The position numbers and the translations under genes were made by a program. The notes below the pieces were generated by a model. That model worked only from the letters and a program-made list of their open reading frames with translations, was not told where the DNA came from and ran no database searches. A stretch of 64,000 nt of DNA from Loxodes magnus (Eukaryota; Ciliophora; Karyorelictea; Loxodida; Loxodidae). This document shows positions 1-64,000 of the stretch, piece by piece (positions within the stretch are counted from its first letter, which is position 1; every line of letters starts with the position of its first letter). The stretch covers positions 1-64,000 of the forward strand of contig CAMPDV010000078.1 of the NCBI GenBank assembly GCA_946699065.1, read 5' to 3'.

Positions 1-1256
1 ATAAAAAAATACCTTTTATTATTATTTTTTGTTCTTAAGCCATAATTAAAGTTCTATTAGATGCTTTCTAAAAGTACCTTGTTATTAAATTTTATTAAAC
101 TTTATTAAGATTTGTTTATTTATTTTAAAAAAGCTTTATAATTATTTCTAAGCCAATTTTAAAGAATTTTATATAGGCATAAAATTATAGAAATAATATA
201 ATGTAAATATAGCTTTTATTATATAGCATTTCTTTCTTTTAATTTAATTAAATTCTACTTTGCGGATATCAAAAGAAAAGTGAATAATTTAGAATTTAGA
301 TCTTTCGAACTACAAACCAAGAACTCAGTATTTGATTATTTAATTAAACTATTAAATATTTTCTTATATTTCTCTTAAATATCTCCAAGGTATTTTATAA
401 TTAATAATTAAGAAGGATTAAAAATTAAGTTCAAACCAAAAGGTTTAAATGCCCTTTACAAATGTAGTAATTTAATCTTTTTATTCCTTAAGCTAAATTA
501 AGTAAACCATCTATTGGCTTATCTATTCAATTTAATCTGATAACTTATTCTGTATACAAATCTTTTATCTAGGGATTTATATACATTTTAGGTTTCGATT
601 ATTCTTTTTTATTATTTAATTTTGAATTAATTTAATTTAAATATAAATTCACTTGATTTTACCTAAAGCATATTTTATAAAATGCAAAGCGAAATAGAAA
701 AGATAAAAATAAAACAAATAAGTTTTAAAAAAGGTGAATTTATATTTTTTGCTTAGGTTTTATATACTGCTAAAATGTTTGCTTTAGTAATTTGTTAATT
801 TTATTATTTATATACAAGGTTATATCATCTAATTTATTATGAAATTCTCGTTTTTTGTTTATAATGAATATTTTTATTTTTAGTTTCTCAAATGATATTT
901 ATTAGCTTAAGTGAAAATTAAAAGCTCATAAGATCATAGCATGATAATAGTATTAAGAAGATTTACTAATGATTTATTTATTTTTTAAATAGTATAAAGT
1001 TAAAGAAATTTATGTCCATTCTTTTCTTAATATTTATACTATTAGTTATGTTTTTATCATATATATAGATATTCTATCTTAAGGAATAGCTTTATCATTT
1101 TAAATTGCTATCTATTTAATTGATATTCTCTCAACCTTTATCTAAATATAGAAGTATTTAAACTAAAATATTTTAAATAAATATAACCTTTGATATCGCA
1201 ATTATTATATTATATTAATCTTCAAATTATATTGAAAAGTTTAAAATCTAGTTTGA
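1..1256. other. AT-rich stretch, possible downstream part of the gene at 1257-1850
   Basis: No motif is recognisable. On the minus strand the frame of the neighbouring gene stays protein-like (hydrophobic and basic segments) down to about position 650 if its TGA at 1257-1259 is read as Trp. Because all frames are open under this code, openness alone is not evidence. Below about 650 only AT-rich sequence is seen. Confidence 0.3.
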
Positions 1257-1850
1257 TCAATTCTGCAAAAACTTTTTAGACTTGAGCTTAGTCTCTTTTT
1301 TCATAAAAGAGTCCTCAATTTGACTATTTTATTACTAATCATCATATGTACTATTGCTTTCATATTTAAAATATTCTGTATTATTTTTCTCTTCATAAGA
1401 TTCATTCTGATTATTTTATGCTTATTCATCCCTTGCACCATCACTAAAATTATAAACTTCATTACCTTTTTGATCCACTTACTAATCATCATTCGAGAAA
1501 ATTTGTTCTTGCTGAGTATTGTCCATGTCTTGTTTTTAAATTAATTCATTTTGAGAAGCACTCTCTTCTTAAGAACTGTTGGTGTTTATTTAAATTTATT
1601 GAATATCTTCTGAGTTATTAACCTCTTCTTATATTTCGTTGGAACTATTTTTCTCTTATTAAGCTTCATTTGTATCATTACTATATTATTAAATATCCTA
1701 TTTTTAATTATTTGCCTAAGATTCTTCTTAAGCAACTACATTTTCTTCCTTTATTTCTTACTTATTAGTTGCATTATGATTTACATTTACTTCACTTTAA
1801 ACATCAAATAGCTTTGGAGCTTGATTACAGCCTTAGAATTAACAATCCAT
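1257..1850 (-). CDS. Gln/Asn/Glu-rich protein with an N-terminal Cys pair
   Basis: Read with TAA/TAG as Gln, the minus strand gives 197 codons from the ATG at 1850 to a TGA at 1257-1259. The protein opens MDCQFQGCNQAP, a C-x4-C arrangement that could begin a small zinc-binding module. It continues as a strongly acidic, Gln- and Asn-rich low-complexity chain with many NN, QQ and EE pairs, then a Lys-rich end. It contains dozens of in-frame TAA/TAG codons, so it is invisible to a standard-code search. The composition (E, Q, N, S, D, K, few hydrophobics) differs sharply from the other five frames, which is the main reason to call it coding. Function is unknown. The gene may continue past the TGA if that codon is Trp here. 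Confidence 0.55.
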
Positions 1851-1904
1851 TGTTTGTAAATTTTAATATTCTATATTTACGCTATTTATACCTTGATATT
1901 TGAA

Positions 1905-2195
1905 TGATTGAAAAGATGGTGGGAGCTGAGAATGGCCTTCGTGACAACACTTTCTGGTTTTATGGCTAGGAACAAGTTCCTTTCCTGTCGCTGAGAAAGT
2001 CCCTGGTCAGAGTCATTTTCTGAAGGGAACACTGTCTTTGAGATTATCAGCTCTTGGTAGGGTCTTGAAGCCTGGCTGCTCATAGTGATGGAGCTCCCTA
2101 GCAGCTGTGCCTGGAGCACAACAGGATATCCCCGTTATTCCATAAAAAGAGAGCGTCGGGTCGTGCAATCGGAAAGGAGTTTCCGGTCCAAAAAC
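1905..2195. other. GC-rich island of foreign composition
   Basis: About 290 bp at close to half G+C sits between flanks of roughly one-fifth G+C. The edges are abrupt: AT-rich sequence resumes within about 15 bases on either side. The standard-code ORF on the minus strand at 1886-2119 and the open plus-strand frame are both explained by high GC, and neither shows a recognised domain. No tRNA, rRNA or SRP-type motif could be established. It could be a transferred fragment, a structured RNA gene, or a cloning/assembly chimera. Confidence 0.5.
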
Positions 2196-2229
2196 TTTTT
2201 TAGTTGAAATTAATTAAGAACATTTTAAT

Positions 2230-3290
2230 AACTAGTTTCTAGCATAAATCAAGGAAACTATTATTTAGTAAGTTAGAATTTATTTTAAATTAATAGCTAT
2301 TTAATTCCTTTTGTATTTTTACAATCCCAATTTTAAAGCATTTAAATTTAAAGATTTTATTTGCTTCTGTATTTTTATAATATTAATTTGCTTATAGATA
2401 TATAAAATAAAAGTTAAGCAATAGAGATGTTTATAATTTTAGCCTATTAGAAAAAACTTATAAGGGCAAATTAATTCATCTACTGTGAGTTTATTACATT
2501 TATAGAATACTTCTATTAAGATATTTACCCTTAAATAAATTATTTGGCCTCAAAAATTCCACTGAAAAAGTAGCCTATTTATATCTGGATATAACTGCAA
2601 TTTTTATACAATTTAGTTTAAAGTTGAAATTTAGCTATTTAAGAGATATAAGTACACTAAAAAGATTTTAAACAGTTATACAATTTTTCGTTGAAAGCCT
2701 AATATTTTTTTCCGCAAAAAATAACGCAAATTATACAAGGCTCAGATAGTTTCCATCACTACTAGATATATACTAGATTTTTATTCTAGTTATAATAATT
2801 TTCAATCTAGAATTAATTTAGATACTTTAGTATTAAAGCAATAAACATTAAAATAGAAAAAGGCATTAAAGAATAATAACTTTATACTAATAAAAGATAG
2901 GATAGCTTATTTTCCAGTATCCCCTTCAAAGTATTTTGCTTTTTTTATTTAGAGTTAAATTTAGAAGGAGGTATTATGTTAATTACGCTTCTTGCTTCTG
3001 ACTTTATTTATTTTGAAAAAAGTAATTACTTTAAACTGCTATTAATACATGATTATATGAGAACATCAACATCTGAGGCTAATTAATAAAATAATCCTTA
3101 TCTAACTTCCTTTTGAAGTTCTATTTTTGTCAAACTTAAAAAGCTTATCCAAGCTATTTCAAAGTTTAGTTTTTTAGTTCTAAGATTAAGATTTTTTGAT
3201 TTTGTTTAATAGATTGAATAAATAGACTTGCACTCATAGTGTTTAATATCTGAATATTATTTAAATTTTGTTTGCAAGGAATAGCTATAT
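2230..3290. other. AT-rich intergenic stretch
   Basis: No supported gene, RNA or repeat is seen. Short plus-strand stretches upstream of the receptor start look partly protein-like (around 3050-3290) but lack a start or motif. Confidence 0.4.
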
Positions 3291-4590
3291 TTAAAAATAT
3301 GGACACCAAGACTTATAAAATCCTTCTGATTCTTAATCTAATTTTACTAAGTTAATGTAGTGATTTAATTAAGATATGCTTTATTACTACGTAAATAACT
3401 TCTATAAACCTACTTAGTTTTATAGAAAGCTAATTTGGAGAATATACGTGGTTTCATGATTTTCATAAAAGCAACTAATCTCTGACTGACTTAGATTCAG
3501 TTGAAAATTTCAAGATAGCAACTAGAGAGTTAAATGTAAATATAGTGGTTGATATTACCTTCAATAAGGCAATTTCTTTCTTCATAAAATAAGCTTTAAG
3601 GTAATAAGATTTACTAATTTTAGTCCTCTATAGATAGAGAGCTTCAAATGAGAATAAACAATTTCCTAATTCTTTTTATATAGTACCTTCATACTAATCA
3701 GAAAGCGAAGCTTTAAAATCCTTCCTAAAGCATTGAGATTTCTGGAATGTGGCAACTATTTACTAGTAAGATAGAGAATTTTATTTACCAGCAGAAGAAC
3801 TGTTTAAAGTGACTTAGATTAAAGCTTCCATTAATATACCATACTCATATAGCTTCAAATAAGATAAATGTGATGACTAAAGTAAATAAAAAGTAGATTT
3901 TGAGGTTTCAGATTATTAAAAATTTTAGGAGCTCCAATTAGTATATTAAACTGCTAGAATTGCTGAACTTAGTTTATCCTCGAGCAAGCTGTGAAACTCA
4001 TCTTCTATGATGGTTACGCTTGAATGCTAGGTTTGGAATCCTATTCATTTCTCTATCAATTTAATCTATCAGACCCATAAAACAATCTTAAGCTGATGGA
4101 AAATGGAATTTAGCTTTAACACCAAAGGGATGAATTCCATAGAGTTTTGAGCATTTTTACTGAATGTATTTATTGGAAGTAATTAATCTTATTGATTAAA
4201 AGCTAGAAAACAAAATGAGCATCATAAAGGAATTTAGAAAAATTGCAGGAAATATCTTCAATAACAATCATTTAAGCCCTTAATTTTAAATGGTAAATGC
4301 CTAAAATTCTAATTTTATCTTAGTAGCTAATTTTAACTAATGTAGCTACTAAGAAGTCGAGAAAATAATATGGCATTCTCAAAAATTAAATCCTCCTTTA
4401 AATTAAATTCAAATTTAAATTAGTTATGCAACTGGTTTAGGTGAGGGGCTATCTGGGAAGCTGCTACAAATTCTATAATTAAATACTAAAAATAGCTTCC
4501 TTGTGCTATAAAATATGTAAATGAGAAGACAAACGTATTAGCAGGATATAACTGCTGAGGTAGTTCACTAAGCTATGGAAGTCTTTTGGT

Positions 4591-4607
4591 TAATGCTACT
4601 TAAATAA
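4591..4607. repeat. 17-bp target-site duplication, left copy
   Basis: The sequence taatgctacttaaataa is repeated exactly at 5434-5450. The bases outside the repeats differ. Removing the element plus one copy joins the receptor reading frame (VNATQ then ITTEFLMNK) without a shift. Confidence 0.85.
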
Positions 4608-5433
4608 TAATATACTAAATTAAAGTGTTCGTATCTCCGGGGATTTTAAACCCCTTCAATACATACCTCCAGAGTTCGTTCCTTGAGGTTTAAAATAAAA
4701 GTTCGGGACTCCCAGTTTTTTTGGAGTTCTGGCACTCCCTTGAAAAAGCCTCCTTCTAAATATTCTTCCATCCTTGTCTACATAAATTCTTGAAAGTTCT
4801 CTCCAAATCTCTTCACTGTTTCTTCTCTGTTTATCCAAATATATCTTGCATCTCTTGTATGTGTGGAATTTTGATTTGCACAGGTAGCACAGCTTGACGA
4901 TCCTTCTGGGAGGAGTTATCTCTAAGGGTTTTGTGTATTCTAGTTCCATTTTATTTTCAGCTAAAGTTTAAGGTTAAATTCTTTTTTCTCCCAAAAGTTT
5001 CACTTCGATTTCCTGTTTCATTAATCTTTTTTCATTGTTTTAACTTTTCTATAGTAATTTTTGGTTTTCTTTCTTTAATATTTAAACTTCTTCTTATAGG
5101 TTACGGATAGATTTCATAAGTTATTCTATTATTAGCTATTCATCATTTTTCTATTTCTACATTATTTTTTAGTTACCACTTTTCATGTAGTTGCTTGATC
5201 GTGGCTATGGGAGTAGAAAGTCTCGCTTGCTTTAGTCAGTTTCTGTTGATTTAATTTCTTATTCAATTTAAGATTATCTTTATTTTTCTAAATTTGGGGG
5301 TTAAAGAGCCTAAGAAAATTATTATATTATTAAAGAAGACGTGGTAGGAGAAGAATTAGAAGTCTCTGGTTTTTTTTCCTTTTTCTATGGAGCTGGAAAA
5401 AAACCCTTCCTGAGACCTTCTGCCATTTTTTTA
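4608..5433 (-). mobile_element. ORF-only zinc-knuckle retroelement E1 (intact, 826 bp)
   Basis: In its own sense (minus strand) the element starts about seven bases before an ATG, carries one 257-codon zinc-knuckle ORF, and ends 45 bp after the TGA. The 3' part has a GGGG/CCCC hairpin (4635-4652) and an AT-rich end. It is bounded by an exact 17-bp direct repeat and lies within the second PBP-I module of the receptor gene, which it disrupts. Length, single gag-like ORF and long target duplication resemble non-autonomous LINE relatives that keep only ORF1 (HAL1 type). No reverse transcriptase is present here or elsewhere in the window. Alternatively, in germline DNA, the same structure could be an internal eliminated sequence with the direct repeats as pointers. 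Confidence 0.75.
4653..5426 (-). CDS. Zinc-knuckle (CCHC) gag-like protein of element E1
   Basis: A single uninterrupted frame of 257 codons runs from the ATG at 5426 to a TGA at 4653-4655, with many TAA/TAG read as Gln. The N-terminus is Lys/Pro/Ser-rich (MAEGLRKGFFPAPQKKEK). Residues about 85-150 form a coiled coil rich in Q, E and K. A CX2CX4HX4C zinc knuckle (CYLCKSKFHTYKRC) lies near residue 177. The C-terminal segment has the family signature EEIWRELSRIYVDKDGR, followed by Arg/Lys-rich sequence. This plan (basic head, coiled coil, one nucleic-acid-binding knuckle) matches retroelement Gag/ORF1 proteins, which package element RNA. It is the best-preserved member of about nine in the window and serves as reference for the degraded ones. 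Confidence 0.8.
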
Positions 5434-5450
5434 TAATGCTACTTAAATAA
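5434..5450. repeat. 17-bp target-site duplication, right copy
   Basis: Exact copy of 4591-4607 at the 5' side of element E1. The receptor coding frame resumes directly after it (TTEFLMNKQKVGIVNIPPI). Confidence 0.85.
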
Positions 5451-8349
5451 CAACTGAATTCTTAATGAATAAGTAAAAAGTAGGAATTGTTAATATCCCT
5501 CCAATAGCTTTCCTGTAGATCTACTATTCTTTCTTAATTGTTAACTAAATGCTTGGCTTCAATCTTCCTTTTATCTCTTCAACTCCAATATTAGAGTTAG
5601 AATCTACCAAAACAGTTCCACTTTACTTAGCAAATGTTGAAATCCTAAAACTAAAACTTAAATTTTTATTTAGTTGATAAAAAGAAAAAAATGGAAAGAA
5701 ATAGGACTTTACTATGATGCTAACGAGTCTACAAGCAAGTTATAATATGAAATGTTAAAGAATGGTGTGAAAAGAATGGAATAAAGCTACTAAACAATGT
5801 TACTGTTTTTCCATTAATAAATACTACTGTTGAAAGTAGAAAAGCTTTAGGAAAGAAAGTAGCAAGAGATTTTATGGAAAATGAAATTAAAGTAGTTGTT
5901 GTCATAGGAGAAGCTACCTCACTTCCAATAATTGGATAAGAACTTATATATCTTAATTTCTAACCTGGAGACGCAAATTTCGTGCATACTATATCTACAA
6001 GCTTCCTCTTTGTAAAAAATCCTAATGTTGAGAATGTAGATGATGTTAATTTACTTTGCATGGTTCATAGTTTATTACCTTGCCAGCATGAATTGGTGAG
6101 ACTGGATAAGATATGCTTGAATTCTAAAAAGAATGCGACCCCGAAACGGTTTCAGAATGCTACGTTTGAGAAGAGCCTCTTATAATAGCTTATGGTGTCA
6201 AAGAAGTTATTAAGCAAGGAGAAGATCGCAAAAACCCTTTTACTTTGATGAAAGCGATCAGAAGATTGAAAATTACAAGCTGTTCTGGTACAGTTAAATA
6301 TTAGAAAACAATAAATTACAGAGACTTAAGCAACTTCATTATTTCATCTATTTATAGCAGAAATTAATCCAATCCATAAATGAATCCAAGAGAAGAATTT
6401 TGCTTAACATGATCAATCATTTGAAATATTATAGACGAAGGACTATTATGGAATGATAATACCACTTTAACACCTGCTGACTAATTTGAATAATATGAGA
6501 ATTGTCCCTTTACTGAAAGACATGTATTTGCTTATCATGAAGGCGAAAGATAACTCATAGCCCTCATGATTTTTTTTATATCTTTCATGCTCATTTTTGC
6601 AGTTCTAGGTATATGAATTTAAAGAAAAAGGAAATACGAGTAAATAACGAATGAAAGAGAAACTTCGATGCAAGACGAACTTTTCTTGTTTTTTATAGTA
6701 TTCCAATTAATGCAATTAACAGCATTAGGTCCTGATGTAAAGCATATACTGGGTTAATCAGCATAACTTATAAAAGACTATTTTATTCTAGATTTGGTAG
6801 GAATTGCTAATTCTAGTACTTTCTAAACTATATTCATAATTATTTTTTGCACCTGCATTGTATGATTAATTATGTTAATTTCATTTTTAGCAAAACTAGA
6901 TATAGCAACTTCGGTATCATTCTTTCAGGTTCTGGGGAATTTTTCTTTTTTAACTCTCTCTCTGATGGGAAAAATTCTCCTTGATCCACTTTCGGTTATT
7001 CTAATGGATCCCTTTAAATGTCTTAAAGGTTAAGATTTAAATATAGATAACTTTATTGATAAACACGAAAGCTTTTTGGAAATAGATTTTGAGTTAGAAT
7101 TCTGAGCGGGCAAGCACTATTTATGAGTTTTCCTATCACTAATAAGCTAAGTAATATTCATTCCTTGGGTTGTATTATCAATGCCTCATTGATAAGATAC
7201 ATTTGACTAAACTCTAAACTTGAAGCAAAATCCAATTTATATAGTTATTAATTCTTATATTCTAGTGCTTTTAAGTTACTTAAGTAGCTGCTAAAAGCAC
7301 TGGAATTCGAGTTTATATGGCTATTTTTATATAGTCATTATGGTGCTTTTTACATCCTTCCATTTTAAGTATAAACCATGGAACTTTGCCTTTTTAAATT
7401 GGTATCTGGAATTGGGCTTTGTTTAACAGCATGAACAATGATATTCATTTAGCTTTTAAATGAAGTGAAAGATGCTTAAGCTAATATATCTTTTAGGACT
7501 TTACTAATAATAGGATACTTTATGATACTATTAGTAGGAATAGTAATAGGATATAAGAAATACTAAGTTATGCTTAAATGAGATACTTCTGATAAAGCTA
7601 TGCTACTAGATTTGCCTATAAATGTGGAGCTTAGATTATCATGCTCTAAGACCATCTGGAAAAATAAAAGTAAAGAATTCTATCTAAAGGCTAAGTGGTG
7701 GATTTTGCTAAAATAGAGCTTGGAAACTCTTCTATGATTCTTTCAGACTAAATATTAAGTGATAATCTCCTTTCGGAATCTAATCTCAATCAAATCTAAC
7801 TTGCTTCTTAAGATTAATTTAAAGAATCCAAGTAAGAGCACGGAAATTCTAAGAGCCTTGCTTAGTAAGCTTTTTATTTAGAATATTCAAAAAAGAATTA
7901 CTAGATAAGACAAACTCCTTTGACATTACCACAATTCAAAATAATAGGAGCAAAGATTTAATGCATACTGAGGAGGAAAAGAAAGAGATTGAAAAATCAA
8001 AATTCTGTGAAAATATCGAAGCATAAAATCAAAAGAATGAAGAATAGGAGTAAGAAAAGTAAGAAAATAAAAGAAATGAAGATGACTGAAAATTCTATTT
8101 TTAACTAGAAACTTTAGATTTAATATAATTTTAACTACACAAAGGCTAAATTAGAAAAATTATCAAGCAATCTCTTGCTTTAAATGATAAATACTAAGAT
8201 AAAACTACCATCTCTAATCTTAATAACTAATTCATTATTATAGATAAAACACCAAAAAGTCTTTTTTAGATCATAGCTTTATTTCTTTTAGCTCAAAATA
8301 AAATTTAATTTTAATTACTCTTATTAAAAGCAAGTTTTAAGCGAGGGTT

Positions 8350-11300
8350 TATAAGTAAAGGCTATTAAATGCTAATTATTATAACCAATTTTATAAATAA
8401 AAGGGAGAGTAAATATTATCTAAATTAGCTTTATAAAAATGCCTTAGCTAATTATATCAATATAATCCTTCTTATTTCTAAGATTTTTTGATATATTTAG
8501 GATTTAAAAGGAATTTTAAAATTTTGATTACATTAAGTTATTACGACAACTAAGGTAAAAAAGGAAGGTATACTATAAGATAAAATACTTGATTTGTTTC
8601 TATTAATTACTCTTTTATAAAGTTAGTTAATGACAGAGTGACCATGATATATAAAAGCTATAGTAAGCCTAATTAGCAGTTTTAATGCCATACATATTCT
8701 ATATGTCCATAGAAAATCTAATCAAATACTTTTTTATCTCTAACGAATTTAAAGAGAAGGAACGTTAAATAATAGTAGAAATATATAACTAAATTAGTGC
8801 CTTACACTTAAACTAAATAGGCTATTTAGTTTATTTCTAAAAGTATCTTATTCAAACATTTATATCCTAGATAGTTTTACTAGTAAGCTATTATTATTAA
8901 ATTAAATTAGGTAGAATCATACTTTTTTCCTAAATTGGTATAAGATATTTCTAAGTTATAGCTCTATTATATTCTATCCCCTTACTTCCTCTTATATCTT
9001 CTCTAATTTTTACTAATTTAAATACTATTTTTTAATGAAAAGTGATTTATATCCTTAAGAACCAATTTAATAAAGGTGAAAGTCTTCGATAAACAGAACC
9101 ATACATAATAGAGCATATATAATATAAATATTAATAAGTTTAAAAATAAAATAAGGTTATATAAGCTAATAAAATAACTACTTTAATTAGCTACCTCATA
9201 GCTAATTAAGCACTATTTACTTTATTATATTATATTATCCTTATTATTTTAACTAATAAATAGATAAATACATCATATTCAAACTTAAGATTATTATACT
9301 TTAATAACTTATGCTATTAGGCTATGTGGCATCAAAAAGAAAGGTTATTGATTTAAAAGTTATAATAGTGATAGCAAATAAATTTTATCTTATACTATAT
9401 CTTATATTTATAGGATAGAAATAGGAAGTAATAATTCAGAAATTAATGCAGATTAAAGTAAGAAACTATACTTGAGGATTTATACTTCTAAGGTTTATTT
9501 TCTTAAGCTTTATTGAAATATTTTATTAAGGAGTAAGATGAGAAGGATTAAGAAAAGTGTTAGTCAAATCATAGGAGAATTATTTTAAAGATATTAATAA
9601 TTTCCTAACTTAAAATAACTTTGAAAATAGTAGTCTAAATAAATGAATCTTTTCAGGCATAAAAGACTTCGACATTGAGTAAATATCTCTATTTAAAAAG
9701 CTAGAAAACTAATATTTAAAAGTTATATAGAATATGAAGCAAATTGCTAAGAATTGTATTATAAAATCTTGCTTTAATAACTTGAGAAATATTTGTTGGT
9801 ATAAAAGTATAATAATAGCAAGCTAACATTAAATAATAAATTATATAATAATAAAAAGTTGCTTTGTATAACTAACTATTATAATAAGCATCTTATTTAC
9901 TTGGAATTATAAATTTAATAACATTAAAATTGTTATCATTTATCAAGGAGAAAAATAACAAAGCTGAAGTTTTTCAAATAAGAATAAGATTTATTTGCAG
10001 GTAGTAATAAATTATTTTTTTAAAGAATAAGGCTAATATTGGGGATTTTAAACACTGTGCTATATTTTATTCTAAAGTGGATTATTTTCATTTTAGAATG
10101 AATTAAGTCATACAATTCTATATGATGTTGCTCATAACTCTTTATTTAAATAACTAATATGATAGAAGAAAATATAAGATATATTCAAAAGTAGCTGAGA
10201 TAGTTAAAACTTAATTTAATCAAATATAAAATTTCAGTAGATAAAAAACTAAATAAGTGCTATTATATAACTATACTCAGTTCTAGAAGATGAAAAGTAC
10301 AATATCTGATTCCGAATATCTTAATTTAGCCTTTATACAAAATAATTCCACTAAACTTTTTAGCAAATTTAATTAAAATTATTGCACTACCTTTATAAGC
10401 AAAACTAAATAATTTAACAAAGATATTAAACTATTAACTTAATCAAGAAAGAGATCTAATGTTAAAGATAAAATTTAAAAGAGCTAGAAAAAATTAAAAA
10501 CTAACTGTATATAGCAATAGTAAGAGATTAAATCATATGCTATTTGTAATAATATTTGGAGGTTAAAAAGAGCTTAACCTTTTTATTAAAATTAAATACA
10601 AAAATTTAAAATAAAGGAAAGCATTTTAAAATAAAATAAAATAACTTAATTTATGCTTAAAGGGGCATAAATTAAAACATTAAACCAAGAAAAATTCAAA
10701 AAGCTTTAATTTAAGACTTGAATGTCCTATTTCATTTAAAAGGAATTTGATTATCAAATTATATAACAATAATTTTATACAATTTAAGATTTAATAAAAT
10801 AATAGGGATAACTTTCTTTTTAAATTTGTATCTTAGAAGTTAAATAATTATATAGATGTAAAGAATATAGATTAAGTATGTATTTGAAATTTTTTAGATA
10901 TAAAATTAAAATTATATTTTTAAGTTTTCTTAATTTAAGAGCTCTATTATGTTTCTAAAGTCAATAATTAAAAAAGATAAACATTTATTCTCCCTAAATT
11001 ATAAAAGAGAAACAAAATTAAATGTTCTTTCGATAAAAAATGAAATTTATATTTTTTTACTAAAAAATATAAAATAGCAAAATGAAATATTTATAGCAAG
11101 TAATCTTTATAACTAAACAAATATTAAATTTTCTTAAATTATTAAAGATAAAAATTATTAAAAATAATTGATAAAATAAAATATTTTATAGCTATAAGTT
11201 TATGAATTTATTTGATAAGATTTAGAACTACTAAATAATCTAAGAATTTATCTTAGATAAGAAATATAAAGTTGTCTATATGATAAAGAAAAAATTAAAT

Positions 11301-11600
11301 AAATATTTGAAAAATTATAAGAAAAAGCTTAAATCTAAGTAACTAAAGTTTCTAGTTAAATTCTATATAAATGTATATTGCTATAAAACTTATAAAGGAT
11401 CCTGTGATTATCTAATTTATTCTATTGATAATAATTTATTTAGATTTATATAAGAGATATACATAATTTAGATAAATACATTTATTTTTCTTTATTTCTA
11501 ACTAATTGTTGTAAGTTTATCTTATCTGATTTATTTAAATATAGCTAATGATAAGTTTAATAGTCTAGTTATAAATTTATACTTTTATTATTTTAAAATT
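8350..11600. other. AT-rich left part of block A, no supported gene
   Basis: Very AT-rich sequence with patchy similarity to 55570-57930. No frame shows stable protein-like composition in both copies and no motif was recognised. It is probably intergenic. Confidence 0.4.
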
Positions 11601-11613
11601 AAAATTATTAAAA

Positions 11614-11686
11614 TGCCGAAACCCGGGATTGAACCGGGGACCTTTAGATCTTCAGTCTAACGCTCTCCCAACTGAGCTATTTCGGC
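11614..11686 (-). tRNA. tRNA-Phe (GAA), copy A
   Basis: The minus strand gives a full cloverleaf. The acceptor stem GCCGAAA pairs with TTTCGGC and is followed by discriminator A. The D arm is AGCTCAGTTGGGAGAGCG. The anticodon loop CTGAAGA has anticodon GAA, and the T arm contains GGTTCAATCCC. It is close to the canonical eukaryotic tRNA-Phe. No intron and no encoded CCA are present. A run of four T follows the 3' end on the minus strand, the usual polymerase III terminator. The sequence is identical to copy B at 57943-58015. Confidence 0.97.
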
Positions 11687-12112
11687 CATACTTAAATAGT
11701 CATACAAACTATTAAAAGCATAATTATCATTTAATGCTAATAATTTTCTTATATTAAGCAATCAAATTAAAATCCAGTTATAAAAGCGTAAAATAACTTA
11801 AAGATATAATTAAGTTAAAATCCATCTACTACTAGTAAAGATAATTCTATTACTATAAAGTAGCTTTGTATATATAAAGATCTTAATATACTTAATATTA
11901 AAAGCATATATATTAAATTAGCTATTCTCTATAAACTTAATAGCATATATGAAGAAATAATAAAACTAATTACTTTTTATTAAACTAAAAGTTTGAGAAA
12001 TATATAAAGGAAACCTTTCTATTTTATAGAATCTATTAAATGGAATCTCAAAAATAAAACAATATAATTAAGATTATATTCTTAAGAAAGATGTTAAAAA
12101 GCAAAATTAGTT

Positions 12113-12993
12113 ATGAAGAGAGAAATTTTCGCGTAATTCGGAATAGATGTCACTAAATATGAAATCATTCCTAACTTAATTCGATTGAGATATATAAATA
12201 AATAGAAACTATTTTATGATTTTCAAATCTTAAGAAGACTTATTCTCTATAGAATAAATAATTTTATTAACAAGAAATTAACATTGAAAGAACTTATAAA
12301 AGCGATACTTTCATAAAAAAGTATAAAATGAGATACTGTTTATATCTGGAGGATTTTAGAGCTGTAGATTTACTATATATTCATCAAAAAAAACAGAAAA
12401 TTATTAAATGTAATTTGAAAGAAGTACTCATAAAACTCATAAAATCAATTTTAATAAAAGGAATCTAATTTATATCATTTCAGGGTCTAATTCTATTGAT
12501 AACGATTAATGATTTCATGTGGCAGAATATGAAGCATTCAATATAAGCAAAAATAATTTTAACAGTATTTAAGCTATCTAAATTCCAGTTAATTTTTTTG
12601 GATGTGACTAACATAATAAATAGGTTATGTATTTGGTGGATTTAATTAGTAATAAAATTATTGTAAGGAAATTTAAGTATACGATATAATTAGCAATGAA
12701 TGGAAAATAAGTAATTTACATCTATTTAAAGGTGGATTATTCTCAGCAATATTTATTCCTCAAATAAAGGCTTTTCTAATATATGCAAACTAAAAATAAT
12801 TAGATACCTTACTATTTGATTTTTAATCTATTCAAATTAAAGGCTAGCCATATCCAATGAATTTGAGTGCTTAATGTGATAATAGAAAACCAGTTCTAAG
12901 CAAAAATTAGGATTTTTAATTCAATCTTGATAATATGCTATATAATTATGATCTGAGTACTAAAAAGTGGAATCTGATCCAGTGGGATTGGTA
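12113..12993 (+). pseudogene. Kelch-repeat protein, copy A (frameshifted)
   Basis: Comparison with copy B reveals kelch blades. One reads LFISGGFQSC, a second IYIISGSNSIDNDQW, a third YVFGGF followed by VYDIISNEWK, and a last one ends MLYNYDLSTKKWNLIQW. These are the hydrophobic-GG and Y-D-x-W patterns of kelch beta-propellers, which usually mediate protein binding. A start is possible at 12113 (MKREIFAQFGIDVTKYE). The frame slips near 12195, 12320 and 12622 relative to copy B, so copy A cannot be read through as it stands. TAA/TAG are Gln and TGA is Trp within the blades. It is either a pseudogene or an indel-bearing assembly of a live gene. Confidence 0.6.
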
Positions 12994-13834
12994 AACTTTG
13001 TAATGATTTGAAGTTTTATATATCTTAATATTTAGTTTTTAATTTAAAATAAATGTATATAATCTATTAGAAGATTAAGTATAAATTATGTTTGAACTAA
13101 GTTTATAGCTGTTTTTGAATTAAATGAATTAAAAGTATTTGGTTAATTTAAATGAATTTCTTGATAGTTATTAGTATTAAACAATTTGTAATCCATTTAT
13201 ATTTGGTTTTAATCCTTGTTATAAATTGAGTAAATTTAGGTTTTATTTAATTTAAATGATGTCTCTTTTTAAATAAAGCTATAAAAGATATTAAATAAGC
13301 ATTCTATTTTTAACTATAGAATAAAAATATTTAGATGTATATATAAAGCTTGATTAAGCTTTAATAATATCCTGACACTTATTATATGTTTTATTCTATA
13401 AACAAATCTACCATTAAAATACTTGGATACATTTTTTAATTTCTTAATAGCAGTTTTAACAAGCATAATGCTTAATATAGATAGACTCTTTTTTAGAAAT
13501 AATTTACAATAGCCTTTTGATTAATCACAAATAATATAAACTTTATATAATCTTAATAGATTAAAAGTTTAGTGCTAAGATAAAAATAACAAATTAGCCT
13601 ATATTAAAGTTCTTATTTATTCTGAGATAGTTTTTAGTTATTACCTTATGCAAGTAAATCCATTCTATTATATCAAAGAAATATTACACTAATTATTATT
13701 AAATATAATAGTATCATGATAATGCTGCTTTATATACTTATAAAGCACCTCACCACTATTTATAAGTTTTATTATACATAACTACATTAATATATCAATT
13801 CTGCTATTTAATCAAATGTATATAATCAAACATT

Positions 13835-14551
13835 ATGCTTAAATCCCTATAAGCAACATATAGTTATATACCTATTTACCATCAATTTACTAATTATATA
13901 ACTGTAACACCTAATTATTTTATGCCTTATTCTTAAATTACCTTATTAACAACTGTCTAATCAACAAAATACAACTTAAACATTCAATTCTTAAAGAGTT
14001 AAATACCCTTCAATTATACTTATACCTAGTCACTTTTTATGCCTTATAATGAAAATGCTCACTAAGCTACCATATTTAATAATTATAATATTATCTTTTA
14101 GAAAACATTCAATAGAGTGAAGTGACGGAGAAAATACCGCAAATTTTCTAGTGGAGGAAAGTTTAAGGCAATCAGCTTCTAATTTATTTGTGATATGCAT
14201 TTCAATAATATACAATTACTTGCTACTATTCAGGCACCAGTTAAACTTAGTAATTGAAATCAACAATTTTAAGATATGGAATTTTAAATTTACCAAAAAA
14301 GTGAGAATTACATTCCAATAGAATAATTAAGTAATATTAAAATCAGAATATTTAAAGAGGAAGATTTAGAAAACACTAAAATTATATTAAAATAAAAGAA
14401 AAAATCTGATTCTTCTAAGTTAAGACAAAGAAATAATTAGAATCTATTAAAATCATTTTAATCTTCAATTATAAAAAATTTAAATCACATTCCACTAAAA
14501 CAATTTCTCTACTAGTTTATCTAAAAACAAAGGATAAACTTTTGCTTATAA
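13835..14551 (+). CDS. Tyr/Pro-rich protein with conserved basic C-terminal domain, copy A
   Basis: A 239-codon frame from the ATG at 13835 is unbroken. The first 70 residues are rich in Tyr, Pro, Asn and Thr with repeated NY(F)MPY-like motifs. A basic segment, VKWRRKYRKFSSGGKF, follows near residue 95, then CDMHFNNIQLLATIQAPVKL, and an acidic/Lys/Gln tail. The C-terminal half is preserved in block B at the protein level with mostly conservative changes, which supports coding. The function is not recognised. The antisense standard-code ORF at 14030-14215 is a shadow. The true end may be this TAA or a TGA about 65 bases further on. Confidence 0.55.
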
Positions 14552-14700
14552 ATATAATCTAAATAATTAGATATTAGATCTTTGTTTAAACTTAATGCTT
14601 TATGCATTTAATTAACTGAAGATAAAATTTAGGCATATAAATAATAAAAACTAAAATCAAACTTTCAATACTAAATTTTAAAATAAAATTCTTCGTTTTG

Positions 14701-15740
14701 TCATTCTGTATCAGGTATTTCTTTTTCATTTGGTTCTTAGTGAATTTGTCTTACAACTGTATTTAAATGGAATATTTAATTCTTTTATTTATTGATTTAA
14801 TTTTTTAACTGCCACTAGTCTTTAACTTTATTGTTTGTTAAGCTATTTTTATAATTCAATCACTTAAGTTTCAAGATGATATATTAATTTTTTCTGTCTT
14901 TCTTCTTTTCTTTAGCTTTACAGAAGATATATTCCTTGTTATATTTCCAATTCAACTTTTTAAATTTATCTCTTCCATCTAACTCAGATAATTTATTTAT
15001 AGCATATATCTTCAATGCATCACAGTTCACTTTAACTTCTTCTTCCTTGAATGGTACTTTTTAAACAAGATTCTTTACTACTAAATATATGTTTAAGTAT
15101 TAACTTATTCAAACTATACTTGAAATACTACTCTCTTTTATTCTTTACTTCCTGTTCTTCCTGTTCTTCCTTACCCAGACTTTACTATATTTCCATTAAT
15201 TTTTTAAATATCTCATTGATATTAATAATTAAATTCCTATGCTATCAATTATCCTTTGTAAGCAGCATCCAATTATCAATTCTTTCAAATTTTTGAGCAA
15301 GATGCGAATTGAAATTTTTAAGTTAAATTTCAATATACTTTAGCAATTTCAACCCACGCTTAGTTTTCCAATATTTATTCAACGTTTTCTGTAAAACTTG
15401 TGCATTTAATTTGTTTTAGTTATCCTATTTATTCTTATACTTAATTACCTTCACAATCTTACTAAACTTTTCTGTTAGTACTCTTAAATTTTCTAAATCA
15501 CAATTGGCATTTCCAAAGCTAAGAATTAATATATCAACATATTTTTACTAGGCTATTTATGAAAATTATTTATAAAACTCTAGATCTTTTAAGCATTCGC
15601 TTGGCAAGCTATCAGTTGTTACAATTATTTTTTGATCTATGACTTCCCTCACTAGCCTCTATAAATAGCTAAAAAGATAGCAGAATCTAAGGCAGAAAGG
15701 GCTCCTACTTTAATTTAGTCTATCTTATCAAGAAGAACAT
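14701..15740 (-). pseudogene. Gene X, copy A (5'-truncated by the block edge)
   Basis: The minus strand encodes a Lys/Leu/Asn-rich, largely helical protein. Recognisable stretches are EVIDQKIIVTTDSLPSEC, QQKYVDILILSFGNANCDLE, KTKRGLKLLKYIEIQLKNFN, a basic-acidic coil KEEQEEQEVKNKREQYF, and a tail ending NEKEIPDTE before a TGA at 14701-14703. The leucine pattern hints at leucine-rich-repeat-like packing, but no family is certain. The N-terminal part present in block B is missing because similarity stops at 15740. Two frame slips relative to copy B are visible, one in the T-run near 15058 and one near 15660. Confidence 0.55.
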
Positions 15741-18178
15741 TGAAATGTCTTTATGGAAGAGAATTAAATTTCGATGATTTTATTGATAAAGGAGAAAGTT
15801 TTATTGAAATGGACTGTAGTCTTTAATACTATTCGTTTAAGCATAAGGTCTATTTTATTTTAGCTTTGGCTAGTTAGTTAACTTTTATTCCATCTGCTAT
15901 ACTAGCCATGCCACATTGGCAAGATATATACCACTTTTCTTTTAACGTTAAATAAAAGCCAAATTATATCTTTTTCTATATTTTTACTCAAGTAGCATTA
16001 AGCTGCTTGAAGTACTGGAAAGAAGATCTCTATGGATTCCTTTATATCTCAATTATGTTCGTTTTTACAATCTCTCACTTTTTAGCCAAACATTGCAATT
16101 ATCAACTTCTAAACTGGTGAATTGGAATAAGACTCAGATTAGTAACTTGGACAATGGTATTTGTTCATCTTACTAGAATAGTAGATAATTCCAAAGCTCG
16201 CCTAGCTTTTGTTATTGTTCTGGGAGTAGGAGATTTCTTAATACTAGTAATTGCTAAATTTTTAGGTAATTAGAAAAACAAAATTTGGCTTAAATGAGAC
16301 ACTCCTGATAAAATAATGCTCTTTAAGTTTGCTTATAGATGTGGAGCATAAGTATCGATGCTTGATAGTAATTTATAGAAATAAAAGTAAAGACTAAAAC
16401 TAAAGAATACTTATGTAAACTATGAAAGAGTGCCTTAAGATAACTCAACATTATACTCTAATTAAATTATGCTAAACCCAACCAATCTATCCTTAAATAA
16501 CAACTAAAACCTTCATCCTTCTTAAACTGTCATTTAAAAAGAACAAAATTACTAAAACTTTCAAGAATCACAGGATAAAAGGTAATTTATTCATTTAGAT
16601 AAATGTAATAACAAGAAAAAGCACCTCAGTATCTAGAAACGCAGTTTTTATTTGTCGAGCATAAAACTCTCAAGCAGTAGTGTAAAGAGATCAACGAAAA
16701 AATTTGAAATTAACTTTTATAACTTAATAGAATAATTTCCTTTAAGCCTTCTTAATTTATAAGTCAAACTAGAATCATAACTTATTAAGTATTTTCATCT
16801 TATATTTCCAAAGTATTTTAGAGATAAACTAAAATAACTAAATAAAAGCTTATTACTATTACTTTTTCTATCTATCTCGATAACAATAAATTTAGGCTAC
16901 TGAAATAAAGATATCACTGAGACGAAGATATATTATTTAAGCTATACTTAAGGGTTATGTATTAAACATCTATTTTAATTTAGAATTTATTGGAAAGTTA
17001 CTAAATAGCTATATTTTTAGTATCTCTATAAAGCTTTTAAATAATAAATATCATTAGTCTAGCTAAGCTTTAGAGCCTATCTAAAAAATAGATATAAAGA
17101 TATGAGATTTGATTTATCAATTCCTAGTTAATGTATTTTAAGTATTGCTTACTTAATATTAAACTGACTCTATTATAAGTGGAATCTACTTCTCAGAAAT
17201 GATGGATTGGTATTCGATTTAAATAATTGGAAATGAGTAGATATTTTTATTTCTTTGAAGAAGAGGTGGATTTACTTTGATTAAAGTGATGAAAGGAATT
17301 GCTTAAACTAATTTAAATTATACTTTGATAATATCAACTAAAGAGGAAAATAAAAACTATATATTGATGTCAAGTGATTCTAAATTAACCAAGTCAAAAT
17401 GCATACGAAAATTACCATTACAAAGCTTATCTCTCTTAAATGAGTCTGAGATTCTAAAAAAAGTGTAAATTATAGGAAATAAATTTATTGATAAATGACC
17501 ACCATGCTAATTGCAAGATTTATTGATACTTCACAACAAATTTTTTAGGATATCCGTTCTTATTACTACTTATTCTTAAAGACTAATAAAATAAATTTCA
17601 ATCTATTTTAGTAAAAATGATTCATCTAGAAATAAAACTATTTAATTAATTAGACTGAATTTGCTTACACTGCTATATAGCAAAAAAGAATTAATATTAT
17701 CTATTTTATTAAAGCTTCTAGTTCTTTTATAGTTGAGCTTTTGCATAACTTTAAATATAAGCATATGCTTAAGATGGAGGAAGTAAAAGAATTAGGCAAT
17801 GTGTAAATTCTAGTTTCAGATGATTTAAATTTAGAGCAGTTAAGTAAAGAACTTGTTTAATATATTGCTTGGAAAGTATTTTAGAAAGCTAAAGAATACA
17901 ACTAAAATTATTATGGGCTATTTCATTAAGAAGCAAGTATCTTTGGTAATATAATGGAATAGCAAAATACTTCTATTATTTTATTAACTTCAACTAGAAT
18001 ATTGCCTAAAAACATTTTCAGTACAACTTAATTTACCATTGAAATCTTTATTTAAAAGCAAAGACTAAAAATCTTGTTGATACACCTATTTGAAAGTTCC
18101 ATTTAAAATCTTTCCTAAGATAAAGTTATTTTGGCTTTAATCTTAAGAAATTAAATTCCATCTAAATTAAAAAAATGA
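15740..18178 (+). pseudogene. 5'-truncated receptor paralogue with intact 813-codon open frame
   Basis: Directly at the edge of block A a frame opens in mid-protein: KCLYGRELNFDDFIDKGESF matches KCLKGQDLNIDNFIDKHESF of the receptor at 3299. Further matching segments are AMPHWQD, the LYGFLYISIMF membrane segment, LKWDTPDKIML and FAYRCGAQ. Five to six hydrophobic segments are followed by a Gln/Asn/Ser-rich tail and a long cytoplasmic-looking region (INFYNLIEQFPLSLLNLQ, then KRWIYFDQSDERNCLNQF and EEVKELGNVQILVSDDL). The frame is uninterrupted to a TGA at 18176-18178, with numerous TGA(Trp) and TAA/TAG(Gln) codons. The signal peptide and PBP modules are absent, and no start codon or upstream exon is visible. 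It diverges clearly from the first receptor, so the two were tandem paralogues before block A arrived. Confidence 0.65.
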
Positions 18179-19300
18179 AAAAGCTAAGTTGCTAATTTAA
18201 AGTAGAAACTTAAGGCTTAATATCTAATAATGCTAAACATTATTTTTATCTTTCATTGTATAATGATATAATATAAAGAGTTTCTCTTTATCTTAATATT
18301 TTAAACGATATAATTTTATGGCTTGCATCTTAACTAGATGTATTATCTTGTGAGTGCTTTAAATATTTATCATTGCTTTAATATATAAATACAATTGTTC
18401 TTCCTTTATAGAATTAACTAGCATACTTATAACAAAAATAAATCAAATCTCCTTAATTTAGAAATAGATGATTGCTATCCTAATTTCAGTATAATTATCG
18501 AATTCTTTAAGTTATGTTCTAGCTTATAAAATGAAAATAGCTTTTAAGCTAATTAGAAAATGGTCTAACTATATAGTTAATCATTCATTTCTAAAGTTAT
18601 ATTTTTCTAATAAGCTTTAAATCATAAAATTAACTCTTACTTCCTTCCAAGATTGTTGTCTTATAAACAAAATCTATCTCTTTTGCTTATCGCATTTTTA
18701 AGATATTCTAGAGTATCTTTTCTGAATGGACTACTATAATCCTAAAATGAATTAACTAGGAAATAGCTAAAGCTGAAAATAATAAAAGCACTGAGGAGTA
18801 TTGATTTTATAGCAGTATTATGAAATACTCTTTAGAGTTGGAGTTAGTACTTGATTGGAATCTATACTACATTAGTTACTTTTACTTTAGTCTTAAATTC
18901 CCCAGAATCATGTTTTCGCTATGTCCAATAACAAAATCACATTTAGCACTATAAATAATATAAAATAATTACTAAACAAAAGATTCTAAATATCGTAGTC
19001 ACTAAAATTATTAAGATAGAAAAGAATAGAAACTTTTAAGATTACAGCTTGATATTTCAACTCATCTACTTTATATGCATTAAGAAGTGTTTCCATAATC
19101 TTAAATTTTTTAAAATAATTTATTTTAAAATTACAAAGAGTAAATATAAGTAAGAAATAGATTTTAATTAATAAACTATTTCTTATTACTATTTCGTTCA
19201 AATTTCTTAAATAAAACTTTCCTCTTTTAGTATTTGCAAAAATAATTTAATACTTAAAATTAATGTTTATTCTAGGTTCTTATATTTTAGGATTACTTTA
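18179..19300. other. Possible continuation of the receptor tail, then AT-rich sequence
   Basis: Between about 18465 and 18940 the plus strand has a protein-like frame (DDCYPNFSIIIEFFKLCSSL, later LRSIDFIAVLWNTLQSW and VLNSPESCFRYV). It could be the C-terminal continuation of the preceding gene after a frame slip or intron. From about 18950 to 19300 nothing is supported. Confidence 0.3.
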
Positions 19301-19302
19301 TT

Positions 19303-19674
<372 letters not shown>

Positions 19675-19914
19675 TGATTATAGAGCGCGTAGCACTCTCA
19701 TTGGTGCGCAGCTCTTTAAAAAAAATGTTTCATACTGACAAGAATGTTTGTTACTGATAAAATTATCAGATACTGATAAACCTTGTTCAATACTGGTATA
19801 ATTATTCAGTACTGATAAAAATGTTCAATACTGATATAATTTTAGAATACTCGTAATCTTTAATACTTGCTGGAGGTCCAAGAACATGGCAGGATTGTGT
19901 CTCATTGCATCAAC

Positions 19915-19972
19915 AAAGCAGAGGACGACATTGTCAATTATGGGTACTTAACTTCCTCAACTTCTGATGAAG
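19915..19972. repeat. Structured 58-bp block, copy 1
   Basis: It shares AAAGCAGAGGA, ATTATGGGTACTTAACTTCC and TCTGATGAAG with copy 2 at 20073-20131. The two differ at about ten positions. Confidence 0.8.
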
Positions 19973-20072
19973 CTCGCAGTATTATTTCTTTTTAGTTCCA
20001 GAATTAAAAATAAACGAAGCCAAGCCAAGCCAGTGTCGAAGGTCTAAGAATCTTATGTCTCGAGGCCAAACC

Positions 20073-20131
20073 AAAGCAGAGGAAGACATAAGTCGATTAT
20101 GGGTACTTAACTTCCCCAACCTCTGATGAAG
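20073..20131. repeat. Structured 59-bp block, copy 2
   Basis: Second copy of the block at 19915. It is enclosed by two exact 8-bp inverted repeats: TCGAAGGT (20036-20043) with ACCTTCGA (20147-20154), and CTTATGTC (20052-20059) with GACATAAG (20085-20092). This points to a folded RNA. Confidence 0.7.
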
Positions 20132-20332
20132 ATGACCTTGTTGTTCACCTTCGAACAACTATGGCGGTTTTAAAAAATAATTAAAAAAAATATTAATAAT
20201 ACTAAAGTTTCATAAAATTATTATTATTATTATTTTAGCTACGTGTTTTTTTAATTTCATAATATTGTTTAACGTATACTTACGTGGTTTTTGTATATAA
20301 GGAATTGTTTTTCTAAAAAATAATAATAAGAA

Positions 20333-22016
20333 ATGTCCTAGGTTGTTTAATGTCAATCTTGTAACGGAGATTTCGACGGTTAGGATAAGCTTCCCATGTT
20401 ATTGCCATGTAAGCATGATATGTGTTATCATTGCATTCATGATTAGTATCTAAAAACAAAAAGTATCAAATGTGCAAATTGTCAGCAAGTTTATAAGATT
20501 CATCCTTCAAAGTTGTAAGAAGACAGTTAGTTACTTAAGTATCTTGAGTAAAAGAGTATCATGGAGAGTATATCATTGTTGGAGAATCAATCACTGAGAT
20601 TGCGTTAAGCTTAGACTTAATTGTCTAAGGTCTTAATTACTTTCATCTAGTAGTTGATTAAGCACGTGAATAGTTACGTTTTAAAGGGCAATATTGACTT
20701 ATAAAGGTAGTTGTTTGACTAGGATCGATAAATATAGGAGTAGTTAAGGTTCTTAAAAATCTAGAGGTAAGTAATATCTATTTGTAATAACTATTAGTAA
20801 TAGCCATTAGAATTACTAAGGTTAGGATATTTCTAAGTATGAGTCTAAGGTGTTGAGATTGTTAGATGAGGTTTAGAGGATCATCGATGTGAGGGTATCG
20901 GTTAATGTTTACGAGGAGTTGGACAATTATAAGTTGATTAAAGAGTAAATGGTTAAGGAAGATGATTATTTGAGGAGTGAGATATAGAAGTTGAATGATT
21001 AAGTCTAGAATCAGTAATAATAGTTGACTTAGTTATAAGGTTAGTTGATCTAGTTCTAATAAGTTACGCCAGTAGTGTAGCTTAATTACCCAATTTCTCA
21101 ACCTTAGAAGAAGCCTCAGTAGGCAAAGAAATAGGATATCAGTATAACCATCGTATCGCCGAACAAGAAGACCTTAAGGCTCTAGGTCAAATAAGAAAAT
21201 ACGATAAAGTAGATAAAAGAATAAATCTAACAATAAACTAAGTTACGATCATGAACTCTCGACATCTTAAAGATCAATACTAAACTGAAGGACAATTAAT
21301 CAGTATCGAGTTTATAAATTGTCGATGGGGAATAGCTTCAAATGAGATATAGTAAGTTTAAAAGTTAAATGTATTATTAGATGGTAAGTTTACTATATAA
21401 ATAATTTTAGGAAGTATGTCACATTTTTAAAACATATAGTTAGTAGGTATTTTAATATTCTTTAAACATATAGTTAGTAAGTATTTTAATATTCTTTAAA
21501 CATATAGTTGGTAAGTATTTTAATATTCTTTAAACATATAGGATGTAAGTATTTTAATATTCTTTAAACATATAGGGAGTAAGTATTTTAATATTCTTTA
21601 AACATATAGTTGGTAAGTATTTTAATATTCTTTAAACATATAGTTCGTAAGTATTTTAATATTCTTTAAACAAATAGATTGTAAGTATTTTAATATTCTT
21701 TAAACATATAGATGGTAAGTATTTTAATATTCTTTAAACATATAGATGGTAAGTATTTTAATATTCTTTTAAACATATAGAAAGTAAGTATTTTAATTTT
21801 CCAAATAGAGTGTATTTATTAATATTGATAGTATGTAAGGTGTATTTATAGTTTTTTTTCTGTATTTTAGATCGTAGGTTTAGAATAATCAAAATAGGAG
21901 GTGAGTTATTAATAATGTTAAATAGAATGTATGTTAGTTTAAGGTAATTATAAAGGGGGTGAGTTAGTGTTTTAATGAGTTTAAAATAGGACGTGAGTAT
22001 CAATATAACATAGTGA
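20333..22016 (+). CDS. RING finger / coiled-coil / ubiquitin-like protein with 21 tiny introns
   Basis: Exon 1 (20333-20766) encodes a C3HC4 RING: Cys7, 10, 26, His28, Cys31, 34, 47, 50, with CKHDMCYHC in the middle. A coiled coil follows. A GTAAGT...TTAG intron of 31 bases (20767-20797) must be removed to stay in frame. Exon 2 then gives more coil, a Gln/Pro linker and a ubiquitin-like fold (ITIVSPNKKTLRLQV, NTIKQIKEQI, LDILKINTKLKDNQSV, LQIVDGEQLQMRYS). The frame can stop at the TAA at 21366. If TAA is Gln, it continues through MYYQM and then 19 one-codon exons (peptide ELLLDGLFIMMKSYIENGD) to a TGA at 22014, giving 359 residues. The likely role is an E3 ubiquitin ligase or adaptor. The N-terminus matches the RING-WD genes at 40334 and 43340. 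The RING and UBL calls are firm; the last 25 residues depend on the splicing model. Confidence 0.8.
20767..20797 (+). other. 31-nt spliceosomal-type intron
   Basis: It begins GTAAGT and ends CTATTAG. It lies exactly where the RING-side and UBL-side frames disagree, and its removal joins KIQ to SNSHQNYQ in one frame. It defines the local intron model (about 20-36 nt, GTRNGT...TAG). Confidence 0.75.
21384..22013 (+). repeat. Array of 20 intron-like units separated by exactly 3 nt
   Basis: Every unit starts GT(A/G) and ends AG. Lengths in order are 27, 26, nine of 31, 32, 25, 20, 36, 24, 25, 27, 31 and 21 nt. All 19 spacers between them are exactly three nucleotides. Units 3-12 (21443-21780) are near-identical copies of one 31-nt sequence beginning GTAAGTATTTTAATATTC; seven are identical. 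The remaining units differ from each other in sequence and length but keep splice-site consensus and the 3-nt spacing. Read as introns, the spacers are single-codon exons in the frame of the upstream ubiquitin-like domain. Read as plain DNA, the middle is a 34-bp tandem repeat whose only variable part is the 3-nt window. Confidence 0.8.
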
Positions 22017-22052
22017 TCGATTGGTGAGAGTGAGTGAATGACTTTAAATACT

Positions 22053-22220
22053 TAATTTAAACTCTACTTAATTTAAACTCTACTTAATTTAGCTTTACTT
22101 AATTTAATTTGAACTCTGCTTAATTTAAACTCTACTTAATTTAGCTTTACTTAATTTAATTTGAACTCTGCTTAATTTAAACTCTGCTTAATTTAAACTC
22201 TGCTTAATTTGAACTCTACT
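22053..22220. repeat. 16-bp minisatellite (CTTAATTTAAACTCTR) with 52-bp higher-order period
   Basis: About ten units. The variants CTTAATTTAGCTTTA and CTTAATTTAATTTGAACTCTG recur in the same order twice. It follows directly after the one-codon exon array. Confidence 0.8.
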
Positions 22221-22229
22221 AAACAAAAG

Positions 22230-23000
22230 TTTATTAATTAAGTATTTGTATATAAGGGGTATTAAAGGTATTAATGATTAATAATAGTATATTTGAGTAT
22301 ATCTAAATATATTTAATATATCTTTAATATATCTAAATATCTTTAATATATTTTTATTTATCATTTGAATATATATTATTGTGTTATATTATTATGAAGT
22401 TATATTATAATTGATATTATCATAATTGATATTATTATAATTGATATTTTAATTATATTTTTTTATTTATTTTTGATTTTGTATAAGGTTGTATGAGTGT
22501 GGAGAATGGGAATAAAAGGTATAAGTTATTTTATAATACTGTATTTTTAAGTATTGGATTTAGAATATTTAGTATTGTAGTTTAATAATATAAGTAGTTG
22601 TTAAGGATTTATTTTTTTTAAGGGTAAAGGTATATTTTTGAAGAGTAATTAGAGGAAGTGTATATTGTTTTTACTTTCTAAAAGTGATAAAAGTGATAAA
22701 AGTGATAAAAGTTGTAAAAGTGTAAAAAGGTAAAGAAAGTAAAAGGACAAGAATTGTGTAAATTAAGACTGAGATATTTTTTTTAAATAAAAGGAAGGAA
22801 GAGTGTAGTTGTAAAGAAATGAGAAAGATATGTTTTTAAAGAGTTTATAGAAAGTTATTTTTTTAATATGTATTAGATAATTTCTAAATTATTTAAAAGT
22901 ATTGAAAGTTGTTTAAATAATTAAAATAATTAAAAGTATTTAAAATAATTAAAATAATTAAAATAATTAATTTATTTGAATATAAGTTGTTTTTTGTTTA
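22230..23000. other. Low-complexity stretch
   Basis: It holds short tandem runs: ATAATTGATATT units near 22410-22450, AAAAGTGAT units near 22678-22720, and AAAATAATT units near 22915-22970. Between them is G- and A-rich sequence. No gene is recognised. Confidence 0.5.
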
Positions 23001-23008
23001 GAATTTGT

Positions 23009-24325
23009 GAAAATTTTAATTTTGTTTTTTTGCTCAGCGTTTTCCACTATAGGGAATTTTTGGGACGGAATAAACTTGTGAGATTTGGGATAAAAAATTT
23101 TGAAAAAGGAATAAGAAAAGGTGTAAAAGGGGATAAAGGTTAGTGAGTGGTTGTTAAATAATTTTGAAAGTGAATTTTTTTGAAAGTGAAAATTTTTGAG
23201 AAGGGTATAAAAAGTCCATAATGAATTATTTTTAATATTTTTTGTATTTTTTTTGGAATTAGAGAAAAGTAAGAAAGATTTTTTGTTTGGTGGAAAGAGT
23301 ATAAAAGGGAAAAATTTTTTTAATTTTGGAAATGGAATAAAAATTAAAAATAAAAATTGTTTGTGAAAGGTAGTAAAAAGAATATGATATGGTGTTTTTG
23401 ATTTAAAAAATTGATTTTTTTGTGGAGTTAGAGAAAAGTATTTTTTTTTTTATAAAGTCAATTTTAAAAAAAAATTTGTTGTATGAATTTGTTAAGAGTA
23501 ATATGAAAAATGGTGTTAGGAAAAGTAAAAAAGTTTTGAAGATGTTTAAAATGTGAAAAATTTAATTTTGTTTTCTTGCTCAGCGTTTTCCACTATAGGG
23601 AATTTTTGGGACGGAATAAACTTGCGAGATTTGGGATAAAAGATTTCTAAATGAAATAAGGAAAGGTGAAAAGGGAATTAAGGGGAGTAAGTAATGTTAA
23701 AATTTTCGAAATGAAAATATTGTGTAAAGAAAGAATAAAATTTATAATAGAATTTTTGAAAAAAGTTATTTTTTTAAAGAGAAAAGCTATAAAAGTGGGG
23801 AAAATTTTGAATTTTGGAAATGGAATAAAAAAATTTCTAAAAATAGAAAGTTTGGAAACAGTAGTTAAAAAGCGAAATAGTAGTTGAAAAAGTAAAAATA
23901 GATTTTGAAGAGGTACAAAACGCGAAAATTTTAATTTTGTTTTTTTGCTCAGCGTTTTACACTATAGGGAAATTTTCGGACGGAACAAAATTTTTTTTTG
24001 GAATTTTAAAAGAAGGAAAAATTTTTTAGATTTTTAGTAATCAATTTTTTTTTAATTTAATAATTTTTTTTATACTATGAATTGGAAAAATTCAAAAAGT
24101 AAAGATAATTAATTATTAATTAAATTTTTTTAATCTAATTTAAATAAAATACATTTTTATAATTTGAGTGGAGGTGAGTCTAAGAAAGTTATAATCTATA
24201 TCAGTTAATTTTTGTTTAACTGATAAAATCGATTTAAGATGTAAAAATTTAATTTTTGTTTTTCGCTCTGAATTTTAAAATATAGAAGATTTTTCGGACG
24301 GAACAAAAATTTTAGAAATTTTGAA
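23009..24325 (+). repeat. Four diverged repeat units sharing a conserved ~75-bp core
   Basis: Cores begin near 23009, 23553, 23921 and 24241. Each has AAAATTTTAATTTTG, then TTGCTCAGCGTTTTCCACTA, TAGGGAATTTTTGGGACGGA and ATAAACTTG. Cores 1 and 2 are almost identical; core 3 is close; core 4 keeps only CGCTCTGAATTTT, ATAGAAG and TTTTTCGGACGGAACAAAA. Core spacings are about 546, 369 and 318 bp. The intervals are purine-rich (GGAAATGGAATAAAA recurs). The high conservation of the core against its spacers suggests a functional element or recent duplication. The standard-code ORF at 23666-23887 lies in a spacer and is not convincing. Confidence 0.65.
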
Positions 24326-24329
24326 TCAA

Positions 24330-25600
24330 GTTTTTAAGTCTAAAGTTATTTTTATTAAAGTAAACCATTTAGAATTTTTTTAGATAATGCATAATATAGA
24401 GATTAGGAATATTAAAAAATATTTTTATAATTAAATTTTTGTTTTTTTATTTTAGATTTACTACAGGAACTTTTAAAGATAGACTAATATTTTAATAATT
24501 AAAAAAATATAATTTAATTTAATTTTTTCACTCTAAGATTTTAATAAAAATATTTGCTTATTATACTGATGCTATTAAGAATTTTTTTTAATAATAATCA
24601 ATTAATTTAGTTTTTTATATTTAATACTGATAAAGATGATAAATATCTCATTAAGAAATATTAAAAAATAATAAATATTTTAATGTTCATTTAAGAATTA
24701 AAAATTGCTAAAAACAAATTAAAAATCAGAAAATATATTTTCTTCTAAATATAATTTAATTGCAAATATTAAATTATAAAATGAGAAAAAAATTTAATAG
24801 CAAAAAAAATTAAAATTTTTTAGACTATATCATATGAATCTTTATTCATACACCAATAAAAACTTAAAAACTTTAAATTTTTTATAATGAAAGAAAACAA
24901 TTTTTTTAGCAGAAGATATGAAAAATTTTAATAAATATATTTGTTTATTCTAGAAAAAAACTAAATATATTAAGCTAAAATTTATTATTAGTAATGCATT
25001 GCTTTCACAACAATTATTTTTAAATCTAAGTTTAGTGTTTAATAATATTAACTGTAATATTTAAAATTAAATTATAGTTAACTTAAATATTTTTATTTTC
25101 AAACCAAACAATTTTAGAAGTTAATTCTAAATAATTAAATATTAACTAATATTACTATAAAAAATTACATTAAATCTATAAAACTAAAATTTTTTAATAT
25201 TGCTAATCTTTTAAAAATGTATAAAATATTGCAGAAATTTAATCTGATAACATAATAAAAGATACTAATAATTTTAAATTAAAATAAATATTTTTATTAA
25301 ATAAAATAAATTTATATAATTATGATACAAATTTTAAAAATACAATAGAATAAGTTAATTTAGCATCAGAATAAATCATTTTATAAGATAAATATAAAAA
25401 TTAAGAACGAAAAAACATATGAGGCTAAAACTATAGAATAATCTAACTGCTCTGCATTTTAATTTAATTATTATAAAAGAAAAAATAAAAAGATAGAATT
25501 ACATAGTAAAAACTGATGAAGATACTATTAAATACTATTTGAAGGCTTAATTACTAAATTGTTGTCTTTTAAAATATTTTAATTAAGCTAAACATTAAAA
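24330..25600. other. AT-rich stretch, nothing seen
   Basis: No gene, RNA or clear repeat is supported. Confidence 0.4.
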
Positions 25601-25602
25601 TA

Positions 25603-25675
25603 AAAGAACATAAATAAATAATAAATAAATTTGATTATAGAGCGCGTAGAACCTCATTTATGTGCAGCTCTTTAT
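25603..25675 (-). mobile_element. 5'-truncated copy of the SINE 3' end
   Basis: Short TAAA repeats, then TTTGATTATAGAGCGCGTAG and TGTGCAGCTCTTTA, match 19675-19720 apart from a few changes that weaken the inner stem. Nothing of the 5S-like head or minisatellite follows. Truncation from the 5' side is expected of an element copied by target-primed reverse transcription. Confidence 0.6.
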
Positions 25676-25679
25676 AATA

Positions 25680-26160
25680 AAAAAGAAAAATAAATTATAA
25701 ATTATAAATAACTAAGCTATTTTAATTTTTTTCATATTAAATTAAAAAAATTAAATCCTCCATCAACAGTAATTTTAAAATAAATAAATTGTAAATAAAA
25801 ACATCTTTAAAAAAATATCAAATAATTAAAAAAGATAAATAAAAATAACTTAATAAAAAACAAAAAATTATTAAAATTTAAGAATCCAGATATATTTAGT
25901 TAAAAGCTTAATGCAAAATTAAAAGATTAATAATTAATAAAAAAGCTATATTTAATAAATAAATAAAAGATGCATACAAAGTAATGATTTTTTATTATAA
26001 TAGCTTAAATTATAAAAAATTAAATAAAAAATTGCAATCTAACATCTTATGAAAAAAATTTTATTTTTTATTGATTCTAAATTATTTGAATTTTTTTACA
26101 AAATAAAAAACAAAGGAATTTAATTCCTCGATATTTGAAAGATAATTATTAGATAATTTA
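25680..26160. other. AT-rich stretch, nothing seen
   Basis: No feature is supported. Confidence 0.4.
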
Positions 26161-26164
26161 CGAA

Positions 26165-26660
26165 ACTATAACATAACATAATTTATTAACGTAGTGTCAC
26201 CTTTATTTGGTTTGCCATTAATTAAAAAGTTTAAAGTTTAAAATTGTCTTAAGTGTTATTCTATTTCTAATCTTTTTCCGAATCTTCTTCTTAGAATATA
26301 TATTTTTAGAAATAAGCTTACAGTCAATTCCGCTAATTTATTAAATTTGGATTTTATCTGTTCAATTCTCAGATTGACTGGTTGGAAATTTATATTTTTT
26401 TTATTTATGTGCTAGACATTAGGTATGCCATTTTTCTTCAAGCTCTTATACGCTTCTTAAAAATTTAAAATTCTCCTATAACATAGCTTTGAGTTCTTAG
26501 AGTATGTTTTGCTAATCGTAATTTGATTGGGATGGATTCCGTTTAGAACAGACTTTTTGCAAGAAATGTTAAATTTTTCTATATATGATACTAATTAATA
26601 AGATATGAAATAGTTTCTTAAACCAAAAGAATAATTAAAATGATTTATAATAAATTTCTC
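26165..26660 (-). mobile_element. Degraded zinc-knuckle element E10
   Basis: The minus strand ends with CAAACCAAATAAAGGTGA, then TTAATAAATTATGTTATG, nearly the same 3' end as element E4 at 37213-37255. Upstream lie a coiled-coil-like piece (NYDQQNILQELKAMLQENF, VQELEEKWHTQ) and an acidic Gln/Asn tail (QEEDSEKDQKQNNTQDNF) resembling the E4 tail (EEASSEEDPNDSFTS). The zinc knuckle is not seen, so the copy is deleted or badly frameshifted. Confidence 0.45.
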
Positions 26661-27190
26661 TAAATATGAACTATAAAATCCTATAAAATTGTTTTGTATA
26701 AAGAAGTATAAATGTTTCATATTTATTTTATGTAAAGACTAGATAATAATGAAACCATAAGAAGTAATTAAAAAGTTTATATTAGTAAATTTCATACTAA
26801 ATTCATAAATTTTTCTAAGAGAAAAATCTTTAATAATAATTAAATAAACCTAAAAGTATAAAACTTATAAATAACTTTACTTTAATAACATTTTTATTGT
26901 ATGTAGTTTCCGATCTAATTCAAATACTTAAATTTATATAAATTTAAGTTTATTAATATAAATTTCTTTTTCTTATTTTACTTTTATGTATCATGCTTTC
27001 ATTATCACTCTCTTTTTATTCTACCTTCGGTTCTGTTTAATTTGATATACTTCTTTCAAATATTTAATTTATTTTCATAGTAAATTCTTATGAAGATCCA
27101 TTTCTAATTTTTATAAAAAATAAAATATAAATTTAATTAAATTTGATTTATGTTATTAGTCTTTCAAATTTTTACCTGGAAATTTTCAGA

Positions 27191-27415
27191 ATGATTTCAA
27201 AATAAGTTCAAATAGTAGAAGCATTTGAAGATATGCATAAACATGTTTTACTTTCACTCATATAGAGATCACTTTTCACAGAATAATACAGCAAATGTAA
27301 TTCATATTGAAAACTACAAGAATCAGTTCGCAACTTCAAGAATGAGATTATTTCTTTCCTATATTGCTTATTTATTATAGTTAATTTAAAAAAATTTCTA
27401 AGCTTCTTTTAGTTT
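27191..27415 (+). CDS. Small ORF of unknown function
   Basis: From the ATG at 27191 the frame reads MISKQVQIVEAFEDMHKHVL, then SLIQRSLFTEQYSKCNSYWK and LQESVRNFKNEIISFLYCLF. It has balanced composition and two in-frame reassigned codons. There is no family match and the end is not defined. Confidence 0.3.
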
Positions 27416-27419
27416 TTCT

Positions 27420-29035
27420 TGGATTATCTATGTAGTCTGCATGACTCTAAAGCGTAAAATAGTTTCTTAATAAAATGAAGCTAAAATGTTATGTTTAATA
27501 TAGTTCTGAATAGGAATATAAGTTAAAGTAATGAGTTGATATTAATAATTAATTTAATAGAGACAAAATAAATAAGATAAAACTAATAAATAAGAATTAA
27601 TTATATTAAGATTATAATTAAGCTATAAACATTTTTTATTTTCAAATTCTTATAGAATAGACTTTACAATATAAAGTGAATTAAGAAGCTTAGAATTTAT
27701 TAACTAAAGCTAAACATATGAACACAATCAATTATTAATTAAAGAAAATATAGATAATCTAATAAAAGTAAAATTCTCTGACTAGTAAAGTTTTAGATAA
27801 AGCATACTCTTTTATAAGAGTGCCTGCTAAATTGTTTGTGAAGTGTTTTAACTTATAAAGTTATAGCATACAGTGTGAAAAAGTAAATAAAATGAGTCTT
27901 TGAAGCAAATACAGAGAAATGTATATCATATTAATTTAAGATAAATATTTTGGTCAGATTTTATTTAAATTTCATTAGAATATTTAAAATTCTCTTTTTG
28001 AAGTTATATTTTCTATATTAAACTTCCTAAAATTAATTAAAATATGCCTTAATATCATAAGTTAATGAATAATAGCTTAAACAACTAATAAATTCAAATT
28101 AATATTGGAAATTAACTTACTAGTTTTGAAAAGAAATTAGTATATAATGATTTAAACATTTAAAAGAAAATTAAACAATACTTTAATTTTAATAAAATTT
28201 AGATTATTTTATGCATTTTCAAAATAATATATTAGAAGTTTAGCTATTGGAAAAATTTAAGCTGCTTGCAAATATCAAATTAAAAAACTACTGAAGGAGA
28301 TAAAAGTAAAGATATTTTAAAAGGAAATATTTAGAATGACACAAATAACTTAATAATTGAATAATAAAAAACATCATTATTAGTTAAATAATAATAAAGA
28401 AAAAATATTAAAAATATTAAAATTAAATATATTTAAAACAACTGAAGATATTGCATATCTTATTAAGGAAAAAATACACTAAATTAAATAAAAATTCATA
28501 AATATTAATATCTTTTATTCTGTTGATAAATCCTTAAAATATTATTTTATATATAAAATGTATTAGTGTTTTATAAGAAATCAAACTAAATGTTGGAAAA
28601 AATAATAAAATATAATTAGAGAAATTTAGGAAAACTTATTCTTTTAAATGATATTTTAAATAAATATTAAAATATTTTAATTAAATGTTAAGGTAAAGTA
28701 TGTAAAAAATTATATAACCTAGATTTAACTTTAAAAATATGTTAAGGATAACTAATGGAAAACCTAAAAAATTAAATTTTTCCATAAAAATGATTATAAA
28801 AACTACTTATAATTTAATTGACGCTATCAGTTTCTAAAAAATTATTTAAAAATATTAGTAAAAGAAAAATCATAAAGTGTAAATTAATAAATAATCAAAA
28901 AATATATTAATAAAATTTTAATTTTAAATTACTAATTTACAATCTAAATTATATCAATAAGGAATAAATTCCTTCTTATTTTTAGTTTAAATATATTCCT
29001 TTCTATTAAAAATAATATAAAAATATTTCATAAGA
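27420..29035. other. AT-rich stretch, nothing seen
   Basis: No supported feature. Confidence 0.4.
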
Positions 29036-29040
29036 AGCTA

Positions 29041-29230
29041 ATGACAAGGAGACTTGAGATTCTAGAAATGGAGAAAGCAAAAAAGGAAGAAGCTAAAGAT
29101 GAATAGAAAGAAGAACTAATTAAAGAAAAATGATGATATGTAAACAAGATTAAAAATCAATTTAAAAACATTTACTAACGTCTATAATTGAAAGAAGCAA
29201 TTCTTGCAATTAAAGACGTCAAAAAACTCT
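29041..29230 (+). CDS. Short Glu/Lys-rich ORF containing a long hairpin
   Basis: The frame from the ATG at 29041 gives MTRRLEILEMEKAKKEEAKD and continues through YQRLQLKEAILAIKDVKKLF. It is highly charged and helical, resembling the coiled coils of the zinc-knuckle proteins. It may be a fragment of one or a small independent gene. A near-perfect hairpin lies inside (29178-29219). Confidence 0.3.
29178..29219. other. 19-bp hairpin with GCAA tetraloop
   Basis: Left arm 29178-29196, loop GCAA 29197-29200, right arm 29201-29219, with only two mismatches in 19 pairs. It is more GC-rich at the tips than the surroundings. It could be a small-RNA precursor or the 3' hairpin of a decayed element. Confidence 0.6.
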
Positions 29231-30790
29231 TTTAGTTTAAATTTAAATTTAAAAATAATATAAACTTATTTTTCTAAACATTTCAGACAAAATTAATTAT
29301 AAAAATCTCTTTTATAATTAATTAAAACTCTATTAAGTTGATAAAATTTAATTTATACTTTTATCGAAGAGATGTTCTTTCTAATTATATTATAGCAAGT
29401 GGTTCATTTATTATATTTTCAAATATATATAGAAATTAAAAAAATAAATTAGACTAGAATTTTAAATTTTTGTATTATAAGAAATGTATTTTATATATAG
29501 TAAATGTATACAAGAAATGATATAGTAAATAAAGAAATTAATAAATAATTTTATTTTTAAGCATCATTAATGGACTCTTTATATCTATTATACAAATATT
29601 TAATTTCTTATTATATTCTAAATAATATATTTTTCTGTTTTATATCTTTATATAATAGTTTTAATTTATTTTTCATAAAATTTTAGCTTAGCAAAATCTC
29701 TATAAGTTAAAAGATATTTGTATTTCAAATTTAAAATATTTTTTATTGTAAAATTATCAAAAATGTACTAACAATTGTCATATTATTTTAAGCTATAATA
29801 AGAATAAAATAAAGTATTAAATTATGTTAGGATAGCATTTAGAAAATATAGTTATATTTATTAAATATATTAAATAACTTAAAAAAATAATTTAATTTTC
29901 TTTATTTTTAAACATTTTAAGCATAGTAAAGCTTTAAATAATTTTAAATTATATATAGAAATAAATAATACTATTTTAATAAAAATTATAAATCAAATAG
30001 TTAAATTAAATTAATATAACTTTCAAATTTAATTTAAGATTATTTTTATTGCTTATTATTATTATTTTTTATATTTATTTATTTATAGTTTTTATTATTA
30101 GATTCTAAATATTTTTAATAATATAATTTATTATTTAGAATTTATTTATTTCAATACATTTGTTTTAGTTATAATTTTGTGATTAAATTATGAATTTTTA
30201 ATGTTTATCATATTCTTTTAGAATAAAAGTTATATTATAAATTGTTAAATTCTTATCATAATAACTTATTTATTATTCAATCCTAATTAATTTTCTTAAA
30301 ATTTAGATTCAATTAATTTAATTCTAGCAAATATCTTTCAATAAACTAAGTTTTTTCACTAATAAATATATTTTAATATATTGTTTCTATAGTTTTAAAT
30401 TATGTATTTTCAAATAGTTATATTCTATTAAAAAATTGCGCCGAAGTTTTATAAAGTTCGAAAAGGTTATTTTATTGCTAATTTTTCACTTGCATTTCTT
30501 TTTTTATTCTAGATAAATTTTACTAAATCTTTATTACTAAAATATCAGATCTACTTTTTTTCTAAACTATATTATAGAGATTAAGTTTCAATGAAATAAT
30601 AGTAACTAAAAATAGTATTATTTTAATCTTTTATTAGTATTATCGAATCACTTTTTTACTTAAAAATCCAAAATTTGAGGGGAAAATAAATGTCTATGAT
30701 TTTAATGAAGAGAAATAACAATATTATATGAGGACATTTGATATCTAAAATTTTAGATAAAATAACATATTAATTGATGCTATTATAATT
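29230..30790. other. AT-rich stretch
   Basis: No supported gene. Near 30437 a short piece (TTGCGCCGAAGTTTTATAAA) faintly resembles the sequence after the knuckle in element E9, too weak to call. Confidence 0.35.
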
Positions 30791-30836
30791 ATATAAAATT
30801 ATTTCTCCGTTATTAGGGAATTTCATCCTGTCAGGA

Positions 30837-31721
30837 TTACATCGCTTTAAACTCCTCATTTTTCGCAAAAATGTTTGGGGCAACAGGAAGATTATACGTT
30901 CCCATTCGCGGGTTTTTTAATAGGTTTTCCGTCCTACATTTCTGTCAAATCTTGGTTATAACTTCATCTACTTCCTCTTATAAATACTTCATTCTTGTTG
31001 CAAAAGAATTTTTTCAACCTAATTTTTTCTGCTTGCTTTGTTATCAGAAATCCTGCTATTTCTATTGAAACTTCCGACTGTTCTATATAGGTGTTATTGG
31101 CTTTGTATCAAAAGCATCTCTTCCTGATCGGAATTAGTCTCATTCGAGGTTAAGCTTAGTATTCGACAACCATTGGGTTAAATCCATTATTCAGCTATTC
31201 CATTCTTGATCTTTTAGGATTTGAATTTTCTATTCTTATTTCCCTACTTAATCCCTCGACTAAGTTTTGTTCTTATCTTTGTGGTGTTGGATGCTGAAGA
31301 ACACATCTATTGAGAGCTCATATTTGTCTATACAATCCCCGTCCATTTAATTATTTTCTTCTACCTTGAAAATTAGTTTTTTCGTTCAAGTTCTTCAACT
31401 TTAAACCTCTTCATGGATGTTCACCGCATTCAATGCAAACTACGCTACATCAACTTGCTCGTAATTGAAGCATAATGATCTTAACTTGTCATGCAATAAC
31501 ATTTTCTGTTTTTTTCGAGGTATCTTTTCCGTGTTAAGAGTTTGTGGAATATTTTGTCATTTAGCCCGCTTTGGAAGTTGTTAGGTCTTTTATTATTTTT
31601 TTGGCTGATCAAAAAGTTGATTAAAATTAAATTAAAGACTTGAAGTTATAAGAAGTGGCATCTCGCTTCCTCTCCTCCTTTTTGTCTTTGGAAGAGGTGG
31701 TAAAGAAGCCCTATTGGATGT
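30837..31721 (-). CDS. E2: 295-codon basic protein, probable relative of the zinc-knuckle family
   Basis: One frame is open and protein-like for 885 bases on the minus strand, ending TAA-TCC-TGA. It begins ASLPPLPKTKRRRGSEM, resembling the KKDFLPPPQNMRKPKG head of E8. It continues QPKKQQKTQQLPKRAKWQ, RKKQKMLLHDKLRSLCFNYE, KDQEWNSWIMDLTQWL and EEVDEVITKIWQKCRTENLL. TGA codes Trp repeatedly. GC content is clearly higher than the surroundings, as in other coding stretches here. No zinc knuckle is seen in this frame. No in-frame ATG precedes the basic head, so the start may be lost. A small hairpin ATCCTG/CAGGAT lies at the 3' end. A 10-bp match, TTATAATTAT, in both flanks is a weak target-duplication candidate. 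Confidence 0.55.
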
Positions 31722-32061
31722 TTATTCTTGTTTGGCTACATATAAATTATGTAATTTATAATTATCAAGCTAGAAGAAACTTAAAACTCAATAAAGTTAA
31801 TAACTTAAAACTAATTAATTATTAGATTAAAACTCTTTAAATAAAATTAGTTTTAAAAAAAGCTTACCAAGTTTTATAACTTTTAAGAAAGCATCATAAA
31901 CGTTTTTGTATTCTAAGTTTTTAAATCTAAATTTTATTTTTCAATTTAAATTATTAAATTAAAAATTTTAAAGTTAATAATCTTAATGAAATTAAGCTTT
32001 TAATATTGCTTCAATAAAGGCTTATAATTAGTGTTAGAATATTCAATTTAAGATTGATAGT

Positions 32062-33918
32062 TTAATTAAAAATGCTTTTAAAGTTTCTATCTAATAGAGG
32101 ACAAAAATTCAATCTCTATAGACATATTTCACATTTCAAATGACGTGGATCATCATGCAAAGCAACTTTCAATATTTATGAGAAAGATGTAAAACATATA
32201 GGACATCCTGTCTCATCTTCCATTTGCTACCATATTTTTTCTTTTTCTTGGTTGAAGATTCCTACTATTAAAATAGCTTTTTCTATATTATTCTATATTT
32301 CATCTTATATTTCTTCCTGTTTTTCTTCACTTTCTTTTATTTACTTTTGCTGTATATCCTGATTTTGTTCTTATAGTTTATCCTAATTACATTATTATAA
32401 GACTTATTTATTTTTTAACTGATTTTCTTTCATTTTTCCAATTCATATCGTAACTGTTAAGCTTAGGAAGTCTTTCCTTGAAAGCCTCATATACTGCACT
32501 ATCTTAAGAAGCTGTTCTTTCAATTATAAGTAAAATAAATTTTACTCCTAAAGGTAGTGAAAGATTTTCTTCTTTACAAACATCTAATATCTCTTTGAGA
32601 GCTCAAGCACTTTCTTCACTTTTGCTAGACTTAAAATAATAATTTTCCATTCTTTGCTATTTTAGGATGTATGAATTTGATTTGAAAAGTGAGAACTTAA
32701 GGTTTGATAAACATTTGACATTTATTTAGTTTGCTTTACTTTTCCTATTCAGTTTATTGAGCACTAAGAACGTTTTAAATATTTTAGCGTATTCTCTAAT
32801 CTAAAAGAGGCGTAGAAGCATTTGATTATACTAAAATAAGGATAATTTCTCCTATTAAAGCAGCATGTCTATTAAGTTTAATAGCTCCTAGAATAAATTC
32901 TGCAACTCCTGCATCACTTAAGGAGTTTTTCACACTTGGACAGATGGCTAAATATAGAGTAGAATTCCCTTCAAATCTTTACAATTTTCCCTTACTAAAG
33001 ATAAATTCTTACTTGTGATATATAAGCTAGTCATTCCTCTAAGTCTCTAAAAGGCTGTTCTGAAACAATCTAATACAAAACTACAACTTCTTAGCGTATT
33101 TTGCACTGAATTTTCTGCTTTTTTTTGTAAATATTCAATCAGTTAGTCTCTTTCTAATATGCCTTCCACTTCAAGACTTGGAATATTTCTAGCAATTCTT
33201 TCCCAAATCATTCTTAGGCTTTATAATCCATCAAATGTTATATTTTATTGAAGAGAAAAATAAACCATAAAAAAAGCCATAAGTTGTTTATTTAAGAACG
33301 TTTTACTATTTCAGAATCTCCCATATTATAAAGCATGAAGTTAAAGTCACTAGAATGAAGAGAGTTTATATAATCTTTATATTTTATAGCTGCTTCAAGA
33401 GTCATCTCTCTTCATCATCAGTTCTTCTAATAGCTATATTCCTTATAGTTTCTACTAAAAGTTTATCAAGTCAGATACTTTCACTGATTATTCTCTTAGA
33501 ATTTCTTATACAGTGTTATCATAGCCCGTATATAAGTTAAATATTTGTCTTCCCCTAATCTATTATAAACCACTAGAACACTATGAATACATGCTAGATA
33601 AGGCAAAACATTTCAAGAAAATTTTTTTCCTCTCTGATATTATCAATCTATTCTATGCGTCAGGTTCTAGATGTACGAAAGATGATATTAATCAGTTTTC
33701 GTTCTCTGGAAATTTCTCTCTCCAAAATACATTATCTATTATTCTGCAGGTAATAATCCTAGAACACCTCCTAATTTCATCCATTATTTGTTCTACATAA
33801 AAAACAGGTACAATGTCCGTTTGTAATGATACATCTATTTCTGGTAATTAAAAACGAACACAAGATATTCATCAGCTTCAGTTTTACCATAATAGGCTTT
33901 AAAAGTATCATTAAGCAT
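32062..33918 (-). CDS. Helical-repeat (ARM-like) protein with C-terminal RING-type zinc finger
   Basis: Reading the minus strand, about 500 residues of helical, repeat-like sequence precede a zinc finger. Examples are EVDVSLQTD-like VFYVEQIMDEIRRCSRIITC, NVFWREKFPENENW, RMIWERIARNIPSLEVEG, CPSVKNSLSDAGVAEFILGA and LSLPLGVKFILLIIERTASQ. The finger is GCPICFTSF, then LHDDPRHLKCEICLQRL and NFCPLL: C-x2-C, His, C-x2-C and a final C-P, a RING variant. A Gln/Glu coil (QQKQIKESEEKQEE) links the two parts. ARM or HEAT repeats plus RING suggest a ubiquitin ligase that binds partners through the helical repeats. Frame slips occur near 32395, 32690, 32960 and 33850. The start at 33918 is a guess; protein-like sequence extends to about 34160. 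The end is a TAA at 32062, or later if TAA is Gln. Confidence 0.55.
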
Positions 33919-34169
33919 TTAAAATACTACATTTTGTCTCAATCAATTTTATTTCTCAGCCAGCCCACTACTTTGGAGATGCTATCTAATAACTCATTAT
34001 AGGAGACAGGCAATATTAATAAGATATTTAAAGTACAGAAATTTTTAGCTAAATGGCAATAAAAAATGTTAATAAATTTATAATATAAGAAAGATATTAT
34101 AAAAATAATAAGAATATGTGATATTAAGACAGAAAATTTATTTAAGAAATTAAAAAGAAGCACTGATAA

Positions 34170-34775
34170 AATAAGGTCTGCAATGATAGCAAATGAAAAT
34201 AAGAAACAAAAAAAATTTGTAGATGATTATAAATTAAAAGAAGACTAATGGTAGATTGAAGAGTATATTAAGGGAAATCGATTTGATAATACATGGATGT
34301 ACGATATAAAGAGTGTAAATTGAGGGAAGAGATAAGACATTTAACTTAGAAAAACATTATCATTAAATTGAAATTAAAAGATAAAATTTGGAAATAAACG
34401 AAAAAAAAATTTTAAATATTTAAATATTAAAAGTAATTGAAAGATATATTTTAAAACAAAAATAGAAAAAAAATTAAAGAATAAATTAAATGTCAAACTA
34501 CTGTTCGAAATAAATAAGTAAAAGGTAAAATAAAATTTATAAATAAAGAATCAAATCTAAAATTAAATATTATTTTTAAAATAAGCAAATAAAAATAAGT
34601 TTGAAGTGTAAAATAAATTAGAAATTTAATATACGAAAAATTTATGAAATGAATAAGGAAAATTGATAAAAGCGGAATCTTATTATTAATATAATAAAAA
34701 GAGTAAAATAAATGTAAAAGAAAGTAAATATGAGAAATTTAATATAATGTTGGAAAAAGCAGCAAAAAGGATGAA
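34170..34775. other. AT-rich stretch, nothing seen
   Basis: Purine-rich and very AT-rich. No supported feature. Confidence 0.35.
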
Positions 34776-34779
34776 AATA

Positions 34780-35240
34780 GTATTTGGTTTTTAGGTTATT
34801 GCTTTTAGTTTTTTGGTTTCTTGCTTTTAATTTTTGGTTTATTGTCTTTTAATTTTTGGCTTCTTGTTCTTTTTTTTTGGTTTCAAGTTTTTGGTTTTTG
34901 GTTCTTGTCTTTTGTTTTAATATTTTTTGTTTTTTTGTTTTTTTGTTTCTAGCTTTAATTTTTAGTTTTTAGTTTCTTGTTCCTGGTTTTTGGCTTTTTT
35001 ATTTTATTTTTTGGTTTCTTGTTTTTAACTTTTTCTTTTAGTTTTAGTTTCTTTTTTTTGTTTTTGCATTTCGGTTTCTTTTTTGGTTTCTTTTTTTGTT
35101 TTTTATGCCTTTTAGTTTTTGGTTTCTTTTTTGTGGTTTCTTCCTTTTTTTGTTTTTTTGTTTTTATGCTTTTTGGTTTTAGGTTTCTTTTTTTTAAGTT
35201 TTGTTTTTTGGTTTCTTGTTTTTTATTTTTTTCTTTTTGG
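34780..35240. repeat. T/G-rich degenerate minisatellite (TTTTTGGTTTCTTG-like)
   Basis: About 30 irregular units of TTTTTGG, TTTCTTG and TTTTAG over 460 bp, almost no A or C on the plus strand. The poly-Phe standard-code ORF at 34977-35276 is a by-product of this repeat and is not a gene. Confidence 0.75.
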
Positions 35241-35454
35241 CTTACAAAATTAAATTTTATTTTATTATTAAATTAAATTAAATAAAGATTTTTTTTTTTT
35301 TTCTTTTCATAATTAGTTTCTAAAACCCGGCTTAAATCTTCAATTTTAAATTTTAAAACTAAATTTATCAAAATTTACAAAAAATAAGATGATTGATGTT
35401 AACAGATACAAAAAATATTCTTTCACTATTTATTTAGAATAATATTAAATATTT

Positions 35455-36091
35455 TAATATATAGATCCTGAGGGCGGAAAACTTAAATCTTCGGCTTCTT
35501 TTGTAAGATAGAAAAAAGGAAAATCAAGACTTGTTTAGTAAAGTTTAGTTTTAAATTGAAGCCTTAACTTCCTAATTTGAACTATTAGAAAAAAACCTAG
35601 AAGCAAATCAATAGAAAATTAAAGAAGAAATTCGATTACCAATCAAAAAAAACTAACTTCAATCAGAAAAGATGGAAATTGAAAAAATGTAAACAGAATA
35701 AAAATTTTAATTCAAGCCCTTAATAGAACGTTGCTATTGTTGTCAAAAGGCTGGACATTTTTGGAGGTAATATCCGAAGTGAAGAAGAGTGCTTGAGCAG
35801 CACCGTAAATAATTTGGAACATCGAGGAGGCTATATTGTAACTACTTTGGAGGTATTTACAGAAAGAAGCTGATATTAGATGATTCAAGTGTGACACTAA
35901 TCAAACAGGATCTTGGTAATTAATAGTAACAGAATAAATAGCTTTAAAAGGACAACAATGACCTTAGAATTTGTTTAGAGAAGCTGGAGAAAAATTACAA
36001 GAAAATGGAAGAACAATTCTATGAGCTTATTGAAGAGAAAGAAGAATTATCTCAGTTTGAAATTGATTCAGATGAAGACATGTACAGTTGA
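35455..36091 (+). mobile_element. Zinc-knuckle element E3 (5'-truncated ORF)
   Basis: The coding frame starts in mid-protein with ILRAENLNLRLLLQDRKKEN, the counterpart of IYSLEAENKKCNNHF in E4. It has a coiled coil and a knuckle CYCCQKAGHFWRQY whose last Cys is Tyr. The family segment GTSRRLYCNYFGGIYRKKL follows, then a second coil (LEKLEKNYKKMEEQFYELIE) and an acidic end FEIDSDEDMYS before a TGA at 36089-36091. TGA also encodes the Trp of YPKWRR. No ATG head is present, so the copy is 5'-truncated like many retroelement copies. The 3' flank runs into AATT repeats. Confidence 0.65.
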
Positions 36092-36437
36092 GTATTGAAT
36101 ATAGAAACTTTTATTGTCTTTAGTTTGATGAAACATTTTCTCTAATTAAAGATGACCCTAACCCTTATAGTTAAAATTAATTAATTAATTAAATATTTTT
36201 AATACTAAAGTCAAAAAGAATATATCCTATTAAAAGAATTAATAAATGGATTTAACTAGCTAATAAAGTATTTATCAAAATGAGATAGAAAGAGAGCTAT
36301 GACTGAAAACGCAGAAACATTTAAATTTAAAATTATTTTTTTGATTTTTCCCGATAATTATTCAATTATGTCTCAATATTTCAAATTTTGAATCTCATAT
36401 AGTTTATTCTTTATATCATTATATATATTTAAATAAA

Positions 36438-37231
36438 ATGGCTCCTAAGAAATAATCGACAAAAAACTAACAGGAAATCGAACAATAAAACTCTCTAATC
36501 GAAATATACTCCCTAGAAGCGGAAAACAAAAAATGCAACAATCACTTCTAGACTTTATTTAACGATTATATTCTCTAACTTTTACTGTGCAATAATTATA
36601 AAACGAAAATTAATGATTAAAAACTGAAATAAGTACTAAAGCCTTGATGTTGCAAGGTAATTAAAAACTGGAAAAAATGGAGCAAAAAATAGTAGAAATT
36701 AATAAATCATACAATTCTAATCTTAATAATGTTCCTATGATAATAGAAGAACAAAATTTAAATTCTTTTTCGGATCGGAAAAAAATTGTCAATTTTTTAA
36801 AATTCCAAAAATGCTAAAAATACTTAAAAATAGGACATAGCTCGAAATATTGTAAAACAAGATGTTTCTAATGCTAAAAGGTTGGACACATCTTTAGAAG
36901 ATGCTGGTATTTCCAGAAGAAGCAAGAATCTAATAATTGAAAGATATGAAATAATATGAAAAAATTATATTGTTCTCTAGAAGGAAGACTTTACAAGAAA
37001 AAATTATACGGTGGAGATTAATTATTATTGGATATAGTAAATGCTCAAAAAAGAAGGACGAGGAAGATGTTGGGACCTAATTGAGATTGAAGAAAAATTC
37101 CTAAGATCAAGAAAGGTTAAATCTGTACAACACGATATGCAATAGAAGAAGCAAGCTCTGAAGAAGACCCGAACGATTCATTTACATCTTAAAACTCATA
37201 AAATAATTAGTGCCAAACCAAATAAAGGTGA
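36438..37231 (+). mobile_element. Zinc-knuckle element E4 with two knuckles
   Basis: It starts ATGGCTCCTAAGAAA (MAPKKQ), followed by a Gln-rich coil. Two knuckles follow: CQKYLKIGHSSKYC (second Cys replaced by Tyr) and a perfect CFQCQKVGHIFRRC. The signature IWNNMKKLYCSLEGRLYKK is next, then an acidic tail EEASSEEDPNDSFTS. Four in-frame TGA codons lie at Trp-like positions; the one in KIWNN aligns with TGG in EEIWRE of E1. One frame slip near 36625 separates head and knuckles. The frame ends at TGA 37229-37231. The 3' end AAACCAAATAAAGGTGAAGT with CACTTT forms a hairpin and matches E10 and E5. Confidence 0.7.
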
Positions 37232-37259
37232 AGTCACTTTAATAAATTATGTTATGTTA

Positions 37260-38500
37260 TTAAAATTTTATATTTAAAGAACAGCTTTAAAAATTTCTAT
37301 CACTATATATAACAAAAAAAATTAAATAATAACTAAGATTTATGTGTTTCAAATTAATAGTAAATTAATACAAAAGGAAATTTTTTTTAATTCGTAAAAT
37401 AAAAGATTTAGGCCTTAATATTCTTCATTAACTATATATTATTTTGCTATATTTTTAGCTTTATTAATGATTAACTTAGTACAAACATATTAGTTTTAGG
37501 CTGATTCTATTTTTACATTTAGGTAAATTATTTCATAATTTTATTATTTTGATTAGATTTTTTAATATACTTTTAATTATTTTATTTTCTTTCGAGGTTT
37601 AATGAAAATTAAATAAAAATTAATTAATTTTATAAAAAAATTTAAATTCAGTGAGTTAATACCGTGCTTTAAATAATTTTATATATATTATAACTATTTT
37701 TATAGTTTATCTTTTGATTCTTTTTAATTTTATCATAAATTATAATTTTTTAATTAAGAAGTAGAAATTAATAAATTACTATTCTTTTACTTTTTAAACA
37801 TAAATTTCTTAATTTATTTTTATTAATTTTCACTTTTGTATACAGGTAAATATTTTTAACTAAATCTTTTTATTTACTTAAACGTTTTCCTTATATAATA
37901 TCTTAAAAAAAATGAGCTCAAAATTTCCTCCTTATTTATTTACTCTTTTTTGCGCAGTTGAATTAAAATTTAATTACAACAATTTTAATATATTTTAATT
38001 ATTTAATAACATTTCCTTTATAATTCTAACTACTGCTCTTTATATAATTTTTAAGTAATAAATAATTGCTAACATTATTTTCCATATTTAGATTTTAAAT
38101 AAAACTCCTTATTTTTATAAATCAAATTATGCATTTTTAACAATGCTTTACTACTCTCTTTTTATAATTTCAACTCTCCATTAAAAATTATTTGATAATT
38201 TTCTCTTTTTAAGATGTATTCTTCCTTTCCATTAAAAATATAACATTTTTTTAATTCTCATTTTTATATTTATCAAATTTATAAATTTAAATTATTAAAT
38301 TAAGTACTTTTTTTTAATTTTTATAGTTAGAAGCTTAATTATTCTTTCATTGATTTCATATTTCCTCTTTTTATAATTAAATAGCTTTGCATATATATCC
38401 TTAATTTATTTTAATTTTTTTAATTTATCATTTTTCTTCTTAAAGTTCTATTTTTTTCTCTTTTAAATCTGAACTAAAATATTTTACCTTTACTTACTTG
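37260..38500. other. AT-rich stretch, nothing seen
   Basis: T-rich on the plus strand. No supported gene or RNA. Confidence 0.4.
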
Positions 38501-38526
38501 TTCAATATGCTATTTACATACTTTCT

Positions 38527-40334
38527 CTACATATTTCACTTCTTCACATTTTTATCCAAACTACCTGATGTTATTCACTAGTCATCACTACTAAGTACCA
38601 CAGTCCTTACTTCAGCTGTATGCCCCGTTAAAGTACATGCATATTCTCCTTTTTAGAAATTCCATATCTTTATTGATTTATCTTCGTTTCTTGATACTAT
38701 AAGACTATTGTCGCTTGTAAATGTAACTCCTATTCAACCTTAATACCCTGCTATTATTCTTATACACTATCCAGTCTAAAAATTACATATCTTAATCATC
38801 TTATCAGAACTTCCAGAAACGATTCCTCTCTGGTCACTTGATATTACTACATAATTTACAGATTATGTATGTCCCTTCAAAGTACTCTTTAACAAGTTAG
38901 CTTGTAAATTTCATATCTTTATTGTATTATCTATACTTCCAGATACAATATAGTTGTTTTCACTTGAAATTGCTATAGATAAAACTTTACTCGTATGTCC
39001 CTACAAGGAACTTTTTAATTAATTAGTTTTGAAATTCCAAATTTTTATCGTATTATCATAAATACAAGAAACGATTCACTTCTGGTCATTTGTTAGAACT
39101 ACTAAGTAAACAGAACTATTATGTCCAAATAAAGTACTCTTTAACTAACCGGACACTAAATCACATATCTTTATACTATTGTAATCTCTTTCAGATATTA
39201 TATAGTTGCTGTCACTCGATATAGATGCAGTTAAAACAGAACCTGTATGTCCCTTCAAAGTACTTTTTAATTAGTCACTATTAAAGTCCCATATTTTTAT
39301 CTTATTATCATCGCTTACAGAAACAATTCATTTTTGTCTCTAGATATAGTTACAGATAATATATTTTTTGTATGTCCCTACCTTATTTGATCTGTGTATA
39401 AAAAGATACCTTAATCTTAAAATTTATTAAATTAATTAGTAGCTTTCTATTAATTATTTACTGTTTTGTTTCTCTATAAATATTTTAAAATAAGTACATT
39501 AAATTTATGATTCTTAAGATTTTATCCATTACCTCTGAAATTTATATTAAACTTACTTCTGGTTTTTATAAATATTCTTTATAGAATTCTTGGTACATCT
39601 ACTTTAATTAGTCTCTTTCTTAGATTGATATATTTTAAAATTTCATTAACTAGCTTGATAATAGTTTTATCTAACTCGTTTAATGTTTAATAATCTCTTT
39701 ATGTTATTCTATCTGTCTACGGTAATCTTATATCTTACATTTAAAGTTATTGCTTAATTAAAAATAATTTTAGTCGTGGTTAATTAAAACAATATAGGCC
39801 TGCTAAGCTTTTAATATTGCACTTTAAACTTTTTAAATTATTTAGGAATATTCTAAATTTGAAGCAACATGTCGTTTATTTCATTTCAATTAGCTTTATA
39901 ACTCCTGTAATTTATTTATCTCCTTCTTTGTTGTTACTTAGTGATTTATAGTTCTTCATATATTTTAGAACTATTTGTAAATAAATAATTTTCGAGGTCC
40001 TCTAGAAGTTTATTTACTATAGCCAGCTTTATCTTTTTTATCTTCTATAACTCTTAACTTACTCTATTCTCTAATGATTTTAACTATACTATATTTGATT
40101 ATTTAAAGCTTTGCTTGATAGTGTCTATTAATAGTTTATCACTTTATAATTAAGTAGGTGAGATTTAGTATGAATTTTGCAGTTAATATCCAAACATTAG
40201 ATTTATTTGACTTTAAGAACTAGTTATGAATACACTCTTAATTCATTTTATGAACTACATTCAAGTATCATAGGAACCTTCACCTAGTCATCAAAATCTC
40301 CATTACAAGCTTTACATTTGATGTTTACGAACAT
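38527..40334 (-). CDS. Degenerate RING / coiled-coil / WD40-repeat protein
   Basis: The minus strand from the ATG at 40334 begins MFVNIKCKACNGDFDDQ and continues VPMILEC, the same N-terminal module as the RING gene at 20333, but the His and later Cys of the RING are missing. About 350 residues of Gln/Lys/Leu-rich coiled coil follow. Then come at least seven WD40 blades between about 39400 and 38530: KIKIWDF, GHTGSV, SIKICDL, NTIKIWNF, GHTSKV, NTIKIWNL, GHTQSV, KMIKICNF, KSIKIWNF, GHTAEV, KNVKKWN. TGA supplies the Trp in two of these KIW/KKW motifs where sister blades use TGG, and TAG TGA reads QW in DDQWITSGS. A deleted base in the A-run near 39340 breaks the first blade. The likely role is a scaffold or ubiquitin-ligase relative that has lost zinc binding. 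Confidence 0.8.
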
Positions 40335-40344
40335 TTTAATAATT

Positions 40345-40545
40345 ATTTTTATTAATTAAAAATTAGATTTTAAATAATATCTTAAACTCTTAAACTTGCT
40401 ACTTTTATTTTAGCACTTAACATCAGTTAATGCTTAAAAATTCTCTTATTTATCAATATACTAAGCATATAAAGAACTATAATTTAATAGTTAGAATTAA
40501 AACTCAGTAATAATAATATTAAATTAATTATAAAAGTATAGCCTA
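40345..40545. other. AT-rich spacer
   Basis: Nothing supported between the WD40 gene start and the coiled-coil ORF. Confidence 0.3.
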
Positions 40546-40549
40546 TTAG

Positions 40550-41110
40550 TAAGTCAGCCACTTTAATCCTTAATTCTTTCTCATCTTTTATCTTTTTTTG
40601 GGATTACATACTTTGCTGTAGGTATTTAAAAAAAGCTTCTTAATTTTTCTCCATTTTGTTTATTATCTTTCTCATCTCAGTTATTCTTTTAATTATGTAA
40701 TTTAATTATTTTCAATTTGTTTCTATTACTATTCTGGAACTATATTTAACAGTAAAAAGCTTACTATAGTTTTCTTAATAAGTTTTGTTTATTAGATTAA
40801 TCTTCTTTGTTTTCTATTATCTTTATCTACCTTAAAAAATCTGCAGTTTATTATTAAATATCATATTTCATTTTTGTGTACAAGAATCATTTAAGTCTCT
40901 TTTATTCTTTACTGCAAATTGTTATTTAAGGTTTAATATTCATATTATCTCTAATTACAATTTAGGTGTTCATTTACTTTCTGTTGAAGTTATGCTAAAC
41001 AGTTAATCAATCAAGAGATTTTATTGCTAAAATTTTTAATTTGATTCCAAATATTTTAATTTCAAGTTTTCCTTTTTGACTCTTGGACTGCAGCTTGATA
41101 AGATCGTTTA
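40550..41110 (-). CDS. Coiled-coil ORF of unknown function
   Basis: The minus strand has a protein-like frame rich in K, Q, L, I and E: DLIKLQSKSQKGKLEIKIFG, NLKQQFAVKNKRDLND, RITEMRKIINKMEKNQEAFF, KYLQQSMQSQKKIKDEKELR. No domain is recognised. It may be the coil of another degraded zinc-knuckle element or a small host gene. Start and end are not defined. Confidence 0.35.
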
Positions 41111-41214
41111 AGATAAGAAGAATTTTTTATCTAATTAATATACACAAAAATCAAACTTTATTAATTACTTAAATCAGAAATATTTATATATCGCCACCAA
41201 GAAAAGTCTAAATT

Positions 41215-41515
41215 TAAAAATTATAATCATAAACCTTAAGTTTTGAGGACAGCTAAGCACTCGTCTTGCTCATTCTCTGAATGGCCTCGTTACGAACATA
41301 ATAGGATTATTCTGTTGATCGGTTTCTGAAAGCAGGGAACACCATGATAAATTAGTTTTTACTCCATAATTATATACTTGAAGCCTCTATCAAATTCATG
41401 TAATCTTCCAGATGCCCTTTCTTCAAGAAATTTGATCCAACAAGTAAACTTCTAAGATTAGAGATATAATCAAACAATTCAAAATCTTACTCCGTTCTTT
41501 TGATTATTAAATTAT
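41215..41515 (-). CDS. Short ORF of unknown function
   Basis: The minus-strand frame reads NLRSLLVGSNFLKKGHLEDY, MNLIEASSIQLWSKNQF and RNEAIQRMSKTSAQLSSKLK. It has higher GC than its flanks and mixed composition, as expected of coding DNA here. No family is recognised. It probably belongs to a larger gene or a decayed element. Confidence 0.35.
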
Positions 41516-41550
41516 AAATTTAATCTTTTTATATATAATAAAATAGATGT

Positions 41551-41955
41551 CGGCTGTGGTTAGGAGAACTATTAGGTAATCTGTTTAGTGTATATTGAAT
41601 TGCGAGTAACTCCGTACTAGATGTCACAAAGGGGAAGAGTTTACAAATTTGCAAAAGGTAAGCCTAACTTGTCCAAGGGTTCTCTTTGAAGTATGAAAGT
41701 TTGACTGACGAGTCTACTAATGACTTAATTATTGGTTCTTATTTGAATTTTATACAAGAAGAGTGGAGTATTTGGTTAAAAATTTGAGAATAATCTTTAA
41801 TAAGCAGATTCCCCATTTGGAGAAATTGACGTGACTAATTGGAAGGTTAGAATGACAGCAAGAAGTATGAGAACACTTTCTTAATATTAATAATGAAAGA
41901 ACTGGCTACCAACGAAGGTGCTAAGCACACTATAATCAAATTTATTTATTGTTTA
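41551..41955 (+). CDS. Short ORF of unknown function
   Basis: A GC-richer stretch has two plausible overlapping frames. One starts MSQRGRVYKFAKGKPNLSKG at 41620. The other continues SLKYESLTDESTNDLIIGSY and LNFIQEEWSIWLKIWEQ. A frame slip or small intron near 41680 would join them. It was also considered as a structured RNA, but no consistent stems were seen. Function unknown. Confidence 0.35.
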
Positions 41956-41959
41956 TTAT

Positions 41960-43335
41960 TTCATGCAATATATATTAAATATAACGAGAATTTAAGTATT
42001 TTCTTATTAATAAAACTTAAAAAAAATCAACACGAGTGCTTAATTATTTTTTCTTGATACTTATTATAAAATAAGTTGTTACAAGTTTTTAAGTGATTAA
42101 TTATGATTAGCACTATTAAAAAGTTATTGCGAGAGTTTTAATATTTAATTATATTAAGTACATTAAAATAAGCTTTCTTGAGTTTTTAAGTATTTTTTAT
42201 GAAAAGTAATATAAAATGAATTATCAGAAGTGTTTAAGTATTTACTTTTTATAAGAATTTTCTAATCCCAACTTATTTTTTACTATTTGAATTTCCATAA
42301 TTTTTTTAAAATTTATTATATCTTTATATTAATTAACAAAAAATTAATTATTTTTAATAAAATGTTTATTTAAATTGTTAATTTTATAAAAACTATTATT
42401 TTTGTATTTATTAGTATTTTTCAAGTGCTTCAAATATTTTAATTAATATTTTATAATATTGTTTTGAAGAATAAAATAATTTAATTTTAATTCTATTTAT
42501 TATTTTTTAATTTTTTTTCTTGGTTAAATAGTTTGATAACAATCTTTTTATAAATAATTTGCATTAAGTAAATATATGTTCGTACTACAATAATATTGTT
42601 TTTTATAAGATTTTTTCTTCATTCATGTTCTTTTATATTTATTTTTTAATTTTTTCTTTTTAGTGAAAATGTAATATTCATACAAATTTCACTTAAATTA
42701 TACTTATTTTATCTGTATAATGGTGTATATGAAATTAATATTATTTATTTATTATTTTGCTTATCATAAATCTATCTTATTTGTTATTTTTTAGTATCTT
42801 TATCATTATCTTTAAAAATATAAATATTTTCTACAATAAAAATATTTTTTGGTTCCTTATAATATTTTTTTCTTAATTTCTAGGTAGAAATGTAAATAAT
42901 AATTTTATAATTTGAAGAAAATAAATGTTTAGTAATTTAAACTAATTAGTTTAGTTTATTTTACATGCATCAAATTCTAAAATTAAGTAATGATATATTT
43001 TAGTTTTTTAGTATTAAAATAATAATTCTTATATTTTATTATTATATATAATTAATTAATATTTATTTTATATTTTATTATTTTATTTTTTGTAGTTACA
43101 TTTTTTAGTAACAGATAAATAAATATTTTATTTTTTAAGATAAATGTTTCTTTAATTATTAATTTTGGTCTATTTTTAATATATAGTATTAATATTGTGC
43201 AAATTTAATATTTATTTTTTATTTTATAACTATTTTTTTATTAATGCAGTTTAGGTAATTTAAAGATTAATTTCTAAGTTTAAAGGTTTAATCTAATATA
43301 TTAATTTAAATATTTTTAAGTAAATCATAAAAGTT
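41960..43335. other. Extremely AT-rich stretch, nothing seen
   Basis: No supported feature. Confidence 0.4.
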
Positions 43336-43339
43336 TAAG

Positions 43340-44914
43340 ATGTCAATAAAATGCTAATGTTGAGATTGTAAGAGTGAATTTTATATTTAAGTAAAGATTC
43401 CAATGATCCTTCCTTGTAATCACTAATTATGCTACGAATGCGTTTAAAAGAAATTTTAGTAGTCAAAGTAAATCTAATATTCAATTACAAATTGTGAAAA
43501 AATACTAAAATACATCCTACCTTACTTAGAAGTGATGAAAAGTTATTAAATATCATCAAATAAATTTAATTTTAAATAATTTAGAATTTATGCAAATTCA
43601 GGAAAATGATATAAATGTAGGATTATAAAACTTAAAAAGAACAAAGCTTAATGTAGTTAATAAGTTTATATAAGATTTAGAAAATTAATACATGGTTAAG
43701 TTTTCAAATATCTAAAGAGAGTTGTAAAGTTTAGTAACTACATGTAAATAAGAAAATATTAAACTATTAAATTTTTTTAATAGATTAAAAGTAAGAAATG
43801 GTAAAGTTAGCTTTTAGGATTTAGATTGAAATCACTTAAATGAAAAGACGCAAAGATAAATTAAAAAAACATAAATTAAAATAAAGAATCTAATGAACTT
43901 TTAGCGGAATATATTTGAGGAAAATAAAAATTAAGAGTTAAACATTAAAAAAGTAAAAAGGCAATCGAATAGTAAAAAGTTTGCATAAAAAAATTAGTGA
44001 ATTAAGTTTAGCAGGTTTAGAGTTAGTTATTGATTACTTAATATTAAAATTATTCAGGTGAGAGATTAGTTAGATAAAGTAAACCTTAAGATATAATGGA
44101 GTAAGAACTAGCTATTAAAAATTAAATTAATATTTATAATAGAGCAAGAAGATAAATATATAGTTTTTATGGAAAATATTAAATAAAATTCAAAATAATT
44201 AAATAGATTTAGATTCAATAATTAAGAATCTCATAAATATAATTCAAATCAATCAAAGAACGGAAAATCTTTTGATTTAGTTTAACTATAATCTGAATAG
44301 AACCAACATTGGATGCTATAAATTTTAAATCTAACAAGGAATCAACCTTAAATTTAATAAGCAGTTGCCAATGCCATAACTATTTAAAAAATACATGAAT
44401 TATGTATTTACCCATCAAAATTACCAGAACATTGATTTAACTAAATCGGATCTTTCGGATACTACATTCACTAACTGCAATTACTCCAACTCAAATCTAA
44501 CTTTATCGAACCTTCGAAACTCCAAATTCGTCAGCTTAGACTTATTCAGCGCTAATTTATATTCAATCTCATCTGAATATTCTCACATCCTTGTTGGCCA
44601 CACGTATTATGTCTCTTTCTTTTCGACATAAAGTGATAGCAAGGTCATAGTTTCTGGAAGTGGAGATAAAACTATGAGGAGATGGAATGGAGATACAGGG
44701 AAGTGTGATGAGTGGTCACATGTATATGTCTGAGCTGTAAAGATATCAAGTGACGGTAAGGTCTTAATTTCTGGAAGTTTAGATGCAATTGTTTGAATTT
44801 TGAACTTTCTTTCTGCCTAATGTCTTAAGATTCTTTCTGGACATTCTAATTGAGTGTATTTGATTATATTTTCAAGTGATGAAAAGTTTATAATAATGAT
44901 AATAACAATAATAA
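43340..44914 (+). pseudogene. RING / coiled-coil / pentapeptide / WD40 protein, interrupted by element E5
   Basis: The ATG at 43340 begins MSIKCQCWDCKSEFYIQV with PMILPCNHQLCYECV. Its Cys/His spacing (7, 10, 26, His28, 31, 34) is identical to the RING at 20333, though the last Cys pair is lost in a frame slip near 43490. After it comes TKIHPTLLRSDEKLL, matching YKIHPSKLQEDSQLL of that gene. A long Gln/Lys coil follows. From 44395 the frame carries pentapeptide-like repeats (NIDLTKSDLSDTTFTNCNYS, NLTLSNLRNS), then WD40 blades (HILVGHTYYV, VIVSGSGDKTMRRWNG, VLISGSLDAIVWI, ILSGHSNWVY). The last blade stops at SSDEKFI, where element E5 begins. No WD continuation was found beyond E5, so the gene is 3'-truncated or decayed. 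Confidence 0.7.
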
Positions 44915-45660
44915 AAAGTGGCGTCACCTTTATTTGGTGTATCACGAATTAGAGTTTGTAAAAAGACTTTTATCCTCAAAAGGTTTTGTAGTCGAATTCT
45001 TCTGGTTTCTCTGGATCGTAAATTTTTATTACTTTCTTGTTTTCTCCTCTCGTTTATTATTGTAAGTCAAAACCGTACTATCATCTTTCAAATCGTCTCA
45101 GTGCATCCGTGATCTTTGGAGCTTTTAAGTATGGTTAAAATCTTTTTTCTAGTATAATATTCAATTTGGCATGCAGTAAATCTTAAATAAGTTTTAAGTA
45201 TCTTTTTCCATTGCTCAATCTTATTTTTATTAAAATTTGTAACAATTTTTTATCGTGTGGCCATATTTTGCAATATCAACATTTATTTTTTCTCTTTTAT
45301 ATGAAGACTTAGGGCGATTTTTGTTTTTCTCTTGATTCTGGAAAAATTCATTTGTTAATTTATATTGCTCCAATTGGATAAATCTCTGATCCAAGTTTTG
45401 TCTTAAACTTCTTTCGATTGTATTGAATTACATTTACATCTATTAGGAGAGGGGTTATTAATTAAATTCTTGCTTGAGATTCTATTTATAGATCAATTTT
45501 TAATAGTTAGCATAAGAGATTAAGTTATTTATTTTAGATCTTAAACTTCTTTTGTTAGTTACTAATTTTCCAGTTTTAGCATGTACAAATTATTACTTAA
45601 GTCTGGTTAATTATTCGGTTGTGCTAAAGAAGTATGTTATTTCTTAGGAGCTATTTTATT
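44915..45660 (-). mobile_element. Zinc-knuckle element E5 (decayed) inside the WD40 gene
   Basis: The minus-strand head IAPKKQHTSLAQPNNQPDLS matches MAPKKQ of E4, but ATG has become ATA at 45654. A coiled coil (ENQQLTKEVQDLKQIT) and a decayed knuckle KCWYCKIWPHDKKLLQI (last Cys lost) follow in a shifted frame. The 3' end ACCAAATAAAGGTGACGCCA with CTTTTT forms a hairpin and is followed by an irregular (TTA)n tail. The flanks AAAGTTTATAATAAT and AAAGTAAATAATAAT look like a mutated target duplication. The standard-code ORF at 44918-45112 is an antisense shadow. Confidence 0.6.
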
Positions 45661-45674
45661 TATATCATAAAGTA

Positions 45675-46300
45675 AATAATAATATTTAGATTTATTGTTA
45701 AAATAAGTAAATATTTAGTATTAAAGAAAAATAAAATAGAAGTAGTAAGACTTAAGATAAATGAAGGTATTTAAATATAATGTGTGAAATTATTATTACT
45801 AGAATATTACTAAATTATAAGGGATTATACTCAGTTATTTAGATTAACAATGCTATTCTTGTCTTATAAATAACCTTCTTATTTATATTAATTTTTCGAA
45901 AATTAAAAATTAAAATTAAGCTAAAAATGAGTGTATATTATCAGTTGATTAAATTCATTCTCCGTCTTACTGGTTGAGAAATGGAGGAACAAAACTTGAC
46001 CAAAAATTAAGTTTTAAAATAAAAATATGAATAATAGTAAATTAAAATGATAAATTAGGAAATTTTAAGTTAAATTAAATTAAATTAGATACTTTAGGTT
46101 TAATTAATTTATTGAATTTCTTTAAAGCAATTGCTAATAAAGAATAAAAGAATAATTTGATTATAATAATATTAAATTTGAAAGATTTTATAATCAAGAG
46201 AAAATAATTCTAAAAAACTAAAATTAAGATACAAGAAATGAATAAATTAAAGCTTTGCTTTAGCCATAAGTTTTTTTATATATTATATATTAGTAAAATA
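45675..46300. other. AT-rich stretch, nothing seen
   Basis: No WD40 or other motif is found where the interrupted gene might continue. Confidence 0.35.
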
Positions 46301-46319
46301 AAAGCCAAAAAAATTTGTG

Positions 46320-47135
46320 TTCCTGGAATCTAAACTAGGTTCTCACTGCCAGTTTTTTAACATGGTGGAAACAACGACCAAGCTTTTTATGTGGGAGGTA
46401 ACCACTATGATAATCTCCTTGATCCGCTGAAAGTCTCCTTCTTGAATACTCCATTAAGAGTTATATATAGCCTTGTAAGTTCACTTAACGTTATTTAATC
46501 TTCCTTTCTCTTTAGTTGCTTAAAGCTTTGCAGATTTTCAGTAAATGGTTTTTTGAGTGGCAGAATCAGCATCTTCTATATTTGATGATTTTAAGCTTGA
46601 ATTTCGGGTATAAGTGATTCTCTATCTTTTCTATTCTAGTTATTAGGTTCTATTATTATTTTATTCTTATTAATTCTATTTGTTCTATTTTTACATGATT
46701 AAATATCCATTTTGTCAACTTTGTTCGATCTGAATTAAGATTATAGTCAGAGTTGTTCTTTAGTCACTACTTGACTTTTATCAGTTGATTCCTTAAGAAG
46801 TTGTTTTCTAATTAATTTCTTCAATTGTATTTAGGAGTTCTCTTATCTTTTCCGCGAGATTAAATGTTGTCTTATTCTGCTTTAGAAATTTTTCTTCATA
46901 AGTCAAACTTGATTACTTAACGATTCGATTGTATCAAATTCTTGCTCCTCAATGTTTCCTTAAAGGAGTTTTCCTTTAAAATGGATGAGAGTCAAGATCA
47001 GTAAGCTCTTTTATTTGAAATTATATTTGTTTTGTACAAACTTCCTGGCTTTCTTTGCTTCAATTTACTTTTGTTTGCTTTCTAATTTTTTATTCTAAGT
47101 TTTTTCAATAAACAGAAGAATTTCATTTTCTAAAA
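46320..47135 (-). mobile_element. Zinc-knuckle element E6
   Basis: The minus strand encodes a coil (EILLFIEKTQNKKLESKQKQ, IEEQEFDTIESLSNQVWLMK), a basic linker, and a perfect CX2CX4HX4C knuckle CWFCHSKNHLLKIC at about 46560. A Lys/Arg/His-rich C-terminus follows with a weakened version of the family tail (LQGYIQLLMEYSRRRLSAD). One frame slip near 46595 lies just before the knuckle. Several TGA codons read as Trp, including the W of CWFC. Neither the head (MA...) nor a clear 3' hairpin is found, so both ends are approximate. Confidence 0.6.
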
Positions 47136-47230
47136 AACTGAGAAATAGTTCATCATATAATAAAAAATAATTAAAGCACTTTTTCAATGTCTTAAAAAGT
47201 AGCTTAGTTTATAAAACTGAAGCAACTCAA

Positions 47231-48045
47231 ATGAAATGTAAATTTGATTGAAAAGTTAATAGCTAAATTAAGTGCATCAAATATCCTTGCTATTAGTAAT
47301 AAAATTCTCGAGAAATTAATTTAAAACACGGGAAATTATAACAAGAGTTTATAAAGTAGCTTTATCGAGACTAATTAAAACTGGAAAATAATATTTTAGC
47401 CAAGTTTTCGATTTTAATCCAATTCTTTAAATTGGTGTCAGAAAATCCACAGAAACAACCAAATAGAATTAATTCTTTTGAAGACTCCAACACAATATAA
47501 TCCGTTAGTATTTACAAACATGCTAATTGGATATGAAACGTTATAACATCTAGATAATAAATTTCTTACGAGGTAAATTTAAATATGCAAGTAATAAAAA
47601 TTAAAATGACTAAAAATAATGCTTCGAAACATATCCCAACCCAACATTAATTACGAAAAATAGAAATACAAGGAAAGATAAAATTAGTTTTTAGTGAAAA
47701 ATAAAAGGAATAAGATGAAAAAGTTTGGTATAAGTTTTCTGAAGTTTTTATGAAAGATATAAAATAAATTGATAGCCTTTAATATGAAGTATAATGATAA
47801 CTCTGAAAAGGAACAATTAAAAAAAATTTTAGAATTTCTAAAACAAAAGATCTAAATTGTAGAATATCTTGCTATCTGAATGTGATTACAAAAATAATGA
47901 ATCAAATTTTCAAAAGAATATAGAAAGCCTAGTTAGTTAAATTTAAGAAATTTATTCGCTTTCTAATTATTAATAATTTATTTATTTAAGAAAATCTATG
48001 TTTATTTGAGTTTTTTAGATTATACTAAGAAATTTTTTGCAGAAC
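47231..48045 (+). CDS. Basic protein of unknown function with N-terminal Cys residues
   Basis: The ATG at 47231 gives MKCKFDWKVNSQIKCIKYPC, a Cys-spaced start that could bind zinc. It continues HGKLQQEFIKQLYRDQLKLE, FKLVSENPQKQPNRINSFED, HANWIWNVITSRQQISYEVN and EKQKEQDEKVWYKFSEVF. The frame stays protein-like for about 270 codons with many reassigned codons, and other frames are poorer. No family is recognised. It may be related to the coil-plus-zinc elements around it, but the knuckle signature is absent. The 3' end is not defined. Confidence 0.45.
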
Positions 48046-48399
48046 TGAGCAAATATAATTGGAATTTAATTTTGGTGATAAGATTAGTCAAACAAATAGT
48101 TTTCCTACTCAAGGATTACTAATTTCTCATCTCTTATTTAGCATAATCTCAAAACGGTATAAAATTATTAAGATTTTAAATGTGAAAGACAAACTAAAAA
48201 TCTATGGCTTACTAAAGAATCATTTTTTTTAAATAACTTAAACAACAATAAAAAGAAAAAAATAGGAATTATAAATAATAAAAATATAAATAAATTTCTA
48301 CTTAAAAAGAAATTAAATTTCATCCAAAAAATCGCAATTTTGATATATTTTATCATTTAATTATTTATGTAATTTAAAGTGAAACTATCAATAATTGAT

Positions 48400-48790
48400 T
48401 TTAAATATAGATGATTTTGCTAAAAAATAAACATCTATATTTATTACATAATTTAATAAATTAACTTTAGATTAGAGCTAAATTACAAAATAAATTATTA
48501 TTTTAAATTTAGCTGGCTTATTAAATTAATTTGGTAACATCCAAATTGTAAAATTCTACTGTAATTTTATTTATAAAAAATAAAATATTAATAAAAATAG
48601 AAAAATATAAATTTAAAATAAAATTATTTAAATAATATTTTAAAGCAATTATTATTAATACTCAGAGAGTTATAAATTTATCAACTATTAAAAAAGACAT
48701 AAATTTTAGCTAAAAATAATTAATTATCTTACAATATACTTTATTTTAATCTAAAATTTATAATAAGCATTTAATATAAGTTTAAAAATT
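48400..48790. other. AT-rich spacer
   Basis: Nothing supported. Confidence 0.3.
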
Positions 48791-48834
48791 TAACTCATTA
48801 ATCTTGCTTCATTTGCATTTCACAAGCCTTTTCT

Positions 48835-49551
48835 TTATTATAATAATAATTAATTATCGTGGCTTTATCATTATAAAATTAGCCACTTTTAAGTTCAATT
48901 GTATTTATTCTTATAGAACTCTTGTTTCTTCCTACAAAGTTGTTCATAGATTTCTTGTTCTTCTTTTTCTGTTGCTCGTTCTTTTTCTTCCTCTTGTAAT
49001 ATGATATGTCCAATGCTCCTGCTAGCATCTTCTTCATTTTAATGTTGTTTACTTCTGCTATATCTTCATGCAGTTCTTATTCTTATTATAATTCTCTTCT
49101 ATAAGTTGACCCTAATGCGTACAATATAGTTAATTAAGTTTATTCCAGAATTTCATCCCTTCTATCTTTTGATTTTTTGTAAATTATTAGTATTATCTGA
49201 CTAAGTGACCTTTTCTCTTGCAGTAACAGTATCTAGGCATCTTACTTTGCTAATAAATTGGTATGTATTCCGTCTCAATATTCATTGGATTATTTTTGAA
49301 ATACATTTATTACGATTATGCTGCAATCTTTTTAAACTACTCTTGAGCAATGACAGTCTCATATTCTTTTCAGAAGATTCAGGTTTATTGCTGATTTCCT
49401 TTTTTAATAAATGATTAACTTACTGAATTTTATAGCATTTAATAGCATGGCTTTTAATCTTTTCATTTAATTTATTAACTTAATTTTAAATACCTTTCGT
49501 GGCTAATATTAAAAATTATCTATATTCTTCTTTATTTGAGTTAGAAGCCAT
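48835..49551 (-). mobile_element. Zinc-knuckle element E7 with hairpin and (TTA)n tail
   Basis: The minus-strand ORF begins MASNSNKEEYRQFLILATKG at 49551, with a coil (NEKIKSHAIKCYKIQQVNHL). After a frame slip near 49290 comes a decayed knuckle YCYCKRKGHLVRQY and the signature KFWNKLNQLYCTHQGQL. An Arg/Lys-rich C-terminus runs to about 48905. The 3' end carries a hairpin GTGGCT/AGCCAC (48859-48886) followed by (TTA)n-like sequence (48835-48850), the same arrangement as E5 and the SINE-like unit. Standard-code ORFs at 48804-49004 and 49205-49414 are antisense shadows. Confidence 0.65.
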
Positions 49552-49559
49552 TTTAACGT

Positions 49560-52500
49560 AATTAAATAGTCCAAAAATATATAATCTTCCATATATATCA
49601 TCTCATTGTTTAATTTGACATATTTCTGAGCAAATTTGAATGCAAAAGTTTGATACTAAAACAGTTTTTTAAAGTGTATTAAAGTAGGAAATTATTAAAA
49701 AATAAATTTAGATGCAAATTTAAAGTTTTAATAAGCCATATTTCTGAATTATTTTATTTCTGCATTAAACTAATCTATGCATTTATAAATAAAGATTTAG
49801 TTTTTAATTCATCTCTAAATATACTGCATTTTTTATTATATTAATCAAAATTGTAAATAAAAGTTCTGAAAAATATTAACTGAGCTATAGTCTTTTTAAG
49901 GACTTTGTATCCATAGTTTTCAGAGCTATTTATAAGTCTTAAGAAAATAAATATTTGTATATCTCAATTATCTTCAAAAATATCTTAAATAAGTTTCTAT
50001 TAGTTTAAATTTACCTTTTTAAATAAAACTTTGCTTTCCTAGTACTTTAATATTATCTAAAAAACTATTATATTTTTGTTAGATTTTTTAATATTAAACT
50101 TTATTTTTTTATAATATAAAGAAATATTTAAAAACAAAATTCTAATCTGTACTCTACTTTTGGAAGTTAAAATTAGTAGGGAATTTATTTAATTTTTAAG
50201 ATTTAATAATTAAACATTAAGATAACAGAGTTTCTGGAATTCTAAAGGAATGATCTTTATAATTTTAATTTTGAACTAAAATTTTAACTTAAATAATTAA
50301 TTTTATTAATGACAAAATTAGTATTTTATTAAATATATTTTGAATATAAGATTTTTAGGATTTAAATATTAAAATTAAAATGAAATCTGATTATGTTTTG
50401 TGTATAATTTTATTATTACTAGTACTTTTGTAACTATTATTTTTTAATATAATTCTATATATTTATTTGAATATAAAGAAGATATTGATGTCAAAATTAG
50501 GTTCTTTATAATTAAAAATAATAATATATAAATAATAAATTAATAAAGGAAAAGTGAAAAATTATTAGTTAATAAGATTAATAATTACATTAATTGTGCT
50601 TTTTCTTCCAATTTTTAATTAAAATTTATAGTTTATAATTTTATGTTTTCACTTTTTTTAAATTTTTCTTTTTTTAAATTAAATGATATGTTTGTTTAAG
50701 AGCATTGAAAATAATTATTCGGTAAATAATAATTTTTTACTATTTTATCATAGTAATTTAAAAATAAAAATAACTAAATAAATAAAATAAAAGCATTATT
50801 AAATTAGTTTATAATGGAATTAGAAGATATTTTAAAGATTAACTAAAGATAATAAAATTTTAAAATTAATAGAAATAATTAATTTATTAAGTTAAAGCTT
50901 AAATATAAATAAAATATTAAAAATTAAAAAATGGAATAGAAGATATGGAAATTTAATAAAAAGATGAAAGCATTTTGAGTAAAATAGCATTCTTTAATAA
51001 AAAAATAATGAAGCTAACATAAAATAATTCCAATAATTAAAGTGATTATCTAAATAATAAGTTAATAAATAAGAAAACTTTTATTTTAGGCAGAAATGAG
51101 AAATTAACAAATGCTAATTTAATTAAAAATTAAAGATATAAGGTAGAAAGAATCAAAAATAATTTATTTATATTAAAAGCAGATTAAAGCAAATTAAATA
51201 AATCAAATATAAAACTAAACTAAGAAAATTTTTTTTTATTATTTAAGTAATTAACTAAGAATAATTACATAAGAGTCACAATTATAAAATTATAGATTTC
51301 TATGTTTTCTTTTAATCTAAAATTATTTACTTTTTAAATAGAAATAGTTAATTGAAATTTAAAAGTAGAAATTAAAGTCTTTAATAAAAAATTAGTTAAT
51401 AATTAAATTCTTTAAACTTAATCAAGTTAAATATTTAAAAACTTATTTAATTTAATTTTCTATTTTAATTTAGTTTCTCATACACTAAAATTTTATATTA
51501 TGTTTTATATAATTTTATATTTACTAAAATATAGTTTTAAGTTTAATTTACTTATTAAAAATTTGTCTTTAATAAATATAAAATTTAAAATAAGAAGAGA
51601 GAAGAAATATTGAAAACAAAATTTAGTACTATTATAAAAGAAACAAAAGAACAGGAGCAGGAAGAATTAGCAAGAAGTTTATTATAAAATTAGATAAACT
51701 CTTATACTTAACATAATTAGCATGAAATATAACTAAAGTACTGCAATTATATTCCAATACTTAAAATATTGAAACTTCTTATTATAATTAAGATTCTGAC
51801 TTTATTTTATTTTATTGCTAGTTTTATTATATTATTTTTTCAAAAGTTATTAATGATAAATTAATATTATAAAATATAATTAATAAACTAGTAAAATAAA
51901 ATTTTATATCTTAAATGCAGCATAAAACTTTAAACTAAAGATTAAAATTTGAATAATTTTGTTTATCATTTTTAATAAAAGATAATAAATTATTTTAATA
52001 TTCATATAAAGGAAATTTTATTTTACTAAAATGATTAATATAAATTAATCTAAAGAAAAAATCTTAATAAGTATTGCAAACAAAATAAAAATTTATGTAT
52101 TTAAAATAGTTTTCCTTATCGATTAGATTGAAATATAACAGAATTAGAACTAATGAAAAAAAACAAAAAAGTATTTTTCTTAAATTGATGATAAAAACTA
52201 CTTTTATATATTTAAATTTATTAGTTTATTAAAAAAATAATTAGAAAAAATAAAAATTTTAATAAATTAGTTCTAATTTAGAAAATAATTTAAACTAATT
52301 AAGAACTAAATTTATTATAATTTAATCATAAATGTCTAATATTAAATTTTAAATAAATTTAAAATAAAGTTAAAATAGTTTGTAATCAAATTACAACAAA
52401 TTAAAGCTTATTTAATTAAAAAAGTAAAATAAAATTAGATAATAATAAAAAGATATTAATTTGCTATAATTTAAAATTAGTTAATTTAATTAATTTATGA

Positions 52501-53400
52501 TTAAATAAAAGTAAATATATTTATATTATGCTTTAATTTTTAAAAGTTAAATAAAATAAACTAAAATTTAAATTTAATTTAAAATGCTAAAATATATATT
52601 AAATTAAGATATATTCACTTTTTGACTTTATCTAGTATACATAATTGTTCAATCTTCTGCTTAACTCCATTTTTTCATGCCTAAGGTAAATAAATAACTT
52701 AAATTTAAAAAATCTTAAAATAATTTAATATTAATAGAAATGAAAATAATTAACAAGCAATTAATAAATAGTAGTTAAATAAAGCAGACTATTAAATTAA
52801 AATAATTATATATCAAATTTAAATTAGAAATAGTAACAATAAAATAAGTTTAAATTAAATAAAATTAATCTAAGATAACTTATTTGCTTACAATAATTTT
52901 ACTTAATTTGAACTAGTCAATTTATTATAAATTACTAAAACTTAAAAATAAGTTTAATTTTTAATTATTTTTACTTAATTCAAAATTAGCAATCTATTAA
53001 TTAAAACTAAATTGAAATTAACTAGTTCAATTTTATTTTGAGATTTACCTGAAATATTATAAAATTAATTAGAAGGAAATATAAAATTAAATCAAATAAA
53101 ATTATTTAATATGGACTTAAAATTTAGTACCTAAATTATTTATTAAAATTAATTTAGATTAAGAAAAGTGAAATGAAAGATAAAGCAAATAAAAAATAAA
53201 AATTATAAATATATTTAAATTAAGACTAATCTAAAATAATTTTAATTAAAAAATAAATTAAATTAATTTTAAGATAAATTAAAGTTAAAAATTAAATAAA
53301 GCTAAATCACAATTTAGTAAAATTAAATCAATTTTTAATTATTTTATATAAATTAAGATAAAAATTAAATTTAAAATATATTATAGCTAAATTAATCATA
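49560..53400. other. Extremely AT-rich stretch, nothing seen
   Basis: About 3.8 kb with very little G+C and no frame of stable protein-like composition. One short patch near 51600-51700 (EEILKTKFSTIIKETKEQEQ) is charged but too small to call. Confidence 0.4.
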
Positions 53401-53402
53401 TA

Positions 53403-54487
53403 TCATTAAGATAGTTGTCGCCTTTCTACTTAAAAGAAATTCATTAATTCATTAAAATAACTGATCGCCTTCTGGTTAAATTGAAGTTTTAAATGTATAG
53501 AATCTCCATTCTTGCATATTTTGTCCTTTTACATTGCACTTTTTCCTTGACTTTTCTCTTTTATATAATCTGAGTTGAGAATTTTTTTATAGATTTTCCC
53601 ATTTCCCGATGGTAAGAATTCCGTCACTTGCTACTTCAGTTGCTATTAGTTAACATTTCTCCAGATATTCATTCTTATTTTTTTCTATTTGAGACATTTC
53701 CGTCATAAATGTCAAGTGCTGCTGTAAATATAGCATCTTTTTTTTGCTCTCGGAAATGTCTTTTATTGTTTCTCTATTTCCATTGAAGTTCCTTATGAAG
53801 GCTTCTACAGATTTTCTTCTATTAATATGAGTCTTGAATCTAATTTTACTCAGTTTCTCTTATCTTGCTCTTGCATTATTCAAATATCATTCTCTAAACT
53901 TTCCATTTGCTCATAAATTCCGACTTTAGCTCTTCAGTCTACCTTATGGACTTCATCATCATCATCTTCATGATTTATCAAATCCTGATTTATTACAAAA
54001 ATCTCTTCCTTCTGAGAGTTTAATTCCTTTTTTAGTTTTTTTATGTTTTTAATAAGTTGATAAATTAGATGTTTCATCTATTCAGAGTCCATTTATTATA
54101 TTTCTGAATTTTCTAAATAAAAGGTAATAGGATCTATATTGAATTATCGTACTTTACCTTCTTCATTTATTTTTTATTTTTTAGTTATTATTTTTATCGA
54201 TTAAGTTGAGTGGTCTCTTTTTTCAGTTTTCAATGGAGGTATTAAGAGCTGTGTTAATTTTTCTGTTCTGAATTTTTATTTCAGTTCTTACTTGTCCTTT
54301 GATGGAAGAGATCCTTTTTATTTTAATTTGTAGGAGTTAGTATCTTTTATAAGTTCTTCTAATCTATTAGATAGTTCTGGTTATTTTTATTAAGAAGAGC
54401 GTTAAGTTGAGGAAGAGTGGCTAGAATATGTCCTTTTGGTTTTCTCATGTTTTGAGGAGGTGGTAAAAAATCCTTCTTGCCAGCCAT
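53403..54487 (-). mobile_element. Zinc-knuckle element E8 (near full length)
   Basis: The minus strand from the ATG at 54487 reads MAGKKDFLPPPQNMRKPKGH. After one frame slip near 54390 a long frame continues: ELSNRLEELIKDTNSYKLK, MDSEQMKHLIYQLIKNIKKL, an acidic patch NHEDDDDEVHKVDW, YEQMESLENDIWIMQEQDK, then a knuckle CYIYSSTWHLWRKC with the second Cys replaced by Tyr. The family tail is MNIWRNVNQQQL and GNGKIYKKIL. The frame ends ERRQLSQ at a TGA (53403-53405). Two copies of an AGAAGGCGA...TTAATGA motif lie at the 3' end. Five or more TGA codons are Trp. It is about 360 residues, longer than E1 because of an extended coil. Confidence 0.7.
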
Positions 54488-54545
54488 TTTATATTATTTA
54501 AAAATTGAATTTAATTATAAATTAATTTAATAATTTAAAGAAAAA

Positions 54546-55327
54546 ATGTCGAATTTCAAAAAGGAATTTTAACTTCTAAGAAATAGTAGGATGGCATGTA
54601 GCGACAATAGGAGGAGGAGAAAAAGCTTCAGAAAGTGCACAAGCAATAACATCAACATTAAAAGAAAAACTCAGGAAACAAATGAAGTCCGCTTTGCCTC
54701 AAGAGACCACAGAATTCAATCCCTCTAGTCGGATAAGTATGGAATAGCTCATCAAAGTAGTATCAAACCTCCAAGAAGAGTTCAGGAAGCTCAGTAAATG
54801 AGAATGAGAAGCTGACAGAAAAGATCCAACACGAACTTCATGATACCTTAAGCTTCAGAATGGCCAATTAAGAAAGGGAGATCGATACTCTTTGAAATTA
54901 CTAACGAGAGTAATTTAGTTAGATGAACTTACAAGGGGAGAGGATCCAAGTTTAAACTTCTTAGATGAAAATATTTTACAGAGTAAGAAGACACAGAATT
55001 AAATAGAACAGAAAGAAAAAAATGGAGATTGAAAAAACTCCTCAAAAAATAAAGAAAGAAGAAAAAATGATTAAAATTTAGTAACTTTGCTATTATTTTA
55101 AAAGTAAATATCATTTATAGAAGAACTGCGCCAAATTTTGTAAAGTTAAAGAAAATTATGACAGAAAAAAATTTAATAACAAATAACGATAAGGAAAATT
55201 AGATCTGATGCGTAGAGAATGGAGCAATTTACAGGTCAAAAAATGGATTTGGAACCAGAACAAGAAATTTATGATGGAATTACAATAAGACAAGAATCTC
55301 GAGTGCTAGAGCTTGTAAAAAACTTGA
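54546..55327 (+). mobile_element. Zinc-knuckle element E9, head-to-head with E8
   Basis: The ORF opens at the ATG 54546 (MSNFKKEFQLLRNSRMA). A coil (TEKIQHELHDTLSFRMANQE) follows in a shifted frame. A basic linker MEIEKTPQKIKKEEKMI precedes a knuckle CYYFKSKYHLQKNC, where Phe replaces the second Cys (compare CYLCKSKFHTYKRC of E1), and then LMRREWSNLQVKKWIW. The frame ends at a TGA at 55325-55327. At least two frame slips occur (near 54800 and 55010). E8 and E9 start codons are only 58 bp apart on opposite strands. The standard-code ORFs at 54929-55114 and 55219-55422 are shadows. Confidence 0.6.
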
Positions 55328-55569
55328 TTCAATATTCAAAACTGTTTTTAAGGGGTGATTTTTCAAACACTGCGGACATTCTAATAATAATCATTATAAT
55401 TATAATTAGTTTAGCACAATAAGATTTTCAAGGTATGTAATAAAATTAGGATTGAAATTTATCTATATAACATTCAACTAAAAATAAAGGGCTAAGTTTA
55501 GAGAAATAATTAAGTTCTTATCTAAGAAAAGTTATTTAATTTAGTTAAATTTTCGTAATTGTTATAAGT

Positions 55570-56850
55570 GAGGGTTTATAAGTCAAATTTATAAAAATGC
55601 TAGCTATTTAATAGCCAAATTTATAAATAAAAGGGATAAAAATACTTTATTAATTAGCTTTTAGTAAATACACATGCTAATTATATCAATGAAAGCATTC
55701 CTAACTTCTATAGCTACTTTTATATTTATTATTTAAAAAGAAGTCTAAAATATTGATTACACCAAGTAAGAGCAACAACTAAAGAAAACGAAGAATGGTA
55801 TACTAGTAAGATCAATTGGTTGATTTGCTTCCATTAGCTACTCTCTATAGATTTTAGTTAAAGTTAGTTTACATATGATTCATATAAAAAGTTATAGTGA
55901 AATTAAATATCAGTTTAAATACCATACAAATACCATATCCATAGCAAGGCTATTAAAATAGTTTTCTACCTGTAACAAATTTAAATAAGAAGGAAAGTTA
56001 AATATTAGTAGAATTATATAACTAATTAGAGGTTTAATTAAAGTAGGCTGTTTATTTGATTTCTAAAATATCTTATTCAACATTAATCTTGCAGCAAGTT
56101 TTGGCTAGTAAGGAAGGATTATTATATCTAATTAAGAAGCAGATTTTTTATCTTAAACTATTGAAAGATATTCTAAGTCATAGCTCTATTTGTCGTGAAA
56201 AGGGATTGGAAAGCTTAAGAACTAACTTAAGTTAATGTTAAAGAATTTGATAAGCAGGAGGACATCCAAAGTATATATAATGGGGATATAGATGAAACTA
56301 TAAAAGAAATAAGGTTATGCTAATGAAACTACTACTTTAATAGCTATCTAATAGCAAACTAAATTAATAAATATTCTTTATTTTACCTTTTTATATAATC
56401 TTATACCTTTAATTTTAGCTAATCATTAGTATAAATACCTAATTATAAGAACATACTAAAGCTTAAGATTATAGTACTTTAATAACTTATGCCATTAGGT
56501 TATGTGGTAGTAAAAGAAAAATAATAAGGGAAATTAAGAGCTATAATAGGTACTTAATAACTATGCTAAAAAGGAATTATTCTAAACAATTAAGTATTTT
56601 CTATTAAAACAGTTAGAAAAATAGCATTTTAAAATGATATATAATGATAAACAATTTCTTAAGAAGCTTTTAATTAAAATCTTGCTTTAATAGCAATAAA
56701 ACTATTTAAAGATTTAAGAGTATAATTATAATAAAGCTACTAGTTAATAATCAGTTATATTATAATTAACTAAAAGTTCTGTATAAATCAAATAATATAG
56801 AAGTCCTTTGATTAGCTTGAGACTTTTAATTTTATTAAGATTAAAATTAT
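55570..56850. other. AT-rich left part of block B, no supported gene
   Basis: Similar in patches to 8350-9900. No gene is seen in either copy. Confidence 0.35.
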
Positions 56851-56857
56851 TTTTGCT

Positions 56858-57067
56858 TATAAAGCAGAACATTATCATAGCTCCAATTTCGCTATACTCT
56901 TTCTTAAAAGTTTACAATTTCTCTTCTACTTTTCCGAGTCTGCTATCCAGTTCAGTCTGCTTCTAAAGCTAATTTTAGGATTCGATAGTCTGACTTTGTG
57001 AGATATTCCAAAAGGCGTTAAGATCTCTTTCCTAGGACATAAGTCTTGTATAGAAGCCTTCAACCAT
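56858..57067 (-). CDS. Short coiled-coil ORF present only in block B
   Basis: The minus strand from the ATG at 57067 reads MVEGFYTRLMSQERDLNAFW, then QNQLQKQTELDSRLGKVEEK and LQTFKKEYSEIGAMIM. It is a strong coiled coil of about 70 residues with higher GC than the flanks. No counterpart was found at the matching place in block A (about 9900-10800), so it is either an insertion in B or a deletion in A. It could be the 5' part of a zinc-knuckle element. Confidence 0.4.
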
Positions 57068-57942
57068 TTTTTTTAAAACTTACATTAAATATTAAGTTAT
57101 TTTTAATAATAATTAGGACAAACTTTCTTTCTAAGTCTATAATTTAAAAGTTAATTGATAATAAATCTTATATAGATGTAAAGAATTAAGATTAAGCATA
57201 TAATTAAAATTTGCTTGATTTTAATTTTAAAGTGTATAAACCATTTTTCTTAAAGTGAGAATTTTAAAAAATTTAGATACAAAAAATGAAATCTAAGAAA
57301 AGAAGGTAAAATTTGTATCCTCTAAACTTTACAAGGATCAAAAAGATTATGTTTAATTATTTAAAAATAAAGGATATTCTCATTCTCACTAAAGAAATAA
57401 AAAATTAACAAAAAAGAGATTTTTTATAGAAAGTACCTATTTAACTAAGCTAATAATTGATTTATCATAAATGGATTTAAAAATTAAGCTTCTTTAAAAT
57501 AATTGATAAAAAGCATTTTTATTTAATCACATTCGTGAGATTTTAGTTGAAGAGATTTAGAATTACTTAAATAATCTAAGAATTAATGTTAGATAAAGAA
57601 CATAAAGTTGTCTATATGATAAAGAAAAAATTAAATAAACATTTTGAAAAATGATAAGAAAATGCTTTAATCTTAGTAACTAAGCTTTCTAGTTAAAATT
57701 CTATATAAATGTATATTGTTATAAAACTTATGAAAGATGTTGATGATTACTTATTTATTGAATAATAGTTTATTTATAGTTATATAAGATATACATCATT
57801 TAGATATATTTATTTTTACTATTTTCTAAGTAATTAGTTGTAAGTTTATCTTATCTGATGTATTTAAATATAGCTAATAATAAGTTTAATAGTCTAGTTA
57901 TAAATTTATTCTTTTAATACTTTAAAATTAAAATTATTAAAA

Positions 57943-58015
57943 TGCCGAAACCCGGGATTGAACCGGGGACCTTTAGATCTTCAGTCTAACGCTCTCCCAA
58001 CTGAGCTATTTCGGC
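57943..58015 (-). tRNA. tRNA-Phe (GAA), copy B
   Basis: Identical to the gene at 11614-11686 over all 73 bases, although the surrounding sequence of the two blocks differs by many indels. The same TTTT terminator follows. It was identified by the cloverleaf, the CTGAAGA anticodon loop and GGTTCAATCCC in the T arm. Confidence 0.97.
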
Positions 58016-58442
58016 CATACTTAAATAGTCATACAAACTATTAAAAGCATAATTATCATTTAATGCTAATAATTTTCTTATATTAAGCAATCAAATTAAA
58101 ATTCAGTTATGAAAGCGTAAATAATTTAAATCATAATAAAGTTAAAATCCATCTACTACTAATAAAGATAATTAACTATTACTATAAAGCAGCTTTGTAT
58201 ATATAAAGATCTTAATGTATTAATATTAAAACCATAGATATTGAAATAGCTATTGTCTATAAACTTAATAGCATATAAGCTTAAATAATAAAACTAATAA
58301 CTTTTTATTAAACTAAAAGCTTAATATATATATTAAGAAAATCTTTCTATTTTATAGAAATTTATTAAATGCAATCTCAAAACGAAAACAGTATAATAAA
58401 GATTTTATTTTTAAGAAAGATATTAAGAAACAAAAATTAGTT

Positions 58443-59313
58443 AAGAAGAGAATAAACTTTAGCTAAATTCGGAATAGGTGTCACCAAATATGAAATAATT
58501 CCTAACTTAATCACATTGAGATATTTCAAATAAATAGAAACTATTTTATGATCTTCAAATCTTAAGAAGACTTATTCATTATAGAATAAATAATTTTATT
58601 AACAAGAAATTAACATTGAAAAAACTTATGAAAGCGATACTTTCATAGAATAGATTAAAAATGAGACACTGCTTATATCTGGAGGATTTTAGAGCTGTAG
58701 ATTTACTATATATTCACCAAATAAAACTGAAAACTATTAAATGTAATTTGAAAGAAGTACTCATAAAACCAATTTTAATAATAGGAATCTAATTTATATC
58801 ATTTCAGGGTCTAATTCTATTGATAACGATTAATGAATGCATGTGGCAGAATGTGAAGTATTCAATATAAGCAAAATAATTTTAGCAGAATTTAAACTAT
58901 CTAAATTCCAGTTAATTTTTTTGGATGTGACTAACATAATAAATAGATATATGTATTTGGTGGATTAATTAGTAATAAAATTATTGTAAGGAAATTTAAG
59001 TATACGATATAATTAGCAATGAATGGAAAATAAGTAATTTTGATCTATTTAAAGGTGGATTGTTCTCAGCAATATTTGTTCCTCAAATAAAGGCTTTTCT
59101 AATATATGCAAACTAAAAATAATTAGATACCTTACTATTTGATTTTTAATCTATTAAAATAAAAGGTGAACCATATCCAATAAATTTGAGTACCCAATGC
59201 GATAATAGTCAACCAGTTCTAAGCAAAAATTAGATTTTTTAATTCAATCTTGATAATATGCTACATAGTTATGATCTGAGTACTGAAAAATGAAATCTGA
59301 TTCAGTGAGATTA
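58443..59313 (+). pseudogene. Kelch-repeat protein, copy B
   Basis: This copy reads further in one frame than copy A: EQTLAKFGIGVTKYEIIPNL, ETILWSSNLKKTYSLQNKQF, LISGGFQSCRFTIYS, NLIYIISGSNSIDNDQW, then IYVFGG. It lacks one T just after YVFGG (near 58962), where copy A is in frame. Each copy therefore carries different indels, and comparison of the two shows the underlying blades. The last blade ends YDLSTEKWNLIQW. Several TGA codons are Trp where copy A has TGG (TTT GAA TGA against GTG GGA TTG contexts aside). Independent decay or read errors are both possible. Confidence 0.6.
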
Positions 59314-59399
59314 GAAAAATTTTTAATGATTTGAACTTTTATATATCTTAATATTTAGCTTTAAATTTAAAATAAATACTTAGAAAATACCAATTTACA

Positions 59400-60400
59400 T
59401 TAATTATCTCATTTGTTTATTTTTTAATTAATGCTTTTTATATATTTTTATATTCAATAATAAACTCTTAAAATACCTTTAAATTTTTACTAATATAGCT
59501 ATTTTTCTAAAATAAGAATAAATTTTTGCTTTTTTGGTTTGTTATTTTATCAAATTTGTTTATTGAAAATTTTTCTGGAAAAAGAAATAATAATAAATAA
59601 ATACAATAAATGGATATTATCTTGTTGTCTTGTTTATTTGAATATTAATTATAAAATTATCTTTGAACTAAGCTTATAACTCTTTTTGAATTAAATGTTA
59701 TTAAAAATATTAGGTTAATTTAAAGATATGTCTTCGTTATCAAATGATTTCAAATCCATTAATTTTTGCTTTTAATCCTTGTTATAAATAGACTAAATTT
59801 AGGTTCTATTTAAATGATGTTGTTATCTGTTTTTAAATAAAAGGTATAAAAGATATTAAATAAATATTGTATTTTAAGTATAAAATATCTTATGATATAA
59901 AGCTTGCTTATTGATTTTAGTTATGATTTATTTAAAGATTATTAATATCTTTTATTTCAAAATTAAAATATTTAGATCTATATCTAAAGCTTTACTAAGC
60001 TTTAATAATACCCAGATATTAATTATATGTGTTATTCTATAAATAAATCTACCATTAAAATACTTGGATACATTTTTTAATTTCTTAATAGCAGCTTTAG
60101 CAAGCATAATGTTTAATATAGATATGCTCTTTTTAGAAATAATTTACAATAGCCTTTTGATTAATAACAAATCAAATAATATAAATTTTATATAATCGTA
60201 ATAGATTAAAAGTTTAGGGCTAGTTAAATCATTATTTTAGAAATTACCCTTTATTTAAGTTAGATACTTTAACTATCTATTCTGAGATACTTTTTAGTTA
60301 TTACCTTATACAAGTAAATCCATTCTATTATATAAAAGAAATATAAGAGATATTATTATTAGATTTAATAATATATGATAATGCTCATTTATATACTTAC
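59400..60400. other. AT-rich spacer of block B
   Basis: It contains a segment (about 59380-59620) absent from block A. No gene is supported. Confidence 0.3.
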
Positions 60401-60439
60401 AAACCACCTCAGCACTATTCAAAAGTTAAAAATTCTTAT

Positions 60440-61265
60440 GATTATGCATAACTACATTAATATCAATTCTATCAAATATCACCAATAAATACTCCTATTT
60501 AATCAAATGTATATTCTCTAATCAAACCAAATATTATCATTAAATCCCTATAAGCAAGATATTCCTAGTCATATACCAATCTAGTTTTCATCAGTTTATG
60601 AATTATCGTTTTATAACTGGCAAGCCTAATTATTTTATGGTTTATTCTTAAATTACCTTATTAAGAAGTGTCTAATAAACAAAATCCAAGTTTAAACATT
60701 AATTTCTCACAAAGTTAAATAACCTACCTTCAATTATACTTATACCTATTAAGCTTTTATGGTTTATAATGAAAATGCTCACTAAGCTATTATATTTAAT
60801 AATAGTAATATTAATTTTGAGAAGAGATTCAATGGAGTAAATTGACGGAGAAAATATCGCGAACTTTCTAGTGGAGGAAATTTTAATGCAATCAAGTTCT
60901 AATTTACTTGTGATATGCGCTTCAATAATATACAATTACTTGCTGCTATTCAGGGATTAATTAAACTTAGTCATTGAGTTCAACAATTTTAAGATTTGGA
61001 ATTTTAAATTTACCGAAAACGTGAGAATTACACTACAATAGAATAATTAAATAATTAAATAATATTAAAGTCAGAATATTTAAAGAGGAAGATTTAGAAA
61101 ACACTAAAATTATCTTAAAATAAAAGAAAAAAATCTGATTCTTCTAAATTAAGACAAAGAAATAATTAGAATCTATTAAAATTATTTTAATCTTCAATTT
61201 ATAAATAATTTAAATCGCATTCCACTAAAACAATTTCTTTACTAGTTTATCTAAATCAAAGGATA
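60440..61265 (+). pseudogene. Tyr/Pro-rich protein, copy B
   Basis: The C-terminal domain is well kept: NYFMVYSQITLL, FNYTYTYQAFMVYNENAHQ, FNGVNWRRKYRELSSGGNF, CDMRFNNIQLLAAIQGLIKL, then FKEEDLENTKIILKQ. The substitutions are mostly conservative relative to copy A, which argues for past selection on protein. A frame slip near 60555 separates the Tyr/Pro-rich head from the rest. The antisense standard-code ORF at 60699-60935 is a shadow. Confidence 0.5.
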
Positions 61266-61429
61266 AACTTTTGCAAATAAATATAATTTAAATAATTAGA
61301 TATTAGATCTTAGTTTAAACTTAGTGCTTTATGCATTTAATTAAATGAAGATTAAATTTAGACATATAAATAATAAAAGTTAAAATCAAACTTTCAATGC
61401 TAAATTTAAAAATAAAATCCTTCAATTTG

Positions 61430-63309
61430 TCATTCTGTATCAGGTAGTTCTTTTTCATTTGGTTCTTAGTGAATTTGTCTTACAACTTAATTTAAATGGG
61501 ATGTTTATTCCTTTATTTATTGATTTAATTTTTTAACTGCCACTAGTACTTTAACTTTATTGCTTGCTATGCGATTTTTTATAATTAAATCACTTAAGTT
61601 TCCAGCTGCTTCATTAATTTTTTCTGTCTCTCTTCTTTACTTTAGTTTTACATAAGATATATTCCTTGTTATATTTCCAATTCATCTTATTAAATTTATC
61701 CCTTCCATACTAACTCAGTTAATTTATTTATAGCATATATCTTCAATGCATCACAGTTCACTTTAACTTCTTCTTCCTTGAATGGTACTTTTCCAACAAG
61801 ATTCTTTACTACTAAATATATGTTTAAGTATTAACTTATTCAAACTATACTTGAAATACCTCTCTCTTTTATTCTTTACTTCCTGTTCTTCCTTACCCAG
61901 ACTTTACTATATTTTCCATTAATTTTTTAAATATCTCATTGATATTAATAATTAAATTCTTATGCTATCAATGATCCTTTGTAAGCAGCATCCAATTATT
62001 AACTCTTTCAAATTATTTGGCAAGAAGTGAATTGAAATTTTTAAGTTAAATTTCAATATACTTTAGCAATTTCAGCTCACATTTAGTTTTCCAATGTTTA
62101 TTCAACAAATTCTGATTTAATTTGTTTTAGTTATCCTATTTATTCTTATTCTTTACTTTTTCTGTTAGTACTCTTAAATGTTCTAAATCACAATTGGCAT
62201 TTCCAAAGCTAAGAATTTATATATCAACATATTTTTACTTGGCTATTTATGAAAATTATTTATAAAATTCTAGATCTTTAAGCATCTGCTTGGCAAGCTA
62301 TCAGTTTCTAGAATTATTTTTTGATCTATGACTTCCTTCACTAGCCTCTATAAATAGCTAAAAAAATAGCAGGATCTAAGGTAGAAAGGGCTCCTACTTT
62401 AATTTAGTCTATCTTATCAAGAAGAACATATTCATTTTCTTGGATTGGAAATGAGATATATTCCCTCAAATTATTTGGGAACAATTTACTTTTTTTCTTA
62501 GTTACTTTCAACTAAAAACTAGGACGCATCAAGGCGGTTATCTCCAAGCCTCAAAAGTCATCTTCGAAAAGTATTAAGACAGCTTTTAAGTAGGATTATT
62601 TATCATTAAGTATTTATAACTATTTTAGTTTTATTTCACTTCCTCTTAGCGATAGCAAATCGAAGTTGAAGTATCTACAACAACTATAATATATATTTGT
62701 CCTCGATTCATTCAGGCCTGATTTACTCTTCTTATACAATTTTTTATTCAAAAGGAATGTCTTTCAAATTTACGCCTAACTCTTTAAAAAATTTTAATAC
62801 TTTAAGGATTCACGTATTCATATCATTTTGTCTTAGTTTTTATTAATTTTACTAGTTTTATTAAAAGTTCTAGGACATTTCTTATACTTGAAGAAGCAAT
62901 TTTAATTATCTATTCGAGATTATTAGCTTAATTCCGAATAATAAGCACTTCTAGGTTAAGTGATTATATCTTTATTTTAAATAGATCTGATATTATAGAA
63001 TTAAGTTTATTATTTGAAATTAATTATTAATGTCTGTTGGAGTTTAATAACTATTATTCCATGGTATCGTATATAATTTAATTTCTTAATTATTTCGCTT
63101 AATATTATAATTGATTCTACTCATAAAGTAGCTTCATTTAATATAACTTCTAGTTTTGAATTAAACTCATTTAATTTACCTTTCTGTTTAAATTTCTTCT
63201 GATTTAATGCTTATCTAGAAGTTTTTAATTTGGAAACTTGTTATTTCCTTACTAGCCACTTTTATAATTAAAGTTGTTTATTTGTATTACTTGAAATTAG
63301 GAAATGCAT
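61430..63309 (-). CDS. Gene X, copy B (full-length arrangement)
   Basis: The minus strand from a likely ATG at 63309 reads MHFLISSNTNKQLQLQKWLV, later LNEFNSKLEVILNEATLWVE, NLEQIIKIASSSIRNVLELL, VQEEQIRPEWIEDKYILQLL and LNDKQSYLKAVLILFEDDFW. Then come MRPSFQLKVTKKKSKLFPNN and EYVLLDKIDQIKVGALSTLD, which crosses the block B edge at 62429. It continues with the portion shared with copy A and ends NEKEIPDTE at a TGA (61430-61432). It is leucine-rich, helical and basic, about 620 residues; no family is certain. Several frame slips (near 62680, 62360 and 62110) need correction before it reads through. Confidence 0.5.
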
Positions 63310-63514
63310 CTTCAGGAATCTATTTATCAATTTTTTAAAATTATAGCCAATCATGCCTGATTTTTAAACTCTTCTATTAAAGTAATAATTATGAACTTAA
63401 AAGTCTTCAAAATATGTGAATGATTTAGATTTACTATAAATCTTAGAACTTTTTATAGTTGAAATCTAAAATTAGTAAAATACAAAAACTAAAATTAATT
63501 ATTAAGCTAAATAA

Positions 63515-64000
63515 ATGAAAATGTAAGCATTAAGTTCTTATTATCGAAACTTATTTTTACATCTTTTGCCAAAATCTATTTTAAGTGAACTTTCTATTAT
63601 GAAAAAGAATGATAAGTACTCTATCTTTAAACTACAAGAAAAGAGTAAAATATTTTCCTAGTATTTATATAATTAAGAGTCATTTTTTAAGTTATCTTCA
63701 CTTCTTTTTTCGTTTCATATATTTTGCTTTTTGAATGAAAGTCCTTTGCATGTTTTAGATATGCAAATAATCGAATATGAATAAAATATATAACTGAACT
63801 AAATTATGAAGGATTTCATTCTTGGTTTATCCAATACCTAAATTCTTAAAAATTAGAGCTACTTAAATAATCTTTATCTCATTTTGAAATTTCTTAATGT
63901 GTTAACTTTTTATTTAAATTTGATCGATAAGAGATAAAGATTTAGAAGCATTAACAATTAATTTAAGAAAAAGTTTCTAATTTGATTAACTTATGGAAAT
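63515..64000 (+). CDS. Partial ORF running off the window
   Basis: From the ATG at 63515 the frame reads MKMQALSSYYRNLFLHLLPK, SILSELSIMKKNDKYSIFKL, HIFCFLNESPLHVLDMQIIE and LILKFLNVLTFYLNLIDKRQ. It is a leucine/serine-rich, plausible protein with TAA/TAG as Gln. It is divergent from gene X, about 200 bp away on the other strand, so the two may share a promoter region. No family is recognised, and the 3' part lies outside the window. Confidence 0.4.

Follow-up and report, generated by a model that had tools for sequence, protein, structure and literature searches.

The 64,000-nt window of the Loxodes magnus genome analyzed here, part of contig C78, contains a gene whose 3′ portion is an array of 21 GT-AG units and 20 spacers, each spacer exactly 3 nt long (21352-22013). 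Very probably, judging from comparison of the gene's many relatives, the units are tiny spliceosomal introns and the spacers are true exons that together would make a TRIM-like E3 ligase with a hypervariable tail. The splicing part of this explanation is held with high confidence, and with respect to a diversity function for the array we consider the case evenly balanced. Comparison of paralogues establishes how the array is built, its exclusive 3-nt period and selection on the joined spacers of the array end in phase 1, where each 3-nt exon closes one codon with two bases and opens the following codon with its third. The original prediction had proposed a series of one-codon exons at this site, and its core is strongly supported by the paralogue comparison; its frame and unit number were incorrect and its scope was incomplete. 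The predicted features are as follows.

20333-20766, plus strand: exon 1, RING finger and start of a coiled coil (MSQVVQCQSCNGDF...), open with TAA and TAG read as glutamine
20767-20797, plus strand: ordinary 31-nt GT-AG intron inside the coding region, needed for the 329-codon frame
20798-21351, plus strand: exon 2, coiled coil, linker and ubiquitin-like domain, ending ...LQMRY + A|
21352-21380, plus strand: array intron 1, 29 nt, GTAAGTTTAAAAGTTAAATGTATTATTAG, from the chain scan; sets phase 1
21381-21383, plus strand: 3-nt exon ATG, completing AAT (N) and starting GGA (G)
21384-21442, plus strand: array introns 2 and 3 (27 and 26 nt) with 3-nt exons GAA and TTA
21443-21783, plus strand: variable part, introns 4-13, copies of GTAAGTATTTTAATATTCTTTAAACATATAG (nine of 31 nt, one of 32 nt)
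21443-21783, plus strand: ten 3-nt exons of eight kinds, after introns 4-13 of the variable part
21784-22013, plus strand: constant end, introns 14-21 (20-36 nt); divergent paralogues have similar exons and other introns
21784-22013, plus strand: constant-end 3-nt exons between introns 14-21, AGT TAT ATC GAG AAT GGG GAC
22014-22027, plus strand: last exon, joined frame CTG ATC GAT TGG TGA, stop at 22025-22027
22049-22220, plus strand: 16-nt tandem repeat (TACTTAATTTAAACTC) just 3′ of the stop, outside the protein

A chain scan of both strands of the window, with gaps of 1-12 nt, returned chains of more than two units solely at the array and at gap 3; an extra gap-7 chain was a by-product of the same array. 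All 20 units originally described at 21384-22013, with their exact 3-nt spacers, were recovered. The total rises to 21 units and 20 spacers, in place of the 20 and 19 first counted, through the additional unit GTAAGTTTAAAAGTTAAATGTATTATTAG (21352-21380) and its spacer ATG. Ten of the units were said to be copies of one 31-nt sequence, and ten copies of GTAAGTATTTTAATATTCTTTAAACATATAG are indeed present, although only nine are 31 nt long and one is 32 nt. As is expected of introns, GTRNGT-like 5′ ends and 3′ AG ends are found on units that differ in sequence. A segmentation parser that weighted exon lengths of 0-12 nt equally, and was thus agnostic to exon length, likewise gave 3 nt for all gaps of the window array, with one pair of units merged. 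Elsewhere in the window it reported eight units at 20767-21134 (gaps of 11, 12, 1, 10, 7, 1 and 11 nt) and four units on the minus strand at 38474-38610, irregular runs that lack a 3-nt period and are taken as parser false positives.

The host gene is TRIM-like in its predicted order of RING, coiled coil and ubiquitin-like (UBL) domain. The encoded protein begins MSQVVQCQSC, within a RING motif, and exon 1 gives a Pfam match to zf-C3HC4 (E=5.6e-4, 20.2 bits) just under the cut-off of 21. Exon 2 matches Rad60-SLD (E=2.8e-4) and ubiquitin (E=8e-4), both under the cut-off, and the coiled coil was recognized by eye. In what follows, L009-L046 denote RING-family copies of this gene and L047-L070 denote divergent loci. 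Among five divergent members scanned, RING matches occurred in three, a B-box in one and UBL matches in three, mostly under the cut-offs. Specifically, zf-C3HC4 in L050 (E=2.3e-4) exceeds its cut-off, the B-box match was confined to L047 among six proteins scanned (E=3.1e-4, under the cut-off), and L051 has an APG6_N coiled-coil match that is also under the cut-off.

In NCBI translation table 27, UAA and UAG encode glutamine, and the use of TAA and TAG as sense codons in the window gene fits this table. L. magnus uses table 27, in which UGA is either tryptophan or stop (PMC11441545). An in-frame TGA lies within the UBL domain at 21252-21254, where L022, L028, L034 and L035 have TGG, and TGA in this gene appears to serve as W as well as stop. 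In phase 1 the stop after the array is the TGA at 22025-22027, with the qualification that the same codon is also sense here. As predicted, removal of the 31-nt GT-AG intron at 20767-20797, or of its counterpart, yields one 329-codon frame in the window and in 30 copies.

Complete open reading frames were present in 35 of 39 copies (the window and 38 others), comprising 31 of 329 codons, two of 328 (L039 and L040) and two of 322 (L038 and L045). Of those remaining, L036 is frameshifted under the splice model used, and the first intron of L019, L042 and L044 was unmatched by the regular expression. For the 31 copies with a 987-nt CDS (25 distinct sequences), pN/pS was 0.38 in the RING, 0.40 in the coiled coil, 0.87 in the linker and 0.97 in the UBL domain, and the front of the protein therefore seems constrained and the rear relaxed or diversified. 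With their intact frames and low pN/pS in the RING and coiled coil, the RING-family genes look functional; the UBL value may reflect relaxed selection. A few codons of the UBL exon (20798-21351, with homologues in L009-L046) vary in a mosaic manner between copies, one example being TAC/TGA/GGA/CGA/CAA/TTA, where TGA as tryptophan is one of the alternatives.

We searched the genome (705,730,643 bases in 7,843 contigs) for further arrays. A DNA search gave at least 74 matching stretches, many of them on C78, and all 38 loci fetched from those matches carry the same kind of array. A single chain of 18-125 units was parsed in 24 of these 38 loci and two or three pieces in the other 14; most split arrays join once GTAAA starts are allowed, with L038 and L045 still stopping after 9 units. 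Over 35 distinct RING-family loci, window included, segmentation placed 885 of 892 short gaps at 3 nt. The longest array, in L041, has about 125 units, and its triplets are mostly AAT, which in phase 1 would give a long glutamine run of TAA codons. On the 940-kb contig C78, a RING-family array or tail was seen at fourteen positions, several of them 35-50 kb apart, which suggests a gene cluster. Sequence similar to the 16-nt repeat of the window likewise follows the stop in the RING-family copies inspected, and this repeat is perhaps a 3′ UTR or terminator element.

The 3-nt period extends across the genome. A three-unit GTAAGT pattern with 3-nt spacers gave 1190 + 513 = 1,703 overlapping matches genome-wide and none when reversed, and neither 2-nt nor 4-nt spacers gave a single genome-wide match; among the spacings tested (2, 3 and 4 nt), 3 nt is exclusive. 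A variant of the pattern that barred most RING-type introns gave 4175 + 3640 matches, again with none for the reversed form. In terms of copy number, the tail pattern TAT..ATC matched 204 times genome-wide (control, 1) and the array end motif AAT..GGG..GAY 321 times (control, 0), figures that point to hundreds of gene copies and that haplotype duplicates in the assembly may inflate. Within RING-family arrays, 1041 of 1046 introns are 20-37 nt long. Published L. magnus introns have a mean of 19.3 nt and a mode of 17 nt, and 93% do not exceed 25 nt (PMC11441545). Most of them are shorter than the array introns, a point that counts against the spliced-exon reading.

Divergent loci have intron families of their own and retain the 3-nt spacers. 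Segmentation of 21 such loci gave 440 of 530 short gaps at 3 nt, 65 at 0 nt and 25 at other lengths, with 478 of 551 parsed introns at 20-37 nt. Of 63 Markov shuffles, 45 contained no intron run; no run was longer than 11, and the gap distribution was flat. In the divergent loci whose upstream DNA was inspected (L047-L051, L068 and L070), UBL-like sequence precedes the array, as judged by eye. L052-L067 represent 16 of 100 listed TAT..ATC places, and their TAT and ATC exons were thus preselected. The zero-nt spacers count against our explanation. L062, which has 28-nt units without a spacer, is the source of 42 of the 65 zero-nt gaps. Zero-nt spacers were also seen at the array start of L047, L050 and L051, at the same place in all three (AATATAG|GTAAGT or GTAATT). 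These last resemble recursive splice sites.

The evidence that most directly supports true exons comes from the tail. Array intron 1 interrupts a codon between its first and second bases (..AGA TAT A|GTAAGT), and in the resulting phase 1 the joined tail triplets of the window read NGIIIGWIVHYDEKLYREWGLIDW, followed by TGA at 22025-22027. The last six joined exons mostly spell Y-R-E-W-G-L, followed by 2-4 residues and TGA. We compared this tail across 25 loci (the window and L047-L070) with a parser in which GGG was the one set exon and the first exon could be TAT, TTT or TGT. A constant end was parsed in 20 of the 25, with none in L057, L063, L066, L067 and L068. In 18 of these 20 the second exon is ATC and the six joined exons spell Y[RHQL][EK]WG[LF] in phase 1, while L049 and L070 have WG alone in common with the other tails. 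Over pairs of the 18 loci, synonymous to nonsynonymous changes numbered 148:78 when the codons were read in phase 1, compared with 55:228 for phase 0 and 69:136 for phase 2; since the pairs are non-independent and some loci are close relatives, these counts are presented as a contrast between frames and carry no probability.

Tail variation falls largely at the second base of the exon, which is the third position of the codon (CGA/CGT/CGC, GAA/GAG, GGA/GGT/GGC). The third exon is GAG, GTG, GCG, GAA, ATG, TTG or AAG and completes the arginine codon CGA, CGT or CGC in 14 of the 18 loci, the fourth is AAT or AGT (giving GAA or GAG), and the sixth is G-A/T/C-Y (giving GGA, GGT or GGC). The phase 0 reading of the original prediction (ELLLDG...) was rejected in favor of phase 1, because change in phase 0 is mostly nonsynonymous across the 18 loci, the synonymous excess lies in phase 1, and array intron 1 sets that phase. 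Such codon-level selection on the triplets in turn implies their joining in the mRNA. All 33 distinct RING-family arrays examined also end [LI]Y[RGL][EK]WG in phase 1, with a parser that required TAT, ATC/ATG and GAG/GAA/TAG exons. Tail exons were 0.84 identical in 15 of 23 loci, a value biased upward as these 15 matched a regular expression that fixed parts of the tail exons. Identity among their tail introns was 0.59 at the same position and 0.51 at others; the introns are thus slightly more alike at the same position than elsewhere, which counts against the spliced-exon reading.

Stop codons were less informative. In 17 of the 18 loci, the first TGA at least 4 nt past the last intron is in phase 1, the exception being L065, whose end after the last intron reads LIVIN*. 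For the 36 RING-family loci covered (38 were fetched), a phase 1 TGA follows within 3-6 codons in 17 and at 10-11 codons in 18, and none was found in L044; among 21 divergent loci, 13 have one within 3-6 codons. In phase 0, TGA is often immediate after the array, and overall this spacing is a weak discriminator between the frames. Within the variable part, with L041 left out, there was no signal of TGA avoidance (6 observed against 5.9 expected). The predicted joined triplets of the window tail include the 20-mer TATATCGAGAATGGGGACTG, with variant forms TATATCG[ATC]GAATGGGGA[CT]. A genome search for TATATCGAGAATGGGGACTG with up to 2 mismatches gave no matches, and by this search no spliced retrocopy or DNA-spliced copy was found.

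The variable middle of the array behaves in the opposite way to the constant end: its introns are uniform and its exons are not. Bead introns of the RING family differ pairwise by 1.35%, versus 69.5%, or near random, for the exons between them; the intron figure refers to the 31-nt introns (462 of 519), with L041, L039, L040 and L044 left out and identical copies kept. Among 477 triplets (L041 left out), 37 of the 64 possible occur, and this restricted set counts against our explanation. CAG, TAG and GAG are absent and GTN is nearly absent. Avoidance of cryptic splice sites fits this composition in part, and we set it aside as proof because AAG and AGA are common. DGR-like mutagenesis was also set aside; the triplets vary at all three positions. 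Fifteen pairs of copies have identical upstream sequence over 560 nt. Their arrays are identical in 10 pairs and one bead apart in 2, and in the remaining three (L028 with L034, L035 and L036) 8-9 of 24-25 beads differ. Related arrays (L022, L028 and L034) show bead duplications, for example of TTC TAT or GGT TAT. These bead-wise differences indicate change by whole beads, with a homogenized unit that ends at the splice sites.

Taken together, these observations lead us to propose the following model. The spliceosome would remove all 21 introns by intron definition, and would need several rounds to do so because neighboring introns share a single 3-nt exon. The mature mRNA would encode a TRIM-like E3 ligase (RING, coiled coil and UBL domain) with a tail of variable residues, the end of which would mostly read L-Y-R-E-W-G-L-x-x before the stop. 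A bead, consisting of an intron of about 31 nt and one 3-nt exon, could be gained, lost, swapped or skipped without a frameshift, as every bead keeps the frame. The near-identical introns are the likely substrate of exchange, through recombination or through reverse splicing of an abundant identical intron, which would leave the exons untouched. Across hundreds of gene copies, the hypervariable peptide tail might then amount to a repertoire of recognition tails. The fullest form of this idea, in which E3-ligase-like copies with one-triplet-exon tails use introns as exchange points, shuffle at single-triplet resolution and multiply the outcome by alternative skipping, is a possibility that we favor slightly less than its negation.

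The main competing view accepts splicing of the triplets and regards their variability as neutral, with a tolerated tail whose beads drift like a minisatellite and have no diversity function. We find this less likely than not. The mostly AAT array of L041 looks like plain expansion, linker and UBL pN/pS are near 1, bead duplications separate the related copies L022, L028 and L034, and 10 of the 15 pairs with identical upstream DNA share identical arrays as well. Tandem duplication, however, would be expected to diverge introns and exons together, which is at odds with values of 1.35% and 69.5% whose boundary lies at the splice sites, and drift does not account for an array end conserved over divergent members.

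The remaining readings fare considerably worse. The array could be a tandem repeat within one long intron (21352-22013), such that exon 2 is joined directly to 22014 and the triplets are skipped. Since all spacers are 3 nt, full removal would keep the frame (A|TG ATC GAT TGG TGA), and the published intron set, made with MAX_INTRON_LEN=40 (PMC11441545), would miss introns of this length; we nonetheless judge this improbable, as sense triplets are kept over loci with other introns and change mainly synonymously in one frame. It is still harder to regard the array as unspliced, either as a 34-nt coding repeat that is read through with few TGA stops or as 3′ UTR. Reading TAA and TAG as glutamine does leave a long part of the unspliced window array open, but other members have bead introns (of 28, 29, 30, 34 and 36 nt, among others) that differ in sequence and frame, GT..AG plus 3 nt is kept despite these differences, and YREWGL-like spliced ends occur in 18 of 25 loci. 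The ciliate host also brings to mind internal eliminated sequences, which would be cut from DNA and not from RNA. This appears the least credible reading of all, given unit ends of GT..AG instead of TA, the failure to find a unit-free copy with TATATCGAGAATGGGGACTG (two or fewer mismatches) in an assembly taken as macronuclear because its size matches the published 706-Mbp macronuclear one, and the lack of detected classical IESs in the L. magnus study (PMC11441545).

With respect to known systems, splicing of serial one-triplet exons would most closely resemble the micro-exon genes (MEGs) of schistosomes, which also have serial very short exons, mostly in multiples of three, and variable proteins, and in which in-frame exon skipping is possible (PMC10526429). 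MEG exons are 6-81 bp (3-81 in the abstract) and mostly 15 bp, with 10-20 per gene; their introns are about 0.1-5 kb and their products are secreted (PMC10526429). The Loxodes array differs in its 3-nt exons, introns of mostly 20-37 nt, up to about 125 units and placement in a RING/UBL gene. At the sequence level it thus has the consecutive frame-preserving micro-exons of a MEG and lacks the 15-bp exons and long introns. In Fusarium CYP621A, a 1-nt exon is included with RNA read support; it stands alone, and the rest of that gene has a normal layout (PMC12940212). The tiny introns of ciliates (Loxodes, Stentor and Nyctotherus) are a further parallel in being very short. Introns of 3n length are depleted in Loxodes, and introns 3 nt apart are unreported in the available text of that work (PMC11441545).

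The protein itself is reminiscent of TRIM (RBCC) E3 ligases in its RING, possible B-box in one member, coiled-coil-like region and variable C-terminal part, and it differs in the C-terminal UBL domain and micro-exon tail, with most Pfam scores under cut-off. To our knowledge, a UBL domain with a micro-exon tail is not among the known TRIM C-terminal domains. Introner elements and minisatellites share with the array near-identical introns and a tandem repeat organization, respectively. The array is set apart from both by the UBL-like superfamily found upstream (L047-L051, L068 and L070) and by repeat identity that stops at the splice sites. In terms of the spread over unrelated genes that is expected of introners, all loci fetched from the DNA-search matches carry arrays, and the survey was limited to those loci.

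The original prediction had suggested that a long series of such exons is without known precedent. This is borne out as far as the literature searched extends: a single 1-nt exon is documented, and no report of serial 3-nt exons or of this gene family was found in the titles and abstract openings of the top-ranked open-licence PubMed Central articles. On that literature a series of one-triplet exons would be new in kind, and a stricter view would regard it as the micro-exon gene taken to an extreme. Earlier work could have overlooked the arrays, because the published L. magnus introns derive from Hisat2 mappings with intron length limited to 40 nt, and gene predictions lying over tandem repeats were picked out as a separate set (PMC11441545). 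We also infer that aligners would be unable to place 3-nt exons. A public L. magnus RNA-seq set is available (PRJEB55324; PMC11441545). If our explanation is correct, one-triplet exons in series and in hundreds of copies would bring exon shuffling near to its smallest possible scale. It would then be testable how, and in what order, a spliceosome handles introns 3 nt apart, how introns homogenize as exons diversify, and whether a protist builds a variable-recognition repertoire from introns.

Several other features of the window were recorded alongside the array. A perfect (ATAA) repeat of 92.5 copies lies at 19304-19673, about 0.7 kb upstream of the gene, and the segment directly after the gene (22001-24000) is strongly C-poor, with a GC skew of 0.60. 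Two tRNA-Phe (GAA) genes of equal score are found on the minus strand, 46 kb apart, at 11614-11686 and 57943-58015. When another 19 reading frames from the window were scanned against Pfam, a single one gave matches, at 44062-44733, to pentapeptide-repeat and WD40 families.
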